This document shows positions 1 through 64,000 of a stretch of 64,000 bases of DNA, in pieces. The notes under the pieces are model-generated. The model was not told where the DNA came from. It was given only the letters and a program-made list of their open reading frames with translations, and did no database searches. The stretch covers positions 1-64,000 of the forward strand of contig JAAEOK010000080.1 in the NCBI GenBank assembly GCA_024244705.1, read 5' to 3'. The stretch is from Alphaproteobacteria bacterium. GTDB lineage: Bacteria; Pseudomonadota; Alphaproteobacteria; JAAEOK01. The position numbers and the translations under genes are program-made. How positions within the stretch are numbered: position 1 is the stretch's first letter; every line of letters starts with the position of its first letter.

Positions 1-138
1 CCGCGTCTTCAACTCATACGACGACATCGTCGACCACTGCTGTGACGCCTGGAACAAGCTCATCGATCAGCCCTGGAAAATCATGTCGATCGGACACAGG
101 CAATGGGCACATAGGTCATGATCAACGGGATTTGGTAT
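1..138 (+). mobile_element. Right end of an IS630-type insertion sequence
   Basis: The window opens inside an insertion sequence: the first 121 bases encode the end of a transposase. The homologous part of an antisense relic resumes at about 139, so the IS end must lie between 122 and about 141, in a stretch rich in TA (IS630 elements target TA). The exact boundary and the terminal inverted repeat cannot be fixed because the left end is outside the window. Confidence 0.5.
2..121 (+). CDS. IS630-family transposase, C-terminal fragment (partial)
   Basis: Frame 2 is open from the window edge to a TGA at 119-121 and gives 39 residues that end in KIMSIGHRQWAHRS. The stretch NSYDDIVDHCCDAWNKL is the typical C-terminal tail of IS630-type DDE transposases, after the catalytic core. 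The catalytic residues lie outside the window, so the integrity of the gene cannot be judged. The assignment rests on this tail alone. Confidence 0.65.
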   Translation, partial: RVFNSYDDIVDHCCDAWNKLIDQPWKIMSIGHRQWAHRS

Positions 139-450
139 TATATGTAGCCGGGACGAAAGAATGGCGAGATAAGCAGAATCAGATAAGCCGATATTAACAA
201 GCATGTTGTCCGGTAGCACTGAGATGTCGAGAAACTGGAAGAAACGATGCTTTGAAGTTTCTACAGTTGAAATGAACCGCGGCAATCCCGCGATTGCCTT
301 ACGCAGTTCACTTCTTGGTTTTCCGTGAAGCCACCATTTATCCGCGTATTCTGTAGCGTCGCGTGTCTTGTCGCGTCTTGCCTCACGTTGGGGTCTTACG
401 CGTTCGACCAAGTATTGGTAGATCGACGGGAAACGATCGCGAACGTCTTT
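139..450 (-). pseudogene. Relic of an MmeI-like DNA methyltransferase/restriction enzyme (C-terminal target-recognition part)
   Basis: On the minus strand, one open frame reads VRDRFPSIYQYLVERVRP, then KWWLHGKPRSELRKAIAGLP, RFISTVETSKHRFFQFLD and ILSSRLHI. This order (FP-x-YQ, WW-x-GxPR, LAGLPR, TVETxKHRxFQFLD, LSSRxH) is the signature I know from the C-terminal target-recognition region of MmeI-type class I SAM-dependent DNA methyltransferases. The catalytic methylase and nuclease domains are missing. The relic is bounded at one end by the IS630 remnant and at the other directly by the stop codon of the methyltransferase gene ending at 449. It is a decayed or rearranged piece of a restriction-modification gene. 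Confidence 0.6.
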
Positions 451-2002
451 AATGCCAGATATCCGGCATGGTTTCCTTCTTCTTCGCCATATAGGCACCA
501 AGGTGTTCGTCAATCGATGGGTCGAGCGGCGGCGCTTCATACGCCGCCAGCATTTGCTTCCATTTCGCATTCGCGCGCATAACCGAGTCGTGCCCGCCGC
601 CATCGCGCCAGTTCTCAAATGACTGGGTATCGGAAAGGTCGCTTTCGTAGAACGCGCGCTCGTAGTTCGCCAACGTATGGGCGCAGCCGAAGAAATGATT
701 GCCGGGCCCGACCTCGTGAAACGCATCCATGGCGAAAGCGTTCTCATCCATCGCCAGACCCTTGAGGAATATGTGGAGACCGCCGAGATAGTCGGCGTCG
801 AGAACGAGTTTCTCATAGCTCAGGGTCAACGCTCCCTCGAGCCAACCGGCCGCGTGAAGCACGAAGTTGGCACCGCAAAGTACGGCGGTATTGAGGGAGT
901 TCACCGTTTCCTGCATGGCCTGGGCGTCGGGCAGCTTGGAGCTTGTGAAGCCGCCGCTACAACGGATCGGCAGTCCGATACGACGCGCGAGTTGTGCCGC
1001 CATGTACGATCCGAGGGCCGGCTCCGGCGTGCCGAATGTTGGCGACCCGGAGCGCAGGTCGACGGAGGTCACGAAATTGCCGAAGATCGCCGGTGAGCCG
1101 GGGCGCTCGAGTTGGCCGAGGGCGCAGCCGACCAGGACTTCGGCATAGGCCTGCGCGACGGCCGCGGTCATGGTGACCGGCGCCGTCGCGCCGCCGAGCA
1201 CGAACGGGACAATGACCGGACACTGGTTTGCGCGCGCATAGGCCCGGAGGGAGCCCGACATCGCCTGGTCGTATATGAGCGGCGAGTTCATATTGATATT
1301 GCCCATGATCACGCAGTCGCGGTCGACGACATCGTCTCCGAATACGATGCGGGCCATGTCTATCGAATCCTCGGCCCGCTCGGGGGCGGTTACCGATCCC
1401 ATGAACGGCTTGTCGGACCAGCGAAGGTGGGCATAGACCATGTCGAGATGGCGCTTGTTGACCGGCAAGTCGACCGGTTCGCAAACGGTGCCGCCCGAAT
1501 GATGGAGCCACGGCGAGACATAGGCCAGCTTGACGATGTTTTCGAAGTCCGCGATCGAGCCGTAGCGGCGTCCGCGGTCAAGATCACGAACGAACGGCAT
1601 GCCGTAGGCGGGGGCGAAGACGACATTGTTGTCGCCGATCAAGACCGAACGGGACGGATTGCGGGCGTGTTGAATAAAGTGCTTGGGTGCGGTCGCCAAG
1701 ATGATCTCACGCACCATCCCCTTGTCGAACCGGACCCTCTCTCCGCGCACGTCGGCGCCGGCGTTTCGCCACAGTGCCAGGGCATCTCGATCGCCGCGAA
1801 ACTCGACCCCGATCTCCTGGAGAATTTCGTTAGACTTTTCTTCGACGCGTTCGAGACCCTCATCGCTGGTCAGGACATAAGGTGGAATTTCCCGGCACAC
1901 GCCGGCGACGATCTGTGGCGCCTGAACATCGGTACGCTCGCCGCGCCGCGATATGCGACCGCGACGGGCCGATTTTACTCCCTTCGCCTGAACGCTCGGC
2001 AT
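449..2002 (-). CDS. MttB-family (trimethylamine methyltransferase-like) protein, non-pyrrolysine
   Basis: This 517-residue protein belongs to the MttB/COG5598 superfamily, which moves methyl groups from quaternary or tertiary amines to a corrinoid protein. The family core is seen in the motifs VFAPAYGMPFVRDLDRGRR, GNINMNSPLIYD and VNSLNTAVLCGANFVLHAAGWLEG. The gene is read through without an in-frame amber codon, so it belongs to the non-pyrrolysine group (glycine betaine, proline betaine and similar substrates). The first 25 residues are basic and could be partly untranslated. No corrinoid protein or reductase lies nearby. It is divergent from a serine hydroxymethyltransferase paralogue, which suggests one-carbon transfer to folate. 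The substrate is not predictable. Confidence 0.8.
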   Translation of the reverse strand: MPSVQAKGVKSARRGRISRRGERTDVQAPQIVAGVCREIPPYVLTSDEGLERVEEKSNEILQEIGVEFRGDRDALALWRNAGADVRGERVRFDKGMVREIILATAPKHFIQHARNPSRSVLIGDNNVVFAPAYGMPFVRDLDRGRRYGSIADFENIVKLAYVSPWLHHSGGTVCEPVDLPVNKRHLDMVYAHLRWSDKPFMGSVTAPERAEDSIDMARIVFGDDVVDRDCVIMGNINMNSPLIYDQAMSGSLRAYARANQCPVIVPFVLGGATAPVTMTAAVAQAYAEVLVGCALGQLERPGSPAIFGNFVTSVDLRSGSPTFGTPEPALGSYMAAQLARRIGLPIRCSGGFTSSKLPDAQAMQETVNSLNTAVLCGANFVLHAAGWLEGALTLSYEKLVLDADYLGGLHIFLKGLAMDENAFAMDAFHEVGPGNHFFGCAHTLANYERAFYESDLSDTQSFENWRDGGGHDSVMRANAKWKQMLAAYEAPPLDPSIDEHLGAYMAKKKETMPDIWH

Positions 2003-2266
2003 ATGAACCGCTCCGTTGAGACCACTCCGTCCGAGGTCAACTCCGCGCCCTATTGATCATACTTCGGTTCGATTTCTTGTCCGGTCAATCGAAAAGCGAG
2101 CCGGCCCGGTTCAAGACTCGAACGGCAAATCTGATTTGCCAATCACAGACCCTTCTGGTTCTTTGATTTGTCGCCGGAGAGGGATTCGAATACAGAACGT
2201 GAATCGCTGCCGATCCGACATCGATGGCCCGGTGCGACACCCATGACCGCAACAGGAGACAAGACA

Positions 2267-3526
2267 ATGTCCGCGCAGTTCGAGGTACGTTTGGCGGAAT
2301 CCGACCCTCTGATCGCGGGTGCGCTGGCCGACGAGAAATCACGTCAACAGACGCAGATCGAGCTGATCGCTTCAGAGAACATCGTCAGCAAGGCGGTGCT
2401 GGAGGCGCTCGGCCACGAAATGACGAATAAGACGCTTGAAGGCTATCCGGGTAAGCGATTTCATGGCGGCGGCCAATTCGTCGACATCGTCGAACAAGCG
2501 GCCATCGACCGGGCCAAAGAGCTTTTCGGTGCCGTCTACGCCAATGTCCAGCCCCATTCGGGCGTGCAAGCCAATCAGGCGGTATTCTTTACCTTGGTCC
2601 GCCCGGGTGACCGGATCCTGAGCCTTGATTTGGCCGCCGGAGGACACCTGAGCCACGGCGCCAAGCCAAATCTATCGGGTCGCTGGTTTGAAGCCCACCA
2701 CTACACGGTCGATCGCTCGACGGGTTTGATGGACTACGACCAGATCGCAGCCCAAGCCGAGGATGTGAAGCCACACTTGCTCATTGCCGGTGGGTCGGCC
2801 TATCCGCGTGAGATCGACTTCGCCAGGATGGCCGATATTGCCGAAAAGGTCGGTGCACGTTTCTTGGTGGACATGGCTCATGTCGCGGGACTGGTTGCCG
2901 CCGGCGTCTACCCGTCGCCAATCCCCCACGCCGATATCGTGACCTGCACGACGACCAAGACCCTTCGCGGGCCGCGCGGCGGGGTCATTCTTTCGCGTTC
3001 CGATGAGTTCGCCAAGAAGCTCCAATCGGCGATCTTCCCCGGTGTTCAAGGGAGCCTCCACTCCAACGTTCTCGCGGCGAAGGCAGTTTGCCTCGGCGAG
3101 GCCCTGCAGCCGGCGTTCAAGGATTACGGCCGGCAGGTGGTCGCGAATGCCCGAACGTTGGCCGACGTGCTTGGCGGAAGAGGGATTAGAATTGTCGGTG
3201 GGGGTACGGATACGCACATGGTTCTCTTGGATCTATCGTCGGTTGGGATCAGGGGGCAGGAGGCGGAAAACGCCCTGGCCGCGGCGAACATTACGTCCAA
3301 CAAAAACCCGGTCCCCTTCGATGTGCCACGGCCATCCGATTGGGTCGGCCTAAGGCTTGGCGTTTCGGCTGCCACCACTCGCGGTCTCGGCGAGATGGAG
3401 ATGATCGAATTGGGGACTAGTGTCGCCGACCTCATCATTGCCGCTTCGGAGGGACGCCTCGATCACGCTGCGCCAAATGCGAGGACGATTGTCGCAAGGC
3501 TTTGCGTAGCGTTTCCGGTCGTCTGA
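2267..3526 (+). CDS. glyA: Serine hydroxymethyltransferase paralogue (PLP-dependent)
   Basis: The 419-residue protein is a fold-type I PLP enzyme of the SHMT family, which interconverts serine and glycine with methylene-tetrahydrofolate. It has the N-terminal motif QIELIASENIVS, then EGYPGKRFHGG, and the lysine loop DIVTCTTTKTLRGPRGG. The start at 2267 (MSAQFEV) is preferred over an upstream ATG because AGGAG lies 8 bases before it. In housekeeping SHMT the residue just before the PLP lysine is histidine (TTTTHKTL). Here it is threonine, so this is probably a specialised paralogue (for example an alpha-methylserine or demethylation-linked enzyme) rather than the main GlyA. It is divergent from the MttB-like gene. 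Confidence 0.85.
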   Translation: MSAQFEVRLAESDPLIAGALADEKSRQQTQIELIASENIVSKAVLEALGHEMTNKTLEGYPGKRFHGGGQFVDIVEQAAIDRAKELFGAVYANVQPHSGVQANQAVFFTLVRPGDRILSLDLAAGGHLSHGAKPNLSGRWFEAHHYTVDRSTGLMDYDQIAAQAEDVKPHLLIAGGSAYPREIDFARMADIAEKVGARFLVDMAHVAGLVAAGVYPSPIPHADIVTCTTTKTLRGPRGGVILSRSDEFAKKLQSAIFPGVQGSLHSNVLAAKAVCLGEALQPAFKDYGRQVVANARTLADVLGGRGIRIVGGGTDTHMVLLDLSSVGIRGQEAENALAAANITSNKNPVPFDVPRPSDWVGLRLGVSAATTRGLGEMEMIELGTSVADLIIAASEGRLDHAAPNARTIVARLCVAFPVV

Positions 3527-3614
3527 ATAGCGCGGACATTGATCGGAACCCAATTTGCGCAGTACGGGCGCCGCAACCGATTCGGATCGAATTTGCGGTT
3601 TCGCACGCGGTCGG

Positions 3615-4526
3615 TCAATCGGCGCGGGGTTGCAGCGCCGGATTTCTCTTGAGGCGCTCAACCAAATGATCGACCACGGCGCGGACGCGCGCCGACGTAT
3701 GCCCGGGTTCCTTGTGGACGACATGCACTGGCACGGCCGGCGGTTCGTAGTCTGCGAGCACGATTTCGAGCGCGCCCCGTTTGACGTCGGCGTCGATCAT
3801 ATATGAAAGCACGCGGGTGATGCCGCGATCGGCACGCGCGGCATCGATTGCGGAGTCGGCCATGTTCACTTTCATGTTTGACGAGGGTCTGAAGCCGCGG
3901 GGCTTGCCGTTTTTCTGTAACGCCCATTCGCCACCCGGCGTCATATTGACGAAGTCGACAATGTCGTGGTCCGACAGGTCGGCTGGCGTACGAGGCAGCC
4001 CACGGGACGCAAGGTAGCGAGGTGATGCACACAAGACGCGTCTGACGGCGCCGACGCGTGTCGCGGTCAGCGACGAATCGGGCAGTTCCGCGATGCGAAC
4101 GGCGACATCGATCCCCTCGTCAATGAGGTGAACGACGCGATCGATGAACAATGCCGAGACCGATATCTCAGGGTAGCGGTCCAGAAGGTCGAGCAGGATC
4201 GGTGTCAGCACAGTACGACCAAACATGACCGATCCCGACACCGAGACCATACCGCGCGGCGCGGCATGAATTCCGGCGGCATGCCTGTCCGCCTCCTCGA
4301 TCTCCAAAAGAATGCGACGACAATCAGCGAGGTAACGTTGCCCGGCATCGGTCAAGCGGACCGAGCGCGTTGTTCGGTGCAGTAGCCTACAGCCGAGCCG
4401 GGTCTCGATCTCGGACACCGCCCGCGTAATTGATGGGGGCGACAAGTTGAGGCGCCGAGCGGCGGCGGCAAAGCCGCCTTCGTCCGCGACACGGACGAAA
4501 ACGGCCATGGACTGAAGCCTATCCAT
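3615..4526 (-). CDS. LysR-family transcriptional regulator
   Basis: The 303-residue protein has an N-terminal winged helix-turn-helix (FVRVADEGGFAAAARRLNLSPPSITRAVSEIE) followed by a LysR substrate-binding domain, as in the family that includes DmlR-like regulators. The start at 4526 (MDRLQSMAVF) gives the usual LysR length; a longer frame upstream has no support. It is transcribed away from the DUF1348/VOC/flavoprotein genes starting at 4685, the usual arrangement for a LysR regulator and its target operon. The effector is unknown. Confidence 0.88.
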   Translation of the reverse strand: MDRLQSMAVFVRVADEGGFAAAARRLNLSPPSITRAVSEIETRLGCRLLHRTTRSVRLTDAGQRYLADCRRILLEIEEADRHAAGIHAAPRGMVSVSGSVMFGRTVLTPILLDLLDRYPEISVSALFIDRVVHLIDEGIDVAVRIAELPDSSLTATRVGAVRRVLCASPRYLASRGLPRTPADLSDHDIVDFVNMTPGGEWALQKNGKPRGFRPSSNMKVNMADSAIDAARADRGITRVLSYMIDADVKRGALEIVLADYEPPAVPVHVVHKEPGHTSARVRAVVDHLVERLKRNPALQPRAD

Positions 4527-4527
4527 A

Positions 4528-4550
4528 ATTATTCCACATTCTAAAATAAT
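4528..4550. promoter_or_regulatory. Candidate LysR operator (T-N11-A dyad)
   Basis: ATTATT at 4528-4533 and AATAAT at 4545-4550 are perfect inverted repeats with an 11-base spacer, the T-N11-A layout bound by LysR-type regulators. The dyad lies directly upstream of the LysR start codon at 4526 and within the divergent region shared with the gene at 4685. The surrounding 60 bases are clearly AT-richer than the genome. Binding is inferred. Confidence 0.45.
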
Positions 4551-4684
4551 CCATTCCAAATTATCCCTATTCTCTCTTTGAACGGAAGGGCGCAAATTGC
4601 CGGTCATGGAAACGGTTGCAGGTCCGCACGACGAAAACCCGTACCATCGCGACCGAGACCATACCGAAACAAGGGAGTTCGCCG

Positions 4685-5149
4685 ATGACCCGCCCGCCGT
4701 TGCCACCCTTTACCGCCGAGACCGCAGCAGAAAAAGCGCGGCTCGCCGAGGACGCTTGGAATAGCCGAGACCCGGCCCGCGTCGCGCAGGCCTACACGGT
4801 GGACAGCACTTGGCGAAATCGCGCCGAATTCATCCTCGGCCGCGAGCAAATCGAAGCCTTCCTCGCCCGCAAATGGGCGCGCGAACTGGACTATCGGCTG
4901 ATCAAGGAGGTGTGGACCTATCGCGACAATCGTATCGCCGTCCGCTTCGCCTATGAGTCCCGCGACGACAGCGGACATTGGTTTCGGTCCTATGGGAACG
5001 AAAACTGGGAGTTCGACGAGCACGGCCTGATGCGCCGCCGCATTGCCAGTATCAACGATCTTCCGATCGGAACGGACGACCGCAAGTTCCACTGGCCCTT
5101 GGGCCGACGGCCCGACGATCATCCTGGGCTGTCCGACCTGGGATTATAG
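4685..5149 (+). CDS. DUF1348 / NTF2-like family protein
   Basis: This 154-residue protein matches the DUF1348 (SnoaL/NTF2-like cone) family. The motifs [54 protein letters not shown]-like [17 protein letters not shown] and a final INDLP segment are typical. The start at 4685 (MTRPPLPP) follows AAGGGAG at 4671-4677. The family folds as a small alpha-beta barrel; its function is unknown. It is the first gene rightward of the LysR regulator and probably under its control. Confidence 0.8.
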
Positions 5150-5213
5150 GGCCGATGTGATTGGATTTGCGAAAACCCCCAGATTGAAATCGATTTATCA
5201 AAGGAGCGAGGCA

Positions 5214-5624
5214 ATGTCAGAGAATGCAGTGACCCAAGGCGCCCATCACATAGGCTTGACGGTCCCCGACTTGGCCAGCACGCGTGCGTTTTTCGTCGAC
5301 ACCCTGGGCTATGAGCAATTGGGCGAGGTGCCGGACTATCCCGCCGTTTTCCTCAGCGACGGCACGACCATGATCACCCTGTGGCAGGCTGTCGATCCGG
5401 CGACCGCCGTACCCTTCGACCGCAAGAATATCATCGGAATGCATCACTTTGCGCTGAAGGTCGAGAACGCGGACGTCCTCGAAACGTTGCACGACAAGCT
5501 AGCCAAGACCGATGGCGTCGAGATCGAATTTGCGCCGGAGTCGCTGGGTGGTGGGGCGACGCAGCACATGATGTGCTTCATCCCCGGCGGTATCCGCATG
5601 GAATTTATCGCACCCGCCGCATGA
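5214..5624 (+). CDS. VOC-family (glyoxalase/bleomycin-resistance/dioxygenase fold) protein
   Basis: The 136-residue protein has the beta-alpha-beta-beta-beta fold of the VOC superfamily: GAHHIGLTVPDLASTRAFFVDTLGY opens the first module, and the second contains GMHHFALKVEN and ends in IPGGIRMEFIAP. Possible metal ligands are the His of HHIGLTV and HHFALKV and the Glu of RMEFI. The start at 5214 (MSENAVTQ) is preceded by AAAGGAG. It lies 64 bases after the DUF1348 gene, probably in the same operon. The substrate is unknown. Confidence 0.8.
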   Translation: MSENAVTQGAHHIGLTVPDLASTRAFFVDTLGYEQLGEVPDYPAVFLSDGTTMITLWQAVDPATAVPFDRKNIIGMHHFALKVENADVLETLHDKLAKTDGVEIEFAPESLGGGATQHMMCFIPGGIRMEFIAPAA

Positions 5625-5745
5625 GGCGATCCGTAAGCCGTCGTCTGCAGCCGGCGAAGGCAACGACACCGATTTCCCGAAGAGTCGCCGCCGGCCATCG
5701 CCGCAACCAAAAGTGGGCGCCGGCGGTTAGTGAGGAGTGAGATCA

Positions 5746-7845
5746 ATGCCTGATGGCTGGCCTTACGGCGATTCCCCTTTCCATAAGGGGGAGCAGCAAG
5801 TCCAGGAACGGCTCGGCGTCCGCGACCGGATAGAATCTTTCGCCCGACGCGTGGTCCGCGACGCGATGCCGGACCAGCACAGGCAGTTCTACGCCGAGCT
5901 GCCCTTCGTGATGCTCGGTACGGTCGATGACCGAGGACGGCCTTGGGCCTCCCTGGTTCCGGGCCGGCCGGGCTTCATGACCAGCCCGGACGCGGGCGCG
6001 CTTGAAGTCGCCGCCGGCCCCCTGTTCGGCGACCCGCTTCATGGGACGTTGAAGCCGGGCGCCGATGTCGGTGTCCTTGGGATTCAGTTCGAGACCCGGC
6101 GGAGAAACCGAATGGTCGGGACGATCAGCTCCGTCGAGCCCGGCCGCTTCGCCATCACGGTCGCCCAGGCTTTCGGCAACTGCCCGCAATACATCCAAAC
6201 CCGAGCGCTGGAGATGCTGCCGGAAATTGACGAGGGCGCGCGAAAGCGCCCGGTCGGCCGTGCGGATCGATTCGACCGGCGGACCCGCGCCCTGATCGAG
6301 CGCGCCGATACCCTGTTCATCGCGACCGCCTATTCGAAACACAGCGATACCGCCTCGCAAGGCGCCGACGTCTCGCACCGCGGCGGCAGCCCCGGTTTCG
6401 TCCGCGTAGAAGACGACCGCACCTTTGTTTTTCCCGACTTCTCGGGCAACAACCACTTCAACACGGTCGGAAACATCGTGGTCAATCCCAAGGCCGGCTT
6501 CCTGTTCGTCGACTTTGAGGCCGGAGATCTCGTCTACATGACCGGTGAGGCCGAGATCGTCTGGGAAGGGGAGGAAGTCGATGCCTTCGCAGGGGCCGAG
6601 CGGTTGATTCGCTTTCGCGCCGAAGAGGTGGTCCGGGTCGAAGACAGCCTGCCGCTGCGCTTCGACTTCGGTGAATATTCGCCCATGCTGGAGCACACCG
6701 GGAGTTGGGCGCAGGCGGCCCAGACGATCGCCGCCGAAAACGAGCGTAACGTCTACCTGCCCTACGAGATCTGCGACATCCAGCCAGAGAGCGAGGTGAT
6801 TACCTCTTTCTATCTGCGCCGCGCCGACGGCAAGACGCCGGCCCGACACGAACCCGGGCAGTTCCTCCCCATACGACTGACCATCCCGGGACAAGACGAT
6901 CCGCTGATCCGCACCTACACGCTGTCGGACGCATCCAATGCGAACCACTACCGTCTATCGATCAAACGCGAAGGCGGCGATGCGTTGGTTTCGAACCATT
7001 TCCACGATCACCTGAAGAAAGGCGATCGTCTCGAGGCCATGGCGCCGCGGGGGAAATTCGTCCTCGACGGGTCGAGCAACCGCCCGGTGGTCTTGGTATC
7101 GGCCGGGGTCGGCCTCACGCCAATGATCGCGATGACCAACCATCTCATCAACGAGGGCCTGCGGACGCGGAATTTTCGCCGCACCTACTTCATCCATGGC
7201 GCCCGGAACGGCCGGGCGCTCGCATTCGGCGACCATGTTCGCGGTCTCGCCGCCGAACATGACAGCCTGACCGTACATCTCCGTCTCAGCCGACCGGAGG
7301 AAACCGATCGGCTCGGTGAGACGTACCATAGCGAAGGCCACGTCGACGTCGAATTGATGAAATCGCTGTTGCCTTTCGACGATTATGATTTCTATCTCTG
7401 CGGCCCGCAGCCTTTCATGCAGGAGCTGTATGACGGGTTGACCGCACTCGGGGTCCGCGACGACCGAATCCACTATGAATCTTTCGGGCCGGCCACTGTC
7501 CTCAAACATGACGGCGGGCCGAAGCGGGCCTCGCCATTGGGCACGCCCGTCGAAGGTCCCGTCTCGGTTTGCTTTGCCGATTCTGACGTTGAGGCCAAAT
7601 GGTCGCCCGACAAAGGCACGCTTCTGGAACTGGCGGAAGCCGCCGGGCTCAATCCCGCCTTCTCCTGCCGTTCTGGTGTATGCGGCACCTGTGTCACTCG
7701 GCTCAGGTGCGGCAAAGTCGATTATATAGAGGAACCGGTCGCACCGCATGGCGACCATGACGTGCTGATCTGTTGCGCGACGCCCAGGTCGAGTGCCGGT
7801 GACGCGACCTGCGGTGAGGACCAGGGCGTCGTGCTTGAACTCTAG
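5746..7845 (+). CDS. Fusion flavoprotein: PNPOx-like FMN domain, ferredoxin-NADP reductase domain and C-terminal 2Fe-2S ferredoxin
   Basis: The 699-residue protein (start at 5746, MPDGWPYG, after GAGGAGTGAG) joins three redox modules. Residues about 30-320 are a pyridoxamine-phosphate-oxidase-like split-barrel flavin domain (FVMLGTVDDRGRPWASLV; FPDFSGNNHFNTVGNIVVNP). Residues about 335-590 are a ferredoxin-NADP reductase module with the FAD motif RTYTLSDASN, the NAD(P) site VSAGVGLTPM and YLCGPQPFM. Residues about 610-699 are a plant-type ferredoxin with CRSGVCGTC and a later Cys in LICCA, enough for a [2Fe-2S] cluster. Such proteins could pass NAD(P)H electrons through FAD and the cluster to FMN. 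It closes the LysR-linked group. The substrate is unknown. Confidence 0.85.
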   Translation: MPDGWPYGDSPFHKGEQQVQERLGVRDRIESFARRVVRDAMPDQHRQFYAELPFVMLGTVDDRGRPWASLVPGRPGFMTSPDAGALEVAAGPLFGDPLHGTLKPGADVGVLGIQFETRRRNRMVGTISSVEPGRFAITVAQAFGNCPQYIQTRALEMLPEIDEGARKRPVGRADRFDRRTRALIERADTLFIATAYSKHSDTASQGADVSHRGGSPGFVRVEDDRTFVFPDFSGNNHFNTVGNIVVNPKAGFLFVDFEAGDLVYMTGEAEIVWEGEEVDAFAGAERLIRFRAEEVVRVEDSLPLRFDFGEYSPMLEHTGSWAQAAQTIAAENERNVYLPYEICDIQPESEVITSFYLRRADGKTPARHEPGQFLPIRLTIPGQDDPLIRTYTLSDASNANHYRLSIKREGGDALVSNHFHDHLKKGDRLEAMAPRGKFVLDGSSNRPVVLVSAGVGLTPMIAMTNHLINEGLRTRNFRRTYFIHGARNGRALAFGDHVRGLAAEHDSLTVHLRLSRPEETDRLGETYHSEGHVDVELMKSLLPFDDYDFYLCGPQPFMQELYDGLTALGVRDDRIHYESFGPATVLKHDGGPKRASPLGTPVEGPVSVCFADSDVEAKWSPDKGTLLELAEAAGLNPAFSCRSGVCGTCVTRLRCGKVDYIEEPVAPHGDHDVLICCATPRSSAGDATCGEDQGVVLEL

Positions 7846-7971
7846 GGGGGCGTAACCCGTAGCATGCATTGCCGTTTGCTTTCCGGCGACAGCACGGCGA
7901 TGACGGCACCTACGCGAATCGAGAACGCGGTATCAATTCACGCCGGAGCTTGATCTGAAGGAACGAGGAAA

Positions 7972-9316
7972 ATGACCAATCGATACGACATCGTGATAAT
8001 CGGCGGCGGCAATGCGGGATTCGGCGTCTCTTCAGTTGCGGCTGAAGCCGGCCGGCGGATCGCCTTCGTCGAGGAGTGGGATTTCGGCGGTACCTGCCCG
8101 AACCGTGGCTGTACGCAAAGAAGGTTCTGGTCGCTGCGGCTCACGCCCTGCACGAAATCGAGATCGCCAAGATTCATGGCATCGACGTCGGCGAACCAGA
8201 CTGGACTGGGCCAGGTTGATCGATCGGGAAAAAGCGATGGTCGCGTCGGTGCCCGAGGGGATGGCCAACCTGGCCCAAAAGCGAGGCGATGTCTTTCGCG
8301 GCCATGCCCGCTTCGTCGGGACGAACGCCGTCGCCGTCGATGACACAATCCTCGAGGCCGACCACATCGTGATTGCCACCGGTTCGAAGCCGCGGCCCTT
8401 GCCGATTCCGGGCGCGGAGCACCTGATCACCTCGGACGACGTCTTAAGCGAGCGCGAGCTGCCGCGAGAGGTGGTGTTCATCGGTGGCGGCGTGATCGCC
8501 ATGGAGTTCAGTCACGTCTACGCCCGGGCCGGCGCCGACGTGACGATCCTGGAGGCCTTGCCACGGCTGCTCCCGCGGCAGGACGCCGATGCGGTCGCCG
8601 AGATTCAGAAAGAGAGCGAGATGATCGGCGTCACGGTGAAGACCGGTGTCGAGGTGAACGAGGTCGCGTCGGTAAACGACAGGTTTCGTGTGCGCCATGT
8701 CCACGATGGCCGCGAAGCGGAGATCGACGCCGACCGCGTGGTCAACGGCACCGGCCGTGTCGCCAATGTCGATACTCTCGAACTCGAAGCCGGCGACATC
8801 CGTCATGACGGCATCCGAATCGAGGTGGATGCTTCCCTGCGGTCGACCTCGAACCCATCGGTATGGGTCTGCGGCGATGCCCTGGTATCGTCCGCTCAAC
8901 TCTCGCCCCTCGCGACCTATGAGGGTCAAGTCGTGGGTCGAAACATCGTCACCGGCGCCAGCGAGGCGCCCGACTATCGGGCCGTGCCGAATTGCGTCTA
9001 TACGGTGCCGGCGCTGGCCAGCGTCGGCCTTACGGAAACGGAGGCCGAGGACAAGGAGTTGAAGGTTACCGCGACGACATCCGATATGAGAGATTGGTTC
9101 TCGGGCAAGACCTACGGCGAAACCGTCGCCTGGGCCAAGGTGCTGGTCGAGGAAGGGAGTGGTAATATCGTGGGCGCGCAAATTGTCGGCCACAGCGGTG
9201 AAGAATTGATCCATCTCTTCGCGCTCGCGATGAAACACGGAATCACGGCGGCTCAGATCAAGAGCGATGTCTTCAGCTTCCCGACGTTCTCGTCCGACGT
9301 AAAGAATTTGGTATAG
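7972..9316 (+). pseudogene. Glutathione-reductase / dihydrolipoamide-dehydrogenase-like flavoprotein, two frameshifts
   Basis: The protein family is clear: a GGGNAGFG FAD-binding start (YDIVIIGGG), the redox disulfide site GGTCPNRGC, a second Rossmann motif VVFIGGGVIAMEFSHVYARAG and a C-terminal dimer domain with NCVYTVPALASVGLTE. Reading needs three frames: 7972 to about 8117, then 8118 to about 8198, then 8199 to 9316. Both shifts look like single missing bases, one in an ACG-CC-AAAG context (expected TPKKVLV after CPNRGC) and one near GAACC-AGACTGG (expected LDWARLIDREKAM). Two small deletions within 80 bases mean either a recent pseudogene or local sequence errors. The lost segment follows the catalytic disulfide, so a truly shifted gene would be dead. 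Confidence 0.75.
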
Positions 9317-9398
9317 CGTTTGCGATGACACCTGAGTCTTGGATGGCGGCCTCTATTGTCGGGGCCATTTTGTCAATCGACGCCGGACGGACATCACA

Positions 9399-10439
9399 AT
9401 GAACGCCAAAGAAGCCACGGGAAGATCGCCCAAGATGGTCAATGCCGCCCTGCAGGGTGGTGGTGCGCATGGCGCCTTTACCTGGGGCGTGCTCGACCGC
9501 CTTCTGGAAGACGGCCGAACCGGGTTTGAAGCCATCAGCGGGACGAGCGCCGGGGCCATGAACGCGGTCGTCGTGGCCGACGGCATCATGAAAGGCGGGC
9601 CAGTCGGTGCGCGCCAGGCGTTGGAGGACTTCTGGCAAGCCGTCAGTCGGGAGGCCGCCAAGAGCCCGATCCAGCGGTCGCTCGTCAACATGTTCATGGG
9701 CGACTGGAGCCTCGACACCTCGCCTGGCTACCTGTTCTTCGATCACCTGACGCGGCTGGTATCTCCCTACCAATTGAATCCGCTCAACCACAACCCGCTC
9801 AGGGACCTCCTCGAGGCCCAGATCGATTTCGATCGGGTCGCTGCCTGTGACAGGATGAAACTGTTCGTCTCCGCGACCAACGTTCACACCGGCCGCGTAA
9901 GGGTCTTCACTTGTAATGAGATTACGGTGGACGTGATCATGGCCTCGGCCTGCCTGCCATTGATGTTTCAGGCCGTTGAAATCGACGGCGTACCGTATTG
10001 GGACGGCGGCTATATGGGAAATCCGGCTCTGTTCCCCTTCTTCGACTCCTGCGCTTCCAACGATGTGATTCTGGTGCAGATCAATCCGATCGAGCGAAAA
10101 ACAACGCCGCGGACCGCGCGCGAGATTCTCAACCGCATGAACGAGATTGCATTCAACAGTTCGCTCCTAAAGGAACTGCGCGCGATCGAGTTCGTCACCC
10201 GGCTAATCGATGAAGGCAAGTTGGATCGGTCGCACTACAAGGAAGTCCTTTTGCACCGAGTAGACGGCGGCGAGGAAATGTCGGCGCTCTCCGCCTCCAG
10301 CAAACTCAACGCCGAATGGACATTTCTAGTCCATTTGCGCGACCTTGGCCGCGGAGCCGCGACCCGTTGGCTCGACGAGAGCTTCGACCGGGTCGGCAAG
10401 GAGTCCAGTACGGATATCCGAACACTCTTCGAGGGATAA
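9399..10439 (+). CDS. Patatin-like phospholipase family protein
   Basis: The 346-residue protein has all patatin hallmarks: the oxyanion motif LQGGGAHGAF, the nucleophile motif GTSAGA and the catalytic Asp in WDGGYMGN, forming a Ser-Asp dyad lipid acyl hydrolase. The start at 9399 (MNAKEATG) is preferred; an in-frame ATG 60 bases upstream would add a non-homologous tail. No signal peptide is seen, so a cytoplasmic or membrane-peripheral place is likely. It stands alone between the broken flavoprotein gene and the taurine cluster. The substrate may be membrane phospholipid or stored polymer lipids. Confidence 0.85.
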   Translation: MNAKEATGRSPKMVNAALQGGGAHGAFTWGVLDRLLEDGRTGFEAISGTSAGAMNAVVVADGIMKGGPVGARQALEDFWQAVSREAAKSPIQRSLVNMFMGDWSLDTSPGYLFFDHLTRLVSPYQLNPLNHNPLRDLLEAQIDFDRVAACDRMKLFVSATNVHTGRVRVFTCNEITVDVIMASACLPLMFQAVEIDGVPYWDGGYMGNPALFPFFDSCASNDVILVQINPIERKTTPRTAREILNRMNEIAFNSSLLKELRAIEFVTRLIDEGKLDRSHYKEVLLHRVDGGEEMSALSASSKLNAEWTFLVHLRDLGRGAATRWLDESFDRVGKESSTDIRTLFEG

Positions 10440-10578
10440 TCGATCGTGGTGCCACCCCGATTGCCGCCGACAGGTGGGCCCGGTTCCGTCCAACTGAGTC
10501 TGCGCGAACTTTGGTTTAATTTGTTAAAATATGGTAGTTTTTTTTCGCCCCGTCGCGGCGGCGCGTGCTATTGGCGCT

Positions 10579-10603
10579 ATAGGTCGTCGAAAGCTGGACC
10601 TAT
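10579..10603. promoter_or_regulatory. Candidate operator of the taurine TRAP operon
   Basis: ATAGGTC (10579-10585) and GACCTAT (10597-10603) are perfect inverted arms with an 11-base spacer, 80 bases before the TRAP binding-protein gene. The right arm lies in CTGGACCTAT, which differs by one base from the CTGGAC(C/T)TAA repeat that I recall for the taurine regulator TauR of Rhodobacter. No tauR gene is in the window. An AT-rich stretch around 10510-10545 could carry promoter elements. This is inference from a short match. Confidence 0.35.
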
Positions 10604-10682
10604 GTGGTGAAGGGCGCTCGACGCTATAAGCCAAGGTCACGCGAAGCAATTTCCAATGCACAGAAATGAACAGGAGGCATTG

Positions 10683-11696
10683 ATGAGACTCGGAAATAAT
10701 GTTGCGAAGCTGGTCGGCTTTGCGGCCGTGTTGCTGCTTTGGGCCAGCCCGGACGCTTACGCCAAGTCCTTCAAGATGGCCGTCGGCGACTCCGCCGGCA
10801 GCGCCCAACATGAGCTTGGTAAGAAGTTCGTCGAGGAATTGGAGGCAAAGACGAACGGCGAACACACCGCCGATCTATTCATGAACGGGCAGTTGGGCAG
10901 CGAGCAGGATACCGTCAACGAGGCGGCGATGGGCACGCTCGACTTCTCAATCCTGGCGATCAACAACGTGACCCCGTTTTCGCCGACCGTGGGCGTCTTT
11001 TCCTTGCCCTACGTCATTTTGAGCCTGGATGACGCGGTCACGCTGACCCAGGGCGAGGTCGGTCAGGAACTCATCGAGAACACGATCCGCGATGCCGGCG
11101 TCCGCATCATCGGCTGGACCTATACCGGTTTCCGCGTGTTGACCAACTCCAAGAAGCCGGTCAAGACGCTCGAGGACTTGGACGGCTTGGTGATCCGCGT
11201 GCCCAAGAACGAGATCATGATCGACTCGTACAATTCCTGGGGCATCAACCCGACGCCGATGGCGTGGTCCGAGACCTTCACCGCGCTCCAGCAGAAGGTG
11301 GTCGACGGTCAGGACAATCCGTATCTGACGGTTCACTCGATGAAGTTCTACGAGGTCCAGAAGTACATCACCGAGATCCGTTACATCTTCTCGATCGAGC
11401 CCCTGATCATCAGCGAAGCGGTATTCCAGGAGCAGTCTCCGGAAGTCCAGCAGGCGATCCTCGATGCGGGCAAGGCGGCGACTTTACATTCGGCCGAGCA
11501 CCTGCGGACCAGCGAGGCGGCGATCAAGGAAGACCTGGTCGCCAAGGGTATGCAGATCGACTTGCCGGAAAATGAGGAGAAGGAGTGGATCGAGGCCGCG
11601 ACGACCGCGGTGTGGCCGAAGTTCTACGACAGCATCGGCGGCAAGGAAAAACTCAACAACGTGATGCGCATCCTTGGCCGTCCGGAAGTGCAATAG
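10683..11696 (+). CDS. tauK: TRAP transporter substrate-binding protein (DctP family), probably for taurine
   Basis: The 337-residue periplasmic protein has a signal peptide (MRLGNNVAKLVGFAAVLLLW, cleavage near AYA-KS) and the DctP fold (FVEELEAKTNGEHTADLF, LDGLVIRVPKNEIM, SWGINPTPMAWSETFTALQQKVVDGQDNP). The start at 10683 follows AGGAGG. It delivers ligand to the two membrane subunits encoded next. Because TauX, TauY, Xsc and Pta follow in the same direction, taurine is the likely ligand, as in the TauKLM system of Rhodobacter; the family assignment is firm, the ligand is inferred from context. Confidence 0.85.
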   Translation: MRLGNNVAKLVGFAAVLLLWASPDAYAKSFKMAVGDSAGSAQHELGKKFVEELEAKTNGEHTADLFMNGQLGSEQDTVNEAAMGTLDFSILAINNVTPFSPTVGVFSLPYVILSLDDAVTLTQGEVGQELIENTIRDAGVRIIGWTYTGFRVLTNSKKPVKTLEDLDGLVIRVPKNEIMIDSYNSWGINPTPMAWSETFTALQQKVVDGQDNPYLTVHSMKFYEVQKYITEIRYIFSIEPLIISEAVFQEQSPEVQQAILDAGKAATLHSAEHLRTSEAAIKEDLVAKGMQIDLPENEEKEWIEAATTAVWPKFYDSIGGKEKLNNVMRILGRPEVQ

Positions 11697-11813
11697 CCCG
11701 TCCAGACGCTGAACGATCGTTTATCAGGACGGAACTTACCGCGCCATGAGGGATAAGCTCGCTCTTGCCGTTGCTTGAGCGCGCTTATCCCGGGCGTGAG
11801 GGAGGCGGGGGCC

Positions 11814-12377
11814 ATGGCACTGGCCATCTTTAGATTTCTGAACAGTATCGAAAGCTATATTTGCCGGACATTGCTGGCGGTCTTTGTCTGCCTGCTGTTC
11901 GCCCAGATTATATCGCGCGAAGTTTTCGGTTACTCGATCGCCTGGAGCGAGGAGCTGGCGACTTACATGTTCGTGTGGTTCGCCTATTTCGGCGCCAGCT
12001 ATGCGGCCAAGCTTTCGGCTCACAATCGGGTCACTTTCCAGTTCGGGAAATTGCCGCGCCGGGTGGTCAACTACATCGAGGGCATCGCCGACCTCTTTTG
12101 GATCTTCTTCAATTGCTACTTCATCTACCTGAGCATCGACTTCGTGTTCTTCAAGATGAACCTGTTCTGGAAGTCCCAGACCCTGGGCGTTCCCATGAAG
12201 TACATCTACATGGTTCTGCCGGTCGCCTTTGCGCTGATGACCTTCCGGGTGATCCAGGCCAACTACCTGCGCATCGTCAAGGGTATCGACGTGCGCGATC
12301 CGGAGCAGATGGAAGTCGAAAAAATGATGAAAGAGGGCGACGGGGAGAACCCCGAGGGCGCCAAGACGGGCCAATAA
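11814..12377 (+). CDS. tauL: TRAP transporter small permease subunit (DctQ family)
   Basis: The 187-residue protein has four predicted membrane helices (around residues 15-37, 48-66, 90-110 and 130-150) and the DctQ signature EVFGYSIAWSEELATYMFVWFAYFGA. The C-terminal 35 residues are charged and probably cytoplasmic. The start at 11814 (MALAIFRF) follows GGGAGG. It pairs with the large permease starting 62 bases downstream to form the sodium-coupled TRAP channel. Confidence 0.87.
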   Translation: MALAIFRFLNSIESYICRTLLAVFVCLLFAQIISREVFGYSIAWSEELATYMFVWFAYFGASYAAKLSAHNRVTFQFGKLPRRVVNYIEGIADLFWIFFNCYFIYLSIDFVFFKMNLFWKSQTLGVPMKYIYMVLPVAFALMTFRVIQANYLRIVKGIDVRDPEQMEVEKMMKEGDGENPEGAKTGQ

Positions 12378-12438
12378 CGGACTACCGATTCCAGGGCACA
12401 AGGCCGCGGACAAGGCCTGCAGCTGGGGGAGCATTTAA

Positions 12439-13779
12439 ATGGAAGCCACAATCGTTCTGATTCTATTCGGCTCCTTCCTGGGCCTCTTGGCCTTGGGGGC
12501 GCCGATCACCGTGTCGCTCGGCGTGGCAGGCCTGGTGTCCTTCCTCTATCTCGGGGAAAACCCCATCAAATTCGTGCAGATCGCCTTCACGTCGGTGGGC
12601 TCGTTCCCGCTGATGGCGTTGCCGGCCTTTATCCTCGCCGGTGCCCTAATGGAGGCGGCGGGTATTTCGCGGCGGCTGGTTAACGTCGCGGAAAGCTTTG
12701 CCGGACCCTTCACCGGCGGCATCTCGGCGGCGACGGTTTTCGGCTGCCTGTTCTTCGGCGCCATTTCCGGCTCCGGCCCGGCGACGACGGCCGCGGTCGG
12801 CATGCTGATGATCCCGGCGATGATCGATCGCGGCTACGACAGGGGCGTCGCCTCGGCGATCACCGCCTCCTCGGGCAGTCTCGGCATCATCATCCCGCCT
12901 TCGATCCCGATGGTGATCTTCGGTATCGCCGCGCTCGGCCTGCAGCCGCCGCCCGACGCGGTTGAGAAATTCGGCGTCTTCCAGACCGTCTCGATCCCCA
13001 AGCTCTTCATTGCCGGCGTGATCCCCGGGCTGGTGATTTCGCTCAGCCTGCTGATCATGAACTACATCATCTGCAAGCGGCGCGGCTACCGGGGCACCTC
13101 CGAGGGCTTCTCGGCCCGCAACATCCTCTGCTCGCTCTACAAGGCCTTCTGGGCGCTGATGGCGCCGTTGGTCATCCTGGGCGGTATCTATTCGGGCTTC
13201 TTCACGCCGACCGAGGCGGCGATCATCGCGATTTTCTATACCCTGGTGGTCGGTTTCTTCATTTACCGGGAGCTCGATTGGCGGGCTGTCATGCGCTCGC
13301 TCGAGACCACCACCTGGCTGACCGGGCGCGTGCTCCTGATCCTGTTCACGGCGACGGTGTTCGGCCGGCTGCTGGTGGAAAATCAGATCCCGGCGATCAT
13401 CGCCGACGCGATGCTGAGCGCGACCGACAACATCTACCTGATCTGGGCCATGCTGATCGTATTCCTATTGTTCGTCGGCATGTTCATGGAGACGCTCGCC
13501 ACGATCCTGATTCTGACGCCGGTGCTGTTGCCGATCGCCTACAACCTGGGCATCGACCCGATTCACTTCGGCGTCGTCCTGGTCTGCGCCCTGGGCATCG
13601 GCTTCCAGACTCCGCCGCTCGGCGACAACCTCTTCATCGCCTCGGGCATCGCCAAGATCTCGATCGAAGAAATTTCGATCAAGGCTCTGCCCTTCGCCGC
13701 GATCAACACGGTGGCGATCTTCATTATCGCCTTTTTCCCGGAAATCGTGCTCTGGCTGCCCCGTGTATTCGGCTATTGA
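12439..13779 (+). CDS. tauM: TRAP transporter large permease subunit (DctM family)
   Basis: The 446-residue protein is highly hydrophobic with about 12 membrane segments and typical DctM motifs: ATVFGCLFFGAISGSGPATTAAVG, SSGSLGIIIPPSIPMVIFG and GIGFQTPPLGDNLFI. It forms the transport path of the tripartite sodium-driven importer together with the two preceding gene products. The start at 12439 follows GGGGAG. A universal stress protein gene follows 30 bases downstream, a common partner of TRAP operons. Confidence 0.92.
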   Translation: MEATIVLILFGSFLGLLALGAPITVSLGVAGLVSFLYLGENPIKFVQIAFTSVGSFPLMALPAFILAGALMEAAGISRRLVNVAESFAGPFTGGISAATVFGCLFFGAISGSGPATTAAVGMLMIPAMIDRGYDRGVASAITASSGSLGIIIPPSIPMVIFGIAALGLQPPPDAVEKFGVFQTVSIPKLFIAGVIPGLVISLSLLIMNYIICKRRGYRGTSEGFSARNILCSLYKAFWALMAPLVILGGIYSGFFTPTEAAIIAIFYTLVVGFFIYRELDWRAVMRSLETTTWLTGRVLLILFTATVFGRLLVENQIPAIIADAMLSATDNIYLIWAMLIVFLLFVGMFMETLATILILTPVLLPIAYNLGIDPIHFGVVLVCALGIGFQTPPLGDNLFIASGIAKISIEEISIKALPFAAINTVAIFIIAFFPEIVLWLPRVFGY

Positions 13780-13809
13780 TCGCCGGATCCGCCGACGAGG
13801 ATCAAAGGA

Positions 13810-14304
13810 ATGCAACACGACATCAAGAACCTGCTCTACGCCACGGACCTGTCGCAGAACTCCCTCTACGCGTTCAGCTATGCGGCCTATCTGGCCAGAT
13901 TGACCGGCGCCGATATCCACCTGCTGCATGTTCTCGAGCCGCTATCCGAGGATGCCACCTTTGCCGTCCAGGTCTATATCCAGGACGACACCAAACGGCA
14001 CGACATGCTCGAACTCAGGGTCGAGCGGGCGCGCAAGGCTTTGGAGGACAGGCAGGAAAAGTTTTGGGCGGCCCAGACCGGCGACGATCGCAAGATTCGT
14101 GCTCAGATCAAGTCGGTCACAGTCTGCGAGTCTTTCCCCGCCGAGGAGATCCTCAAATCCGCCAAGGAGCACAATTGCGACCTGATCGTCATGGGCTCCC
14201 ACGAGCGGGGAATGCTTCACACCTTTCTCGGTTCGGTGGCGAAGAGCGTGCTGCGCCGCGCCCAGGTCCCGACTCTGGTCGTGCCCCTGGGGGCTCTCGA
14301 TTGA
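13810..14304 (+). CDS. Universal stress protein UspA family
   Basis: The 164-residue protein is a single UspA domain: KNLLYATDLSQNSLYAFSYAAYLA at the N-terminus, DLIVMGSHERGMLHTFLGSVAKSVLRRAQVPTLVVP at the C-terminus. The ATP-binding loop GSHERG-x7-GS-x-A is present, so it may bind ATP. TRAP transporters often carry such a protein as a companion (TeaD regulates ectoine TRAP uptake), and a regulatory role for the upstream transporter is the best guess. It is in the same operon, 30 bases after the large permease. Confidence 0.88.
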   Translation: MQHDIKNLLYATDLSQNSLYAFSYAAYLARLTGADIHLLHVLEPLSEDATFAVQVYIQDDTKRHDMLELRVERARKALEDRQEKFWAAQTGDDRKIRAQIKSVTVCESFPAEEILKSAKEHNCDLIVMGSHERGMLHTFLGSVAKSVLRRAQVPTLVVPLGALD

Positions 14305-14330
14305 CGAATTGTTCGCGCGGAGGACTGGAG

Positions 14331-15317
14331 ATGATGAGATTAATCGCCGCGATACTGCTTTTGGCCGGTAGCCTTGCCGCGGAATCGGCCCTCGCGGCGA
14401 TGCCCGACAAGGTCACCGTCGCCTACTTCCGCGAATGGCCGACCGCGAATCAGGTGGCTCAAGCCGAGAAGTGGTACGACGAGGAACTCGGGGTGGAGGT
14501 CGAATGGCGCGCCTTCCCGACCGGGGTGGCGATGGCCGAGGCCATGGTCGCCGGCGAAGTCGACATCTCCTACTCCATGGGTGTGGTGCCGTTCGCCCTC
14601 GCGGTGACCGCCGGCGCTCCGATCAGGGCGGTCGGCGTCGCGGTTTCCTATGCCGCCAACGACAACTGCGTCATCTACAAGAAGGAGGCCATCGACCGGG
14701 CCAATGCGCACGAACTCGAAGGCCGCAAGGTCGGCGTACCGCTCAACACGGTGACCCACTACAAGATGCTGCGCACTTTTGACATTCTCGGTGTGGACGT
14801 CGACAAGGTCGACGTAATCGATATGTCGCCGCAGGAAATCGGCGCCGCCTTCATTCGCGGCGACTTGGCGATGGGCTGCTCCTGGGGCGGGCCGCTGCGG
14901 CGGATGAAGGGCCACGGTTGGGAACTGCTGTCCGCCTACGAACAGGAACGCCTCGGCATCCGATCCTTCGACATCATCGCCGTTACCGACGACTTCGCCA
15001 CCAACTATCCAGAGCTAGTGACGAAATTTCTGGCGGTGACCGACCGGTCGACCGAATACCTCGACGACAACCCGGAGGAGGCCCAGCCCTTGATCGCCGG
15101 AGCCGCCGGGCTGGACCTGAAGGAGTCGAACATCGTTCTGTCCTTGTTCGACTTTTTTCCGCGATCCGATCAGTTGACCGAGGTCTGGATGCTGGGCGGC
15201 GTGCAGACCTTCGTCAAAGAGGTTGCGGACTTCTTCCGGCAACAGGGCAAGATCGACAACGCACTCGACGATTACAACGCCAGCGTGGACGCCAGCTTTT
15301 ACGAAAAGGTCCAGTAA
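14331..15317 (+). CDS. TauA-like ABC-type periplasmic binding protein without partner ABC genes
   Basis: The 328-residue protein starts with a signal peptide (MMRLIAAILLLAGSLAAESA, cleavage near ALA-AM) and has the nitrate/sulfonate/taurine (TauA/SsuA) fold: VTVAYFREWPTANQVAQAEK, GEVDISYSMGVVPFALAVTAG, GVPLNTVTHYKMLRTFDILGV and MSPQEIGAAFIRGDLAMGCSW. It closely resembles TauA, the taurine-binding protein. No tauB or tauC follows. It may bind taurine for sensing, or supply ABC components encoded elsewhere. It starts 26 bases after the stress-protein gene, in the same direction. Confidence 0.82.
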   Translation: MMRLIAAILLLAGSLAAESALAAMPDKVTVAYFREWPTANQVAQAEKWYDEELGVEVEWRAFPTGVAMAEAMVAGEVDISYSMGVVPFALAVTAGAPIRAVGVAVSYAANDNCVIYKKEAIDRANAHELEGRKVGVPLNTVTHYKMLRTFDILGVDVDKVDVIDMSPQEIGAAFIRGDLAMGCSWGGPLRRMKGHGWELLSAYEQERLGIRSFDIIAVTDDFATNYPELVTKFLAVTDRSTEYLDDNPEEAQPLIAGAAGLDLKESNIVLSLFDFFPRSDQLTEVWMLGGVQTFVKEVADFFRQQGKIDNALDDYNASVDASFYEKVQ

Positions 15318-15643
15318 TCGGAACGCGATTGGTGTCCCGTTAGCTGGTTGCGACGGGATGAGATTCTCAGATGCGCCGTATTCCGGGCGAATTATGCTTG
15401 GCAAGCGGTTGTGGCTCACCAAACCAAGATCCCGCTCCACGCGCCTATTAGTCCGGGGCGGGCGGTGGGCCGAGGTCCGCGGACCTCTAGGGTACTGATG
15501 GTAGATTTGGTCTTGCGTATCGCCCCGGCCGGTTTGGCCGGGAGGGGCCTGGATACCGAATTGCTTCGGTTCGGCCACCGTTCGCGACCGATATTTTGAA
15601 TGCCGATTGACGGCGCCGCCGCATCGGAGAAACGGAGAACGAA
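15318..15643. other. Non-coding gap before tauX with GC-rich hairpins
   Basis: No convincing gene is seen in these 326 bases. Two features stand out: a 14-bp palindrome AGGTCCGCGGACCT (15473-15486) and a hairpin with CCCGGCC at 15524-15530 and GGCCGGG at 15536-15542. Neither is followed by a U-tract. The gap probably holds a transcription boundary or a promoter for tauX-tauY-xsc, but I can recognise no clear promoter motif. Confidence 0.4.
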
Positions 15644-16030
15644 ATGTCCAACACGCTGACCGCCGAGGATCTTGCCGCGACGTTCGATGCGTTCAATCGT
15701 CACGACGTTCAGGGTGTTATGAAGTGCTTCGCCGACGATTGCGTGTTCTACACCGTCGGCGGCCCCGAGGTTTGCGGCAATAGGATCGAGGGCGCGGCGG
15801 CGGTCGCCGAGGCGTTTGCCGCGGTGTGGACGGCAATGGCCGATGCCCATTGGGACCATCACAGCCATTACGTATGCGGCGACCGTGCAGTCTCAGAGTG
15901 GACCTTCATCGGCACCAATTCGGACGGCAAGCGGATCGAGACCGAGGGCGCCGATCTCTTCACCGTTCGGGACGGCCGCATCGTCGTGAAGCAGGCATTC
16001 CGCAAGGGCAGGCCTTTGCAAGGTTCTTGA
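15644..16030 (+). CDS. tauX: Taurine dehydrogenase small subunit-like protein (NTF2/SnoaL fold)
   Basis: This 128-residue protein has the NTF2-like cone fold (DLAATFDAFNRHDVQGVMKCFADDCVFYTVGG; SEWTFIGTNSDGKRIETEGADLFTVRDGRIV). It sits directly before the flavoprotein TauY and xsc, the place of tauX, the small subunit of the cytochrome-c-linked taurine dehydrogenase of Paracoccus and Rhodobacter. The size and fold fit TauX. The start at 15644 follows GGAGAACGAA. On its own the fold is not diagnostic, so the name rests on synteny. Confidence 0.7.
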   Translation: MSNTLTAEDLAATFDAFNRHDVQGVMKCFADDCVFYTVGGPEVCGNRIEGAAAVAEAFAAVWTAMADAHWDHHSHYVCGDRAVSEWTFIGTNSDGKRIETEGADLFTVRDGRIVVKQAFRKGRPLQGS

Positions 16031-16073
16031 CCCGACATTGGTCGCGTCCGCTGGCGCGCATGAGGAATGGAAG

Positions 16074-17474
16074 ATGCCTGATCAACTCAGACCGAAAAAC
16101 TGGCCCAGGGCTAGCTACGATCCCCGTTACGATCCGCTGGTCGATGCCGGCCCGGGTCACAACCGGGACTACGCGCCGACCTACTGGATCGGCACCGCAG
16201 GCCCGGTGCCGGACGATGACGGCCCGATCCCCGGCGACGTCGATGTCGACGTGGTCGTCGTGGGCTCGGGCTATACCGGCCTATCCTGCGCCATTCATCT
16301 GGCCAAGGAACACGGCATCAAGGCCACCGTTCTTGAGGCCAATACCGTCGCTTGGGGCTGCTCCACGCGGAACGGGGGCCAGGCGCAAATATCGTCGGGA
16401 CGGCTGAAGCGGTCGCAGTGGATCCAACGCTGGGGTGTCGACGTCGCCAAGAGGATGCACGCCGAGGTATGCGATGCGTTTGACCTATTCCGCGATTTGA
16501 TCGGGTCCGGAGAGTTCGACTGTGATCCGCAGCCGGGGGGACATTACTACATCGCGCACAAACCGGGCGTGATGCCGAAGCTGGAGAAGGAATCGAAACT
16601 CCTCAACGAGGTGTTCGGCTATGGCTCGCGAATCATGGGCCGCGACGAGTTGCACGAGCATCACGTCAAGGACCAGGAGGCGGCCGGCGCCATGCACGAA
16701 CCGGACGGCACCTGCATTCATGCCGCAAAACTCGCCTTCGGGTACCAGAACCTGGCCCGCAAGCTGGGCGCGAAGGTTCACCCCGCGAGCCCGGTCATGG
16801 GCTGGCAAATCAAGGACGGCGTTCATCATTTGACCACGCCCGGCGGTACGGTGCGGGCGCGCGCGGTCGCACTGGCGACCGCCGGTTATACGCCCCCGGG
16901 GCTGAGCAACAGGACCAAGAACCGTTTGATGCCGATCCTCTCGAATTCGATCGTCACCCGTCCGCTGAGCGACGAGGAGAAGGAGGTCTGCGGGTTCAAG
17001 ACCTGTTCGCCGCTGACCGACACCCGCACGCTGCGCCATTACTATCGATTCCTGCCGGACGGCCGCGTGCAGATCGGCAGCCGCAGCGCGATCACCGGGC
17101 AAGACGCCGAAAACCCTAAGCATCTCGAACTGCTGCAGAAGGGGCTCTACCGCAAATTCCCGGCGCTGCAAGGGATCGACCTCGACTTTTCCTGGTGGGG
17201 CTGGGTCGATGTCAGCCATGACATGATGCCGCGCATCTTCCAGCCCGATCCCGACCAGTCGATCTACTACGCCATGGGATACGGCGGTAACGGCGTGATG
17301 TACTCGGCTCAGGCGGGCCGGCGCATGGCGCAGATGGTGGCCGGCAAAGGCCACGGGCTCGACCTGCCGATCTTTACTTCGCCGCTCCCGAGCCACGGCA
17401 TCCTCACACCGTTCCGACGGCTGGGTCAGCGGGTCATGTACCACTGGTACTACCTCAACGACGAACTGTTTTGA
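16074..17474 (+). CDS. tauY: Taurine dehydrogenase large subunit-like FAD oxidoreductase (DAO family)
   Basis: The 466-residue flavoprotein has the Rossmann FAD motif DVVVVGSGYTGLSCAIHLA at about residues 60-80, the motif STRNGGQAQISSGRLKRS common to amine-oxidising DAO proteins, and a C-terminal FAD contact MGYGGNGVMYSAQAGRRMA. It would oxidatively deaminate taurine to sulfoacetaldehyde and ammonium, passing electrons to cytochrome c. The start at 16074 (MPDQLRPK) follows GAGGAATGGAAG. The adjacent xsc gene supports the role. A glutamylputrescine-oxidase-like amine oxidase is the alternative. Confidence 0.78.
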   Translation: MPDQLRPKNWPRASYDPRYDPLVDAGPGHNRDYAPTYWIGTAGPVPDDDGPIPGDVDVDVVVVGSGYTGLSCAIHLAKEHGIKATVLEANTVAWGCSTRNGGQAQISSGRLKRSQWIQRWGVDVAKRMHAEVCDAFDLFRDLIGSGEFDCDPQPGGHYYIAHKPGVMPKLEKESKLLNEVFGYGSRIMGRDELHEHHVKDQEAAGAMHEPDGTCIHAAKLAFGYQNLARKLGAKVHPASPVMGWQIKDGVHHLTTPGGTVRARAVALATAGYTPPGLSNRTKNRLMPILSNSIVTRPLSDEEKEVCGFKTCSPLTDTRTLRHYYRFLPDGRVQIGSRSAITGQDAENPKHLELLQKGLYRKFPALQGIDLDFSWWGWVDVSHDMMPRIFQPDPDQSIYYAMGYGGNGVMYSAQAGRRMAQMVAGKGHGLDLPIFTSPLPSHGILTPFRRLGQRVMYHWYYLNDELF

Positions 17475-17512
17475 CCCGATCAAACCCAATTCTAGAATTA
17501 GGAGACGCAGAC

Positions 17513-19291
17513 ATGAAAATGACCACCGAAGAGGCCTTCATCAAAGTCCTCCAGATGCACGGGATCGAGCACGCCTTTGGCATTATCGGTTCGGCGATGA
17601 TGCCGATCTCGGATCTGTTTCCAGCCGCCGGAATCACGTTTTGGGACTGCGCCCACGAGTGCAACGCCGGCATGAGCGCCGACGGCTACACCCGGGCGAC
17701 TGGCAAGATGTGCATGGCGATCGCGCAGAACGGTCCCGGCATCACGAACTTCGTGACGCCGATCAAGACCGCTTACTGGAACCACACGCCGATGCTTCTG
17801 GTGACGCCCCAGGCGGCGAACAAGACCATCGGGCAGGGCGGCTTCCAGGAGATCAAGCAGATGGCGCTGTTCGAGGAAATGGTTTGCTATCAGGAGGAGG
17901 TGCGCGACCCCGCTCGCATCGCCGAGGTGCTGAACCGGGTGATCGAGAAAGCCTGGCGTGGTTGCGGTCCGGCTCAGATCAACGTGCCGCGCGACTACTG
18001 GACCCAGGTGATCGATATCGATTTGCCGCAGATCGTTCGCCTCGAGCGTCCGCGCGGCGGCGAGGAGGCGATTGCGGCGGCGGCCAGGCTCTTGTCGGAG
18101 GCGAAGTTCCCGGTGATCCTCAACGGTGCCGGTGTCGTCATCAGCGGTGCCATCGAGGCGTCCAAAAATCTGGCGGAACGGCTCGACGCGCCGGTCTGTT
18201 GCAACTACCAGCACAATGATGCCTTTCCGGGTTCGCATCCGCTGTCGGTTGGGCCGCTCGGCTATAACGGCTCGAAGGCGGCGATGGAGCTGATCTCCAA
18301 GGCCGACGTCGTGCTGGCCTTGGGCACACGGCTCAATCCGTTCTCGACCTTGCCGGGATACGGAATCAATTACTGGCCGACGGACGCCAAACTGATCCAG
18401 GTCGAAATCAATGCCGACCGGATCGGATTGACCAAGAAGGTCACCGAAGCCATCCAGGGCGACGCCAAGCGTGTCGCCGAGCAAATTCTCGAGCAGCTCT
18501 CGCCAACCGCAGGTGAAACCGACCGGCAGAAACGCAAGGATCTTGTCGCGGAAACCAAGTCGCGTTGGCTGCAAGAACTCTCGTCGATGGACCACGAGGG
18601 GGACGACCCGGGCATCACTTGGAACGAGCGAGCCCGCGAACGCGATCCCGACCGCATGAGCCCGCGTCAGGCGTGGCGTGCGATCCAGGCAGCGCTGCCC
18701 AAGGAAGCGATCATTTCGACCGATATCGGCAACAATTGCGCCATCGGCAACGCCTATCCGACCTTCGAAGAGGGACGCAAATACATGTCGCCGGGCCTGT
18801 TCGGGCCATGCGGCTATGGTTTTCCCGCGATCCTGGGCGCAAAGATCGGCTGCCCGGACGTGCCGTGCGTCGGCTTTGCCGGTGACGGCGCCTTCGGCAT
18901 TTCGATGAACGAGATGACTGCCTGCGGGCGCAATGACTGGCCGCCAATCACCATGGTGATCTTCCGCAACTACCAGTGGGGTGCGGAGAAGCGCAACACG
19001 ACCCTGTGGTACGACGATAATTTCGTCGGCACCGAGCTGAATGTCGGCGTCGAATACGCCAAGATTGCCGATGCTTGCGGGGTCAAGGGCGTGAAAGCCG
19101 ACACCATGGATGGGCTGACCGAGGCGCTCAGGACGGCGATCAAGGAGCAAATGGAGGACGGCGTCACGACCTTCATCGAGGCCGTGCTCAACCAGGAGTT
19201 GGGCGATCCCTTCCGCCGCGACGCGATGAAGGCGCCGGTCCAGGTCGCCGGCATCGACCTCAGCGACATGAGGCCGCAACAGCCGAATTGA
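17513..19291 (+). CDS. xsc: Sulfoacetaldehyde acetyltransferase
   Basis: The 592-residue ThDP enzyme converts sulfoacetaldehyde and phosphate to acetyl phosphate and sulfite, the desulfonating step of taurine breakdown. Its start motif MTTEEAFIKVLQMHGIEHAFGIIGSAMMPISDLFPAAGI is characteristic of Xsc. The ThDP-binding region is GFAGDGAFGISMNEMTACGRNDW followed by MVIFRNYQWGAEKRN. The length fits the family (about 580-600). The start at 17513 follows TAGGAGACG. Pta downstream would use the acetyl phosphate. No sulfite exporter or dehydrogenase is visible here. Confidence 0.94.
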   Translation: MKMTTEEAFIKVLQMHGIEHAFGIIGSAMMPISDLFPAAGITFWDCAHECNAGMSADGYTRATGKMCMAIAQNGPGITNFVTPIKTAYWNHTPMLLVTPQAANKTIGQGGFQEIKQMALFEEMVCYQEEVRDPARIAEVLNRVIEKAWRGCGPAQINVPRDYWTQVIDIDLPQIVRLERPRGGEEAIAAAARLLSEAKFPVILNGAGVVISGAIEASKNLAERLDAPVCCNYQHNDAFPGSHPLSVGPLGYNGSKAAMELISKADVVLALGTRLNPFSTLPGYGINYWPTDAKLIQVEINADRIGLTKKVTEAIQGDAKRVAEQILEQLSPTAGETDRQKRKDLVAETKSRWLQELSSMDHEGDDPGITWNERARERDPDRMSPRQAWRAIQAALPKEAIISTDIGNNCAIGNAYPTFEEGRKYMSPGLFGPCGYGFPAILGAKIGCPDVPCVGFAGDGAFGISMNEMTACGRNDWPPITMVIFRNYQWGAEKRNTTLWYDDNFVGTELNVGVEYAKIADACGVKGVKADTMDGLTEALRTAIKEQMEDGVTTFIEAVLNQELGDPFRRDAMKAPVQVAGIDLSDMRPQQPN

Positions 19292-19310
19292 GCGACCGGT
19301 GCCATGGATG

Positions 19311-19340
19311 TGGAAGCGGGCGCAAGCGCCCGCCGTTCCA
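19311..19340 (+). terminator. Strong hairpin after xsc
   Basis: GCGGGCGC (19316-19323), an AA loop and GCGCCCGC (19326-19333) form a perfect 8-bp stem, extended by TGGAA/TTCCA across a 2-base bulge. It begins 20 bases after the xsc stop. There is no U-tract, so it may be an attenuator or an mRNA 3' stabiliser separating xsc from the cupin and pta genes. Confidence 0.5.
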
Positions 19341-19530
19341 TGGTCTCACGTGCCGAGCGCGGTTGAAGGTGATTGCGGCGGTCGGTACGGAGACTTCGCT
19401 GCCATGCCCTCGACGAGGCCCGACGGCGATTACCCCAACCTTCGCCGAAATGCTTTTTCATGGCCGTTTTCATCCTGGCTCGCGTCAGGGACCTCGGTCG
19501 ATCGCAGAACCGCAACGGAGAACCCGTGCC

Positions 19531-19902
19531 ATGTCAGACACCGCCGTCGTCGACTTTTCCGCCGAACCACTCGGCGTCACCGAACGCCGGCTCAGCGATC
19601 TGCCCGAGCGGGTGATCGCCGGCGACCCGCGCCACGTCACGCAGACCAGGTTCGAAAGCCCCGATGGCAATGTGATCGCGGGAACCTGGACCAGCACGCC
19701 TGGAAAATGGCGCGCGTTTACTGACCGCGATGAATTCTGCGTTATCCTCTCCGGTCACGCGCGTCTGATCGACGAGGCGGGTAGGGAGCAAAGTTTCAAG
19801 ACCGGCGACGCCTTCCTTATCCCGAACGGATTCCGTGGCTATTGGGACGTGATCGAGACCACGACCAAGCATTTCGTCATCCGCCAGCACGCGCCGGCTT
19901 GA
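19531..19902 (+). CDS. Cupin-domain protein (DUF861-like)
   Basis: The 123-residue protein is a single cupin: TWTSTPGKWRAFTDRDEFCVILSGHARLIDEAGREQSFKTGDAFLIPNGFRGYWDV, of the Cupin_3/DUF861 type seen in ureidoglycine- and sulfonate-related clusters. The start at 19531 (MSDTAVVDF) follows GGAGAACCC. It lies 16 bases before pta and is therefore probably co-transcribed with it in the taurine cluster. Its biochemical role is unknown; sensing or stabilising a pathway intermediate is a guess. Confidence 0.75.
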   Translation: MSDTAVVDFSAEPLGVTERRLSDLPERVIAGDPRHVTQTRFESPDGNVIAGTWTSTPGKWRAFTDRDEFCVILSGHARLIDEAGREQSFKTGDAFLIPNGFRGYWDVIETTTKHFVIRQHAPA

Positions 19903-19918
19903 CTGTGAGGGGAACCGG

Positions 19919-20914
19919 ATGAAGCCGCTCGAAGACATCCTGGCCGCCGCGCGCGCGGCTCCGAAACGCATCGTCCTGGCGGAAGGCGAGGACCCGCGGA
20001 TCGCCGAGGGGGCGGTGCGTGCGGTGCAGGACGGAATCGCCCACCCCGTTCTCATCGGCAGACCGTCGGTCGTCGGCGACAGGTTGTCGGCGATCGGCGC
20101 CAACCCGGCCGATTTCGAGATTGTCGATCCGGCGGCGGCGCCGGCGGTCGAGAACTACGCCGCCGCCTATCACGCGTTGCGCCGCCACAAGGGGGTCGAT
20201 ATCGATGCGGCGCGGGAGGCGGTTCGCAACCCGCTTGTCTTCGCCAATTTGATGGTGCGCGAGGGCGATGCCGACGGCAGCATCGGCGGCGCCGTCGCAA
20301 CCACCTCCGAAACCGTGCGCGCCGCGCTTCAGATCATTGGCCGCGCGCCGGGCGTGACGACGGTCTCCAGCTTCTTTCTGATGATACTTTGCGAAGACCA
20401 CCACCCCAAGAAAGGGGTTCTGGTGTTCGCGGATTGCGGGCTGATCGTCGAGCCCACGGTTGAAGAACTGGCACAGATCGCGATCTCCTCGGCCCACTCC
20501 TTCGACGCGCTGGTGCGCCAAACACCGCGCGTCGCCATGCTGTCCTTCTCGACCGGCGGGAGCGCGCAGCACGACCGTGTCTCGCGCGTGGTCGACGCCA
20601 CGGCGATCGTCAAATCGACGCGGCCCGACCTCATCGTCGACGGCGAGATCCAATTCGACGCTGCCTTCGTGCATGCGGTCGGCGCCGCCAAGGCGCCGAA
20701 CTCGACCCTCAAGGGTGACGCGAACGTGATGGTGTTCCCCACCCTCGACGCCGCCAATATCGGCTACAAAATCGCCCAGCGGATCGGCGGGGCGCAGGCG
20801 ATCGGGCCCATCCTCCAGGGCCTTACCCATCCCGCCAACGACCTGTCGCGGGGCTGCAGTGTCGAGGACGTCTATCACCTGATCGCGGTCACCGGCGTCC
20901 AGGCGGCGGCTTGA
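19919..20914 (+). CDS. pta: Phosphate acetyltransferase (short form)
   Basis: The 331-residue protein is a PTA_PTB domain enzyme that converts acetyl phosphate plus CoA to acetyl-CoA, taking the product of Xsc. Motifs include RIVLAEGEDPRIAEGAVRAVQDG at the N-terminus, SFFLMILCEDHH in the middle, ARPDLIVDGEIQFDAAF and NVMVFPTLDAANIGYKIAQRIGGAQAIGP(I)LQG near the C-terminus. It lacks the N-terminal DRTGG domain of long enterobacterial Pta, as is usual for taurine-degrading alphaproteobacteria. GTGAGGGGA precedes the start. Confidence 0.92.
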   Translation: MKPLEDILAAARAAPKRIVLAEGEDPRIAEGAVRAVQDGIAHPVLIGRPSVVGDRLSAIGANPADFEIVDPAAAPAVENYAAAYHALRRHKGVDIDAAREAVRNPLVFANLMVREGDADGSIGGAVATTSETVRAALQIIGRAPGVTTVSSFFLMILCEDHHPKKGVLVFADCGLIVEPTVEELAQIAISSAHSFDALVRQTPRVAMLSFSTGGSAQHDRVSRVVDATAIVKSTRPDLIVDGEIQFDAAFVHAVGAAKAPNSTLKGDANVMVFPTLDAANIGYKIAQRIGGAQAIGPILQGLTHPANDLSRGCSVEDVYHLIAVTGVQAAA

Positions 20915-21037
20915 TGAAGGACCACGGAAGCCTACTTTAGTCGACGAGCGTTGGAGCCGACCGGCCGCGCCGTTGCGGCCCCGCCCAGCGGTGCGTTTTC
21001 AGGCCGTTTCCCGGTCATTATCAAGACGGAGCCCGCA

Positions 21038-21592
21038 ATGAAGATCGTCGCCATTTCCGGAAGCCTGCGCGAGGCATCGTTCAACACTTCGTTGTTGAAG
21101 GCCGCCCAGCAACTGGCGCCAGACGATATGGATATCGACATCGAGGATATTTCCCAAATTCCGCCCTACAACGCCGACCTCCACGCCGACGGCTTCCCGG
21201 CACCGGTCCTGCGCCTGGCCGAGCGAATCCGCGAGGCGGATGCGGTGCTGATCGCGACGCCCGAGTACAATTATTCCATTCCCGGCGTGCTCAAGAATGC
21301 CATCGATTGGGTCAGCCGGACCGAGAACCAACCCTTCGACGGCAAGGCGATCGCGATCATGGGGGCGAGCATGGGCAATCTCGGCACCGCTCGGGCGCAG
21401 TACCATCTGCGCCAGGTCTTCGTGTTCTTGAACGGGTTGGTCATGAACCGGCCCGAGGTCTTCGTCGGTGCCGCCCATGACAAGCATGACGGCGACGGCA
21501 ATCTCGTACACGAAGATACCCGGGCGTTCCTTGTCGGCTATTTGGAAGCGGTGAGGGATTGGGTGGAAAAGGTCCGCCGTCTGCACGGTTAG
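21038..21592 (+). CDS. NAD(P)H-dependent FMN reductase (flavodoxin-like fold)
   Basis: The 184-residue protein has the FMN_red signature: AISGSLREASFNTSLLKAA for the phosphate loop, then ATPEYNYSIPGVLKNAIDWVSR. It matches the NADPH-dependent FMN or quinone/azo-reductase family (ChrR/SsuE-like). The start at 21038 (MKIVAISGS) is the only one compatible with the Rossmann-like beginning; upstream codons in frame are not homologous. In sulfonate metabolism such reductases feed FMNH2 monooxygenases, but none is seen here, so a general quinone or flavin reductase role is equally likely. Confidence 0.85.
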   Translation: MKIVAISGSLREASFNTSLLKAAQQLAPDDMDIDIEDISQIPPYNADLHADGFPAPVLRLAERIREADAVLIATPEYNYSIPGVLKNAIDWVSRTENQPFDGKAIAIMGASMGNLGTARAQYHLRQVFVFLNGLVMNRPEVFVGAAHDKHDGDGNLVHEDTRAFLVGYLEAVRDWVEKVRRLHG

Positions 21593-21638
21593 CCCGGATC
21601 GAATTCGGTCGATCGGGTCATCGGTATCGGATGTCCGC

Positions 21639-22577
21639 TCACGGCCGGCGCTCATCGGTCTCTGACCCTTCTGCATGGTGTTTCAGCGCGGTTCTGATAA
21701 AGCCGTTGACCGGCGTCGGGACGTCGAGTTCCCGGCCCATTCTTACGACCGCGCCGGCAAGCCATTCCAGCTCGAGGCGATTGCCGCGGATCAAATCCTG
21801 GGCCATCGATGAGGTCATGTCGTCGGGGAACCCGTCGACGACGGCGACCAGCCGTTCGACGATCCCGGCGCCGAGATCGGTGCCGCGCGCCGCTGCGACC
21901 GCCGCATTTTCCCGCATCAACTCGGTCAGCAGGGTGCGCGTATCGGGGTCCGACCGGAGCGATCCGATGGGCAGGCGGGTGAGGCTGGTAAGCGCGCTGA
22001 AGGCCGCCAGCAGCACGAACTTCTGCCAGATGGCCTTGACGATGTCGTCGGCCAGGGTGCTATCCACCCCGGCGCCTACCAACGCATCGAGAAGCCGCTC
22101 GGCGCGCGCCGTGCGGGCGTTGTCGAGTTCGCCGAAATCGACCCCCGCCATCTCGCCGGTGTGTCGAATGACGCCCGGCGCCGCGATGACCGCGGCGATC
22201 CGCGCCACCCCTCCCATGACGTGGTCGGGGCCGAGGATCGCACACAGCGTCTCCTCCGGGTCGATGCCGTTCTGCAGCGAAATGACGGCCGTTTCGGGGC
22301 CGATCAAGGGCCTGATCGCTTCGCCGGCACGTTCCGTGTCCCACAGCTTGACGCTGAACAGAACATAGTCGACGGGGCCGATCTCGGCGGGGTCTTCGGT
22401 CGCCTTGGCAGGGTGAATGTGGAGGTCGCCAAGCCGGCTCTCGACCTTGAGGCCGCCGCCGCGGATCGCCTCCAGATGCAATCCTCGGGCGATGAACGTG
22501 ACGTCTTCACCATTGGCGGCGAGTCGGGCGCCAAAATAGCCGCCGACGCCGCCGGACCCCATAATCGCAATCTTCAC
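21639..22577 (-). CDS. Ketopantoate reductase family protein (PanE/ApbA-like)
   Basis: The 312-residue protein has the N-terminal NAD(P) site MKIAIMGSGGVGGYFGARLA and the PanE motifs FSVKLWDTERAGEAIRPLIGPET, VISLQNGIDPEETL, and the catalytic-lysine region DDIVKAIWQKFVLLAAFSALTSLTR followed by NRLELEWLAGAVVRMG. It reduces 2-dehydropantoate or a related 2-oxo acid with NADPH; alphaproteobacteria hold several paralogues, so the substrate is uncertain. It is convergent with the FMN reductase gene and lies downstream of the leftward hemerythrin gene. Confidence 0.85.
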   Translation of the reverse strand: MKIAIMGSGGVGGYFGARLAANGEDVTFIARGLHLEAIRGGGLKVESRLGDLHIHPAKATEDPAEIGPVDYVLFSVKLWDTERAGEAIRPLIGPETAVISLQNGIDPEETLCAILGPDHVMGGVARIAAVIAAPGVIRHTGEMAGVDFGELDNARTARAERLLDALVGAGVDSTLADDIVKAIWQKFVLLAAFSALTSLTRLPIGSLRSDPDTRTLLTELMRENAAVAAARGTDLGAGIVERLVAVVDGFPDDMTSSMAQDLIRGNRLELEWLAGAVVRMGRELDVPTPVNGFIRTALKHHAEGSETDERRP

Positions 22578-22681
22578 CTAGCCGCCTCCGCCGTCCTTGG
22601 GGCCGATGATAGCCGCCGGCGGGGCCGAACGGTAGCGCGCTGCCCGATGATTTCGAACCTCAGGCGGCAGACGGCTGCTTG

Positions 22682-23185
22682 TCAGCGCCCGGCCAGGTAG
22701 GTCATGGCGAGGTCGCGGTCGGTGTCGTCGTCGAGCATGTCGTCGATCGCCGGCAACAGGCCCATCTCCTCTTTTTGGATGTGCGACATCAGGCGTTCGA
22801 CGAGTTCCCCGCCGAGGCGGTGGAACTCCTGCCAGCCGTCCGGCGTGAAGCCGTCCTTGGTGGCGGCCGCGGCCAACTCGGCCACGCGCTCGCCGAGCGG
22901 CAGGATGGTGCGATGCTCGTCGGTCAGGAAATCGCCGATATCGCCATCGCCGAATTCGGCGAGGCGGGGAAACATCTCTGCCTCCTCGAATGCGAAATGA
23001 TGGGAGACCTCGCTGCCGATGGCGGCCGAGAGCTCGTTCAGCGTCGGCCCGATGCCCGCCTCGTCGCGCGACGGCGCCTTGCGCGGCCCGCTTCGCGCCA
23101 ACAGATCGTCGAGTTTGTTGAGCAGGGTCAAGCTGGCGACGTGCTCGTCGTGGAGTATGCGGGTGATCTGATGGGTCGGTTCCAT
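22682..23185 (-). CDS. Hemerythrin-domain (HHE) protein
   Basis: The 167-residue protein has the HHE helical-bundle pattern for a non-haem di-iron centre: ILHDEHVASLTLLNKLDDLL near the start, VSHHFAFEEAEMFPRL in the middle, LTDEHRTILPLG, and HIQKEEMGLLPAIDDML near the end. Such proteins bind O2 or NO and often accompany denitrification genes. It is the fourth gene of a leftward run starting with hemA (hemA, DUF2249, membrane protein, this gene). A function in NO or oxygen handling is inferred from this setting. Confidence 0.85.
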   Translation of the reverse strand: MEPTHQITRILHDEHVASLTLLNKLDDLLARSGPRKAPSRDEAGIGPTLNELSAAIGSEVSHHFAFEEAEMFPRLAEFGDGDIGDFLTDEHRTILPLGERVAELAAAATKDGFTPDGWQEFHRLGGELVERLMSHIQKEEMGLLPAIDDMLDDDTDRDLAMTYLAGR

Positions 23186-23250
23186 GGGCCGTATCCGTAG
23201 TCGTTCGGCCCGAGCTTAGGTCCCGCAGTGGACCCCGTATTTGACCGCCA

Positions 23251-24546
23251 TCAAGATCCGGCCTCGCGGACCGCGTTTCGGGTGCCGCCGCGCAACCGCA
23301 TGAAGAGGAGCAGCGCGAACAGGGCGAACGCGAGGGCGCCGCACAGTCCGAGCAGGGCGCCGGCGAGGACCAGCGTGACGCTGTCGATGGCAATGCCCGC
23401 GGTGACCAGAACCAGCGCCCCGAGGTGGCAGGCGGCGTGAACCTTCAACGGAATTTCCGCCGTCAATTCGGATACCAGGGGTGCCTTGCCGCCGCGCCGC
23501 GACCCATGCATCGATGCGAGAAAGGGAAGGATTCTCTGCAGTACGCCGAGCAGAAAGGTCAGCAACCAGCCGAAGATCAAGACGAAGCCGAACAAGGCGG
23601 GCCCGCGCGGTCCGGCCGAATCGAGCACATTTGCGGCACCGAGCAGGAGGCTCAACGGCAGCAGGGCCCAGGCGACGCGGATCAGAAAGAACGAGAGCCC
23701 GAGCCGCTTGCGCATGCGCGTCGCCAGAACTTGGCTCATGGTCAGGAGATGGAGGACGACCGCCGCCAACGCGACGGCCGAAGCGATCAGGACGAGGTTC
23801 TCGAAGCCGAAGACCAACCCGCCAGTGGCCAGCAGCAAGGCCAATACGGCGGCGCAAAATCCCGACCAGCTCAAGCGCGGGGAGGGCGCCGGGGAGAGGG
23901 CGAACATCGGCATCAGAACATGGCTGAAGCCAAGCGCCAGCATGCCCATGAAGCCGTAAGCGGCGACCACCACATGGGCGTGGGCGAGGGCCAGCCGGTC
24001 GCCGAGGAAACCCCGGTCGGAATCCAAGATCAGAACCATGCCGAGCACGGCCGCAACGATCAGCGATACCGCCGCGGCCCAGCCATAACCGGTGACAACG
24101 GGAAGCGACTTCGCCCGCCGCAGGTTATCGGCGAACACGACCACGAACACCGCCAGGGCGAGCACGATAGCCGTGCCGCCAATGACGAGCGGCGTCGGTG
24201 CGGCGGCCGCCATGCCGTGGCTCATCAAAGCGACCCCCGGCACCATCAGCCAAAAAATCAGCCGTGGCGGCCACAGCGCCGGCAGCGATTGGCGTGTGGC
24301 GACGGGCAGCAGCTGCAGCGCGGCGCCGGTCGCCGTCATGACTAGGACGCCCAGGGTGATCAGGTGCAACGACGACAGCGGCGCGCCCAATCCGCCGACG
24401 AAACCAGCCACGTCGGGCGCCGCCGCGACCAGCGCGGCCCAGCCGGCGACGTGGAAGACGACGGCGGCAGCGAAGAAGCTGAACGGGATCGAGGCCGGCA
24501 GCAACCGGCTCCGTGCGCCGCCGAGAAAAGTCGCCGCCAGGGTCAT
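23251..24546 (-). CDS. Polytopic membrane protein, haem-copper-oxidase-subunit-I/NnrS-like
   Basis: This 431-residue protein has about 12 predicted membrane segments. Histidines are placed as in small cbb3-like subunit I homologues and NnrS-type proteins: FHVAGW in helix 1, LHLITLGVLVMTATGAALQ in helix 2, and LALAHAHVVVAAYGFMGMLALGFSHVLMPMF in the middle. These could bind haem. It overlaps the DUF2249 gene by 4 bases and precedes the hemerythrin gene, so it belongs to a hemA-led set near NO-metabolism genes. It lacks the full catalytic His set of an oxidase, so a haem- or NO-related accessory role is more likely. Confidence 0.6.
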   Translation of the reverse strand: MTLAATFLGGARSRLLPASIPFSFFAAAVVFHVAGWAALVAAAPDVAGFVGGLGAPLSSLHLITLGVLVMTATGAALQLLPVATRQSLPALWPPRLIFWLMVPGVALMSHGMAAAAPTPLVIGGTAIVLALAVFVVVFADNLRRAKSLPVVTGYGWAAAVSLIVAAVLGMVLILDSDRGFLGDRLALAHAHVVVAAYGFMGMLALGFSHVLMPMFALSPAPSPRLSWSGFCAAVLALLLATGGLVFGFENLVLIASAVALAAVVLHLLTMSQVLATRMRKRLGLSFFLIRVAWALLPLSLLLGAANVLDSAGPRGPALFGFVLIFGWLLTFLLGVLQRILPFLASMHGSRRGGKAPLVSELTAEIPLKVHAACHLGALVLVTAGIAIDSVTLVLAGALLGLCGALAFALFALLLFMRLRGGTRNAVREAGS

Positions 24547-24797
24547 GCAGTGGCCCGCGACAGGCGGAGGCGCACCTCGCCGGACGGGGCGGCCAGATGT
24601 TCATGATCCCAACCGCGCTCGGCGAGTTCGGGGTAGAGCATGATTGGATCGCGGTCGTGGTGGACGATGACCGGGCCGCCGGTCTCAGGCTCCTCGATCA
24701 ATTCGATAATCGCGAGCAAGGGTTGCGGCGGGTCGAGCCCACGAACGTCGATGTGAACGGTGCCTTCCGCTTCCCAGACCCGTGCGCCGTGTCCCAT
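24543..24797 (-). CDS. DUF2249 domain protein
   Basis: The 84-residue protein matches DUF2249: VHIDVRGLDPPQPLLAIIELIEE, then HHDRDPIMLYPELAERGWDHEH, ending in RLRLSR. DUF2249 proteins are SirA-like small folds that are common next to hemerythrin and denitrification genes in proteobacteria. It overlaps the following membrane-protein gene by four bases (ATGA), so the two are translationally coupled. Its biochemical role is not known. Confidence 0.82.
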   Translation of the reverse strand: MGHGARVWEAEGTVHIDVRGLDPPQPLLAIIELIEEPETGGPVIVHHDRDPIMLYPELAERGWDHEHLAAPSGEVRLRLSRATA

Positions 24798-24882
24798 TGG
24801 CCCCTCCGCGTCGCGGTCTCCCGACCTTTTTCGCGTCTTCGCGATGTCGGTGTCGGACCGCGCCTGGCGTCGTCGCGGTGCC

Positions 24883-26094
24883 CTAGGCGGCTAATTTCTG
24901 GCCCATATCGCGCCAGATCGTCGTCAGCGCCGCGAGCAGCCGCTCCATGTCGTCGTCGCCGTGCAAGGGTGAGGGCGTGAGGCGAAGCCGTTCGGTCCCC
25001 CGCGGCACCGTCGGATAGTTGATCGGCTGGACATAGATGCGCCAGTCCGCCAGCAGGCGGTCGGTGATCGCCTTGCACAGCACGGGATCGCCGACGAGGA
25101 CCGGCACGATATGACTCGCCGATTCCATGACCGGCAGGCCGGCCCGCTTGAGGCGCCGTTTCAGCGTCGCGGCGCGTTCCTGATGCGCCCGCCGTTCGGC
25201 GGTGCTGGATTTCAGGTGGCGAACGCTGGCCAGCGCACCGGCCGCTACCGCAGGCGGCAGGGCGGTGGTGAAGATGAACCCCGAGGCGAAGCTGCGAACG
25301 AAATCGACGACGGCGGCGGATGCCGCGATGTAGCCGCCGAGGACCCCGAACGCCTTGGCGAGTGTCCCCTCGACGACCGTCAGCCGGCCAGTCAGCCCGT
25401 CGCGTTCGGCGATGCCGCCGCCGCGCGGCCCGTAGAGGCCGACCGCGTGGACCTCGTCGAGATAGGTCATCGCGTTGTGGGCGTCCGCGACATCGCAGAT
25501 TTCCGCGATCGGGGCCACATCGCCATCCATGGAATAGACCGATTCGAAGGCGACGATCTTCGCCCGATCACGGTCGATTCTCGCCAGCCGGCGGTCGAGA
25601 TCATCGGGGTCGCTATGCTTGAAAATTTGTTTCTCGGCGCGACTGTGGCGAATTCCTTCGATCATCGAAGCGTGGTTGAGTTCATCGGAAAGCACGACAC
25701 AATCGGGAAGCCCGGAAGCCAAAGTGGCCAACGACGCCATGTTGGAGACATAGCCCGAGGTGAACAGCAGCGCTGCCTCGGTGCGGTGCAGGTCGGCCAA
25801 TTCGCGTTCGAGCAGGACGTGGTAATGATTGGTGCCGGAGATGTTTCGCGTTCCACCGGCGCCGGCGCCGCAGCGGTCGAGCGCTTCGTGCATCGCGGCC
25901 AGGACGGCGGCGTGCTGGCCCATGCCGAGATAGTCGTTGGAGCACCACACCGTCACGTCGCCGGCCTCGCCGGGACCACGGCAGGCGGCCTTGGGAAAGG
26001 CCCCCGCGCACCGTTCGAGATCGGCGAATACGCGGTAGCGGCCTTCGTCACGGAGGCCCTCGATGCGCGTCGTAAAGAAATCCTGGTAATCCAT
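24883..26094 (-). CDS. hemA: 5-aminolevulinate synthase
   Basis: The 403-residue PLP enzyme condenses glycine and succinyl-CoA to 5-aminolevulinate, the first step of alphaproteobacterial tetrapyrrole synthesis. Motifs: [57 protein letters not shown], and the PLP-lysine region [15 protein letters not shown]. The start at 26094 (MDYQDFF) fits the family; a longer upstream frame is not homologous. An FNR/NNR-type box lies 86 bases upstream, so this copy is probably induced under denitrifying conditions to supply haem and d1-haem synthesis. Confidence 0.94.
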
Positions 26095-26179
26095 CGCGTG
26101 TTCTCTCTGCCGCTGCCAACACGGCTGCTGTCGGGCCGTGGAATGGGCCAAATGCTATGGGCCGCACCGATGGCGAACA

Positions 26180-26193
26180 TTGATCTCCGTCAA
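26180..26193. promoter_or_regulatory. FNR/NNR-type box in the hemA divergent promoter
   Basis: TTGATCTCCGTCAA fits TTGAY-N4-RTCAA. Its centre (26186.5) is about 41.5 bases from the transcription starts expected from -10-like sequences on both sides: CATACT at 26217-26222 on the plus strand and CATAGC at 26159-26154 on the minus strand. It could therefore activate hemA leftward and the small membrane gene rightward, as a class II site for an FNR/NNR/Dnr regulator. Confidence 0.7.
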
Positions 26194-26288
26194 TCCGATG
26201 AAGAGAGTATCTTGGTCATACTGGTCTCGGATCAACGGTATCGGTCCGGCGACCGTCCGACCCGCTCCAATATTAGGCAGTCGAGACT

Positions 26289-26471
26289 ATGGAATTTCTA
26301 TTCTTCATCGTCGTCGCCATCGGGCTCTATTTCCTTTCCGATTGGGTCCTGCGCCGAATCGAAACCTATATCGGACGGCAGTTCGAATATCGAACGATCT
26401 ATTTCTTTGTCATCCTCTTCGTCTCCGCGCTGATCGCCTTCGACGTCATCAGCCGTCTGCTTGCCGATTGA
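26289..26471 (+). CDS. Small two-helix membrane protein, unknown
   Basis: This 60-residue protein has two hydrophobic segments (MEFLFFIVVAIGLYFL and IYFFVILFVSALIAFDVIS) with a basic loop (VLRRIETYIGRQFEYRT), so it is probably an inner-membrane protein. It lies directly downstream of the FNR-type box at 26180 and before the haem-copper operon, which has its own box. I do not recognise the family. It may be an accessory subunit or assembly factor of the downstream enzyme. Confidence 0.55.
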   Translation: MEFLFFIVVAIGLYFLSDWVLRRIETYIGRQFEYRTIYFFVILFVSALIAFDVISRLLAD

Positions 26472-26503
26472 AAATCGTCCGGTCGACGGAAGTTGGCCAT
26501 GGA

Positions 26504-26517
26504 TTGACCCAGATCAA
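26504..26517 (+). promoter_or_regulatory. FNR/NNR-type box upstream of the haem-copper reductase operon
   Basis: TTGACCCAGATCAA is a perfect TTGAC-N4-ATCAA site. Its centre is 110 bases before the first gene at 26620. It is almost identical to the nirS box (TTGACGCAGATCAA), differing only in the spacer, which implies co-regulation of nitrite reduction and this operon. Confidence 0.78.
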
Positions 26518-26619
26518 GGACGGCGATCCCACCCGCCCCTTTACTTGTCGGCACGATGCGGTGCGCCGTCCGCGGCGCATGATTTTCCGCACACCGGAAG
26601 CGACAAAGGGGAATTCCCG

Positions 26620-26787
26620 ATGAGCGACACCGATAACACGACGGACGGGGACGACGGTCCGGTGCCGATGATGCAGCGGATTCTCGACAATCCCTTTCTC
26701 CTGCTTTTCCTCGGCGTGACCATCCCGACGGTGTTCTATATCATTTGGGGGGTGATGGAGGTCGCCAACATCCCCCTGGCCAAGTAA
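26620..26787 (+). CDS. Small single-helix subunit of the haem-copper reductase
   Basis: The 55-residue protein has a hydrophilic N-terminus (MSDTDNTTDGDDGPVPMMQR) and one membrane helix (PFLLLFLGVTIPTVFYIIWGVMEV). It precedes subunit II by 13 bases, and an AAAGGGGA ribosome site lies before its start. It resembles the position and size of the subunit IIa helix that packs with subunits I and II in B-family ba3 oxidases. Sequence similarity to a known subunit cannot be shown by eye. Confidence 0.6.
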   Translation: MSDTDNTTDGDDGPVPMMQRILDNPFLLLFLGVTIPTVFYIIWGVMEVANIPLAK

Positions 26788-26800
26788 CGGAGGGCGCGAA

Positions 26801-27340
26801 ATGGCGATTAGCCCTCCGGAAAGACGGCTTTGGTGGAAAGAGCCGATCGGCCGCGCCGAGGTGATCTGGATTGCGGTCGCCTTCGTCTGGGGCCTGGTGA
26901 TGTTCTCGGCGATGATCTATTGGCACATCGTCGGCGAGCAGAATCTATCGAACGAGGCCTACCGCGTGGACCCCGAGGTCTTCGCCGCCAGGGCCGAGGA
27001 ATTGGCGGACAAATACAAAGTCCGCGAGGACGAGGTCACCGGTTACCCGATCGTTCACCCGCCGCCCGGCAGCGACATCTATTTGATCGCTCGGCTGTGG
27101 GAGTGGTGGCCGATCTTCGAGCTCGAAGAGGGACAGAACTACCGTCTTCACCTGTCATCCCTGGACTGGCAGCACGGCTTCTCCCTGCAGCCCGAGAACA
27201 TCAACATCCAGGTCCATCCGAACTACGATCTGGTGCTCACCGTGACGCCGTCCGAGGCGGGCGAATACAGCATCGTGTGCAACGAATTTTGCGGCATCGG
27301 CCACCACATCATGGTCGGCAAGCTGCTTGTCGTCGAATAG
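26801..27340 (+). CDS. Haem-copper reductase subunit II with CuA site
   Basis: The 179-residue protein has one N-terminal membrane helix (EVIWIAVAFVWGLVMFSAMIYW) and a periplasmic cupredoxin domain. CuA ligands are complete: the His of WQHGFSLQ, then C-x3-C-x3-H-x2-M in CNEFCGIGHHIM near the C-terminus. It is short, as in B-family (ba3) oxidases, and has no fused cytochrome c. It would take electrons from a periplasmic cytochrome c or cupredoxin and pass them to subunit I. GGAGGGCG precedes the start. Confidence 0.88.
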   Translation: MAISPPERRLWWKEPIGRAEVIWIAVAFVWGLVMFSAMIYWHIVGEQNLSNEAYRVDPEVFAARAEELADKYKVREDEVTGYPIVHPPPGSDIYLIARLWEWWPIFELEEGQNYRLHLSSLDWQHGFSLQPENINIQVHPNYDLVLTVTPSEAGEYSIVCNEFCGIGHHIMVGKLLVVE

Positions 27341-27353
27341 AGCGAGCGGGAAA

Positions 27354-29039
27354 ATGGCCAAAGCACCGACCTTTCGTACCTGTCCCGATACCGGCCTCAA
27401 GATCCATTCGCAAGCCGAGGCACTGATCAAGGCCAATGCGGTTGTGGCCGTGGTTTACCTGCTTGTCGGCGGGTTGCTCGGTCTCGGTGTCGCGTTGACC
27501 CGGTGGCCGGCGGTCCATCTTCTGGATGCGGAGACGTTCTATGCCGTCTTGACCGCGCACGGCATCGACGTGCTGCTGTTCTGGATCATCTTCTTCGAGA
27601 TGGCGATCCTCTACTTCGCGTCGGCCATACTGCTGAACAGCCGGCTCGCCGCGCCGTGGTTGGCCTGGGTCGGCTTCGCGATGATGCTGGTCGGCTCCGT
27701 GATCGTCAATTATGCGGTCCTGCAGGGCGAATCGAGCGTCATGTTCACGTCCTATGTGCCGATGCAGGCGGCTCCCGAATTCTATCTCGGCATCATCCTG
27801 TTCGCGGTCGGGGCGCTGATCGGCTGCATGGTATTCTTCGCAACGCTGGTCGTGGCGAAGGAAGAGAAGACCTATGAGGGTTCAGTCCCTCTGGTCACGT
27901 TCGGCGCGGTGGTGGCCGCGATCATCGCCGTCTTCACCATTGCCTCGGGTGCGATCATCCTCATCCCAACGTTCCTGTGGTCGGTCGGCATCATCAGCGA
28001 GATCGATTCCGTCGTCTATAAGATCGTGTGGTGGGGAATGGGGCATGCTTCGCAGCAGATCAATGTCTCCGCCCATGTCGCCGTATGGTACCTGATCGCC
28101 GCCATCGTCCTGGGCGCACGGCCGATCTCGGAGAAGGTCAGCCGATTCGCGTTCCTACTGTACATCCTGTTTCTGCAACTGGCCTCGGCGCACCACCTTC
28201 TCGCCGAGCCGGGCATCAGCTCGGAGTACAAGGTGTTCAACACCAGCTACGCGCTCTACCTGGCGGTGCTGGGCAGCATGATCCACGGCATGAGCATCCC
28301 CGGCGCGGTCGAGGCGGCGCAGCGCGCCAAGGGCTTCACCCACGGTATCTTCCAGTGGTTGCGGCGGGCGCCGTGGGGTAATCCGGCGTTCTCCGGCATG
28401 GCCCTGTCGCTTGTCATGTTCGGGTTCCTCGGCGGCATTTCCGGGGTCATCCTTGGCACCGAGCAGATCAATCTCATCATGCACAACACGCTCTATGTGC
28501 CGGGGCATTTCCATGCCACGGTAGTGGCCGGGACGACGCTCGCCTTCATGGCGGTCACCTACCTGGTGGTGCCGCTGATCTTCCGCCGCGAGCTGATTTG
28601 GCCCGGCTTGCTCAAATGGCAGCCCTACATCTTCGCCGTCGGCGTCGCCGGGATCTCGGTGTTCATGATGGGGGCCGGGACCCTCGGCGTGGCGCGGCGC
28701 CACTGGGACATCACCTTCAGCGACTCGATATTCAGCTTCGACTATCCGCCGGCGGCGTTCCTGATGATGGGTCTGAACGGGATTTCCGCGATTCTGGCCG
28801 CCCTCGGCGGGGTGATATTCATCCTCGTCGTCGTCGGCTCGATCCTGTTCGGCAAACGCCGCGAAGAAGCGGCGGCGCGCGAGGCGCCGATGCTGACCCC
28901 GGCGGCGATGACCTATGGCACGGCGGGCACCTGGCACCTGCCGGGGACCTATATCCTGGTCGGCGTCTTCTTCACCGCCTTCGTCCTCTACTACTTCATC
29001 AATTGGAAGTTCCTTTCCGAAGTGTGGCCTCTGAGCTAG
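27354..29039 (+). CDS. B-family-like haem-copper reductase subunit I, probable eNOR-type nitric oxide reductase
   Basis: The 561-residue protein has about 13-14 helices and all metal ligands: H69 (low-spin haem, LTAHGIDV), H231, H280 and H281 for CuB (WWGMGHASQQ; SAHHLLAEPGI), H385 and H387 for the haems (HNTLYVPGHFHATVV). Overall it resembles ba3-type (B-family) oxidases. The residue four after H231, tyrosine in oxygen reductases (GHPxVY), is glutamine (Q235), so the Tyr-His cofactor needed for O2 splitting is missing. This points to an NO reductase of the eNOR-like, CuA-containing type. Its box matches that of nirS. It also lies near nirS with no norCB. The start at 27354 removes a short non-homologous leader. 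Confidence 0.72.
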   Translation: MAKAPTFRTCPDTGLKIHSQAEALIKANAVVAVVYLLVGGLLGLGVALTRWPAVHLLDAETFYAVLTAHGIDVLLFWIIFFEMAILYFASAILLNSRLAAPWLAWVGFAMMLVGSVIVNYAVLQGESSVMFTSYVPMQAAPEFYLGIILFAVGALIGCMVFFATLVVAKEEKTYEGSVPLVTFGAVVAAIIAVFTIASGAIILIPTFLWSVGIISEIDSVVYKIVWWGMGHASQQINVSAHVAVWYLIAAIVLGARPISEKVSRFAFLLYILFLQLASAHHLLAEPGISSEYKVFNTSYALYLAVLGSMIHGMSIPGAVEAAQRAKGFTHGIFQWLRRAPWGNPAFSGMALSLVMFGFLGGISGVILGTEQINLIMHNTLYVPGHFHATVVAGTTLAFMAVTYLVVPLIFRRELIWPGLLKWQPYIFAVGVAGISVFMMGAGTLGVARRHWDITFSDSIFSFDYPPAAFLMMGLNGISAILAALGGVIFILVVVGSILFGKRREEAAAREAPMLTPAAMTYGTAGTWHLPGTYILVGVFFTAFVLYYFINWKFLSEVWPLS

Positions 29040-29051
29040 CTGGGAACCAGG

Positions 29052-29918
29052 ATGGGAAGCCTATTGAGAGAGGTGGGGTCGGTCTTCAAACTGCGGATCG
29101 GCCTCGCCATCACTTTCAGCGCGATGGCCGGGCTCGCCGTGACACCGGGCGATCTGCCGCCGGCCTGGAAGATCGCCGTGCTCGCACTCGCCGTCCTGCT
29201 GTCGTCGGCTGCCGCGGGAGCCTTCAACCAGTATGTCGAGCGCGACCTCGACGCGCGCATGGAACGGACCCGCAGGCGCCCCTTTGTCACCGGCGCCTTC
29301 CGTGTCGGTGCCTTATGGCCGACGATCATTCTCTTGGTGCTCGCGGTCGCCGTCGCGATGGCGGTTTGGGCGCTGAATGTCTTCGTCGCCCTCTATTTAT
29401 TCCTCGGCGCCTTCTTCTACGGTGTCGTCTATACGGTCTGGCTCAAACAACGCAGCAGCCTCAATATCGTACTCGGCGGGCTGTCGGGAAGCTTTGCGGT
29501 GCTTGCCGGCGCGGCCGCGGTGAACCCCGATTTGGCGCCGGCGCCGGTCATTCTCGCGATTGTCCTGTTCCTGTGGACACCACCCCATTTCTGGAGCCTG
29601 GCCACGGTTCTCCATCGGCAATATGCGGAAGCCGGGGTGCCGATGCTGCCGGTGGTGATCGGCGATGCCGCGGCGGCACGGGTGACGCTCTATCACACTG
29701 TCGCATTGGTCACGCTGTCGTTGGTTCCGTTCTATTTCGGGCTCGGTTGGATCTATTTGGCCGGCGCCGTTCTTGGCGGCGTCTATTTCGTGACCAAAAG
29801 CATAGCCTTGGTCCGCGATCCTGGCCCCGCCGCGGCGGCCTCGAATTTCCGCGCCTCGCTCATCCAGCTGTCGTTGCTGCAACTCGGCGCCGTCGTGGAC
29901 CGGCTCGCTCTCGGCTAG
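29052..29918 (+). CDS. ctaB: Haem O synthase (protohaem IX farnesyltransferase)
   Basis: The 288-residue UbiA-family membrane protein attaches a farnesyl group to haem B. The prenyl-diphosphate motif is AGAFNQYVERDLDARMERTRRRP (N-x3-D-x-D), and the second Asp/haem region is YTVWLKQRSSLNIVLGGLSG and FLWTPPHFWSLA. It follows the subunit I gene by 12 bases. Its presence inside the operon implies that the haem-copper enzyme carries haem O or haem A rather than haem B, unlike cNOR. Confidence 0.9.
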   Translation: MGSLLREVGSVFKLRIGLAITFSAMAGLAVTPGDLPPAWKIAVLALAVLLSSAAAGAFNQYVERDLDARMERTRRRPFVTGAFRVGALWPTIILLVLAVAVAMAVWALNVFVALYLFLGAFFYGVVYTVWLKQRSSLNIVLGGLSGSFAVLAGAAAVNPDLAPAPVILAIVLFLWTPPHFWSLATVLHRQYAEAGVPMLPVVIGDAAAARVTLYHTVALVTLSLVPFYFGLGWIYLAGAVLGGVYFVTKSIALVRDPGPAAAASNFRASLIQLSLLQLGAVVDRLALG

Positions 29919-29936
29919 GCGGCTGGGACCCCGGCG

Positions 29937-30764
29937 ATGCGCATTGTAGCGGCCGCGGCCCTGATCGTGGCGTCGTGGATCACCGCCGCGGTCGCCGATG
30001 CCAGGGATCAAGCACCTTCAATCTTCGATCGCGATGCCGCGATCTCCTACAGCCAAGCGGCCATCGGCCGATCCTTGAGCGACTATGCCTTTCTCGATCG
30101 GGACCGCAAGCCGAGAAGGCTAGCCGACTTTCGCGGTAAGCCCCTGGTCGTCAACATGGTCTATACCGGGTGTATCTATTCGTGCCCCGTCGTCGTCCAG
30201 TCGCTCTATGATGCCATCGATGTCGCCGGCGAGGCGATCGGCAACGACGCGTTCCGAGTCGTCACCATCGGGTTCGATGCTCAGACGGACACGCCGGAAC
30301 GGATGCGGGCCTATGCCGACAGCCACGGAATCGATGCAGCGAACTGGGAGTTTCTCAGCACCGATGCCGATACCGCGCGGCAGTTGGCGGACGAGTTGGG
30401 ATTCGTGTTCGCGGAATCGCCGGTCGGATTCGAGCATATCGCGCAGACTTCCGTGGTCGACACCGACGGCCGCGTCTACCAGCACGTCTATGGCGCGAAT
30501 TTCGAACCGCCGGCGCTTGTCGAACCACTCAAGGCCCTGTTTCTATCCCAGCCGACCGCGCGACCGTCCATCGAAAGCCTGGTTGAGCGGATCCGCCTAT
30601 TCTGCACCAACTATGACCCGTCAAGCGGCCGTTATCAGTTTGACTACTCGATCTTTTTCATGCTGGTAATCGGTGGCGCGAGCCTACTTGGCATGCTCGC
30701 CGTCGCGGCGCGGGCCGGTTGGCGAACGTATCGGGCTCCGCTGCCGCCCCATCGAAAGGCATAA
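29937..30764 (+). CDS. SCO1/SenC-type copper chaperone with C-terminal membrane anchor
   Basis: The 275-residue protein has an N-terminal signal (MRIVAAAALIVASWITAAVA), a thioredoxin-like SCO domain with the copper ligands C79-x3-C83 (TGCIYSCP) and a later His in FEHIAQTS, and a C-terminal helix (IFFMLVIGGASLLGMLAVAA). SCO proteins load copper into CuA of subunit II, so it fits the CuA protein encoded upstream. The C-terminal helix is unusual, since most bacterial Sco proteins are anchored at the N-terminus. Confidence 0.87.
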   Translation: MRIVAAAALIVASWITAAVADARDQAPSIFDRDAAISYSQAAIGRSLSDYAFLDRDRKPRRLADFRGKPLVVNMVYTGCIYSCPVVVQSLYDAIDVAGEAIGNDAFRVVTIGFDAQTDTPERMRAYADSHGIDAANWEFLSTDADTARQLADELGFVFAESPVGFEHIAQTSVVDTDGRVYQHVYGANFEPPALVEPLKALFLSQPTARPSIESLVERIRLFCTNYDPSSGRYQFDYSIFFMLVIGGASLLGMLAVAARAGWRTYRAPLPPHRKA

Positions 30765-30808
30765 ACGATGGCTGCAGGTCGCACATCCCGGTCGTTCAGA
30801 CAGGCTGG

Positions 30809-32395
30809 ATGGAGTCGGTGATTCTTGTCCAGACACCGCTCCGCGCCGGATTTGAGGTTGCGGAACGACTGCTCGACCGTTTCTTCGGGGCGGCGTGGAA
30901 CCCGTTATACAACTTGGGGGCGCTGGGCTTTTTCTATTTCTGGATCGTCGTGGTCAGCGGCATTTACGTCTATATCTTCTTCGACACCGGCACCACCCGG
31001 GCCTACGATTCGCTCGAGTACCTGACCCGCGACCAATGGTATCTCGGCGGGGTCATGCGCAGCCTCCACCGATACGCGTCCGACGGCCTGATTTTGATGA
31101 TGGCCGTACATATGTTGCGCGAATTCTCATTGGACCGCTATCGAGGGACACGCTGGTTTACCTGGTTTACCGGCGTGCCGATCTTCTGGCTCGTCGTTAT
31201 CTCGGGTATCACCGGCTATTGGCTGGTGTGGGACAAACTCGCCCAGTACGTCGCCATCGCGACGACCGAGCTGTTCGACGTGCTACCGATCTTCGGCGAG
31301 CCAATCGCCCGCAACTTTCTCACTCCGCTTAGCCTCGACAGCCGGTTCTTCACGCTGATGATGTTCATGCACATCGCGGTGCCGCTGACATTGCTGCTCA
31401 TTCTCTGGATACATCTGCAACGCGTGAGCCGCCCGAGAATAAACCCGCCACGCGGGCTCGCCGTCGGAACCTTCGCGATGTTACTCGTGTTGTCGTTCGT
31501 CCACCCGGCGGTGAGCCAAGCGCCGGCCGATCTCTCCGTGATTCCGGCGACGATCGGGCTAGATTGGTTCTACCTTTTCGGCTATCCGCTGATCGACATG
31601 TGGTCGGGGTGGGCGGTCTGGGCGTTCGCCATTACGGTGTCGTTGATGTTGGCAATATTGCCGTGGATGCCGCCGATGCGGCGCGCCTCGGCCGCGGTCG
31701 TGCATCTAGAGAGTTGCAACGGTTGCAGCCGGTGCGAGGCCGATTGTCCGTTCAATGCCATCACCATGGTGCCGCGCTCGGATGGTCTCGCGTTTGAGGA
31801 AGAAGCCGTCGTCAACCCGGCGCTTTGCGTCGGCTGCGGCATCTGTGCCGGCGCCTGTCCAACCGCCATGCCCTTCCGTCGCCGAGGCGAGCTGATCCCT
31901 GGAATCGAGCTCGCGGAACGTCCAGTCGCCGGACTTCGGCGCGAAGTGGAAGCCGCTGCCGAAGGATTGAGCGGCGATCACCGCGTTCTGGTGGTCGGCT
32001 GCGACCACGGCGTCGCGATCGGTGGCCTCAGGCTGGCAAACGTCGCCGCCGTCCGCCTGCCGTGCATCGGGGCGCTGCCGCCGTCCTTCATCGATTTCGT
32101 GCTCACCCGCGATCTGTTCGATGGCGTTCTGTTGGCCGGCTGCGCAGATGGCGAATGCTACAACCGCTTCGGAATAAGTTGGACCAAGCAGCGAATCGCC
32201 CGCCAGCGGGACCCCTATCTTCGCGGCCGGGTCGCGCGTGACCGGATCGGGTTCTGCTGGGCGGCGCCGAGGGAGGAGAAGAAATTGGCGCGTGAAGCCA
32301 AGAACTTCGCGGATAACCTGCCGACGGAATCCGGACCGCTGAACAAACCGGGGACCACGAGCCCGCCGCCGCGAGAGGCGACCATCGATGCCTAA
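30809..32395 (+). CDS. Cytochrome b / 2[4Fe-4S] ferredoxin / MvhD-like fusion protein
   Basis: The 528-residue protein has three parts. Residues 1-290 are a cytochrome b of the bc1/b6 type with two bis-His haem sites (H87-x13-H101 and H188-x13-H202) and a degenerate PEWY-like quinone motif (LDWFYLFGYP, about 251-260). Residues 300-352 hold two [4Fe-4S] motifs, C-x2-C-x2-C-x3-CP (CNGCSRCEADCP, CVGCGICAGACP). Residues about 390-480 resemble MvhD/FlpD, with cysteines at 398, 419, 445 and 450 (GCADGEC). The start at 30809 is the best Met before the first helix. It overlaps the next gene by 8 bases. A quinol-to-iron-sulfur role linked to the reductase is inferred. Confidence 0.75.
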   Translation: MESVILVQTPLRAGFEVAERLLDRFFGAAWNPLYNLGALGFFYFWIVVVSGIYVYIFFDTGTTRAYDSLEYLTRDQWYLGGVMRSLHRYASDGLILMMAVHMLREFSLDRYRGTRWFTWFTGVPIFWLVVISGITGYWLVWDKLAQYVAIATTELFDVLPIFGEPIARNFLTPLSLDSRFFTLMMFMHIAVPLTLLLILWIHLQRVSRPRINPPRGLAVGTFAMLLVLSFVHPAVSQAPADLSVIPATIGLDWFYLFGYPLIDMWSGWAVWAFAITVSLMLAILPWMPPMRRASAAVVHLESCNGCSRCEADCPFNAITMVPRSDGLAFEEEAVVNPALCVGCGICAGACPTAMPFRRRGELIPGIELAERPVAGLRREVEAAAEGLSGDHRVLVVGCDHGVAIGGLRLANVAAVRLPCIGALPPSFIDFVLTRDLFDGVLLAGCADGECYNRFGISWTKQRIARQRDPYLRGRVARDRIGFCWAAPREEKKLAREAKNFADNLPTESGPLNKPGTTSPPPREATIDA

Positions 32396-32891
32396 GATCC
32401 TTCGATATGCCGGTCAGGCCGCCGTCTATCTGCTGATCGCCGTTTTGTTTGGCTATTTTTCATCGGCGCCGTCTTATGTCCATTTCGATCCCGAGGCGGC
32501 GATGGTGAAGATCAGCTTCGCCCATGGCGCGAAGACGAAGGGCGAATGCCACCGCCGCACCGCCGACGAAATCGCCGAGCTTGCACCGAACATGCGCCGA
32601 CCCTTCGACTGCCCGCGCGAACGCCTGCCTGTGGTCATCGAGATCGAGCTCGATGGCGAATTGATGCTGAGCGAGACATTGCCGCCGACCGGACTGTCCG
32701 GCGACGGGCCGTCGCGGTTGTATCGAACGCTTGCCGTCGCGCCCGGCGCGCATCATGTGGTCGCCAGGTTGCGCGACAGCGACCGGGCCGACGGGTTCGA
32801 CTACGAGCGCGAAGTGACAATAGAACTCGACCCGCGGCAAATTTTCGTGATCGATTTCAAGTCCAGTGCCGGCGGGTTCGTCTTCATATGA
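32388..32891 (+). CDS. Membrane-anchored protein of unknown function
   Basis: The 167-residue protein has one N-terminal helix (AAVYLLIAVLFGYFS) and a likely periplasmic beta-rich domain with two cysteines (KGECHRR and PFDCPRER). The C-terminus reads VTIELDPRQIFVIDFKSSAGGFVFI. It overlaps the cytochrome b fusion gene by 8 bases, so translation is coupled and a common function is probable. I do not recognise the family; the paired Cys could bind a cofactor or form a disulfide. Confidence 0.65.
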   Translation: MPKILRYAGQAAVYLLIAVLFGYFSSAPSYVHFDPEAAMVKISFAHGAKTKGECHRRTADEIAELAPNMRRPFDCPRERLPVVIEIELDGELMLSETLPPTGLSGDGPSRLYRTLAVAPGAHHVVARLRDSDRADGFDYEREVTIELDPRQIFVIDFKSSAGGFVFI

Positions 32892-32930
32892 AAGATGGCG
32901 TACGAGGCGGAATGAAAGCGGCGTATTTGA

Positions 32931-33341
32931 ATGGCAATTGATGCGATGGTGCTGATCGAGTGGAGGGATGAGTTCAAGACGGGGATCGCCGCCGTCGACT
33001 ATGAGCACGAATCCATGATCGGGCTGCTCAACGACCTCTACGCGGGCCTCGGGACGGAGGCATCAGCCGAGGAAATCGAAGACTTTCTCGGCGAGGTTTA
33101 TGCGCGGATTCAGGCCCACTTCGCGCTCGAGGAAAAGATGATGCGCGCAGCGGGCTATGACCAGTACGCCGATCACAAATCCGACCACGACCACCTTCTC
33201 GATGAGATTCGCGACATCATGGACCGCCACCACGATGGCGGCTACGAGAACTACGACGAAGATCTGGCGAGCCAGCTAAAGAGCTGGTTTGTCGATCATT
33301 TCCGCTACCGCGACTCCCGGCTCCACAAGGTCCTCGGCTAA
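32931..33341 (+). CDS. Bacteriohemerythrin
   Basis: The 136-residue protein is a single-domain bacteriohemerythrin: VLIEWRDEFKTGIAAVDYEHESMIGLLNDLY, then HFALEEKMMRAAGYDQYADHKSDHDHLL and the end motif LKSWFVDHFRYRDSRL. The iron ligands (DYEH, H-x3-E, HKSDH, H-x4-D) are in the expected order. It may bind O2 or NO. It lies 39 bases after the unknown gene, at the end of the haem-copper operon, so scavenging of NO or O2 near that enzyme is plausible. Confidence 0.9.
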   Translation: MAIDAMVLIEWRDEFKTGIAAVDYEHESMIGLLNDLYAGLGTEASAEEIEDFLGEVYARIQAHFALEEKMMRAAGYDQYADHKSDHDHLLDEIRDIMDRHHDGGYENYDEDLASQLKSWFVDHFRYRDSRLHKVLG

Positions 33342-33359
33342 GTCGGCAAATCCACGACG

Positions 33360-35501
33360 TCAATCGCCGGCGGCGGCCAGGCGCTGGCTGAGTTTGCGTT
33401 GGCGGAGCAGGGGTGGGCATACCTCTTCGTCGTAGTAGTAGGCTTGGCAGTGCAGGCAGTGGATGCATTCGGCGGGATTGATCGCGCCGCGCGGCTGGAT
33501 CGCCTGAACCGGGCAGGTCACCGCGCATTGCTGACATGGATTGCCGCATTCGGAACGGCGCCGGAGCCAACGGAACATATGCAGGCGGGCGGGAAGCGCC
33601 AGCGCGGCGCCGAGCGGGCATAGGTAACGGCAGAAGACCCGCGGGACGAATAGGCCGGCGCCGAGGATCGTCACCGCATACAGCACGAACGGCCAGTTCC
33701 GGTCGAATTTGAGGATGATCGCCGTCTTGAAGGGCTCGATCTCGGCGGCGCTTTGGGCCAGCGGAGTGGCACCCAGCGATAAGCCGAAGATGACCAGGAA
33801 GATCACGTATTTGAGCGCGACCAGCCGTTCGTGAACCGCCGCCGGAATTTGCAATTGAGGAACCTTGAGCCAAGCCGCCAGCCGGTTGGTCAACTCTTGT
33901 AGGGCTCCAAACGGGCACAGCCAGCCGCAGAACACGCCGCGCGCCCAGAACAACATGGTCACGGCGACAAGACCCCACAGGATAAATATCAGCGGTTCGA
34001 GCAGGAAGGTATCCCAGGTAAAGCCGGTCCGCACCGCTTCGAGAAAGGTCAGGACGTTGAGCACCGACAATTGCGCGCCCATGATCCAACCGAGCCAGAC
34101 CAGGGTGAAAACGAGAAACCCGACGCGAAACCAAGTGTACAACCGCTGCCTACGGACGACCCAGTCCTGGAACAGCAGCGCCAGCAACAATACGGTCAGG
34201 GCGACCGCCAGGACCGCGATCTCGGTCTGCCGGCCCGACCACAAGACCTGCCACAGCGGAGCGCTGTCAGCAAAGTCCGGCGGCACGTCCGACCGCCGGT
34301 AGCGGTCGGGAAGCGAATACGCGCCGGCAAAGACCGCACGGATATCGGTTTCACTGGGTTCGCCGGCGGGAACCAAGAGCTCCAGGCGCCACGGCATTCC
34401 GGGGTCGAACCCGCGCCCGCCCTCGACACGGAACAGAGCGAGGTCACGAAGTACGGGCGCGCCTCCGACAGCGAGATCGGCGATGCGCCGGTAGTCCTCG
34501 CGGTGCAGGGGGAAGCTGCGGTCGCCCTGGACGATCTGGACCCGGTCGAAGACCCCGCTGCGGATGTAAGCCGTTCCCTTGAACGACATCGCGCCGCTGC
34601 CGCCGACAAATATCAGGTGGTCGCCGGCGGCGAGATCCGCCGTTTCGCGGTTGTACGCCTTTTGGCCGAGCAGGTTTTGACCGACGCGGGCCGGTGTGGC
34701 GAGGCCGAACGCGATTTCGATGAGCGCCGTTTCCGCCGGCGGGGCCGTCACCCCCTCAGGGAATAGGCGGCCGCCCTGCTCGGCGAGCCGCTTCTGCGCC
34801 TCGCCAACGGAAACCCGGAGTGGGACCAGGGAACCGTCCGCGAAGAGGGCGTCCCAGTCCGCGGCACTGTACTCTTCGAGCACCAGGCCTTGCGCGCCCA
34901 AGAGGCCGCGGCTCATCGCGACAGCGCGCGCGGCGCGGAGGATCGTGTCGTTGATGACGATCGAGGAAACGGTGGCGCCGGTGACGGCGTCGATGGCAGG
35001 TGCCGTCGCCCCACTTACCTCGATCACCGACACCGGCGATCGAATGTCGAGGCCGATATATTGCTCGACGAAGGCGGTGAGATCGGCGTCGGAAACGCCG
35101 ATTACCAGGATCGGCTCGTGGTGTTCCAGGATGCGAACGCCGCGGATGATGCCGTCGGTATCGACTGCGACGAGGATGTCCATCGGTTTGCCCGAAAACC
35201 CCTTCGACCGAACGACGTTCTGCGTCGACAGAATATACCCGGCAACCTCGCCGTCCGGCCGGGTGACCTTGCGGGTCGGCGGGCTGCCGTCGCTGGGCCC
35301 GACCCATGCGGCCCCGGGGAACGCGCTCTCGAGCCAGGCGGCGTCGATTTCCGCATCGGCCGCCGCGCGCCCCGGTGCGATGTCGACGACGAGCAGAATC
35401 ACGGCGACGAAAAGACCGCGCAATAGGGTCATCCCCCACTGACCGAAATCGGGGCCGGCCTTCGCCCATTTCGCCGCCAAATTACGCAATGCCAACCACA
35501 C
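33360..35501 (-). CDS. nirI: NirI/NosR-family flavo-iron-sulfur membrane protein
   Basis: The 713-residue protein has an N-terminal FMN-binding periplasmic domain (GATV in VTGATVSSI; a covalent-FMN threonine is typical), a membrane part of about six helices with the CX3CP motifs CGWLCPFGALQ and CRYLCPLGAAL, and C-terminal iron-sulfur motifs CGNPCQQCAVTCP and CIHCLHC. NirI is needed for nirS expression or activity in Paracoccus, NosR for nitrous oxide reductase. Because it is divergent from nirS and no nosZ is seen, NirI is preferred. The start is GTG at 35501; an ATG at 35432 is possible. Confidence 0.85.
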   Translation of the reverse strand: MWLALRNLAAKWAKAGPDFGQWGMTLLRGLFVAVILLVVDIAPGRAAADAEIDAAWLESAFPGAAWVGPSDGSPPTRKVTRPDGEVAGYILSTQNVVRSKGFSGKPMDILVAVDTDGIIRGVRILEHHEPILVIGVSDADLTAFVEQYIGLDIRSPVSVIEVSGATAPAIDAVTGATVSSIVINDTILRAARAVAMSRGLLGAQGLVLEEYSAADWDALFADGSLVPLRVSVGEAQKRLAEQGGRLFPEGVTAPPAETALIEIAFGLATPARVGQNLLGQKAYNRETADLAAGDHLIFVGGSGAMSFKGTAYIRSGVFDRVQIVQGDRSFPLHREDYRRIADLAVGGAPVLRDLALFRVEGGRGFDPGMPWRLELLVPAGEPSETDIRAVFAGAYSLPDRYRRSDVPPDFADSAPLWQVLWSGRQTEIAVLAVALTVLLLALLFQDWVVRRQRLYTWFRVGFLVFTLVWLGWIMGAQLSVLNVLTFLEAVRTGFTWDTFLLEPLIFILWGLVAVTMLFWARGVFCGWLCPFGALQELTNRLAAWLKVPQLQIPAAVHERLVALKYVIFLVIFGLSLGATPLAQSAAEIEPFKTAIILKFDRNWPFVLYAVTILGAGLFVPRVFCRYLCPLGAALALPARLHMFRWLRRRSECGNPCQQCAVTCPVQAIQPRGAINPAECIHCLHCQAYYYDEEVCPPLLRQRKLSQRLAAAGD

Positions 35502-35553
35502 ATCTTTACTGCCTCGACGGCGGGCATTCTGACGATCGGTTCAGGCGCGCACT

Positions 35554-35567
35554 TTGACATAGCTCAA
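35554..35567 (-). promoter_or_regulatory. Degenerate FNR/NNR box for nirI
   Basis: On the plus strand the site is TTGACATAGCTCAA, one half (TTGAC) perfect and the other (CTCAA) one base off. Its centre, 35560.5, is about 41.5 bases from a minus-strand start near 35519 expected from CAGAAT (35531-35526), a 4/6 match to the -10 consensus. This would drive nirI. Confidence 0.55.
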
Positions 35568-35617
35568 GCGTCCGGCCCGAGTCCATCGGCCGGGGATCAG
35601 CGCCAGCGGCCGGGCGA

Positions 35618-35631
35618 TTGACGCAGATCAA
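35618..35631 (+). promoter_or_regulatory. FNR/NNR-type box for nirS
   Basis: TTGACGCAGATCAA is a perfect TTGAC-N4-ATCAA site, 56 bases before the nirS start codon. A start near 35666 would put it at -41.5, with CATAGG at 35652-35657 as a weak -10. Its half sites equal those of the box at 26504. Confidence 0.8.
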
Positions 35632-35671
35632 GGACGTTTCGAGGGCCGCATCATAGGGTCCTGCGACCTAG

Positions 35672-37441
<1,770 letters not shown>

Positions 37442-37447
37442 AGAATC

Positions 37448-37471
37448 GGGGCGGGCCTTCGGGCCTGCCCC
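37448..37471 (+). terminator. UUCG-capped hairpin between nirS and nirE
   Basis: GGGGCGGGCC and GGCCTGCCCC form a 10-bp stem with one G-U pair around a TTCG loop closed by C-G, the classic very stable tetraloop. It begins 7 bases after the nirS stop. Downstream bases (TCTTCCCC) are poor in U, so it may attenuate rather than end transcription, or stabilise nirS mRNA so that NirS is made in excess over the d1 biosynthesis enzymes. Confidence 0.65.
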
Positions 37472-37521
37472 TCTTCCCCGGTACTGCTGTTGACGGGCCA
37501 GCTCGGCAGGAGGGTAAGGAG

Positions 37522-38322
37522 ATGCCAAAGTCCGACCGTCCGGTCGTCTATCTGGTAGGCGCAGGTCCCGGCGACCCCGACCTGCTTACGGTCAAAGCTC
37601 AGCGACTACTGCAATCGGCACAGGTTGTCATTTACGACCGGCTGGTCGCCGTTGAAATCCTTGACCTCGTTCCCGCCGGTGCGATCCGAATCTTCGCCGG
37701 CAAGGCGCAGGGCCGCCATTCCATGTGTCAGGAAGACATCAACGCGACGTTGGCGCGCCTCGCCCGCCACGACCGCATCGTCGTCCGACTCAAGGGCGGC
37801 GACCCGCTGATCTTCGGCCGCGGTAGCGAGGAGGCCGAGTATCTGGTCCGCCGCGGCATCGCGGTCGAAGTTGTCCCCGGTATCACGGCCGCCTCGGGGT
37901 GCGCCGCCGGTGTCGGCATTCCGCTCACCCACCGCGGTTATGCGACCGGCGTGCGATTCGTCACCGGCCACTGCCGCGACGACCGCGACCTCGACCTGAA
38001 CTGGCGGAGCCTGGCCGACCCCGAGACGACATTGGTCGTCTATATGGGACTCTCCAATGCCAAGCAAATCTCGGGCGGGCTGATCGCGGAAGGCATGCCG
38101 GGCGATATTCCGGCGGCGGCGATCGCCAATGGAACAACCCCGCAGGAGCAGGTCGTCGTATCCACCCTGGAGCACCTGGCCGCCGATATCGAGAGCGCGG
38201 GAATCGCGGCACCGGCATTGCTGGTCATCGGCCACGTCGTCGCCTTCGCCCGAAATTCGGACCTTGCCGCCACATGGCTGCCGTTGCCCGACATGCTGAT
38301 GGCCGAGGCCGGCCGTGCTTAG
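37522..38322 (+). CDS. nirE: Uroporphyrinogen-III C-methyltransferase (d1-haem branch)
   Basis: The 266-residue SAM-dependent enzyme makes precorrin-2 from uroporphyrinogen III. Motifs: VYLVGAGPGDPDLLTVKAQRLLQSAQVVIYDRLV at the N-terminus, VVRLKGGDPLIFGRGSEEAEYL, EVVPGITAASGCAAGVGIPLTHRG and YMGLSNAKQI. It lacks the CysG dehydrogenase/chelatase domain. It is the first gene of the d1-haem pathway here and overlaps nirC by 8 bases. Confidence 0.95.
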   Translation: MPKSDRPVVYLVGAGPGDPDLLTVKAQRLLQSAQVVIYDRLVAVEILDLVPAGAIRIFAGKAQGRHSMCQEDINATLARLARHDRIVVRLKGGDPLIFGRGSEEAEYLVRRGIAVEVVPGITAASGCAAGVGIPLTHRGYATGVRFVTGHCRDDRDLDLNWRSLADPETTLVVYMGLSNAKQISGGLIAEGMPGDIPAAAIANGTTPQEQVVVSTLEHLAADIESAGIAAPALLVIGHVVAFARNSDLAATWLPLPDMLMAEAGRA

Positions 38323-38644
38323 AGCGGTCGCCGCGGTTGCGCTCGGTCTGGTGTCCGTCGCCGCCAGCCTGGCGCTGGCCGATCCCGGCTCCGAACGCAA
38401 AGTCGAGCTGCTCTATCGGCTCCGCCACGATTGCGGATCGTGCCACGGCATGACCCTGAAGGGCGGCCTCGGCCCGCCGTTGCTGCCGGCAGCGCTGGCC
38501 GGGCGGCCCGACGACGCGCTGATCGATGTGATTCTTCACGGCATCCCGGACAGTCCGATGCCGCCTTGGGCGTTTGAAATCGATCGCGACGAGGTCGCCT
38601 GGCTTGTCACCAACCTCAAAAAAGGACTCCCCGATGCAGAGTGA
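38315..38644 (+). CDS. nirC: Cytochrome c NirC
   Basis: The 109-residue protein has a signal peptide (AVAAVALGLVSVAASLALA) and one class I haem c site, CGSCH at residues 40-44, followed by a GLGPPLLPAALAG loop and a likely Met ligand in SPMPPW. NirC is a periplasmic electron donor for the NirN/NirS d1 system. It starts with GTG at 38315, inside the end of nirE, and overlaps the nirF start, a sign of tight translational coupling. Confidence 0.9.
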   Translation: MLRAVAAVALGLVSVAASLALADPGSERKVELLYRLRHDCGSCHGMTLKGGLGPPLLPAALAGRPDDALIDVILHGIPDSPMPPWAFEIDRDEVAWLVTNLKKGLPDAE

Positions 38645-39833
38645 CTACGTACGCCGATTGGCGGTCATTTCTCTTGCCGTGCTGGGATGGCTCCTTCTGG
38701 GCGCGGCCGATCTCGCGGCTCCGCTGCGCGGTACCGGCGACCTCGGCGTCGTCGTCGAGCGTGGGGCGGGCCGTATCCAAATCATCGAGACGACGACCGG
38801 GACTTCGCTCAGTACCGTCGAGGGCCTGGGTGATCTGTCCCACGCTTCGGTCGTCTATTCCCGCGACGGCCGATACGCGTTCGTCTTCGGCCGCGACGGC
38901 GGCCTGAGCAAGGTCGATCTGTTGACCGGCACCGTCGCCAAACGGGTCGTGCAGGCCGGCAACAGTATCGGTGGGGCGATTTCCCAAGACGGACGCTTGG
39001 TCGCGGTATCCAACTATGAGCCCGGCGGGGTCCGGGTCTTCGATTCCGAGACCCTCGATCTCGTCGCCGACATTCCCGCCACCCATGGCGATAACGGCGC
39101 GACCTCGAAGGTGGTCGGCCTGGTCGATGCGCCCGGTCAACGCTTCGTCTTCAGCCTATTCGACGGTGGTGAAATCTGGACCGTCGATTTTTCCGATCCG
39201 GGAGATCCGAAGGTCGACAAGTATCCGAACATTGGCCGCCAGCCCTATGATGGGCTGATCACTCCCGACGGGCGCTATTACTTGGCCGGGCTGTTTGGCG
39301 AGGACGGAATCGCCTTGTTGGATCTGTGGCACCCGGAACGGGGTGTGAGCCGGATTCTGGACGGTTATGGCCGCGGCGAGGAGAAGCTCCCGGTTTACAA
39401 GATGCCCCACCTCGAGGGCTGGGCGAGTGCCGGCGACCGCATCTTCCTGCCGGCCGTCGGGCGCCACGAGCTGCTCGTGGTCGATCCCCGAACCTGGGCC
39501 GAGATCGGCCGGGTCGCCGTTCACGGCCAACCGATCTTCGCCGTCGCCAGACCCGATGGCCGCCAGGTCTGGGTCAATTTCGCCCATCCCCTGAACGATG
39601 TGGTGCAGGTCATCGATACCGAGACCCTCGAAATCATCGACACGCTCGAGCCCGGCAAGGCGGCGCTCCATCTCGAGTTCACGCCCCGCGGCGAGAAGGT
39701 CTGGATATCGGTGCGCGACGAGGATCGGGTCGATGTCTATGACACCGCGACGCGGGCGCGCATCGGCCACCTGAAGATGGACAAGCCGAGCGGGATTTTT
39801 CTCGCTGCGCGGGCCCATCGGACCGGCCTTTAG
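38634..39833 (+). CDS. nirF: d1-haem biosynthesis protein NirF
   Basis: The 399-residue protein is a d1-haem propeller homologue of NirS without the cytochrome c domain: RIQIIETTTGTSLSTVEGLGDLSHASVVYSRDGRYAFVFGRDGGLSKVDLLTG opens it, and KMDKPSGIF closes it. NirF acts as a periplasmic, membrane-tethered dihydro-d1 or precursor-modifying protein. The N-terminal segment LAVISLAVLGWLLLGAADLAA could be a signal or anchor. The start at 38634 (MQSDYVRR) overlaps nirC by 11 bases. Confidence 0.93.
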   Translation: MQSDYVRRLAVISLAVLGWLLLGAADLAAPLRGTGDLGVVVERGAGRIQIIETTTGTSLSTVEGLGDLSHASVVYSRDGRYAFVFGRDGGLSKVDLLTGTVAKRVVQAGNSIGGAISQDGRLVAVSNYEPGGVRVFDSETLDLVADIPATHGDNGATSKVVGLVDAPGQRFVFSLFDGGEIWTVDFSDPGDPKVDKYPNIGRQPYDGLITPDGRYYLAGLFGEDGIALLDLWHPERGVSRILDGYGRGEEKLPVYKMPHLEGWASAGDRIFLPAVGRHELLVVDPRTWAEIGRVAVHGQPIFAVARPDGRQVWVNFAHPLNDVVQVIDTETLEIIDTLEPGKAALHLEFTPRGEKVWISVRDEDRVDVYDTATRARIGHLKMDKPSGIFLAARAHRTGL

Positions 39834-39843
39834 GAGGCGGCGG

Positions 39844-40350
39844 ATGGGCGATATCGACGATCGCGGCGGCGTCGTCTCCGGCGAATCCAGGGCGCTCGAA
39901 CTCGACCGCTTCGGGCGTGACCTGCTCGACGGGTTCCAGCGCGATTTACCACTGACACCGCGTCCGTTCGCCGAAATCGCGGATCGGCTCGGCGTGGCCG
40001 AAGACGATGTCTTGGATGGGCTCCGGCGGCTGACCGAGGCGGGCGCGGTTTCGCGGGTCGGCGCCGTGGTCGCGCCGCACAGCGTCGGGTGGAGTACCCT
40101 CGCGGCGATGGCGGTTCCGGCCGAGCGCCTCGAAGACGTCGCCGCCTCGGTGTCGGCAATCCCCGAGGTCAATCACAATTACCAGCGCGAGCATCGGTTC
40201 AATCTGTGGTTCGTCGTGACCGGGTGCGATCGTGACCATGTCGCCGCCGTATTGGACGGCATCGAGGCGCGCAGCGGCTGCCAGGTTCTCGATTTGCCGC
40301 TGCTCGAGTCCTACCACATCGATTTGGGGTTCGATCTGCGATGGAACTGA
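39844..40350 (+). CDS. nirD: Sirohaem decarboxylase subunit NirD (Lrp/AsnC-like)
   Basis: The 168-residue protein has an AsnC-type N-terminal helix-turn-helix-like part (LLDGFQRDLPLTPRPFAEIADRLG) and a ligand domain with the signature VNHNYQREHRFNLWFVVTG, that marks the NirD/NirG branch. With NirL, NirG and NirH it decarboxylates sirohaem to didecarboxysirohaem on the way to d1 haem. GGAGGCGG precedes the start. It overlaps nirL by 10 bases. Confidence 0.88.
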   Translation: MGDIDDRGGVVSGESRALELDRFGRDLLDGFQRDLPLTPRPFAEIADRLGVAEDDVLDGLRRLTEAGAVSRVGAVVAPHSVGWSTLAAMAVPAERLEDVAASVSAIPEVNHNYQREHRFNLWFVVTGCDRDHVAAVLDGIEARSGCQVLDLPLLESYHIDLGFDLRWN

Positions 40351-40859
40351 CCGACCGGGATCGCGACCTGCTCGCGGCTCTCCAAGAGGGCCTGCCGCTC
40401 GTCGAACGTCCCTATAGAGAGATCGCAGACCGGCTCGGATGTCGGGAGGACGAGGTCATTGCCCGCCTCGCCGGCTTGATCGACACCGGGATCATCAAGC
40501 GCCTCGGTGTCGTCGTGCGGCACCACGAGCTCGGCTATCGCGCCAACGCCATGGTCGTGTGGGATGTCCCCGACCGGGATGTCGAGGATGCCGGCCGGCG
40601 TCTCGCGGCGCTGCCCTATGTCACCTTGTGCTATCGCCGTCCGCGACGCCTGCCAGAGTGGCCCTACAACTTGTTCTGCATGATCCATGGCCGGAACCGG
40701 GAGGCGGTGGAAGGGCTGATCGCCGAAGCCGCCAGCGCATGCCGGCTCGGCGCGATACCGCGGGAAACGCTTTTCAGCACGCGGCGGTTCAAGCAACGGG
40801 GCGCCCGCTACGATGCGGCCGAGCCGGGCGCCGCCGCGGTCGCCGCGGAGATGGCCTGA
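40341..40859 (+). CDS. nirL: Sirohaem decarboxylase subunit NirL
   Basis: The 172-residue AsnC-like protein (LLAALQEGLPLVERPYREIADRLG at the start) carries the NirL/NirH branch motif LCYRRPRRLPEWPYNLFCMIHG, in which the CYRR and WPYNLF residues line the sirohaem site. It pairs with a NirD-type subunit in a heteromer. Start and stop overlap both neighbours (nirD by 10 bases, nirG by TGATG). Confidence 0.87.
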   Translation: MELTDRDRDLLAALQEGLPLVERPYREIADRLGCREDEVIARLAGLIDTGIIKRLGVVVRHHELGYRANAMVVWDVPDRDVEDAGRRLAALPYVTLCYRRPRRLPEWPYNLFCMIHGRNREAVEGLIAEAASACRLGAIPRETLFSTRRFKQRGARYDAAEPGAAAVAAEMA

Positions 40860-41302
40860 TGGACGCGCTCGACCGCCGTATCATCAACAATCTGCAGGGC
40901 GGGTTCCCGATTGCGGAGCGGCCCTTTGCCGCGGCGGCCGGGGCCCTGTCGATCGATGAAGATGAGCTCCTCGGTCGGCTGGACAAGCTCGTCGCCGATG
41001 GGACGCTGAGTCGCTTCGGCCCGCTCTACAACGCCGAGGCCATGGGCGGTGGCCTGACGCTGGCCGCCATGGCGGTCCCCGCCGGCCGGTTCGAGGAGGT
41101 CGCCGAGATCGTCAATGGCTTCCCCGAGGTCGCCCACAATTACGAACGCGATCACCCGCTGAACATGTGGTTCGTGGTCGCCACCGAGCATACTGCCCGG
41201 GTCCAGGACGTGCTCGCGGAAATCGCGGCGGCGACGGGGATCGAGGTTCTCGACATGCCGAAGCTGGAAGAATTCTTTCTCGAATTGAGGTTGGTCCTAT
41301 GA
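40859..41302 (+). CDS. nirG: Sirohaem decarboxylase subunit NirG
   Basis: This 147-residue AsnC-like protein has the branch motif VAHNYERDHPLNMWFVVATEH, close to that of NirD, and starts with LDRRIINNLQGGFPIAERPFAAAA. It is shorter than NirD at the N-terminus. It probably pairs with NirH. The start codon shares bases with the nirL stop, and its own stop overlaps the nirH start (ATGA). Confidence 0.87.
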   Translation: MDALDRRIINNLQGGFPIAERPFAAAAGALSIDEDELLGRLDKLVADGTLSRFGPLYNAEAMGGGLTLAAMAVPAGRFEEVAEIVNGFPEVAHNYERDHPLNMWFVVATEHTARVQDVLAEIAAATGIEVLDMPKLEEFFLELRLVL

Positions 41303-41805
41303 CCGCGGCGGCGCTCAAGGTGGCCGCCGGGATCGACCCGGTCGACCGCCGCATCATTGCCGCCACCCAGGGCGGCCTGCCGCTCTGCCCGCGCCCGTTC
41401 CATGCCGTCGCCGCGCAACTGGGTCTCGACCCATCGGAGGTGATGCGCCGGTTCGACGCGATGATAGCCGCCGGCATCATCCGCCGCGTCGGCGCCGTGC
41501 CCAACCACTATGCGCTCGGCTTCACCGCCAACGCGATGTCGGTGTGGGACGTCGACGACACCGAGGTCGGGCGCATTGGCCACCGCGCCGGCGAACTCGA
41601 TTTCGTTACCCACTGCTACCGCAGACCGCGTCATCCGCCCCTCTGGCCCTATAACCTTTTCGCCATGGTGCACGGTCGAGACCGTGAGGAAGTGGACGAA
41701 AAGGTGGGGCGGATCGCAGCCCTCATGGGCGCGGCTTGCCGCGCCCATGAGGTGCTCTATAGCAAGCGAATCCTGAAGAAAACCGGCCTGCGACTGGCCG
41801 GATAG
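41299..41805 (+). CDS. nirH: Sirohaem decarboxylase subunit NirH
   Basis: The 168-residue AsnC-like protein starts VDRRIIAATQGGLPLCPRPFHAVAAQLG and has the NirL/NirH motif HCYRRPRHPPLWPYNLFAMVHG. With NirG it forms the second pair of sirohaem decarboxylase subunits. Four separate subunit genes, as in Pseudomonas nirDLGH, rather than fused versions, are kept here. It overlaps nirG by 4 bases. Confidence 0.87.
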   Translation: MTAAALKVAAGIDPVDRRIIAATQGGLPLCPRPFHAVAAQLGLDPSEVMRRFDAMIAAGIIRRVGAVPNHYALGFTANAMSVWDVDDTEVGRIGHRAGELDFVTHCYRRPRHPPLWPYNLFAMVHGRDREEVDEKVGRIAALMGAACRAHEVLYSKRILKKTGLRLAG

Positions 41806-41820
41806 GGGGAGGACGCCACC

Positions 41821-43017
41821 ATGTTTCGCCTCAGCCAATTCATGCGTGAGCTCTATGCGCCGACACCGGTCATCCGCCACCGCCCGTCGGGGCCGGTGGT
41901 CATCTGGAACCTGATTCGCCGCTGCAACCTCAACTGCAAGCACTGCTACGCGCTGTCGGCCGACGTCGATTTCCCCGGCGAGTTGGCAACCGCGGAGGTG
42001 TTCGGCGTGATGGACGACCTCCGCGCGTTTGGCGTGCCGGTGCTAATCCTGTCCGGCGGCGAGCCGCTGCTGCGCCCGGACATTTTCGATATCGCCGCGC
42101 GGGCCAAGGACATGGGCTTCTATATCGGGCTGTCGACCAACGGCGCGTTGATCGACCGTCCGATGGCGGCGCGGATCGGCGAGATCGATTTCAACTATGT
42201 CGGCGTCAGCCTCGACGGTATCGGCCCGGTCCACGACGCTTTTCGGCGCCAGGAGGGCGCTTACCAGGCCTCGTTGGGCGGCATCCGGTTGTGCCGGGAG
42301 ATCGGCGTCAAGGTCGGCATCCGCTACACCATGACCGAGCAGAACATCGAATCTCTGGAGCCCTTGCTCGACCTCATGGAGACCGAGGATATCGACAAGT
42401 TCTACCTCTCCCATCTGGTCTATGCCGGGCGCGGCAATCGTTACCGCGAAGGCGACGCCCGTCATCGCACCACGCGCGACGCCCTCGACGTCGTTTTTGA
42501 GCGCTGCCTCGATCATGCGCGTCGCGGGGTCGACAAGGAGTTCGTCACCGGCAACAACGACGCCGACGGGGTTTACTTCCTGTTCTGGGTGCGCGAGCGA
42601 TTTCCGGACATGGCCGACCACATCGAGGCCAAGCTCGAGGCCTGGGGCGGCAACGCGTCCGGCGTCAACGTCGCCAATATCGATAATCTCGGCAACGTCC
42701 ATCCGGACACGTTCTGGTGGCACTACGCGCTCGGCAATGTCAAGGAACGGCCGTTTTCGGAGATCTGGACCGACCTCAGCGATCCCATCCTCGCCGGGCT
42801 GAAAGCCAGCCCGCGGCGGATCAAGGGCCGCTGCGGCGCCTGCCGTCATTTCGCCATATGCGGCGGCAACACGCGGGTCCGTGCCTTTCAGCTCAGCGGC
42901 GATCCGTGGCAGGAAGACCCGGCCTGCTATCTCACCAACCGGGAGATCGGCGTCGCGGGCGACCCGCGCCTGGCCCTGACACCCTATCGGAGCCGACGGC
43001 ATGCCGCGACTGCGTAA
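41821..43017 (+). CDS. nirJ: Radical SAM d1-haem biosynthesis protein NirJ
   Basis: The 398-residue protein has the radical SAM motif C35-x3-C39-x2-C42 (CNLNCKHC), the GGE motif in LSGGEPLLRPD, and a C-terminal SPASM-like cysteine set (GRCGACRHFAICGGN). NirJ removes the propionate side chains of didecarboxysirohaem. GGGGGAGGAC precedes the start. The end overlaps the nirN start by 17 bases. Confidence 0.94.
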   Translation: MFRLSQFMRELYAPTPVIRHRPSGPVVIWNLIRRCNLNCKHCYALSADVDFPGELATAEVFGVMDDLRAFGVPVLILSGGEPLLRPDIFDIAARAKDMGFYIGLSTNGALIDRPMAARIGEIDFNYVGVSLDGIGPVHDAFRRQEGAYQASLGGIRLCREIGVKVGIRYTMTEQNIESLEPLLDLMETEDIDKFYLSHLVYAGRGNRYREGDARHRTTRDALDVVFERCLDHARRGVDKEFVTGNNDADGVYFLFWVRERFPDMADHIEAKLEAWGGNASGVNVANIDNLGNVHPDTFWWHYALGNVKERPFSEIWTDLSDPILAGLKASPRRIKGRCGACRHFAICGGNTRVRAFQLSGDPWQEDPACYLTNREIGVAGDPRLALTPYRSRRHAATA

Positions 43018-44578
43018 CGCAGCGGTCGGCGCCGCCGTCGCTATCGTCGCGGCGCTTGCTTGGGCCACGCCGGCCCCGGCCGACGATGGCGCCGCGCTCT
43101 ACGCCGGCCATTGCGCCAGTTGCCACGGCGCCGACCGATTGGGGTCGATCGGCCCCGCGTTATTGCCCGAGAACCTCAAACGCCTGCGCAAGGCCAAGGC
43201 GATCGAGGTCGTCAAGCACGGGCAGGCCGCGACCCAAATGCCGGCCTTTGGCGACACGCTCTCCGGGATCCAGATCGACGACTTGGTCGAGCTGATCTAT
43301 ACGCCGTTGGACGCGGTGCCGACCTGGGGCATGGCGGAAATCGTGGCCAGCCGCGAAATCCACCATCCCCTCGCCGACCTGCCCGCCACGCCGCTCCATG
43401 ACGCCGACCCGCTCAACCTCTTCGTCGTCGTCGAAAGCGGCGATCATCATGTCACCGTGCTCGACGGCGATCGCTTCGAGCCCATCGTGCGCTTTCCCAG
43501 CCGCTTTGCCTTGCACGGCGGCCCCAAATTCTCGCCCGATGGCCGCTACGTCTATTTCGCCTCGCGCGACGGTTGGGTGACCAAGTACGACCTTTATGGG
43601 CTCCGCGTGGTGGCCGAGGTACGGGCCGGGATCAACACACGGAATTTGGCCCTCTCCCATGACGGCAAGGTCGTCGCGGTCGCCAACTATTTGCCGCACA
43701 CGCTGGTCCTGCTCGACGCCGCCGAGCTTGCCCCGCTCGAAGTCGTCGCAGTGACCGACTATCGCGGCGAGACATCCTCCCGTGTCAGCGCCGTCTACCA
43801 GGCGGCGCCACGGAACAGCTTCGTCGTCGCGCTCAAGGATGTGCCCGAATTGTGGGAAGTGTCGTACGCCGCGGATCCGCCGCCGGTTTTCACCGGCCTC
43901 GTCCACAGCTACGAGAAAGGCATGGTCGAGGCCATCGCCGCCCAAACCGGACGATTCCCCGTCCGCCGGATCCAGCTCAGCGAACCCCTCGACGATTTTT
44001 TCTTCGCCCAGAACTACCGCACCCTGGTCGGCTCGGCGCGCGACGGCGGCCGCGGAGTCGTCGTCCATCTCGACGTCGGCCGCGAGATCGCCGAACTGCC
44101 GCTGCCCGGCCTGCCCCATCTCGGCTCGGGCATCAGCTGGAACCGCGATGGGCACCGGGTAATGGCCACCCCCCATCTCAAGGAAGGGCGGGTCAGCTTC
44201 ATCGATATGGCGGACTGGAAAGTGCTCGGCACCGTGGACACCCTCGGCCCCGGATTCTTCATGCGTAGCCACGAGAACACGCCTTACGCCTGGGTCGATG
44301 TCTTTTTCGGACCCAACAAGGACGCCATCCATATCATCGACAAGGAACGCCTCGAAATCGCCGCCACGCTGCGGCCGGAACCGGGCAGCACCGCAGCTCA
44401 TGTCGAGTTTACCCGCGACGGCCGGTACGCGCTGGTCAGCATTTGGGAAATGGACGGCGCGATCGTCGTCTACGACGCGGAAACGCTTCAGGAGGTGAAA
44501 CGCCTACCCATGGTCAAACCGTCGGGAAAGTATAATGTTTTCAACAAGATCACGCTCTCGGAAGGGACCAGCCACTAA
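43001..44578 (+). CDS. nirN: Cytochrome-c-d1 protein NirN (dihydro-haem d1 dehydrogenase)
   Basis: The 525-residue protein resembles NirS: a signal peptide (AAVGAAVAIVAALAWATPAPA), a cytochrome c domain with CASCH at 38-42, and a d1-type propeller (SRFALHGGPKFSPDGRYVYFASRDGWVTKYDL, then VMATPHLKEGRVSFID). NirN introduces the last double bond into d1 haem and can hand the cofactor to NirS. It starts inside the nirJ end and its own end overlaps the chelatase-like gene by 44 bases. Confidence 0.92.
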   Translation: MPRLRNAAVGAAVAIVAALAWATPAPADDGAALYAGHCASCHGADRLGSIGPALLPENLKRLRKAKAIEVVKHGQAATQMPAFGDTLSGIQIDDLVELIYTPLDAVPTWGMAEIVASREIHHPLADLPATPLHDADPLNLFVVVESGDHHVTVLDGDRFEPIVRFPSRFALHGGPKFSPDGRYVYFASRDGWVTKYDLYGLRVVAEVRAGINTRNLALSHDGKVVAVANYLPHTLVLLDAAELAPLEVVAVTDYRGETSSRVSAVYQAAPRNSFVVALKDVPELWEVSYAADPPPVFTGLVHSYEKGMVEAIAAQTGRFPVRRIQLSEPLDDFFFAQNYRTLVGSARDGGRGVVVHLDVGREIAELPLPGLPHLGSGISWNRDGHRVMATPHLKEGRVSFIDMADWKVLGTVDTLGPGFFMRSHENTPYAWVDVFFGPNKDAIHIIDKERLEIAATLRPEPGSTAAHVEFTRDGRYALVSIWEMDGAIVVYDAETLQEVKRLPMVKPSGKYNVFNKITLSEGTSH

Positions 44579-45302
44579 TCCCGAATGGCGCCGGTCGGCG
44601 CTCGTCCTCTGCGCCCACGGCGTTGACGGGCGGGTCGGATCTGCCGCCGCGCACGCGGCGCGGCTTCGCGTCCGCAACCTCTTCGCCTCTGTCGATGCCT
44701 GTTGTCTCATCGGCACGCCGTCGCTGGCCAAGGTCGTCGCGACCGTGGCCGCCCGGCGGATCTATGTAGTGCCGTTTTTGATGAGCGAAGGCTACACGGC
44801 GCGGGTCGTTCTACCGGGGCAGATCGCGGGTCTCGATCTCGGTGGCCGCGACGTTGTCCTGTGCCGCCCGGTGGGTACCAGCGCGAAGCTCGCCCAGGTG
44901 GTCGAGAATCGGGTCCGGGCGGCGTGCCGCGAATCGGGGTGGTCGTTGCGGGACTCGGTGCTGGCGATCGCCGGTCACGGCACGCCGCGGCATCCGGCTT
45001 CCGGCGATACCGCCAATCAGATGGCCAAGCGTTTGCTCCGCCGGGATATTTTCAGGGGCGTGGAGGCCGGCTTTCTGGAGCAGGAGCCGAGCGTGTCCTC
45101 GGTCATCGACCGCCACCGAGAGCAGCGCGTCGTCGCCGTCGGCCTGTTCGCCGACGAAGGCCCGCACGGCCGCGCCGACATGGAACGGCTCCTCGCCCCG
45201 GGCGGAGCGAATGTCATCTATGGCGGCCCGATCGGACCGGCACCGGAAATGGACGCCGTCATTCTGGATCGTGTGCGCCATGGCGAAAGCCCGGAAGCGT
45301 AG
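44535..45302 (+). CDS. CbiX/SirB-type tetrapyrrole chelatase-like protein
   Basis: The 255-residue protein resembles the two-domain CbiX class: ALVLCAHGVDGRVGSAAAHAARLR for the first active-site His, FLMSEGYTARVVLP in the middle, and GHGTPRHPASGDTANQMA for the second domain. It would insert Fe2+ into sirohydrochlorin, made from precorrin-2 of NirE, to give sirohaem, the substrate of NirDLGH. It is the last gene of the nir operon and overlaps nirN. Start choice is uncertain because the first 20 residues are basic and not homologous. Metal specificity cannot be told. Confidence 0.72.
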   Translation: MFSTRSRSRKGPATNPEWRRSALVLCAHGVDGRVGSAAAHAARLRVRNLFASVDACCLIGTPSLAKVVATVAARRIYVVPFLMSEGYTARVVLPGQIAGLDLGGRDVVLCRPVGTSAKLAQVVENRVRAACRESGWSLRDSVLAIAGHGTPRHPASGDTANQMAKRLLRRDIFRGVEAGFLEQEPSVSSVIDRHREQRVVAVGLFADEGPHGRADMERLLAPGGANVIYGGPIGPAPEMDAVILDRVRHGESPEA

Positions 45303-45327
45303 TACCCGTGGCATCGCATCGCCGAAG

Positions 45328-46263
45328 TTACTTAGGCCCGCGCCGGAAGGCGCCCGGCCCTTGTCCGAACTCGGCCTTGAATCGCCTGGTGAAAGACGGC
45401 AGCGACCGGTAGCCGCAGCGCAGGGCGATTTCGTCGATTGGCAGGTTGGTGTCGGACAGCAAGGTGCGCGCGCGCGAAAGCCGCCAGTTCGCGACATATT
45501 TCATTGGGGTGTCGCCGACGAGTTGGGAAAACTTCGCCGCGAATTGGGTTCGTGACATACCGGCCTCGCGGGCGAGAGCGGTCGAGGTCCACGGCGACTC
45601 CGGGTGACGGTGGATGGCGCGCAGCGCTCTCGACAGATTCTTGTCGGCGAGAGCGGGCAGGAAGCGGATCTGGGTGGCGTCGTTCGCCGCGTCGGTCCGC
45701 CGGACGGCTTGCACGAACACGATCTCGAGCAACCGGCAGACAATGGCGTTCATCCCTTGCCCGCCACGGTTGGCCTCACTGTCGAGGAGTGAAATCGCCA
45801 GACGGATTCCCGGGTGAGTATCGAGTTCGGCGTCCTTCAGCACGATCCGGTCGGGCAGGTTGGCGATCAGCGGATGGCGAATGCCCTCATCGAACGAACA
45901 GAATCCACACAACAGATCCAATCGTTCACCGTCGCCGCCATAGCGCAGAAGGCCGGCCGCCTCGAGTGCGCCCGACCGCAAAATCTCCGCGAGTGTCACC
46001 ACCTCGGTGTCCTGCCGGTCGGCGAGGATGTGGGACCTGCCGTTGGGCAGAATCACCAAATCGCCTTCGGCCAAGGAGACACCGGGTCCGGCGCCGCGGT
46101 CACCGAGCCAACACCGCCCATGGCGCACCAAATGAAACCGGACGACACGATTTTCATGTGGAATTTCAATGGCATACGGCGCGGTCAGCGAGGCCGCGAA
46201 ATAGAGCTCGGTGCGCAGCCGCATGGTCTGGAATACGTCGCTGAGAATATCCGGTGGCGACAT
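45328..46263 (-). CDS. AraC-family transcriptional regulator
   Basis: The 311-residue protein has an N-terminal cupin-like ligand domain (LSDVFQTMRLRTELYFAASLTAPYAIEIP) and a C-terminal AraC double helix-turn-helix (STALAREAGMSRTQFAAKFSQLVGDTPMKYVANWRLSRARTLL, then IDEIALRCGYRSLPSFTRRFKAEFGQGPGAFRR). The start at 46263 (MSPPDIL) suits the Cupin_6 type; a longer frame would add an unsupported tail. It is convergent with the nir operon and divergent from a LysE-type exporter, its likely target. Confidence 0.88.
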   Translation of the reverse strand: MSPPDILSDVFQTMRLRTELYFAASLTAPYAIEIPHENRVVRFHLVRHGRCWLGDRGAGPGVSLAEGDLVILPNGRSHILADRQDTEVVTLAEILRSGALEAAGLLRYGGDGERLDLLCGFCSFDEGIRHPLIANLPDRIVLKDAELDTHPGIRLAISLLDSEANRGGQGMNAIVCRLLEIVFVQAVRRTDAANDATQIRFLPALADKNLSRALRAIHRHPESPWTSTALAREAGMSRTQFAAKFSQLVGDTPMKYVANWRLSRARTLLSDTNLPIDEIALRCGYRSLPSFTRRFKAEFGQGPGAFRRGPK

Positions 46264-46363
46264 CCAACTTACCGATCGGGACAGACTGATAAGAAATCGA
46301 GACGAAGCGTCAAATACATCCCGCGCCGGATTTGTCAAATTGCGCCAGGCACGAGGGCGGGAA

Positions 46364-46969
46364 ATGACATTTCAAACACTATTGGCACTGGTCGGTTTCG
46401 CCTTTGTCATGTCGATTACGCCGGGACCCGGGAACTTCCTCCTGTTGGCCTCCGGCGCCAATTTCGGGATTCTGCGCACCGTTCCGCTGATCCTTGGAAT
46501 CAGCTTCGGCTTCCTGTCGATGGTCCTTGCCGTCGGCTTGGGGTTGGGTCAGATCCTACGGCAATACGAGATCGTCTATGCGCTCTTGCGCTTCGTGTGT
46601 CTAGCCTATGTGATCTGGCTGGCGTGGAAGATTGCCCATATCCGTTCCGTCGGGGTCGATGATACGGGGGCCGGTTCCAACCCCATTTCCTTCCTCCAGG
46701 CAGCCGCCTTCCAGTTGGTCAATCCCAAGGCCTGGGCCGTCGCGCTGATCGTTACGGTTTCCTATACGAGCGCCGAAGATTACTACCTCAGCCTGGTCTC
46801 GATGATCGCGGTGTTCGCGATCGTCAACCTTCCAGCGATCTCCGCCTGGGCCATTTTCGGCGTCGGGCTGCGCAGGCTTCTGAGCGACGAACGCCGATTG
46901 CGGGCGTTCAACATCGGCATGGCCAGCCTCCTCGTGGTGTCGATGGTTCCGGTGGTCTTGGGCGCGTAG
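46364..46969 (+). CDS. LysE/RhtB-family exporter
   Basis: The 201-residue membrane protein has six predicted helices and the LysE signature SITPGPGNFLLLASGANFGILRTVPLILGISFGF near the start, and FQLVNPKAWAVALIV in the middle. It is an amino-acid or small-metabolite exporter. The start at 46364 (MTFQTLL) follows GGGCGGG. It is divergent from the AraC regulator, which probably controls it. Confidence 0.88.
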   Translation: MTFQTLLALVGFAFVMSITPGPGNFLLLASGANFGILRTVPLILGISFGFLSMVLAVGLGLGQILRQYEIVYALLRFVCLAYVIWLAWKIAHIRSVGVDDTGAGSNPISFLQAAAFQLVNPKAWAVALIVTVSYTSAEDYYLSLVSMIAVFAIVNLPAISAWAIFGVGLRRLLSDERRLRAFNIGMASLLVVSMVPVVLGA

Positions 46970-47040
46970 GGGCCGTTGGGGGTTGCCCCCGGACTTGGAA
47001 CGCCAACGGCCTCGGTCTGCGCAACCCCCCACGGGGCCCC
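46969..47040. terminator. Bidirectional hairpin between the LysE and VOC genes
   Basis: GGGGCC (46969-46974) pairs with GGCCCC (47035-47040), and GGGGGTTGC (46978-46986) pairs with GCAACCCCC (47021-47029). The hairpin fills the gap between two convergent genes and probably ends transcription from both. No long U-tract follows. Confidence 0.55.
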
Positions 47041-47048
47041 AACGTCGT

Positions 47049-47408
47049 TTAGCTCTCGGTCCACACCGCGAGCTCGTAGCCGTCGGGGTCGGTGAAATGG
47101 AAGCGGCGGCCGCCGGGAAACTCGAAGATCGGCTTGACGATCTCGCCGCCGGCGGCTTCGACACGGCCCGCGAGTTCGGCCAAATCGGAGCCGTAGAGAA
47201 CCACCAACGGCCCGCCGAGCGTCACCGGGCCGCTGGCGTCGAACCCGCCCTTCATGTGGCCGTCCGAAAATTCGCAATAGGTCGGGCCATAGTCGGTGAA
47301 GGTCCAGCCGAATGCCGAGCCGTAGAAGTCTTTCGATCGCGCGATATCCGCGACATTGAGCTCGATGTAGTCGATACAGCGATCGTGATGCGTGTCTTGA
47401 GCGGTCAT
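47049..47408 (-). CDS. VOC-family glyoxalase-like protein
   Basis: The 119-residue protein is a single VOC domain: RCIDYIELNVADIARSKDFYGSAFGWTFTDYG, then GGPLVVLYGSDLAELAGRVEAAGGEIVKPIFEFPGGRRFHFTDPDGYELAVW. The last segment is the typical metal-binding end (H, E). The start at 47408 (MTAQDTHH) is chosen by family length. The substrate is unknown. Confidence 0.8.
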   Translation of the reverse strand: MTAQDTHHDRCIDYIELNVADIARSKDFYGSAFGWTFTDYGPTYCEFSDGHMKGGFDASGPVTLGGPLVVLYGSDLAELAGRVEAAGGEIVKPIFEFPGGRRFHFTDPDGYELAVWTES

Positions 47409-47520
47409 GGGCGTTCCTTGTTCGAATGTAGGGCGGCAACCTATCTGGTTACGCCAGGTTTCGTGGCAGTGACACAAGGTAGTCGCCGCCTGTCGCTTTT
47501 GAAGACCTCTTGTCGGCGCG

Positions 47521-48603
47521 TTATCGGCCGGCCGGTTGGCCGTACTTGGTCTTGGGCCGGTCGCGCCACAGCATTTCCGCTTTCGCCAGCGCCGACTGCT
47601 GATCGCACGCTGGATCGAGCAAACGGAGCGCGATTGCCGCGGTGCCGATGATGGCCGCCTCGGGCCCCGCGCTGTGCCGGGTGCCGCGCCACAGCTCGAC
47701 GACGGCGCCGGGGTCCAAATCCTCGTCGCGCCAGCGATGGGGCCGATCCGCGGTCATCGCCGGCCATTCCTCCTCGCCCAGGATGTCGCCGTCGACCCGT
47801 CCGACGCGGCAGGTCTTCTCCGGGTTGCGTTGCGCTTCGCCGCCGCCGCCCTTGAAGATCGCCGCCCGCGGCTGGCCGAGCAGCCGCACGGTGTCCTGGT
47901 GGGTCGGGATATAGGTGGGATGGAAGACGCCCTGGATCTGGGCTGCCGCGGCCAGCGGATTGAGGTCGCGGGCAAAGGTGTTGGCGGGCGAGCGCACGCC
48001 GAGCACCGGGCGCAACGTAAACAGGCCGGCCAGCGGCGGATGAAGGTGCTCGATCGGAAGATAGGCGAAGCAATCCCGGTCGAGGGCTCGGGCGGCATCG
48101 GTCAGGTTCGCCGACGGCGCGATACCGAGCGCCGACAAGACCGCCGGTGTGGTCGCCGTGCCGACGCTCGCGATCCCGTGCATGGCGACGCGGACGCCAG
48201 ATTCGGCGAGCAGCAAAGCCGCCAGCACGAAATAGGGGAGCTGTTTGTGGCGGTCGGCATAGGACGGCCAATCGAGGTCGGCGGTAAGGCCGGCCCGGTC
48301 GGGCAGCGTGCTGCGGGCGGCGCGGACGAACCCGGCGAGTTCGGCAGGGGTTTCGGCGCGGAACCGCAACAGCAGGAATAGGGCACCGATTTGCGCCGGC
48401 TCGACGGCACCGGCGAGTATCAGCGCCATGGCCTGCTCGGCCTCGTCTTCGGTCAGCGGCCGCGAGAGCTTCGGCCCGCGACCGATCGTGCGCAGGAAAC
48501 CCGCGAAGGGGTGATCGGTGGTTGCGGTAGCCTCGGTGGTAATGACCGCATTTTCATTCGCTATCGCCGCAATGCCGCCCTTGGTCATGCCCGTTTTGTC
48601 CAT
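47521..48603 (-). CDS. TrpD2/YbiB-like phosphoribosyltransferase family protein
   Basis: The 360-residue protein shows the anthranilate-phosphoribosyltransferase architecture: an N-terminal helical part (LTEDEAEQAMALILAGAVEPAQIGALFLLLRFRAETPAELAGFVRAAR), and a C-terminal glycosyltransferase part with VAMHGIASVGTAT and FKGGGGEAQRNPEKTC. It is of the YbiB/TrpD2 class, often named glycosyl transferase and not involved in tryptophan synthesis; related proteins bind nucleic acid. Two FNR-type boxes lie upstream in the divergent region with cytochrome c. Confidence 0.75.
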   Translation of the reverse strand: MDKTGMTKGGIAAIANENAVITTEATATTDHPFAGFLRTIGRGPKLSRPLTEDEAEQAMALILAGAVEPAQIGALFLLLRFRAETPAELAGFVRAARSTLPDRAGLTADLDWPSYADRHKQLPYFVLAALLLAESGVRVAMHGIASVGTATTPAVLSALGIAPSANLTDAARALDRDCFAYLPIEHLHPPLAGLFTLRPVLGVRSPANTFARDLNPLAAAAQIQGVFHPTYIPTHQDTVRLLGQPRAAIFKGGGGEAQRNPEKTCRVGRVDGDILGEEEWPAMTADRPHRWRDEDLDPGAVVELWRGTRHSAGPEAAIIGTAAIALRLLDPACDQQSALAKAEMLWRDRPKTKYGQPAGR

Positions 48604-48653
48604 TGACGCTTACATTACACGGGAATGTCAGCATTGAACCGGAAATCCGGGCA

Positions 48654-48667
48654 TTGATGGCCGTCAA
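48654..48667. promoter_or_regulatory. FNR/NNR-type box 1 upstream of cytochrome c
   Basis: TTGATGGCCGTCAA fits TTGAY-N4-RTCAA. Its centre (48660.5) is 22 bases, two helical turns, from the second box. It could act on the leftward TrpD2-like gene or add to activation of cytochrome c. Confidence 0.65.
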
Positions 48668-48675
48668 TTGACAGC

Positions 48676-48689
48676 TTGATCCATGTCAA
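48676..48689 (+). promoter_or_regulatory. FNR/NNR-type box 2 upstream of cytochrome c
   Basis: TTGATCCATGTCAA fits TTGAY-N4-RTCAA. Its centre (48682.5) is 41.5 bases from a start at about 48724, which is where GATAAT (48711-48716) would place it. This is a textbook class II site for FNR/NNR activation. Confidence 0.78.
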
Positions 48690-48710
48690 GGCAAGGCGCT
48701 AGGGTCGCAG

Positions 48711-48716
48711 GATAAT
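48711..48716 (+). promoter_or_regulatory. Predicted -10 element of the cytochrome c promoter
   Basis: GATAAT differs by one base from TATAAT, lies 22 bases after the box at 48676-48689 and 50 bases before the cytochrome c start codon. Confidence 0.55.
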
Positions 48717-48766
48717 CGATGCCGCACCGAAGGCCGCCATAACGGCGCCGAACAGGGAGTCCCATA

Positions 48767-49153
48767 ATGCGATTTAGAAATCTCGTATCTTTGGCCATCG
48801 CCGCCGCTTTCACCGTCACCGCTGGCCAGGCGCTGGCCGAAGGCGATGCGGTAAAGGGCAAGAAGGTCTTCAACAAGTGCAAGACGTGCCACGGCTTCGA
48901 CCCGACGAAAAAGAAGCTGGGTCCCCATATGCAGGGCATCATCGACCGCACCGCGGGCACGGTCGAGGGCTTCAAGTATTCGGATGCGATGAAGGATTCC
49001 GGGATCGTCTGGACCGAAGAGACAATCGACGCCTACATCGCCGACCCCAAGGACTATGTTCCCGGCAACAAGATGGCGCTGGCTAAGATCAAGAAGCCAG
49101 AGGACCGCGCCAACGTCATCGCCTATATCATCGAGCAGCAGACCGCCGAATAA
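48767..49153 (+). CDS. Periplasmic class I cytochrome c
   Basis: The 128-residue protein has a signal peptide (MRFRNLVSLAIAAAFTVTAG, cleavage near ALA-EG) and a class I haem site CKTCH at 38-42. A GFKYSDAMKDSGIVWTEETIDAYIADPKDYVPGNKM region, with the Met ligand at about 104, matches cytochrome c2/c550 proteins. Behind two FNR-type boxes, it is a likely electron donor to NirS and to the CuA enzyme at 26801-29039. GGGAG precedes the start. Confidence 0.9.
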   Translation: MRFRNLVSLAIAAAFTVTAGQALAEGDAVKGKKVFNKCKTCHGFDPTKKKLGPHMQGIIDRTAGTVEGFKYSDAMKDSGIVWTEETIDAYIADPKDYVPGNKMALAKIKKPEDRANVIAYIIEQQTAE

Positions 49154-49192
49154 GGGGCTGCCCCGCGCGGACGCGCATATTGCGCGACGCGC

Positions 49193-49591
49193 CTAGAACG
49201 GCACCACGGCGGTCGCCTCGAGCTCGATGAGGCCGGGACTGTCGAGCAGATCGGCAACGAAGATCATGCTCATCGCCGGATAGTGCCGGCCCATATGCTT
49301 GGCCCAAATGGGGCCGAGTTCGGGTCGGGCGGCGAGGTAGGCCGGCTTGTCGATGCAGAACGCAGTCATGCGGCAGATATGTTCGGGTCCGCCGCCGGCC
49401 TCCCGCAGGATGGTCAGCACATTGGCGAGCGCCTGGTCGAATTGCGGCGCCAGCGCCTGGCTTTCGAATATCTGATCGGCGTTCCAGCCGACTTGGCCGG
49501 CGATGAAGACCATGCGTCCGGCCGGCGCGGCAATCCCGTTGGCATAGCCGATCGGTGCCTTCCAGCCTTCGGGCATCAGCACATCCATCAC
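49193..49591 (-). CDS. RidA/YjgF/UK114-family protein
   Basis: The 132-residue protein has the RidA fold: APIGYANGIAAPAGRMVFIAGQVGWNADQIFE, RMTAFCIDKPAYLAA, and the C-terminal motif YPAMSMIFVADLLDSPGLIELEATAVV. The usual active-site Arg of canonical RidA (CxRxxVxL) is not evident in RMTAFC, so it is probably not a standard enamine deaminase. It is the last gene of the korA-korB-ferritin-like-ridA run and lies 9 bases after the ferritin-like gene. Confidence 0.85.
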   Translation of the reverse strand: MMDVLMPEGWKAPIGYANGIAAPAGRMVFIAGQVGWNADQIFESQALAPQFDQALANVLTILREAGGGPEHICRMTAFCIDKPAYLAARPELGPIWAKHMGRHYPAMSMIFVADLLDSPGLIELEATAVVPF

Positions 49592-49600
49592 GTTTCCCTC

Positions 49601-50131
49601 CTATTCCTGCAGCACCGGGGGGTCCATATCCTCGTCCCAGTCGGAATCAGGCTCCGGGTGCCGGGCCAGAAGCTCGCGAACGAGATTGACATGGGCGCGC
49701 TCCTCTTCGGCGAATTCCGCGGCCAGGTTCTTGACGTCCTCGTTGTCGGCGGTTTCGACCAGCCGCTCGAAGAACCGGGCGGCGCGCTCCTCGGCGGCGA
49801 GCGCCATGCGGAGCGCGTGATGGGGCGTCATCAGATAATGAAGCGACGTCATGTCGATCGATTCGGGGCTGTCGGCGTCGTCCCATCGATAGTCCCAGGG
49901 CGCGATCTCCGGCAGGTCGAGGCCCGCTGCCCGCTGTTCGATCTGGCGCGCGTGCCGTCCCTCGATTTCCGAAAGCTTGCGGAACAAAGTGGCCAATTGG
50001 GGATTGTTGTGGACCTCCATCTGGTCGGCGAGGAGGGCGTATCTTTCCTCGGCCTCGACCTCGATCGCCAGCGCATGGGCGAGCAGTTCCGGCAGGGTTG
50101 CGATGCCGGTCGCCGTTGCGGTCGCGTTCAC
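49601..50131 (-). CDS. Ferritin-like/rubrerythrin-like di-iron protein
   Basis: The 176-residue protein has a ferritin-like four-helix part: LLAHALAIEVEAEERYALLADQMEVH with E-x6-Y, KLSEIEGRHARQI (E-x2-H), MALAAEERAARFFERLVETA and LAAEFAEEERAHVNLV (E-x2-H). These give two E and two E-x2-H sites for a di-iron centre. The C-terminal rubredoxin domain of true rubrerythrin is absent. It overlaps korB (ATGA). A role in protecting the oxygen-sensitive benzoyl-CoA pathway from peroxide or oxygen is inferred from its position. Confidence 0.8.
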   Translation of the reverse strand: MNATATATGIATLPELLAHALAIEVEAEERYALLADQMEVHNNPQLATLFRKLSEIEGRHARQIEQRAAGLDLPEIAPWDYRWDDADSPESIDMTSLHYLMTPHHALRMALAAEERAARFFERLVETADNEDVKNLAAEFAEEERAHVNLVRELLARHPEPDSDWDEDMDPPVLQE

Positions 50132-50964
50132 AGCGCGAACTCCCGCTCGAGCGCGTCCGTGTCGACCGGTTGCCGGGTCGTCTCGGCGGTATAGGGCCGG
50201 CGATTGCCGCGATAGAGGATGCCGACATTATAGCCGTCATCGGTCATGATTCGCCGCGCCGCCCGCGCCGGGTCGTCGGTCGGTTCGACCACCGCCGGAT
50301 GAACCTGGTCCTTCCACTCCCGTTCATCGGGACGGAAGGTCACGCACGGGCTGAGCACCTGGAGAAAGGAAAAGCCCGGATGCCGTATCGCCTCGGCCAG
50401 CAGATAGGACGTCGTGTTGGGGTCGCCGGAGAATCCGCGGGCGACGAAATTGGCGCCGGAGGCGAGGGCGATGACCAGGGGGTGGAAGGGGCTCAGCCCG
50501 GACCCGCCGGGCGTGAAGGCGCTGTCCCAGTCGGGTTCGGTGGTTGGCGAGGGCTGGCCCTTGGTCATGCCGTAGACGCGGTTGTCCATGACCAGATAGG
50601 TGATGTCGATGTTGCGGCGGCAGGCGTGGAGGAAATGATTGCCGCCGATCGAAAAGCCGTCGCCATCGCCGCCGGCGACCAGCACGGTCAGGTCCGGCCG
50701 CGCGACCTTGAGGCCGGTGGCCAGCGCCAGCGAGCGGCCGTGAACACCATGGAAGCCGTAGCAGTTGGTATAGGCCGGGATTCGCGAAGAGCAACCGATG
50801 CCGGAGATGACCGCGACGTTTTCCGGCGCCAGGCCAAGGGTGGCGAAGGTCTTGGTCACCGACAACAGGACGTGGTAGTCGCCGCAGCCGGGGCACCAAA
50901 CCGGTTTGAGCGCCGATTTATAGTCGCTCGATTTCGGCTTCGTAGCCGGTGACGGGACTGCCAT
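50128..50964 (-). CDS. korB: 2-oxoglutarate:ferredoxin oxidoreductase, beta subunit
   Basis: The 278-residue ThDP subunit begins with a cluster motif WCPGCGDY (C24, C27), has a third Cys in GIGCSSR and the ThDP/Mg region VAGGDGDGFSIGGNHFLHACRRNIDITYLVMDNRVYGMTKGQ. It joins KorA to oxidise 2-oxoglutarate to succinyl-CoA, reducing ferredoxin. In Thauera this enzyme re-reduces the ferredoxin that feeds benzoyl-CoA reductase; the divergent bcr genes here support the same role. The 2-oxoacid specificity is inferred. Confidence 0.9.
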   Translation of the reverse strand: MAVPSPATKPKSSDYKSALKPVWCPGCGDYHVLLSVTKTFATLGLAPENVAVISGIGCSSRIPAYTNCYGFHGVHGRSLALATGLKVARPDLTVLVAGGDGDGFSIGGNHFLHACRRNIDITYLVMDNRVYGMTKGQPSPTTEPDWDSAFTPGGSGLSPFHPLVIALASGANFVARGFSGDPNTTSYLLAEAIRHPGFSFLQVLSPCVTFRPDEREWKDQVHPAVVEPTDDPARAARRIMTDDGYNVGILYRGNRRPYTAETTRQPVDTDALEREFAL

Positions 50965-50965
50965 G

Positions 50966-52696
50966 TCAGCTCTCCTTCACAATACGATCGACAATCTCGC
51001 CGGGCCGGATCGGCAGCGGGCCGGGGCGGTGAAATAGGTCGACCGTGCCGGGCAGGTCGTAATGGGCGCGGAGATAGCGGTGGAACTGACCGGAATAGGT
51101 CTGCTCGACGATCAGCACCCGTGAAACACCGTCGAGCGCCGCGGCGAGGCGATCGGGCTGTGCCGGCGCCAGCAGGCGGAGCGCGATAAGGCGGGCGTCA
51201 AGGCCATGGTCGCGGGCGCGGGCCAGCGCTTCGCGGACCGGACCGGTGCTCGATCCCCAGGTGATGACGGCAACATCGCCCGAGCCTTCGATATCCGCCC
51301 AGTGGTCGCCGTAATCGAAGGCCGCAACTTTGCGCTCGCGTTTGGCGAGCTGGTCGGCATGGTCCTCGGCACGGGTCGACGGCGTTCCGCGCGGCGCGTG
51401 TTCGAGGCCGTCGGCGGTGTACTGGCCGCCCGCGGTGCCCGGCACGACCATTGGCGACACGCCGGATGCGGTGATCGCATAACGCTGGTAGGTCTCGGCC
51501 GGCGCGGCCACCGTATCGCGCCGGGCGATGAAGGCGAGGTCGGCGGGACGGTCGATCACCGCCCGGGCTTGGCCGATGAATTGGTCGCTGAGGACGATCG
51601 CCGGGACCTGCATCGCCTCGGCCAGATGCACCGCCCATTGGGTCGTGAACAGGCAATCGCCGACCGAGGTCGGCGCGACGACCAGATGCGGCGCATCGCC
51701 GTGAAGGCCGTAGACCGCGATGTTGAGGTCCGATTGCTCGGACTTGGTCGGAATGCCGGTCGACGGCCCGCCGCGCATCACATCGATGACGACGATCGGA
51801 ACCTCGGCGGCGATGGCGAGGCCGATCGATTCGGTCATCAATGCGAGGCCGGGGCCCGAGGTGGCGGTCAGCGCCGGGACGCCGCCATAGGACGCGCCGA
51901 TGATCATGTTGATCGATGCCAGCTCGTCCTCGGCCTGGAACAGGGTTCCGCCGACCTTGGTCAAAGCGGGCGCCAGCCACTCGAGAATCTCGGTTGCCGG
52001 TGTGATCGGATAGGCGGCGACGAATCGGACACCGCCGCGCGTGGCGCCGAGTCCGGCCGCCTCGTTGCCGCTGATGATCCAGCGCCCATCGGCCGCCGGC
52101 GCCGGCGCGTCGAGATGCCAGCCGGTGCGAATATCGGTGACGGCGCTCCGTCCCGCCCGACACGCCGCGATGCTAGCCAGCACCGCATCGCCGCCCTTGC
52201 GGGCGAGGGCCGCTTCGATGACCGGGTCGAGCGCGGTATCCGGCAGGCCGACCAGCGCGGCGACGGCGCCGAGGGCAAGCATGTTGGCCCGTCCGCCGGG
52301 GATCGCTTCGAGCAGAGCGGCGTTCTCGATCCGGTGCGAAGCGGCACCGCTTTCGGCAAGCGCGGCGGGAACGTCGCCGGCGCCCGCGTCGCTCAGGATC
52401 AAGCTGTCCGGGCGAAGGGGAATTTCGGCCGCGAAGCGTTCGATGTTCAGCCAGTCGAGGGCGAAGAGGAGGTCGAACGAATCGTCGACCGCGGCAACCG
52501 GCCGCGTCGACAGACGCACCAAGGCCGCGGCCTCACCGCCACGGATCTGGGGGCCGACGGCGCGGGTCAGGATGCCGTACCACCCGGCCCGGGCGGCGGC
52601 CTGGAGGAGGAGGCCGCCGGCGGTGATGGATCCGGCGCCGCCGCTGCCGGTTATGGCGACCGACAGGCTGTCCTTTGCTGGTAAACCGGTGGCCAT
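50966..52696 (-). CDS. korA: 2-oxoglutarate:ferredoxin oxidoreductase, gamma-alpha fusion subunit
   Basis: The 576-residue protein fuses the gamma domain (residues about 1-180: SVAITGSGGAGSITAGGLLLQAAARAGWYG) with the alpha domain (GNEAAGLGATRGGVRFVAAYPITPATEILEWLA, TSGPGLALMTESIGLAIAAEVPIVVIDVMRGGPSTGIPTKSEQSDL) and a C-terminal transketolase-like part (VAVITWGSSTGPVREAL). One base separates it from korB. It starts 309 bases from had in the other direction, so the two operons share a regulatory region. Confidence 0.9.
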   Translation of the reverse strand: MATGLPAKDSLSVAITGSGGAGSITAGGLLLQAAARAGWYGILTRAVGPQIRGGEAAALVRLSTRPVAAVDDSFDLLFALDWLNIERFAAEIPLRPDSLILSDAGAGDVPAALAESGAASHRIENAALLEAIPGGRANMLALGAVAALVGLPDTALDPVIEAALARKGGDAVLASIAACRAGRSAVTDIRTGWHLDAPAPAADGRWIISGNEAAGLGATRGGVRFVAAYPITPATEILEWLAPALTKVGGTLFQAEDELASINMIIGASYGGVPALTATSGPGLALMTESIGLAIAAEVPIVVIDVMRGGPSTGIPTKSEQSDLNIAVYGLHGDAPHLVVAPTSVGDCLFTTQWAVHLAEAMQVPAIVLSDQFIGQARAVIDRPADLAFIARRDTVAAPAETYQRYAITASGVSPMVVPGTAGGQYTADGLEHAPRGTPSTRAEDHADQLAKRERKVAAFDYGDHWADIEGSGDVAVITWGSSTGPVREALARARDHGLDARLIALRLLAPAQPDRLAAALDGVSRVLIVEQTYSGQFHRYLRAHYDLPGTVDLFHRPGPLPIRPGEIVDRIVKES

Positions 52697-53005
52697 TTCG
52701 CTCTCCTAACCTTGCCGCCCATGTGGGCCGCGCTGTGCTGCCGTGGACGTGGGATGTCTGCCGCCAGGGCCTGGCGAGTTGACCATTAAGCCATTGGTAT
52801 TAAAAAAGCTTCGATAAACGGTTGCATTGGAAACTTTCGCTTGACGCTAAATAAGTATTGTAGTACCTATTTGCGATAATAACAATTCCGGCCGATCTGT
52901 CAATAGGCGTTTGCACCGGATCGAAGAACAGGACGGAAAAGGTGGAAGGCATAGACAAGATGACGAATCGAGCGACCCGAAACGACCACGACAGGGAGGC
53001 CGACG
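52697..53005. promoter_or_regulatory. Divergent korA-had regulatory region with an AT-rich palindrome
   Basis: The 309-base gap has no gene. An inverted repeat AAATAAGTA (52849-52857), spacer TTGTAG, TACCTATTT (52864-52872) has one mismatch and could be an operator. TTGACG at 52841-52846 is a strong -35-like hexamer that ends just before the palindrome. The stretch 52790-52890 is far AT-richer than the surroundings. No FNR-type box of the nir pattern is seen here, so control by an aromatic-acyl-CoA-responsive regulator is more likely. Confidence 0.55.
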
Positions 53006-54082
53006 ATGTCGAATGATACTTATCGCTGGGTCATGACGGCACCGGGCGCGCCGCTCGAGCGGCGCACTTTCGATCCCGGCCCCCTCAACCCCGACGAGGT
53101 CGTCGTCGAGATCGCCGGCTGCGGCGTTTGCCACACGGATCTTGGCTACTACTATGACGGCGTTCGGCTCAACCACGAGCTGCCGCTCGCGCTCGGCCAC
53201 GAGATCAGCGGCCGGGTCGTGGCCGCCGGCGGCGATGCGGAATCATGGACCGATCGCGCGGTGATCATACCCGCTGTGATTCCGTGCGGGTCGTGCGAAA
53301 CCTGCCGTCGCGGGCATGGTACGATTTGCCCCAACCAGAAGATGCCCGGCAACGATATCCAGGGCGGCTTCGCCAGTCACATTCGCGTCCCCTCTCATGG
53401 TCTGTGCGCCGTCGACGAAAAGCGTCTCGCCGCCGCCGGGTTGGAACTGGCCGACGTTTCGGTCATCGCCGACGCCGTCACCACCCCCTATCAGGCGGTT
53501 CGTCAGGCCGAGGTCCATCCGGGCGCCCTGGCCATCGTCGTCGGCGTCGGCGGCGTTGGCGGCTACACGGCCCAAGTAGCCAAAGCTTTTGGCGCCACGG
53601 TGGTCGCCGTCGATGTCGACGGCGCCAAGCTCGATGCGCTCTTAAATGAGGGGGTCGCGACGTTCACCGTCAATGCGAGTGAGCTCGACGGTCGCGCGAT
53701 CAAGAAGGCGATTCAAGCCTTCGCGGCGGAGAACAATTTGCCGGCGACCGAGTGGATCATTTTCGAATGTTCGGGATCCGGGGCCGGTCAGCTCACCGCC
53801 TATGGCCTTCTCAACAGGGGCGCCACGCTGGCCGTCGTTGGTTTCACCATGGACAAGATCGAGATCCGGCTGTCGAACCTGATGGCCTTCCACGCCCGCG
53901 CGCTCGGCAACTGGGGTTGCGCGACCGAGCTCTACCCCGACGCGCTCGACCTTGTTCTCGACGGCCGGGTCAAGCTCACCCCCTTCATCGAGCGGCGCCC
54001 GCTCGCCGACATCAACCAAGTCTTTCAATCCGTCCACAACGGTGAAATCGCGCGCCGTGTGGTGCTCGTCCCCGAAGCCTGA
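53006..54082 (+). CDS. had: 6-Hydroxycyclohex-1-ene-1-carbonyl-CoA dehydrogenase
   Basis: The 358-residue zinc-type medium-chain dehydrogenase has the catalytic zinc site CGVCHTDL and GHEISG, the structural zinc set [15 protein letters not shown] and the NAD motif [20 protein letters not shown]. In the Thauera-type benzoyl-CoA pathway it oxidises 6-hydroxycyclohexene-carbonyl-CoA to the 6-oxo compound. The placement before oah, dch and bcr supports the specific name. AGGGAGGCC precedes the start. Confidence 0.9.
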
Positions 54083-54118
54083 GCAAACCCGGCCATCTGC
54101 AATGGGAGCTGAAGAAAA

Positions 54119-55264
54119 ATGACCGCCACACTCTCCGAAGTCATCGGCAATACCGCCCCCGACAACTTGGCTGATCATCGCCTGGTCGGTGATCGCATCG
54201 GCGATAATGTTCTGTTTGAGAAACGCGCCGCGAAGACGCCCGATGGACGGGTTGCCGAGGGCCTGTTCAATGCCTGGATCACGCTCGACAATCCGACCCA
54301 GTTCAATTCTTACACGACCGAGATGGTCAAGGCCGTGATCCTCGCCTTCCGCGAGGCGTCGGTGTCGCGCGACGTCAACGCCGTCGTCTTCACCGGCAGC
54401 GGCCACCAGGCCTTCTGCAGCGGCGGCAACACCAAGGAATACGCCGAATACTATGCCGGCAACCCGCAGGAATACCGGCAATATATGCGGCTTTTCAACG
54501 ACATGGTGTCGGCCATACTCGGCTGCGACAAGCCGGTCATCTGCCGCGTCAACGGCATGCGCATCGGCGGCGGCCAGGAAATCGGCATGGCCTGCGATTT
54601 CTCGATCGCCCAGGATTTGGCCCGCTTCGGCCAAGCCGGACCGAAGCACGGGTCGGCGGCGATCGGCGGCGCGACCGATTTTCTGCCGCTGATGATCGGG
54701 TGCGAGCAGGCGATGGTATCCGGCGTTTTGTGCGAGCCGTTCTCGGCCCACCAGGCCTACCGCCTCGGCATCATCATGGACCTCGTTCCCGCGCTCAAGA
54801 TCGACGGGCAGTTCGTCGCCAATCCGACCGTGGTCAGCGACCGCATGGTCGACGATTTCGGCCGCTTCGTCTTCGGTTTGCCGAAGACCGGTGACGCCCT
54901 GGCCGAGGGCAAGGCGCTCCTCAAATCCGGCGACGTCGACCTGTCGCTGCTCGACGACAGGATCGAGGAGCTTTGCGGCAAATTGCTGCTCACGTTCCCG
55001 GAATGCATGACCAAGTCCCTGGAAGAATTGCGCAAGCCCAAGCTCGATGCGTGGAACCGCAACAAGGAGAACTCCCGCGCCTGGCTTGCGCTCAACATGA
55101 TGAACGAGGCGCGCACCGGGTTTCGCGCCTTCAACGAGGGTACCAAGGAAAGCGGGCGCGAGATCGATTTCGTCGCGCTTCGTCAGGCGCTGGCCCGCGG
55201 GACGCCGTGGACGCCGGAGCTGATCGAAAGCCTGATGCCGCGCACCCGAGAGGCCGCCGAATGA
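54119..55264 (+). CDS. oah: 6-Oxocyclohex-1-ene-1-carbonyl-CoA hydrolase
   Basis: The 381-residue crotonase-family protein opens the alicyclic ring hydrolytically to 3-hydroxypimelyl-CoA. It has the crotonase oxyanion motifs VFTGSGHQAFCSGGNTKEYAEYYAGNPQEYRQYMRLFNDMV and RVNGMRIGGGQEIGMACDFSIAQDLARFGQAGPKHGSAA, and a long C-terminus (NKENSRAWLALNMMNEARTGFRAFNEG) that is typical of Oah. The length fits the family (about 377). It overlaps dch by 4 bases. Confidence 0.92.
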   Translation: MTATLSEVIGNTAPDNLADHRLVGDRIGDNVLFEKRAAKTPDGRVAEGLFNAWITLDNPTQFNSYTTEMVKAVILAFREASVSRDVNAVVFTGSGHQAFCSGGNTKEYAEYYAGNPQEYRQYMRLFNDMVSAILGCDKPVICRVNGMRIGGGQEIGMACDFSIAQDLARFGQAGPKHGSAAIGGATDFLPLMIGCEQAMVSGVLCEPFSAHQAYRLGIIMDLVPALKIDGQFVANPTVVSDRMVDDFGRFVFGLPKTGDALAEGKALLKSGDVDLSLLDDRIEELCGKLLLTFPECMTKSLEELRKPKLDAWNRNKENSRAWLALNMMNEARTGFRAFNEGTKESGREIDFVALRQALARGTPWTPELIESLMPRTREAAE

Positions 55265-56028
55265 CGGCCCCGCTCAAGGTCTGGCTCGACCGGGACGGCC
55301 GATTGCTGCGGCTGCGCCTCGATCGGCCGCCGGCCAATATCATCGATGCCGCCATGATCGGCGCCCTCGCCGGCGCCCTCGATGAACATCTCGGCAATGA
55401 CGGTTTGGCGGCCGTGGTGCTCGATGCCGAAGGCCCGCATTTCAGCTTCGGCGCCAGCATCGAAGAACATTTGCCGGCGGACTGCGCCGCCATGCTGCAT
55501 GCGTTGCATGGCTTGGTTCTAAATATGTCCGCGAGCCCGATCCCGATCCTGGTCGCGGTTCAGGGCCAATGTCTCGGCGGCGGGCTCGAGGTCGCGCTCG
55601 CCGGCCACCTCATGTTCGTCGCCCCCGATGCCAAGCTCGGTCAGCCCGAGATCCGCGTCGGCGTCTTCGCGCCGGCGGCGTCCTGTCTGTTGCCCGAGCG
55701 GGCGCCGCGGGTCGTCGCCGAGGCGATGCTGCTCTCCGGGCAAAGCATCGACGGCGATGCCGCCGTACGGCACGGGATCGCCAACGAAGTTGCGGCGGCC
55801 CCGTCCGATGCCGCATTGAAGTGGTTCGACGACAACCTGGCGCCGCTCAGCGCGAGCTCGCTGCGTCACGCCGTTCGTGCCGCGCGCGTCGGCTATACGG
55901 AGCGGCTGGCCGAAAATATCGCCCGGGTCGAAACCCTCTACCTCGACAGTCTTATGGCGACCCGCGACGCGGTCGCCGGCCTCGAAGCGTTTCTCGATAA
56001 ACGCCCGGCCAATTGGGAGCACCGCTAA
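55261..56028 (+). CDS. dch: Cyclohexa-1,5-diene-1-carbonyl-CoA hydratase
   Basis: The 255-residue crotonase-fold enzyme adds water to the dienoyl-CoA made by benzoyl-CoA reductase. Motifs: LRLRLDRPPANIIDAAMIGALAGAL, VVLDAEGPHFSFGASIEEHLP and AVQGQCLGGGLEVALAGHLMFVAPDAKLGQPEIRVGVFAP. The SFGASIEEHLP stretch is typical of Dch proteins. The start at 55261 shares the ATGA overlap with oah. Only 2 bases separate it from bcrC. Confidence 0.9.
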   Translation: MTAPLKVWLDRDGRLLRLRLDRPPANIIDAAMIGALAGALDEHLGNDGLAAVVLDAEGPHFSFGASIEEHLPADCAAMLHALHGLVLNMSASPIPILVAVQGQCLGGGLEVALAGHLMFVAPDAKLGQPEIRVGVFAPAASCLLPERAPRVVAEAMLLSGQSIDGDAAVRHGIANEVAAAPSDAALKWFDDNLAPLSASSLRHAVRAARVGYTERLAENIARVETLYLDSLMATRDAVAGLEAFLDKRPANWEHR

Positions 56029-56030
56029 CC

Positions 56031-57200
56031 ATGTCCAGCACCGAAAGCATCATCGCCCGTTGTCAGGCCCTGTTCGACGATCTCGATTTCACGTCGGCGC
56101 GCGAGTGGAAGGCGGCCGAGGCGGGCCGCAGAGTGGTCGGCTACATGCCGATCTACGTGCCGCGGGAAATCATCCACGCCGGCGGGATGCTGCCGCTCGG
56201 CATCGTCGGCGGCGGCGAGCAGCTCGAGGTCATCCACGGCGACGCCTATTACCAGAGCTATATCTGCCGTATCCCGCGGTCGACCATCGAACTGGGCGTC
56301 AGCGGCCGGCTCGATTTCGTCGACGGCATGCTGTTCCCCAGCATCTGCGACGTCATCCGCAACCTGTCGGGGATGTGGAAGCTGATGTTCCCGGAGATCT
56401 ATGTCCGCTACTTCGACGTGCCGCAGAATTATACCGATTCGATCGGCGGCAACTATTACCGCAACGAGCTGCAGGAGCTGCGCGAAGGCCTCGAGGAGAT
56501 GGCCGGCATCAAGATCACCGATGAAGCGCTGCGGCGCTCGATCGCGATCTACAACGAGAACCGGCGGCTGGTGCGGCAGGTCTATGAGTACCGGGCCAAG
56601 CAGCCGTGGAAGGCGCCGGCGGCGGAGGTCTACCTGCTGATGCGCGCCGGTCTGGTCCTGCCGGTCGAGGAGCACAGCCAGATGCTCCAGGACTGGCTCG
56701 CCGCGGTCGAGGCCGAGGACCGGCCGATGCGCGACAATTGCCGCGTCGTGCTGACCGGCCTGTTCTGCGAGCAGCCGCCGCTCAACTTGATCAAGTCGAT
56801 CGAGCTGTCGGGCTGCTATGTCGTCGACGACGATCTGCAACTGGTGACCCGGTGGCTGACCGCCGACGTGCCTCAGGACGGCGATCCGCTGGAGAATTTG
56901 GCGCTGGCCTTCCTGCACCATTCCGAATCGACCTCGGCCAAGTACGAGCCGGACGAGAAGGAAAAGGGCCAATACCTGGTCCGGACCGTCCAACGCACCG
57001 GCGCCGAGGGCGTCATCTTCGCCTCGCCCAGCTTCTGCGATCCGGCGCTTCTCGACCGGCCGATGCTGCAGCATGTGCTGAAGGCCGCCAACATCCCCTA
57101 CATCGCGTTCAAGTACGCCGAGAACTCGGGCCAGATGCAGCCGATCCGCGAGCAGGCTGGCACATTCGCCGATTCGATCAAATTGTGGAGCGAAGCATGA
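56031..57200 (+). CDS. bcrC: Benzoyl-CoA reductase subunit C
   Basis: The 389-residue protein belongs to the HgdB/FldB/BcrBC family; with BcrB it binds benzoyl-CoA and [4Fe-4S] clusters. The motifs GYMPIYVPREIIHAGGMLPLGIVGGGEQLEVIHGDAYYQSYICR, FPSICDVIRNLSGMW, SFCDPALLDRP (conserved Cys) and the C-terminal EQAGTFADSIKLW are family features. The length fits Thauera BcrC (about 384). It overlaps bcrB by 4 bases. Confidence 0.94.
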   Translation: MSSTESIIARCQALFDDLDFTSAREWKAAEAGRRVVGYMPIYVPREIIHAGGMLPLGIVGGGEQLEVIHGDAYYQSYICRIPRSTIELGVSGRLDFVDGMLFPSICDVIRNLSGMWKLMFPEIYVRYFDVPQNYTDSIGGNYYRNELQELREGLEEMAGIKITDEALRRSIAIYNENRRLVRQVYEYRAKQPWKAPAAEVYLLMRAGLVLPVEEHSQMLQDWLAAVEAEDRPMRDNCRVVLTGLFCEQPPLNLIKSIELSGCYVVDDDLQLVTRWLTADVPQDGDPLENLALAFLHHSESTSAKYEPDEKEKGQYLVRTVQRTGAEGVIFASPSFCDPALLDRPMLQHVLKAANIPYIAFKYAENSGQMQPIREQAGTFADSIKLWSEA

Positions 57201-58510
57201 GCACGAAACCCCAAGCCGCGCAGACCGAGGTCGCCAAAGACGACTCGATGCTGAAACAGAAGACGATGATGGCCGGCCACTACGAGCGCCTGACCAGCGC
57301 CAAGGAGACCGGCGCCAAGACCTGCTCGACCTTCGTTCCGGGCAATTTGAACGAGTTGATCATGTGCTTCGACCTGCTCAACAACCTGCCCGAAGTCAAC
57401 GCCATTCAAGCCGGGCTGCGCAAGAAGAGCGGCCTCTATGTGATGGAATCTGAGAAGCTCGGTCATTCCGAGGACGTCTGCACCTACGTCAAGTCGGACA
57501 TCGGCATGATGGCCAAGGGCAATCTGGCGCCGAACGGCAAGGCGCTGCCCGACCCCGACGTGTTGATGCTGTCCTACACCGGCTGTTTCACCTTCATGAA
57601 ATGGTTCGAGCTGCTGCGCGAACAATACAAATGTCCGACGATCATGCTGCACACCCCCTATGAGGGCGACGGCAAGATCACCGCCAACATGCGCGACTAC
57701 ATGGTCAAGCAGCTCAAGGAAGAGGTGATCCCGACCCTGGAAGAGGTCAGCGGCGTCAAGTTCGACATCGACCGGCTGCGCGAATACCTGAAGAAGTCGG
57801 CGCTGGCCGAGGACGACCTGGTCCACGTGCTGCAGAGCGCCAAGAACAAGCCGTCGCCGATCGATGCCTATTTCGGCGGCATCTATTATATCGGCCCGAT
57901 CTTCGGCGCCTTCCGCGGCACCGACGACGCCATCGACTATTACCGCACCCTGCGCGAGGAGGTCGACGCCCGCGTCGCCGCCGGCGCCGGCCCGGTCACG
58001 CCGGACGGCGACATGGGGCCGGAGAAGTACCGTCTCATCGTCGAAGGCCCGCCCAATTACACCAGCTTCCGCGACTTTTGGAAGATGTTCTATGACGAAG
58101 GCGCGGTCGTCGTCGCCAGCAGCTATACCAAGGTCGGCGGTGTCTATGATCTCGGTTTCCGCCACGATCCGGACAATCCGCTGGAGTCGCTGGCCGACTA
58201 TTGCCTCGGCGTCTATACCAACCGCAACCTGCCGCAGCGGGTCGAGATGCTCGCCGATTATGTCGAGGAATACGAAGCCGACGGCCTGCTGATCAACTCG
58301 ATCAAGAGCTGCAACAGCTTCTCGGCCGGGCAACTGCTGATCATGCGCGAGGTCGAGCGCCGCACCGGCAAGCCCGCCGCTTTCATCGAAACCGATCTCG
58401 TCGATCCGCGCTATTTCTCGCCGGCCAACGTCAAGAACCGGCTTGAAAGCTACTTCCAGATGGTCGACCAGAAACGCGCCAGCGCTACGGCGAGCGGGGT
58501 GGCGGCATGA
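57197..58510 (+). CDS. bcrB: Benzoyl-CoA reductase subunit B
   Basis: The 437-residue subunit carries conserved cysteines in [49 protein letters not shown] and [22 protein letters not shown]. With BcrC it forms the ring-reducing module. Family length about 438. It starts inside the bcrC end and overlaps bcrA by 4 bases, so the four subunits are translationally coupled. Confidence 0.94.
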
Positions 58511-59847
58511 AGTGCTTCATCGGAATCGACCTCGGGTCGACGACCACCAAGGCGGTGCTGATGGACGGCAACCAGCACATTCTCGGCCGCGGCATCACCA
58601 ACTCGCGATCGAACTACGACACCGCCAGCCGGGTCGCCAAGCAGGAAGCGGTTGTCGATACCCGGATGACGCTGTGCCGGCGCGGGCTGGCCGGCGCGGC
58701 GGGGTTGGAGGACGGACTCGACGATTTCCTCGGCGAGCTCGAGCGCAGTTTCCGGCTCGAACAGTTCCTCGACCAGCTCGGTGACCTCGAGGCGACCTGC
58801 AAGACCCAGATCACCGGCGACCGTTTCGCCGGCGTCGAGAAGGAAGTCGATGCCGCCCTGGTCGCGATCTTCGACGAATTGCGCGACACGGCACCGGCAC
58901 TGTTCGCTCCCGGTGCCAAGCGCAAGTCGGATTTCTTCCGCGACATCGCCGGCGCCCATTACCTTCAGGTCGCCGAGAAAGTGGCCAAGGAAGCGGGGCT
59001 GCCCTACGAACTGCTGCTCAATGTTTATGACAAGTCGATCATCGACGTCGAAAACCGACCTCCGTCCGAGGACCTGACCGGCAAGTTCGTCGATGCCCTG
59101 GTACGCGTTCTCGCCGCAACCAGCGGCGACGGCCGCGATGCCGGCGATATCGAACAGCGGGTCAAGGACGCGTTGGCGATCGAGCTCGAAGAGACCTTTG
59201 TCGTCGGCACCGGCTATGGCCGGGTCACGCTGCCGTTCTCGAAGGAACACATTCGCTCGGAGATCCTGTGCCACGGCCTCGGCGCCCACATGATGTACCC
59301 GAAGACCCGCACCGTCCTCGATATCGGCGGCCAGGACACCAAGGGCATCCAAGTCGACGCCAGCGGCATCGTCGAAAACTTCCAGATGAACGACCGCTGT
59401 GCCGCCGGCTGCGGTCGCTACCTCGGCTATATCGCCGACGAGATGAACATGGGTCTGCACGAGTTGGGCCCGATGGCGATGAAATCGACGCGCTCGGTGC
59501 GCATCAACTCGACCTGCACCGTCTTTGCCGGTGCCGAGTTACGCGACCGCCTGGCGTTGGGCGAGAATCGCGAGGACATCCTCGCCGGTTTGCACCGGGC
59601 GATCATCCTGCGGGCGATGTCGATCATCTCGCGCTCGGGCGGAATCACCGACCAGTTCACGTTCACCGGCGGCGTCGCCAAGAACGAGGCCGCGGTCCGT
59701 GAACTCAAGAAGCTGGTCCAGGAAAACTATGGCGACGTGACCATCAATATCGACCCCGATTCGATCTATACCGGTGCGCTCGGCGCGGCGACGTTCGCCC
59801 ACCGCGCGGTCGAGGACGGCGCCGCACGGGAAGGAGTTCAGGCATGA
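58507..59847 (+). CDS. bcrA: Benzoyl-CoA reductase subunit A (ATPase/activator)
   Basis: The 446-residue protein is an ASKHA-fold ATPase. Its phosphate loop is [19 protein letters not shown], the second ATP motif is [13 protein letters not shown], and the bridging cluster cysteines are in [13 protein letters not shown] (about residue 298) and [13 protein letters not shown] (about 337). With BcrD it hydrolyses ATP to drive electrons from ferredoxin into the BcrBC module. A 200-residue insertion between the ATPase lobes is normal for BcrA. Confidence 0.94.
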
Positions 59848-60686
59848 CCATCACCGCGGGAATCGATGTCGGCACCGGTGCCGTCAAGACGGCCCTCTTC
59901 GATGTCGACGGCGACGAAACGAAATGGCTGGCGCGCTGCACCCTGAAGATCCGCCAGCGCGATCCGATGCAACTCGCCGCGCAGTCCTTTGACAGCGTGC
60001 TCGCCGATGCCGGCCTGGACCGCGACGATGTCGCCTATGTCGCCACCACCGGCGAGGGCGAAGCGATCCCCTTCCATACCGGGCACTTCTATTCGATGAC
60101 GACCCACGCCCGCGGCGCCATCTACCTGGTCCCGGAGGCGCGGGCGGCGATGGACGTCGGCGCGCTGCATGGTCGCGCCATCCGAATCGACGAGCGCGGC
60201 AAGGTGCTGGGCTACAAGATGACCAGCCAATGCGCGTCAGGCTCGGGCCAGTTCCTCGAGAACATTGCCCGCTATCTCGGCATCGCCCAGGACGAGATCG
60301 GGAGCCTGTCGATGCAGGCTGACGAGCCGGAGAAGGTCAGCGGCATCTGCGCCGTGCTGGCCGAGACCGACGTCATCAACATGGTCTCGCGCGGCATCTC
60401 CTCGCCCAACATCCTCAAGGGCATCCACCTGTCGATGGCGTTGCGGCTGACCAAGTTGTTGAAGTCGACCGGGGCCGGCAACGAAGTCGTCTGCGTCACC
60501 GGCGGCCTGGCGCTCGACCCCGGTCTGATCGCCGCCCTCGAAGAGGAGATGGCGGAACAGAAGATCGGCTCGACGGTGCGGAGCCACCCGGATTCGATCT
60601 ATGCCGGTGCCATCGGCGCGGCGTTGTGGGGCGCGTTCCGGCATGAAAAACTGGCCCGGCTCGGGGCATTGCCCAAGGCATCCTAG
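59844..60686 (+). CDS. bcrD: Benzoyl-CoA reductase subunit D (ATPase/activator)
   Basis: The 280-residue ASKHA ATPase ([21 protein letters not shown] at the start) has cluster cysteines in [17 protein letters not shown] (about residue 130) and [19 protein letters not shown] (about 168). It forms a heterodimer with BcrA around a shared [4Fe-4S] cluster. It overlaps bcrA by 4 bases. Two hairpin repeats follow immediately after the stop codon. Confidence 0.94.
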
Positions 60687-60736
60687 GGCGTGATCGGCTC
60701 ACGTCGCTACGAAGCGAGCCGTGAATCACGCCCTAG
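60683..60736. repeat. Palindromic repeat 1 in the bcrD-fdx gap
   Basis: CTAGGGCGTGAT (60683-60694) and ATCACGCCCTAG (60725-60736) are perfect 12-base inverted arms. An inner GGCTC/GAGCC pair extends the stem. The element overlaps the bcrD stop codon. It looks like one of the short dispersed palindromic elements common in alphaproteobacterial genomes. Confidence 0.6.
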
Positions 60737-60746
60737 AATTAGGAAT

Positions 60747-60798
60747 TAGAGCAAGATTCACCTTTCAGTTCGGATCGGCCTGAAACGATCTTGCTCTA
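60747..60798. repeat. Palindromic repeat 2 in the bcrD-fdx gap
   Basis: TAGAGCAAGAT (60747-60757) and ATCTTGCTCTA (60788-60798) are perfect 11-base arms, with an inner TTTCAG (60763-60768) / CTGAAA (60780-60785) pair. It lies 10 bases after repeat 1 and 24 bases before the ferredoxin start. It may be a mobile palindrome or a processing site that uncouples ferredoxin levels from BcrD. Confidence 0.6.
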
Positions 60799-60822
60799 GG
60801 AGAAAGCGAAAGGAGACTGGTC

Positions 60823-61068
60823 ATGGCCCTCAAGATCATCGAAACTTGCACCGCCTGCGACGCCTGCGAGCCGGTCTGCCCGAGCGAGGCGATCAAGGCG
60901 GCGGAACCGATCTATATCATCGACGCCTTCCGCTGCACCGAATGCGTCGGCGCCGAGGACGAGCCGCAATGCGTCCTCGTCTGTCCCGAGGCCTGCATCA
61001 TCCCCGATCCCGATTGGGAAGAGACCCCGGAGCAGTTGCAGGAGAAGTACGATCAGATCCACTCTTGA
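60823..61068 (+). CDS. fdx: 2[4Fe-4S] ferredoxin, Alvin/YfhL type
   Basis: The 81-residue protein has a normal first cluster motif CTACDACEPVCP and a second motif with an 8-residue insertion, CTECVGAEDEPQCVLVCP, plus a C-terminal helix (PDPDWEETPEQLQEKYDQIHS). This Allochromatium-type architecture gives two clusters of very different, very low potential. Benzoyl-CoA reductase in Thauera uses such a ferredoxin. GGAGAAAGCGAAAGGAG precedes the start. KorAB encoded to the left would reduce it. Confidence 0.92.
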   Translation: MALKIIETCTACDACEPVCPSEAIKAAEPIYIIDAFRCTECVGAEDEPQCVLVCPEACIIPDPDWEETPEQLQEKYDQIHS

Positions 61069-61096
61069 GACGAGTCGGGCGGGAGGAGGCGGTGGA

Positions 61097-61270
61097 ATGG
61101 CGAGAAAATCGGACCAGTGGCAGGATGTTTCCCTGATGACCGAAGACGTCACCTTGGCGCTCCGCCCCTACGGCATCGATCCCGCCGACGGCGAGGCCTG
61201 CGCCGCCGTGCTGCGGACGATCGCGAACGCGCTGTCGACGACTGCGGAGCCGGGCCAAGCGCGCCAGTGA
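61097..61270 (+). CDS. 57-residue protein of unknown function
   Basis: An ATG at 61097, behind a good GGGAGGAGG ribosome site, opens 57 codons to a TGA at 61268-61270. The product (MARKSDQWQDVSLMTEDVTL, then GIDPADGEACAAVLRTIANALSTT) is soluble and helical, without Cys. It lies 28 bases after fdx in the same direction, so it is likely the last gene of the bcr operon. I do not recognise it. Codon use is consistent with coding, but the short length leaves doubt. Confidence 0.55.
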   Translation: MARKSDQWQDVSLMTEDVTLALRPYGIDPADGEACAAVLRTIANALSTTAEPGQARQ

Positions 61271-61480
61271 CCGGTTTCGTCGGCCTGATCACCTGATTCA
61301 GGCCTTTGCCTCACCGATTGGTCCCCCACACCGTATTGATTGAGCAGGTCAAAATCGGGCTATATGAACAGTAAGGTTCTCGATACGCGTTACCTTTGGC
61401 AGCGGCAGAAGGGACAGCGCGAGGCCAAATTACTCTTCGCCGTTTTAGCAATGCGCAGAATCACAAATGGGGGTCGAGCC

Positions 61481-62104
61481 GTGCCAAAATTTGGAAGCGT
61501 AATCCTAACACTTGCTGTTGTGCTGTCGTCGTCCGGGGCGGGCGCGGGCGAAAGAGTGACGGCTGATGTGGTCGGCGATCCTGCGTACGACCGGCCGATC
61601 GAAAAAGTGCAATTCGGCAGTGTTATGCAGGCGTCGATGGAAGGTGACGGCGCGCATCAGATGGCGGACAGTGGCTCGATCACCGCGACCATCCATCTCA
61701 TAGCCGCACAGGGTATTGGTCCGGCGATCGGTACGATTACGGTCGCGGATGGGGGTCACGGCGTCATGGTGATGCCCGACCTAGTCGGCCTGTCGCCCGG
61801 GCTTCACGCATTTCACATCCATCAGAATGGGGACTGCAGGCCCGGCGAGAAGGACGGAAAAATGATCGCGGGCCTCATGGCCGGCGGCCATTACGGCCAT
61901 GGTTCACATGGCGGCGACAGTCACGGTAAACCAAAAGGTGACCTGCCTGAATTGGTCGTTGCGGACGATGGCAGCGCAACGCAGCCGGTCATGAATCCTC
62001 ACCTGCATGCGGCGGAGCTGGCCGGACGGTCGATCATGATCCACGGCGCCAGCGAGGCCCAAGGCGGCGGCGCGCGTGTCGCCTGCGGTGTCTTTCCGAA
62101 ATAG
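61481..62104 (+). CDS. sodC: Cu/Zn superoxide dismutase
   Basis: The 207-residue protein has a signal peptide (MPKFGSVILTLAVVLSSSGA from a GTG start) and SodC motifs: LHAFHIHQNGDC with two Cu ligands, a GGHYGHGSHGGDSHGKPKGD loop for the bridging and zinc histidines, SIMIHG for the last Cu ligand, and VACGVF for the disulfide partner. GTG at 61481 is chosen because it gives a clean signal peptide; ATG at 61451 is possible. It is periplasmic and removes superoxide. Likely independent of the bcr operon (210-base gap). Confidence 0.87.
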   Translation: MPKFGSVILTLAVVLSSSGAGAGERVTADVVGDPAYDRPIEKVQFGSVMQASMEGDGAHQMADSGSITATIHLIAAQGIGPAIGTITVADGGHGVMVMPDLVGLSPGLHAFHIHQNGDCRPGEKDGKMIAGLMAGGHYGHGSHGGDSHGKPKGDLPELVVADDGSATQPVMNPHLHAAELAGRSIMIHGASEAQGGGARVACGVFPK

Positions 62105-62114
62105 CGATAAGGCT

Positions 62115-62765
62115 CTAGTCCCGCCGTGCGGCCTCGAAGTCGTCGGCCGCGACATCGGTGAATGGGTCCGTGCCGAGCCGGTCGGCGAGGTCGGGGGTCA
62201 GTGTAAACGTGTCGTGACCCATGGCGGCGAGCATCTCCAATTGATCGAGCGATCTCAGGCTCGCCACCAGGATACGGGTGCCGCAGCCGCTCGCCGCGCG
62301 AATGCGCACCATGCGCTCGAAGACCGCTTCGGCGTCGTTCCCGGCTTCCGCCAGGCGGCCGAAATAGGCCGCGACGTAAGCCGCGTTCGCGGCGCAGGCG
62401 GCAACGACCTGCTGTGCCGAGTAGGCCGCGGTGAGCGTGACCCTGACGCCGTCGCACATGAGCCGGGCCGCCGCCGCCAGTCCCGCCTCGGTCATCGGCA
62501 CCTTGACGACCACCCGCTCCCACAAGGCGGCGATGGCGAGACCGCTTCGATAGAGCGCGTCGACCGAGCTTCCGGTCGCTTGTATATGTAGCTCGGTGAG
62601 CCCGAGCGATTTGGCATCCTCGACGAGGGCCGCATAGGTTGCCGCCTCCACCGGTACCCCCGCGCGCTGGAGGATCACCGGGTTGGTCGTCGCGCCGAAC
62701 AGCCACCCCTTGGCGTGGGCGCGCCGCCACCGGTCGGATTCCGCACTGTCGATAAAGAGTCGCAT
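62115..62765 (-). CDS. Transaldolase / fructose-6-phosphate-aldolase-like protein
   Basis: The 216-residue protein has the short transaldolase (FSA/TalC-like) barrel: MRLFIDSAESDRWRRAHAKGWLFGATTNPVILQRAG, the Schiff-base lysine in RVVVKVPMTEAGLAAAARL and VTLTAAYSAQQVVAACAANAAYVAAYFGRLAEAGND. The start NPV/NP motif (TTNPVI) and KVP are diagnostic of the family. Whether it is a transaldolase or an aldolase cannot be told from sequence alone. It is convergent with sodC. Confidence 0.83.
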   Translation of the reverse strand: MRLFIDSAESDRWRRAHAKGWLFGATTNPVILQRAGVPVEAATYAALVEDAKSLGLTELHIQATGSSVDALYRSGLAIAALWERVVVKVPMTEAGLAAAARLMCDGVRVTLTAAYSAQQVVAACAANAAYVAAYFGRLAEAGNDAEAVFERMVRIRAASGCGTRILVASLRSLDQLEMLAAMGHDTFTLTPDLADRLGTDPFTDVAADDFEAARRD

Positions 62766-62906
62766 CGCCCGGGCGCGTCGTTGGTCGACCGTAGTTGTGG
62801 CGCAAAATCTACTCTTTGGCCACCGCCTCCGCGGCCCCGGCGGCTCATGCGAGGCGGTCGATTCGATTTCGGCGAGCGCCGTATCCGATGCGGACCTACA
62901 CCGCGG

Positions 62907-63434
62907 TCACGAGACTTCCCGCGACAGCGAGATTCGGGGCGAGGGGACGAAGCCGCAATGACGGAGGAAAGCGAGCAGCCCGCTCGTTTCGCGGCCGTTC
63001 CAGTCGACCTCGGTCATCACCGTGTCGACGCGGAGGGTGGCCAGATTGGCCAGCAACTGCGACAGCAGGGCGGTGCCGACATGGCGATGCGCGTAATCGG
63101 GATCGACGCCGATGGTGTGAATCACGGCCTCGCGCTGGGTCACGCCAAACTCGCCATAGTCGACATTGGCCATGACGAAGCCGACCGGGTGGTCGTCGAT
63201 TTCGGCGACGAGCGACAGGCGGATACCGGATTCGTCGAGGGTCTCGGCGAGCTTTCGAATGTAATAGGGGCGACGGTCGCGGCCGGTGATCTTGTGGTCG
63301 ATCCGGACCAGCGCGTCGAGGTCGCCGGGGACCAGGCTGCGCACCGGCACGGTGTCATGAGAGAGTGCCTCGAAATCGTCGCTCGACGAGGCGCTGAAAT
63401 CGAGCTCAACGACGTCGGGTTCCTGTTGGGCCAT
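62907..63434 (-). CDS. GNAT-family N-acetyltransferase (copy A)
   Basis: The 175-residue protein has a GNAT domain: VPVRSLVPGDLDALVRIDHKITGRDRRPYYIRKLAETL, then AVIHTIGVDPDYAHRHVGTALLSQLLANLATLRVD with the acetyl-CoA loop (R/Q-x2-G-x-G/A as HRHVGTA). The start at 63434 (MAQQEPD) follows GGAGGAAAC. It is a tandem paralogue of the next gene, sharing IGVDPD, VDWN/VDWR and a C-terminal CGFVPSPR/SGFVRAPR segment. The substrate is unknown. Confidence 0.83.
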   Translation of the reverse strand: MAQQEPDVVELDFSASSSDDFEALSHDTVPVRSLVPGDLDALVRIDHKITGRDRRPYYIRKLAETLDESGIRLSLVAEIDDHPVGFVMANVDYGEFGVTQREAVIHTIGVDPDYAHRHVGTALLSQLLANLATLRVDTVMTEVDWNGRETSGLLAFLRHCGFVPSPRISLSREVS

Positions 63435-63470
63435 GGTCTGTTTCCTCCGAGCTGTGTGATTCACGGACGG

Positions 63471-63953
63471 CTACTGCAGAAAGGGCGAGCCGGTATCGCG
63501 TTCGAGGACGAGCCGCGGCGCACGGACGAACCCGCTGGCCTCGCAGAACCGCATGAGATCGTGGTCGCGCCAATCGACCTGGGTTTGCATCTCGCGCACG
63601 CCCTTATGCTTCATGACCGCGATCAGGCCGTCCATCAGACGGTGGCCGATACCCGCGCCCTGGCGATCGGGATCGACGCCGATGGCATCCAGCACGGCGA
63701 CGGTCCCGGTGCCGCCGAACTCCCCTTCGAGAAGGTGCGCGAAGGCAAATCCGGCCAGCGCACCATCCCGGTCGACGCCGACATAGATGAAATCCTTCGG
63801 CTTCTCCAAGGCTGCCGCGAGGCGCTTCGAAAAGAAGGCCTGGCGCCAGCTTCCCGACAATTTGCTGTCGATGGCGACGACCGCCTGAAAATCATCGATG
63901 GTCAATGGCCGGACCTCGCCCACGCCATCTCCCGCTTCGTCGTTTGCTGTCAT
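63471..63953 (-). CDS. GNAT-family N-acetyltransferase (copy B)
   Basis: The 160-residue protein has a GNAT fold with RPLTIDDFQAVVAIDSKLSGSWRQAFFSKRLAAAL and the acetyl-CoA loop VDPDRQGAGIGHRLMDGLIAVMK (Q-x-A-G-I-G). It is the upstream member of a tandem pair with copy A, 36 bases apart, so both are probably in one operon. GAAGGAGAC precedes the start. The position next to the anaerobic aromatic genes might be chance. Confidence 0.84.
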   Translation of the reverse strand: MTANDEAGDGVGEVRPLTIDDFQAVVAIDSKLSGSWRQAFFSKRLAAALEKPKDFIYVGVDRDGALAGFAFAHLLEGEFGGTGTVAVLDAIGVDPDRQGAGIGHRLMDGLIAVMKHKGVREMQTQVDWRDHDLMRFCEASGFVRAPRLVLERDTGSPFLQ

Positions 63954-64000
63954 CCTGTGTCTCCTTCCCTATTAATCGATCGGCCGGTGTTCTCGGCCTA

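Follow-up and report, generated by a model that had tools for sequence, protein, structure and literature searches.

We describe a protein that carries a cytochrome b, a ferredoxin with two [4Fe-4S] sites and an FlpD/MvhD-like domain in a single chain, and whose co-occurrence with the nitric oxide reductase eNOR is near-obligate in Proteobacteria. With the reserve that it may be mentioned in a 2024 PNAS paper on NOR diversity, this fusion, which constantly accompanies eNOR in these bacteria, has not been described before; our open-literature search, which covered eNOR, MvhD/FlpD and cytochrome b, returned no description of it. eNOR, a possibly proton-pumping NO reductase, is now counted in denitrifier surveys. 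As eNOR is often annotated as an oxygen reductase, the fusion can serve as a genomic marker for eNOR denitrifiers. We also found no description of the electron supply of eNOR in Proteobacteria, a question made directly testable by a partner that is nearly always present and has an exchangeable head on its cytosolic side.

Architecture of the fusion and its operon

The fusion gene occupies positions 30809 to 32395 on the forward strand of the window, the 64,000-nucleotide stretch of DNA that was analyzed, and encodes 528 amino acids in one frame without interruption. Pfam families match above their gathering scores in three places: Cytochrome_B at residues 31–204 (E = 1.4e-23), Fer4/Fer4_7 at residues 302–353 and FlpD at residues 410–504 (E = 2.2e-11; 44.3 bits against a cut-off of 22.3). 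The cytochrome b domain (30899–31447, forward strand), which is also recognized by its homology to cytochrome b6/bc1, contains the four core helices and two haem-binding pairs, H87-x13-H101 and H188-x13-H202. By the same homology, H87 and H188 would bind the p-side haem and H101 and H202 the n-side haem. The position of the quinol-site motif PEWY, in the interval between helices E and F, is occupied by L251-D-W-F (LDWF; 31559–31570, forward strand), as placed by alignment of homologues. The ferredoxin domain (31694–31867, forward strand) has two complete sites, C303/306/309/313 and C340/343/346/350, and the FlpD/MvhD-like domain (32000–32320, forward strand) has four conserved cysteines, C398, C419, C445 and C450. 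Canonical MvhD has five cysteines, the fifth in a CxxC motif, and it is this fifth cysteine that is missing from the fusion. C419, C445 and C450 align with the cysteines of the CSGR and GCxxGDC motifs of MvhD in solved chains 9sw2_D, 5odc_D and 8rvu_F. Among solved chains, the N-terminal part is nearest to cytochrome b6 and the C-terminal part to MvhD.

All four haem histidines are retained (100%, 49/49 homologues), D252-W253 is invariant in the same set, and each of the 12 cluster cysteines (eight in the ferredoxin, four in the FlpD domain) is conserved in at least 98%. The one row of the 49 that lacks the cluster cysteines is an NADH-type paralogue, described below. Since the haem ligands, the D-W pair and the cluster cysteines are conserved across these homologues, our reading of the fusion is not a product of chance, and the order of cytochrome b, 2[4Fe-4S] ferredoxin and MvhD-like domain in one frame, as given in the original prediction, holds. 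The ferredoxin domain begins ~10 residues past the last membrane helix. From homology to bc1/b6f, the part of the chain that follows helix F, including the ferredoxin domain, is expected to be cytoplasmic; the D-E loop, with four K/R and no D/E, is consistent with this orientation. An AF2 model of the fusion (pLDDT 50) is too poor to test geometry. In public databases the protein is annotated as "cytochrome b N-terminal domain-containing protein."

The fusion is encoded within an operon for a haem-copper enzyme. On the forward strand, a small one-helix subunit (26617–26787), which is kept upstream of coxB, is followed by subunit II (26801–27340), with a complete CuA site (CxExCGxxHxxM), subunit I (27354–29039), a member of the haem-copper oxidase family with the motif HASQQ and thus Gln at the Tyr position, ctaB/cyoE (29052–29918; a UbiA-family protein by Pfam, named haem O synthase from a homologous plasmid operon) and a SCO1/SenC copper chaperone gene (29937–30764; Pfam). 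The fusion gene comes next, followed by orf32388 (32388–32891) and a hemerythrin gene (32931–33341; Pfam), which adjoins the operon in alphaproteobacterial loci too. Beyond these lie a NosR/NirI-like flavo-polyferredoxin membrane protein (33360–35501, reverse strand; profile matches) and nirS (35687–37441, forward strand), which encodes cytochrome cd1 nitrite reductase and, accompanied by d1-haem genes, opens a nir cluster that runs to 44578.

The signature of eNOR is Gln at H+4 in place of the cross-linked Tyr, together with a cupredoxin subunit II (PMC8756737). Because HASQQ places Gln at H+4 and a CuA subunit II is encoded just upstream, the haem-copper genes beside the fusion are, by these sequence features, eNOR genes, which gives a definite class to what had been predicted as an NO-reductase-like operon. 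HxxQQ occurs in the related subunit I proteins with a readable motif, including those of Thermus and Thermomicrobium, and CxExCGxxHxxM is present in 41/43 subunit II homologues. Haloarchaeal plasmid matches that resemble eNOR by similarity contain HPVVY, which marks them as oxygen reductases, and were dropped as a comparison. Elsewhere in the host genome, a NorC-like cytochrome c and a 458-amino-acid haem-copper-like protein are encoded together (L107:4492-6436, on host contig C30); this is not a standard cNOR. The 458-amino-acid protein keeps the HH pair and lacks the CuB histidine of helix VI, and we rejected its assignment as cNOR for want of this ligand.

The same eight-gene order is found in Rhodospirillales MAGs (L016-L018) and in one other genome (G044), and many other genomes of the phylum have the same order, mostly without hemerythrin. 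A complete eight-gene operon is also carried, with no nirS nearby, on a 165-kb plasmid of Defluviimonas sp. SAOS-178 (L070, NZ_CP156080.1), which is evidence that the eNOR-cytochrome b operon can move as a unit. In Thermus and Thermomicrobium, the eNOR plasmid loci hold just the small subunit, subunit II and subunit I, with the addition of haem O synthase in Thermomicrobium, and no cytochrome b module is present nearby. Since these loci lack it, we regard the cytochrome b module as an accessory of eNOR in Pseudomonadota and not as one of its intrinsic subunits, a view in which its distribution outside Pseudomonadota is judged from plasmid records only.

Several other genes were noted around eNOR. 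Hemerythrin-domain proteins flank the eNOR region on both sides (22682–23185, reverse strand, and the forward-strand gene at 32931–33341). A 431-amino-acid multi-helix membrane protein encoded at 23251–24546 (reverse strand) has no Pfam match even at E = 5, and weak homologues of it are encoded near eNOR in two other loci (L114 and L138). In one eNOR cluster, senC and the cytochrome b genes are separated by a U32 peptidase gene, another gene similar to it and an SCP2 gene (L149:4477-6958); these are UbiU/UbiV/UbiT-like, resembling proteins of oxygen-independent ubiquinone synthesis.

The constant partner of the fusion is orf32388, a small protein absent from the original prediction, which had not described the head exchange discussed below either. 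It was found in 23/150 genomes, every one of which carries the fusion. It has an N-terminal transmembrane helix and a predicted periplasmic beta-sandwich, the latter seen in its AF2 model (pLDDT 75). It has no Pfam match even at E = 1, a fold search returned nothing below E = 0.019, and it contains no recognized redox motif and no conserved His/Met copper motif. Its cysteines are missing in one family (L059).

Co-occurrence and co-divergence with eNOR

Partnership was examined in a single sample of 399 genomes of the phylum, each searched for the fusion, eNOR and nirS, with 34, 30 and 51 positives, respectively. Fusion and eNOR occur together in 29 of the 399 (Fisher p = 8e-38), which bears out the predicted association with a Gln-type haem-copper subunit I. 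Since a large share of the positives comes from one family (f98), we also give the genus-level figure: 14/14 genera with the fusion fall within the 15 that have eNOR, among 213 genera (p = 5e-21). In the sole genome with eNOR alone (G120), the contig ends directly after senC and cuts the operon. Of the five genomes with the fusion alone, four (G172, G277, G328 and G196) have it on short or truncated contigs and the fifth (G188) is 77% complete.

The two proteins also diverge together. Pairwise distances of the fusion and eNOR subunit I are correlated (Mantel r = 0.70, permutation p = 0.0005, n = 29), and the corresponding value for eNOR and its own ctaB is r = 0.76. Distances of nirS are not significantly correlated with those of eNOR (r = 0.19, p = 0.11) or of the fusion (r = 0.12). 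Moreover, the fusion and orf32388 may lie apart from eNOR within a genome: they are 15–20 kb away in two genomes (G117 and G136) and unlinked in four (G087, G097, G124 and G101). Where the fusion has relocated beside nirS (L062, L063, L113, L114 and L115), ctaB and senC remain with the eNOR structural genes.

As the fusion often adjoins nirS, we considered nirS as its true partner, a candidate that we rejected on both co-occurrence and co-divergence. Given that fusion and eNOR occur together even when unlinked, that they diverge together and that half of the nirS genomes (25/51) lack the fusion, the sequence comparisons identify eNOR as the partner and make proximity to nirS secondary. The same evidence bears on whether the fusion is simply a passenger of denitrification islands, inherited with nir and eNOR genes and having no specific functional link to either. 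Although its frequent position beside nirS and its one plasmid-borne copy would suit a passenger, we consider this very unlikely, as it predicts neither the many nirS genomes without the fusion, nor the lack of co-divergence with nirS, nor the association with eNOR in the absence of linkage.

Head exchange and possible functions

If the fusion is a partner of eNOR, in which direction do electrons move through it? A paralogue offers a clue. In this protein, the same cytochrome b part is followed by C-terminal plant-type [2Fe-2S], FAD and NAD domains. It is ~650 amino acids long (for example, L065:10637-12619, on the reverse strand) and is found in other eNOR operons of one order (L137-L156). 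Within this order, which includes G416, 20/250 genomes have the cytochrome b, and ~18 of these 20 have the [2Fe-2S]-FAD-NAD paralogue. Two genomes have only the NADH form (G465 and G534) and one only the ferredoxin-FlpD form (G457). Usually both lie in one cluster, in the order small subunit, coxB, coxA, ctaB, senC, the paralogue, orf32388, the fusion and a divergent haem-copper protein. Copies of the NADH form are monophyletic (tree support 100/99) and retain their FAD, NAD and cluster motifs; their head is ~36–45% identical to reductases whose annotation reads CDP-6-deoxy-glucoseen reductase or 2Fe-2S protein.

Two further variations were seen. The divergent protein resembles haem-copper subunit I and has GGHVLQF in helix VI (L059:11490-12869, L065:7124-8557 on the reverse strand, L137:12038-13369, L146:13264-14586 and others). 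It comes after orf32388 or the fusion, in many copies the two adjacent CuB histidines seem to be missing, and it is possibly a sensor or a degenerate NOR. In the genomes of one family (f89; L050, L051, L059 and L066), the ferredoxin-FlpD form is present in two tandem copies, which form two sister clades within the family.

Because the ferredoxin-FlpD head has been naturally swapped for an NADH-reductase head, the cytosolic half of the fusion is, as far as domain comparison tells, an exchangeable electron head. It is almost certain that the NADH head accepts electrons, so that the simplest function common to both forms would be to feed the b haems with electrons from the cytosol. We therefore favor, tentatively and at somewhat less than even odds, the idea that the fusion is a dedicated, cytosol-fed b-haem module through which electrons enter the membrane for proteobacterial eNOR. 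The head would accept electrons from a soluble reductant, passing them from FlpD to the two [4Fe-4S] clusters, or from NADH to FAD to [2Fe-2S] in the paralogue. From there they would cross the membrane by way of the inner haem, bH, and the outer haem, bL, and continue to the quinone pool or to a contact on the periplasmic side, possibly organized by orf32388, and so to the CuA of eNOR. NO reduction would then proceed without relying on bc1 alone. A quinone site at bL would be in keeping with the conserved D-W motif. In this scheme the inside location of the C terminus, the direction of flow and the identities of the donor and the final acceptor are our inferences. Several observations count against electron entry: the gene is missing near eNOR in Thermus and Thermomicrobium, so the module is not intrinsically needed; eNOR keeps CuA, so an ordinary cytochrome c route can feed it; and orf32388 contains no recognized redox motif. 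We also know of no precedent for transfer from haem bL to CuA without Rieske or cytochrome c.

The main rival of electron entry is a role in maturation, to which we give perhaps one chance in a handful. Like CcoG or CrpH, the fusion may be a transmembrane reductase powered from the cytosol that supplies Cu(I), or reduces SCO, while the CuA and CuB sites of eNOR are assembled, with orf32388 taking the role of the Ig-like domain of CcoG. CcoG, a cupric reductase whose gene lies next to the cbb3 genes, combines two [4Fe-4S] clusters with an Ig-like domain in the periplasm (PMC7558416), and CrpH is a b-haem membrane protein that supports haem-copper enzymes (PMC13038864). A maturation role would suit the position of the fusion gene, directly after the assembly genes ctaB and senC in most operons, the transmembrane anchor and beta-sandwich of orf32388, and the retention of CuA in eNOR. 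However, ctaB and senC stay behind with eNOR when the fusion moves next to nirS, and orf32388 has neither a copper motif nor, in one family, its cysteines. In addition, full conservation of the p-side D-W motif and of both haems goes beyond the obvious need of a metal reductase, and the eNORs of Thermus and Thermomicrobium manage without the fusion.

Electrons might instead flow inward, with quinol oxidized at LDWF and the haems and clusters relaying its electrons to a soluble cytosolic partner of FlpD. This was part of the original prediction, in the form of a coupling of quinol to a soluble low-potential carrier. D252-W253 is invariant at the PEWY position, FlpD domains normally dock to Hdr or hydrogenase, and the ferredoxin-FlpD part resembles the C terminus of HdrA2. 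Nevertheless, we consider inward flow improbable, since the interchangeable head is an NADH:[2Fe-2S] reductase, which points to cytosolic input, and transfer from quinol to NAD+ is strongly uphill. Also, no HdrA/HdrBC, other Hdr or hydrogenase gene is present in the conserved neighborhoods of the fusion. A variant that we judge more doubtful still is that quinol is bifurcated at LDWF, driven by NO: one electron would go to the CuA of eNOR for reduction of NO to N2O, and the other through bL, bH and the head to NAD+ in the NADH form or to a low-potential carrier in the ferredoxin-FlpD form. If true, this would amount to Qo chemistry of the bc1 type, with an NO reductase standing in for Rieske and a soluble carrier for the Qi quinone.

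The other function originally predicted, that of a one-protein substitute for bc1 feeding eNOR, finds little room. The cytochrome b fold, both haems, the PEWY-like motif and the location in an eNOR operon are all compatible with it. However, the same genome encodes a bc1 complex elsewhere, with Rieske and a 431-amino-acid cytochrome b (L105), the conserved operon contains no gene for a Rieske, cytochrome c1 or cytochrome f partner, and neither a Rieske nor a haem-c domain is part of the fusion. Nothing in bc1 corresponds to the cytosolic head, and eNOR occurs in Thermus and Thermomicrobium with no such gene beside it. We regard substitution for bc1 as a very remote prospect.

Relation to known redox modules

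By these sequence comparisons, the fusion does not belong with the cytochrome b of bc1/b6f, with CcoG, with MsrQ-type proteins or with ExtP. It shares with bc1 cytochrome b, and with b6 plus subunit IV (PF00033, PF13631), the fold, the two haem pairs formed by four histidines, the haem Gly and Arg, and a PEWY-like motif between helices E and F. It differs from them in having LDWF or LDWY for PEWY, a change of Glu to Asp, in the iron-sulfur domains that follow helix F, and in standing apart from any Rieske or c1/f partner. In NCBIfam, the best match of the cytochrome b part is ExtP (NF040969), from selenite/tellurite reduction operons, and helices E-F match ExtQ (NF040970), although both scores are far under the equivalog cut-offs (107.8 versus 290 bits and 27 versus 150 bits, respectively). 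ExtP and ExtQ are two separate proteins with no ferredoxin-FlpD part, whereas the fusion is one chain.

For the cytosolic half, the closest parallels are MvhD/FlpD and the ferredoxin-MvhD tail of HdrA2, with which the fusion shares the FlpD signature and the order of ferredoxin followed by FlpD. It differs from these in lacking the HdrA flavin domain, in the loss of one of the five MvhD cysteines and in the attached membrane cytochrome b. Judged by its score, the FlpD domain appears to be a true FlpD that has no Hdr or hydrogenase partners nearby. CcoG/FixG resembles the fusion in being a membrane protein that holds two [4Fe-4S] clusters, is encoded next to a haem-copper enzyme and has a periplasmic beta-sandwich as domain or partner. 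Unlike the fusion, CcoG lacks a cytochrome b fold and FlpD, and the CcoG families Fer4_5 and FixG_C have no Pfam match in the fusion.

A functional analogy may lie closer to hand. MsrQ-like and PepSY-like reductases with a C-terminal NAD domain place a cytosolic NAD(P)H head on a haem-containing membrane conduit that serves extracytosolic redox reactions (PMC8238504). Their membrane fold is PF01794 or PepSY, as opposed to PF00033 in the fusion and its paralogue, and PF01794 has no Pfam match in either protein. By analogy with these NADH-headed conduits, the paralogue may work in the same way, and so may the fusion. The pair is an unusual case in which the same cytochrome b carries two unrelated cytosolic redox heads.
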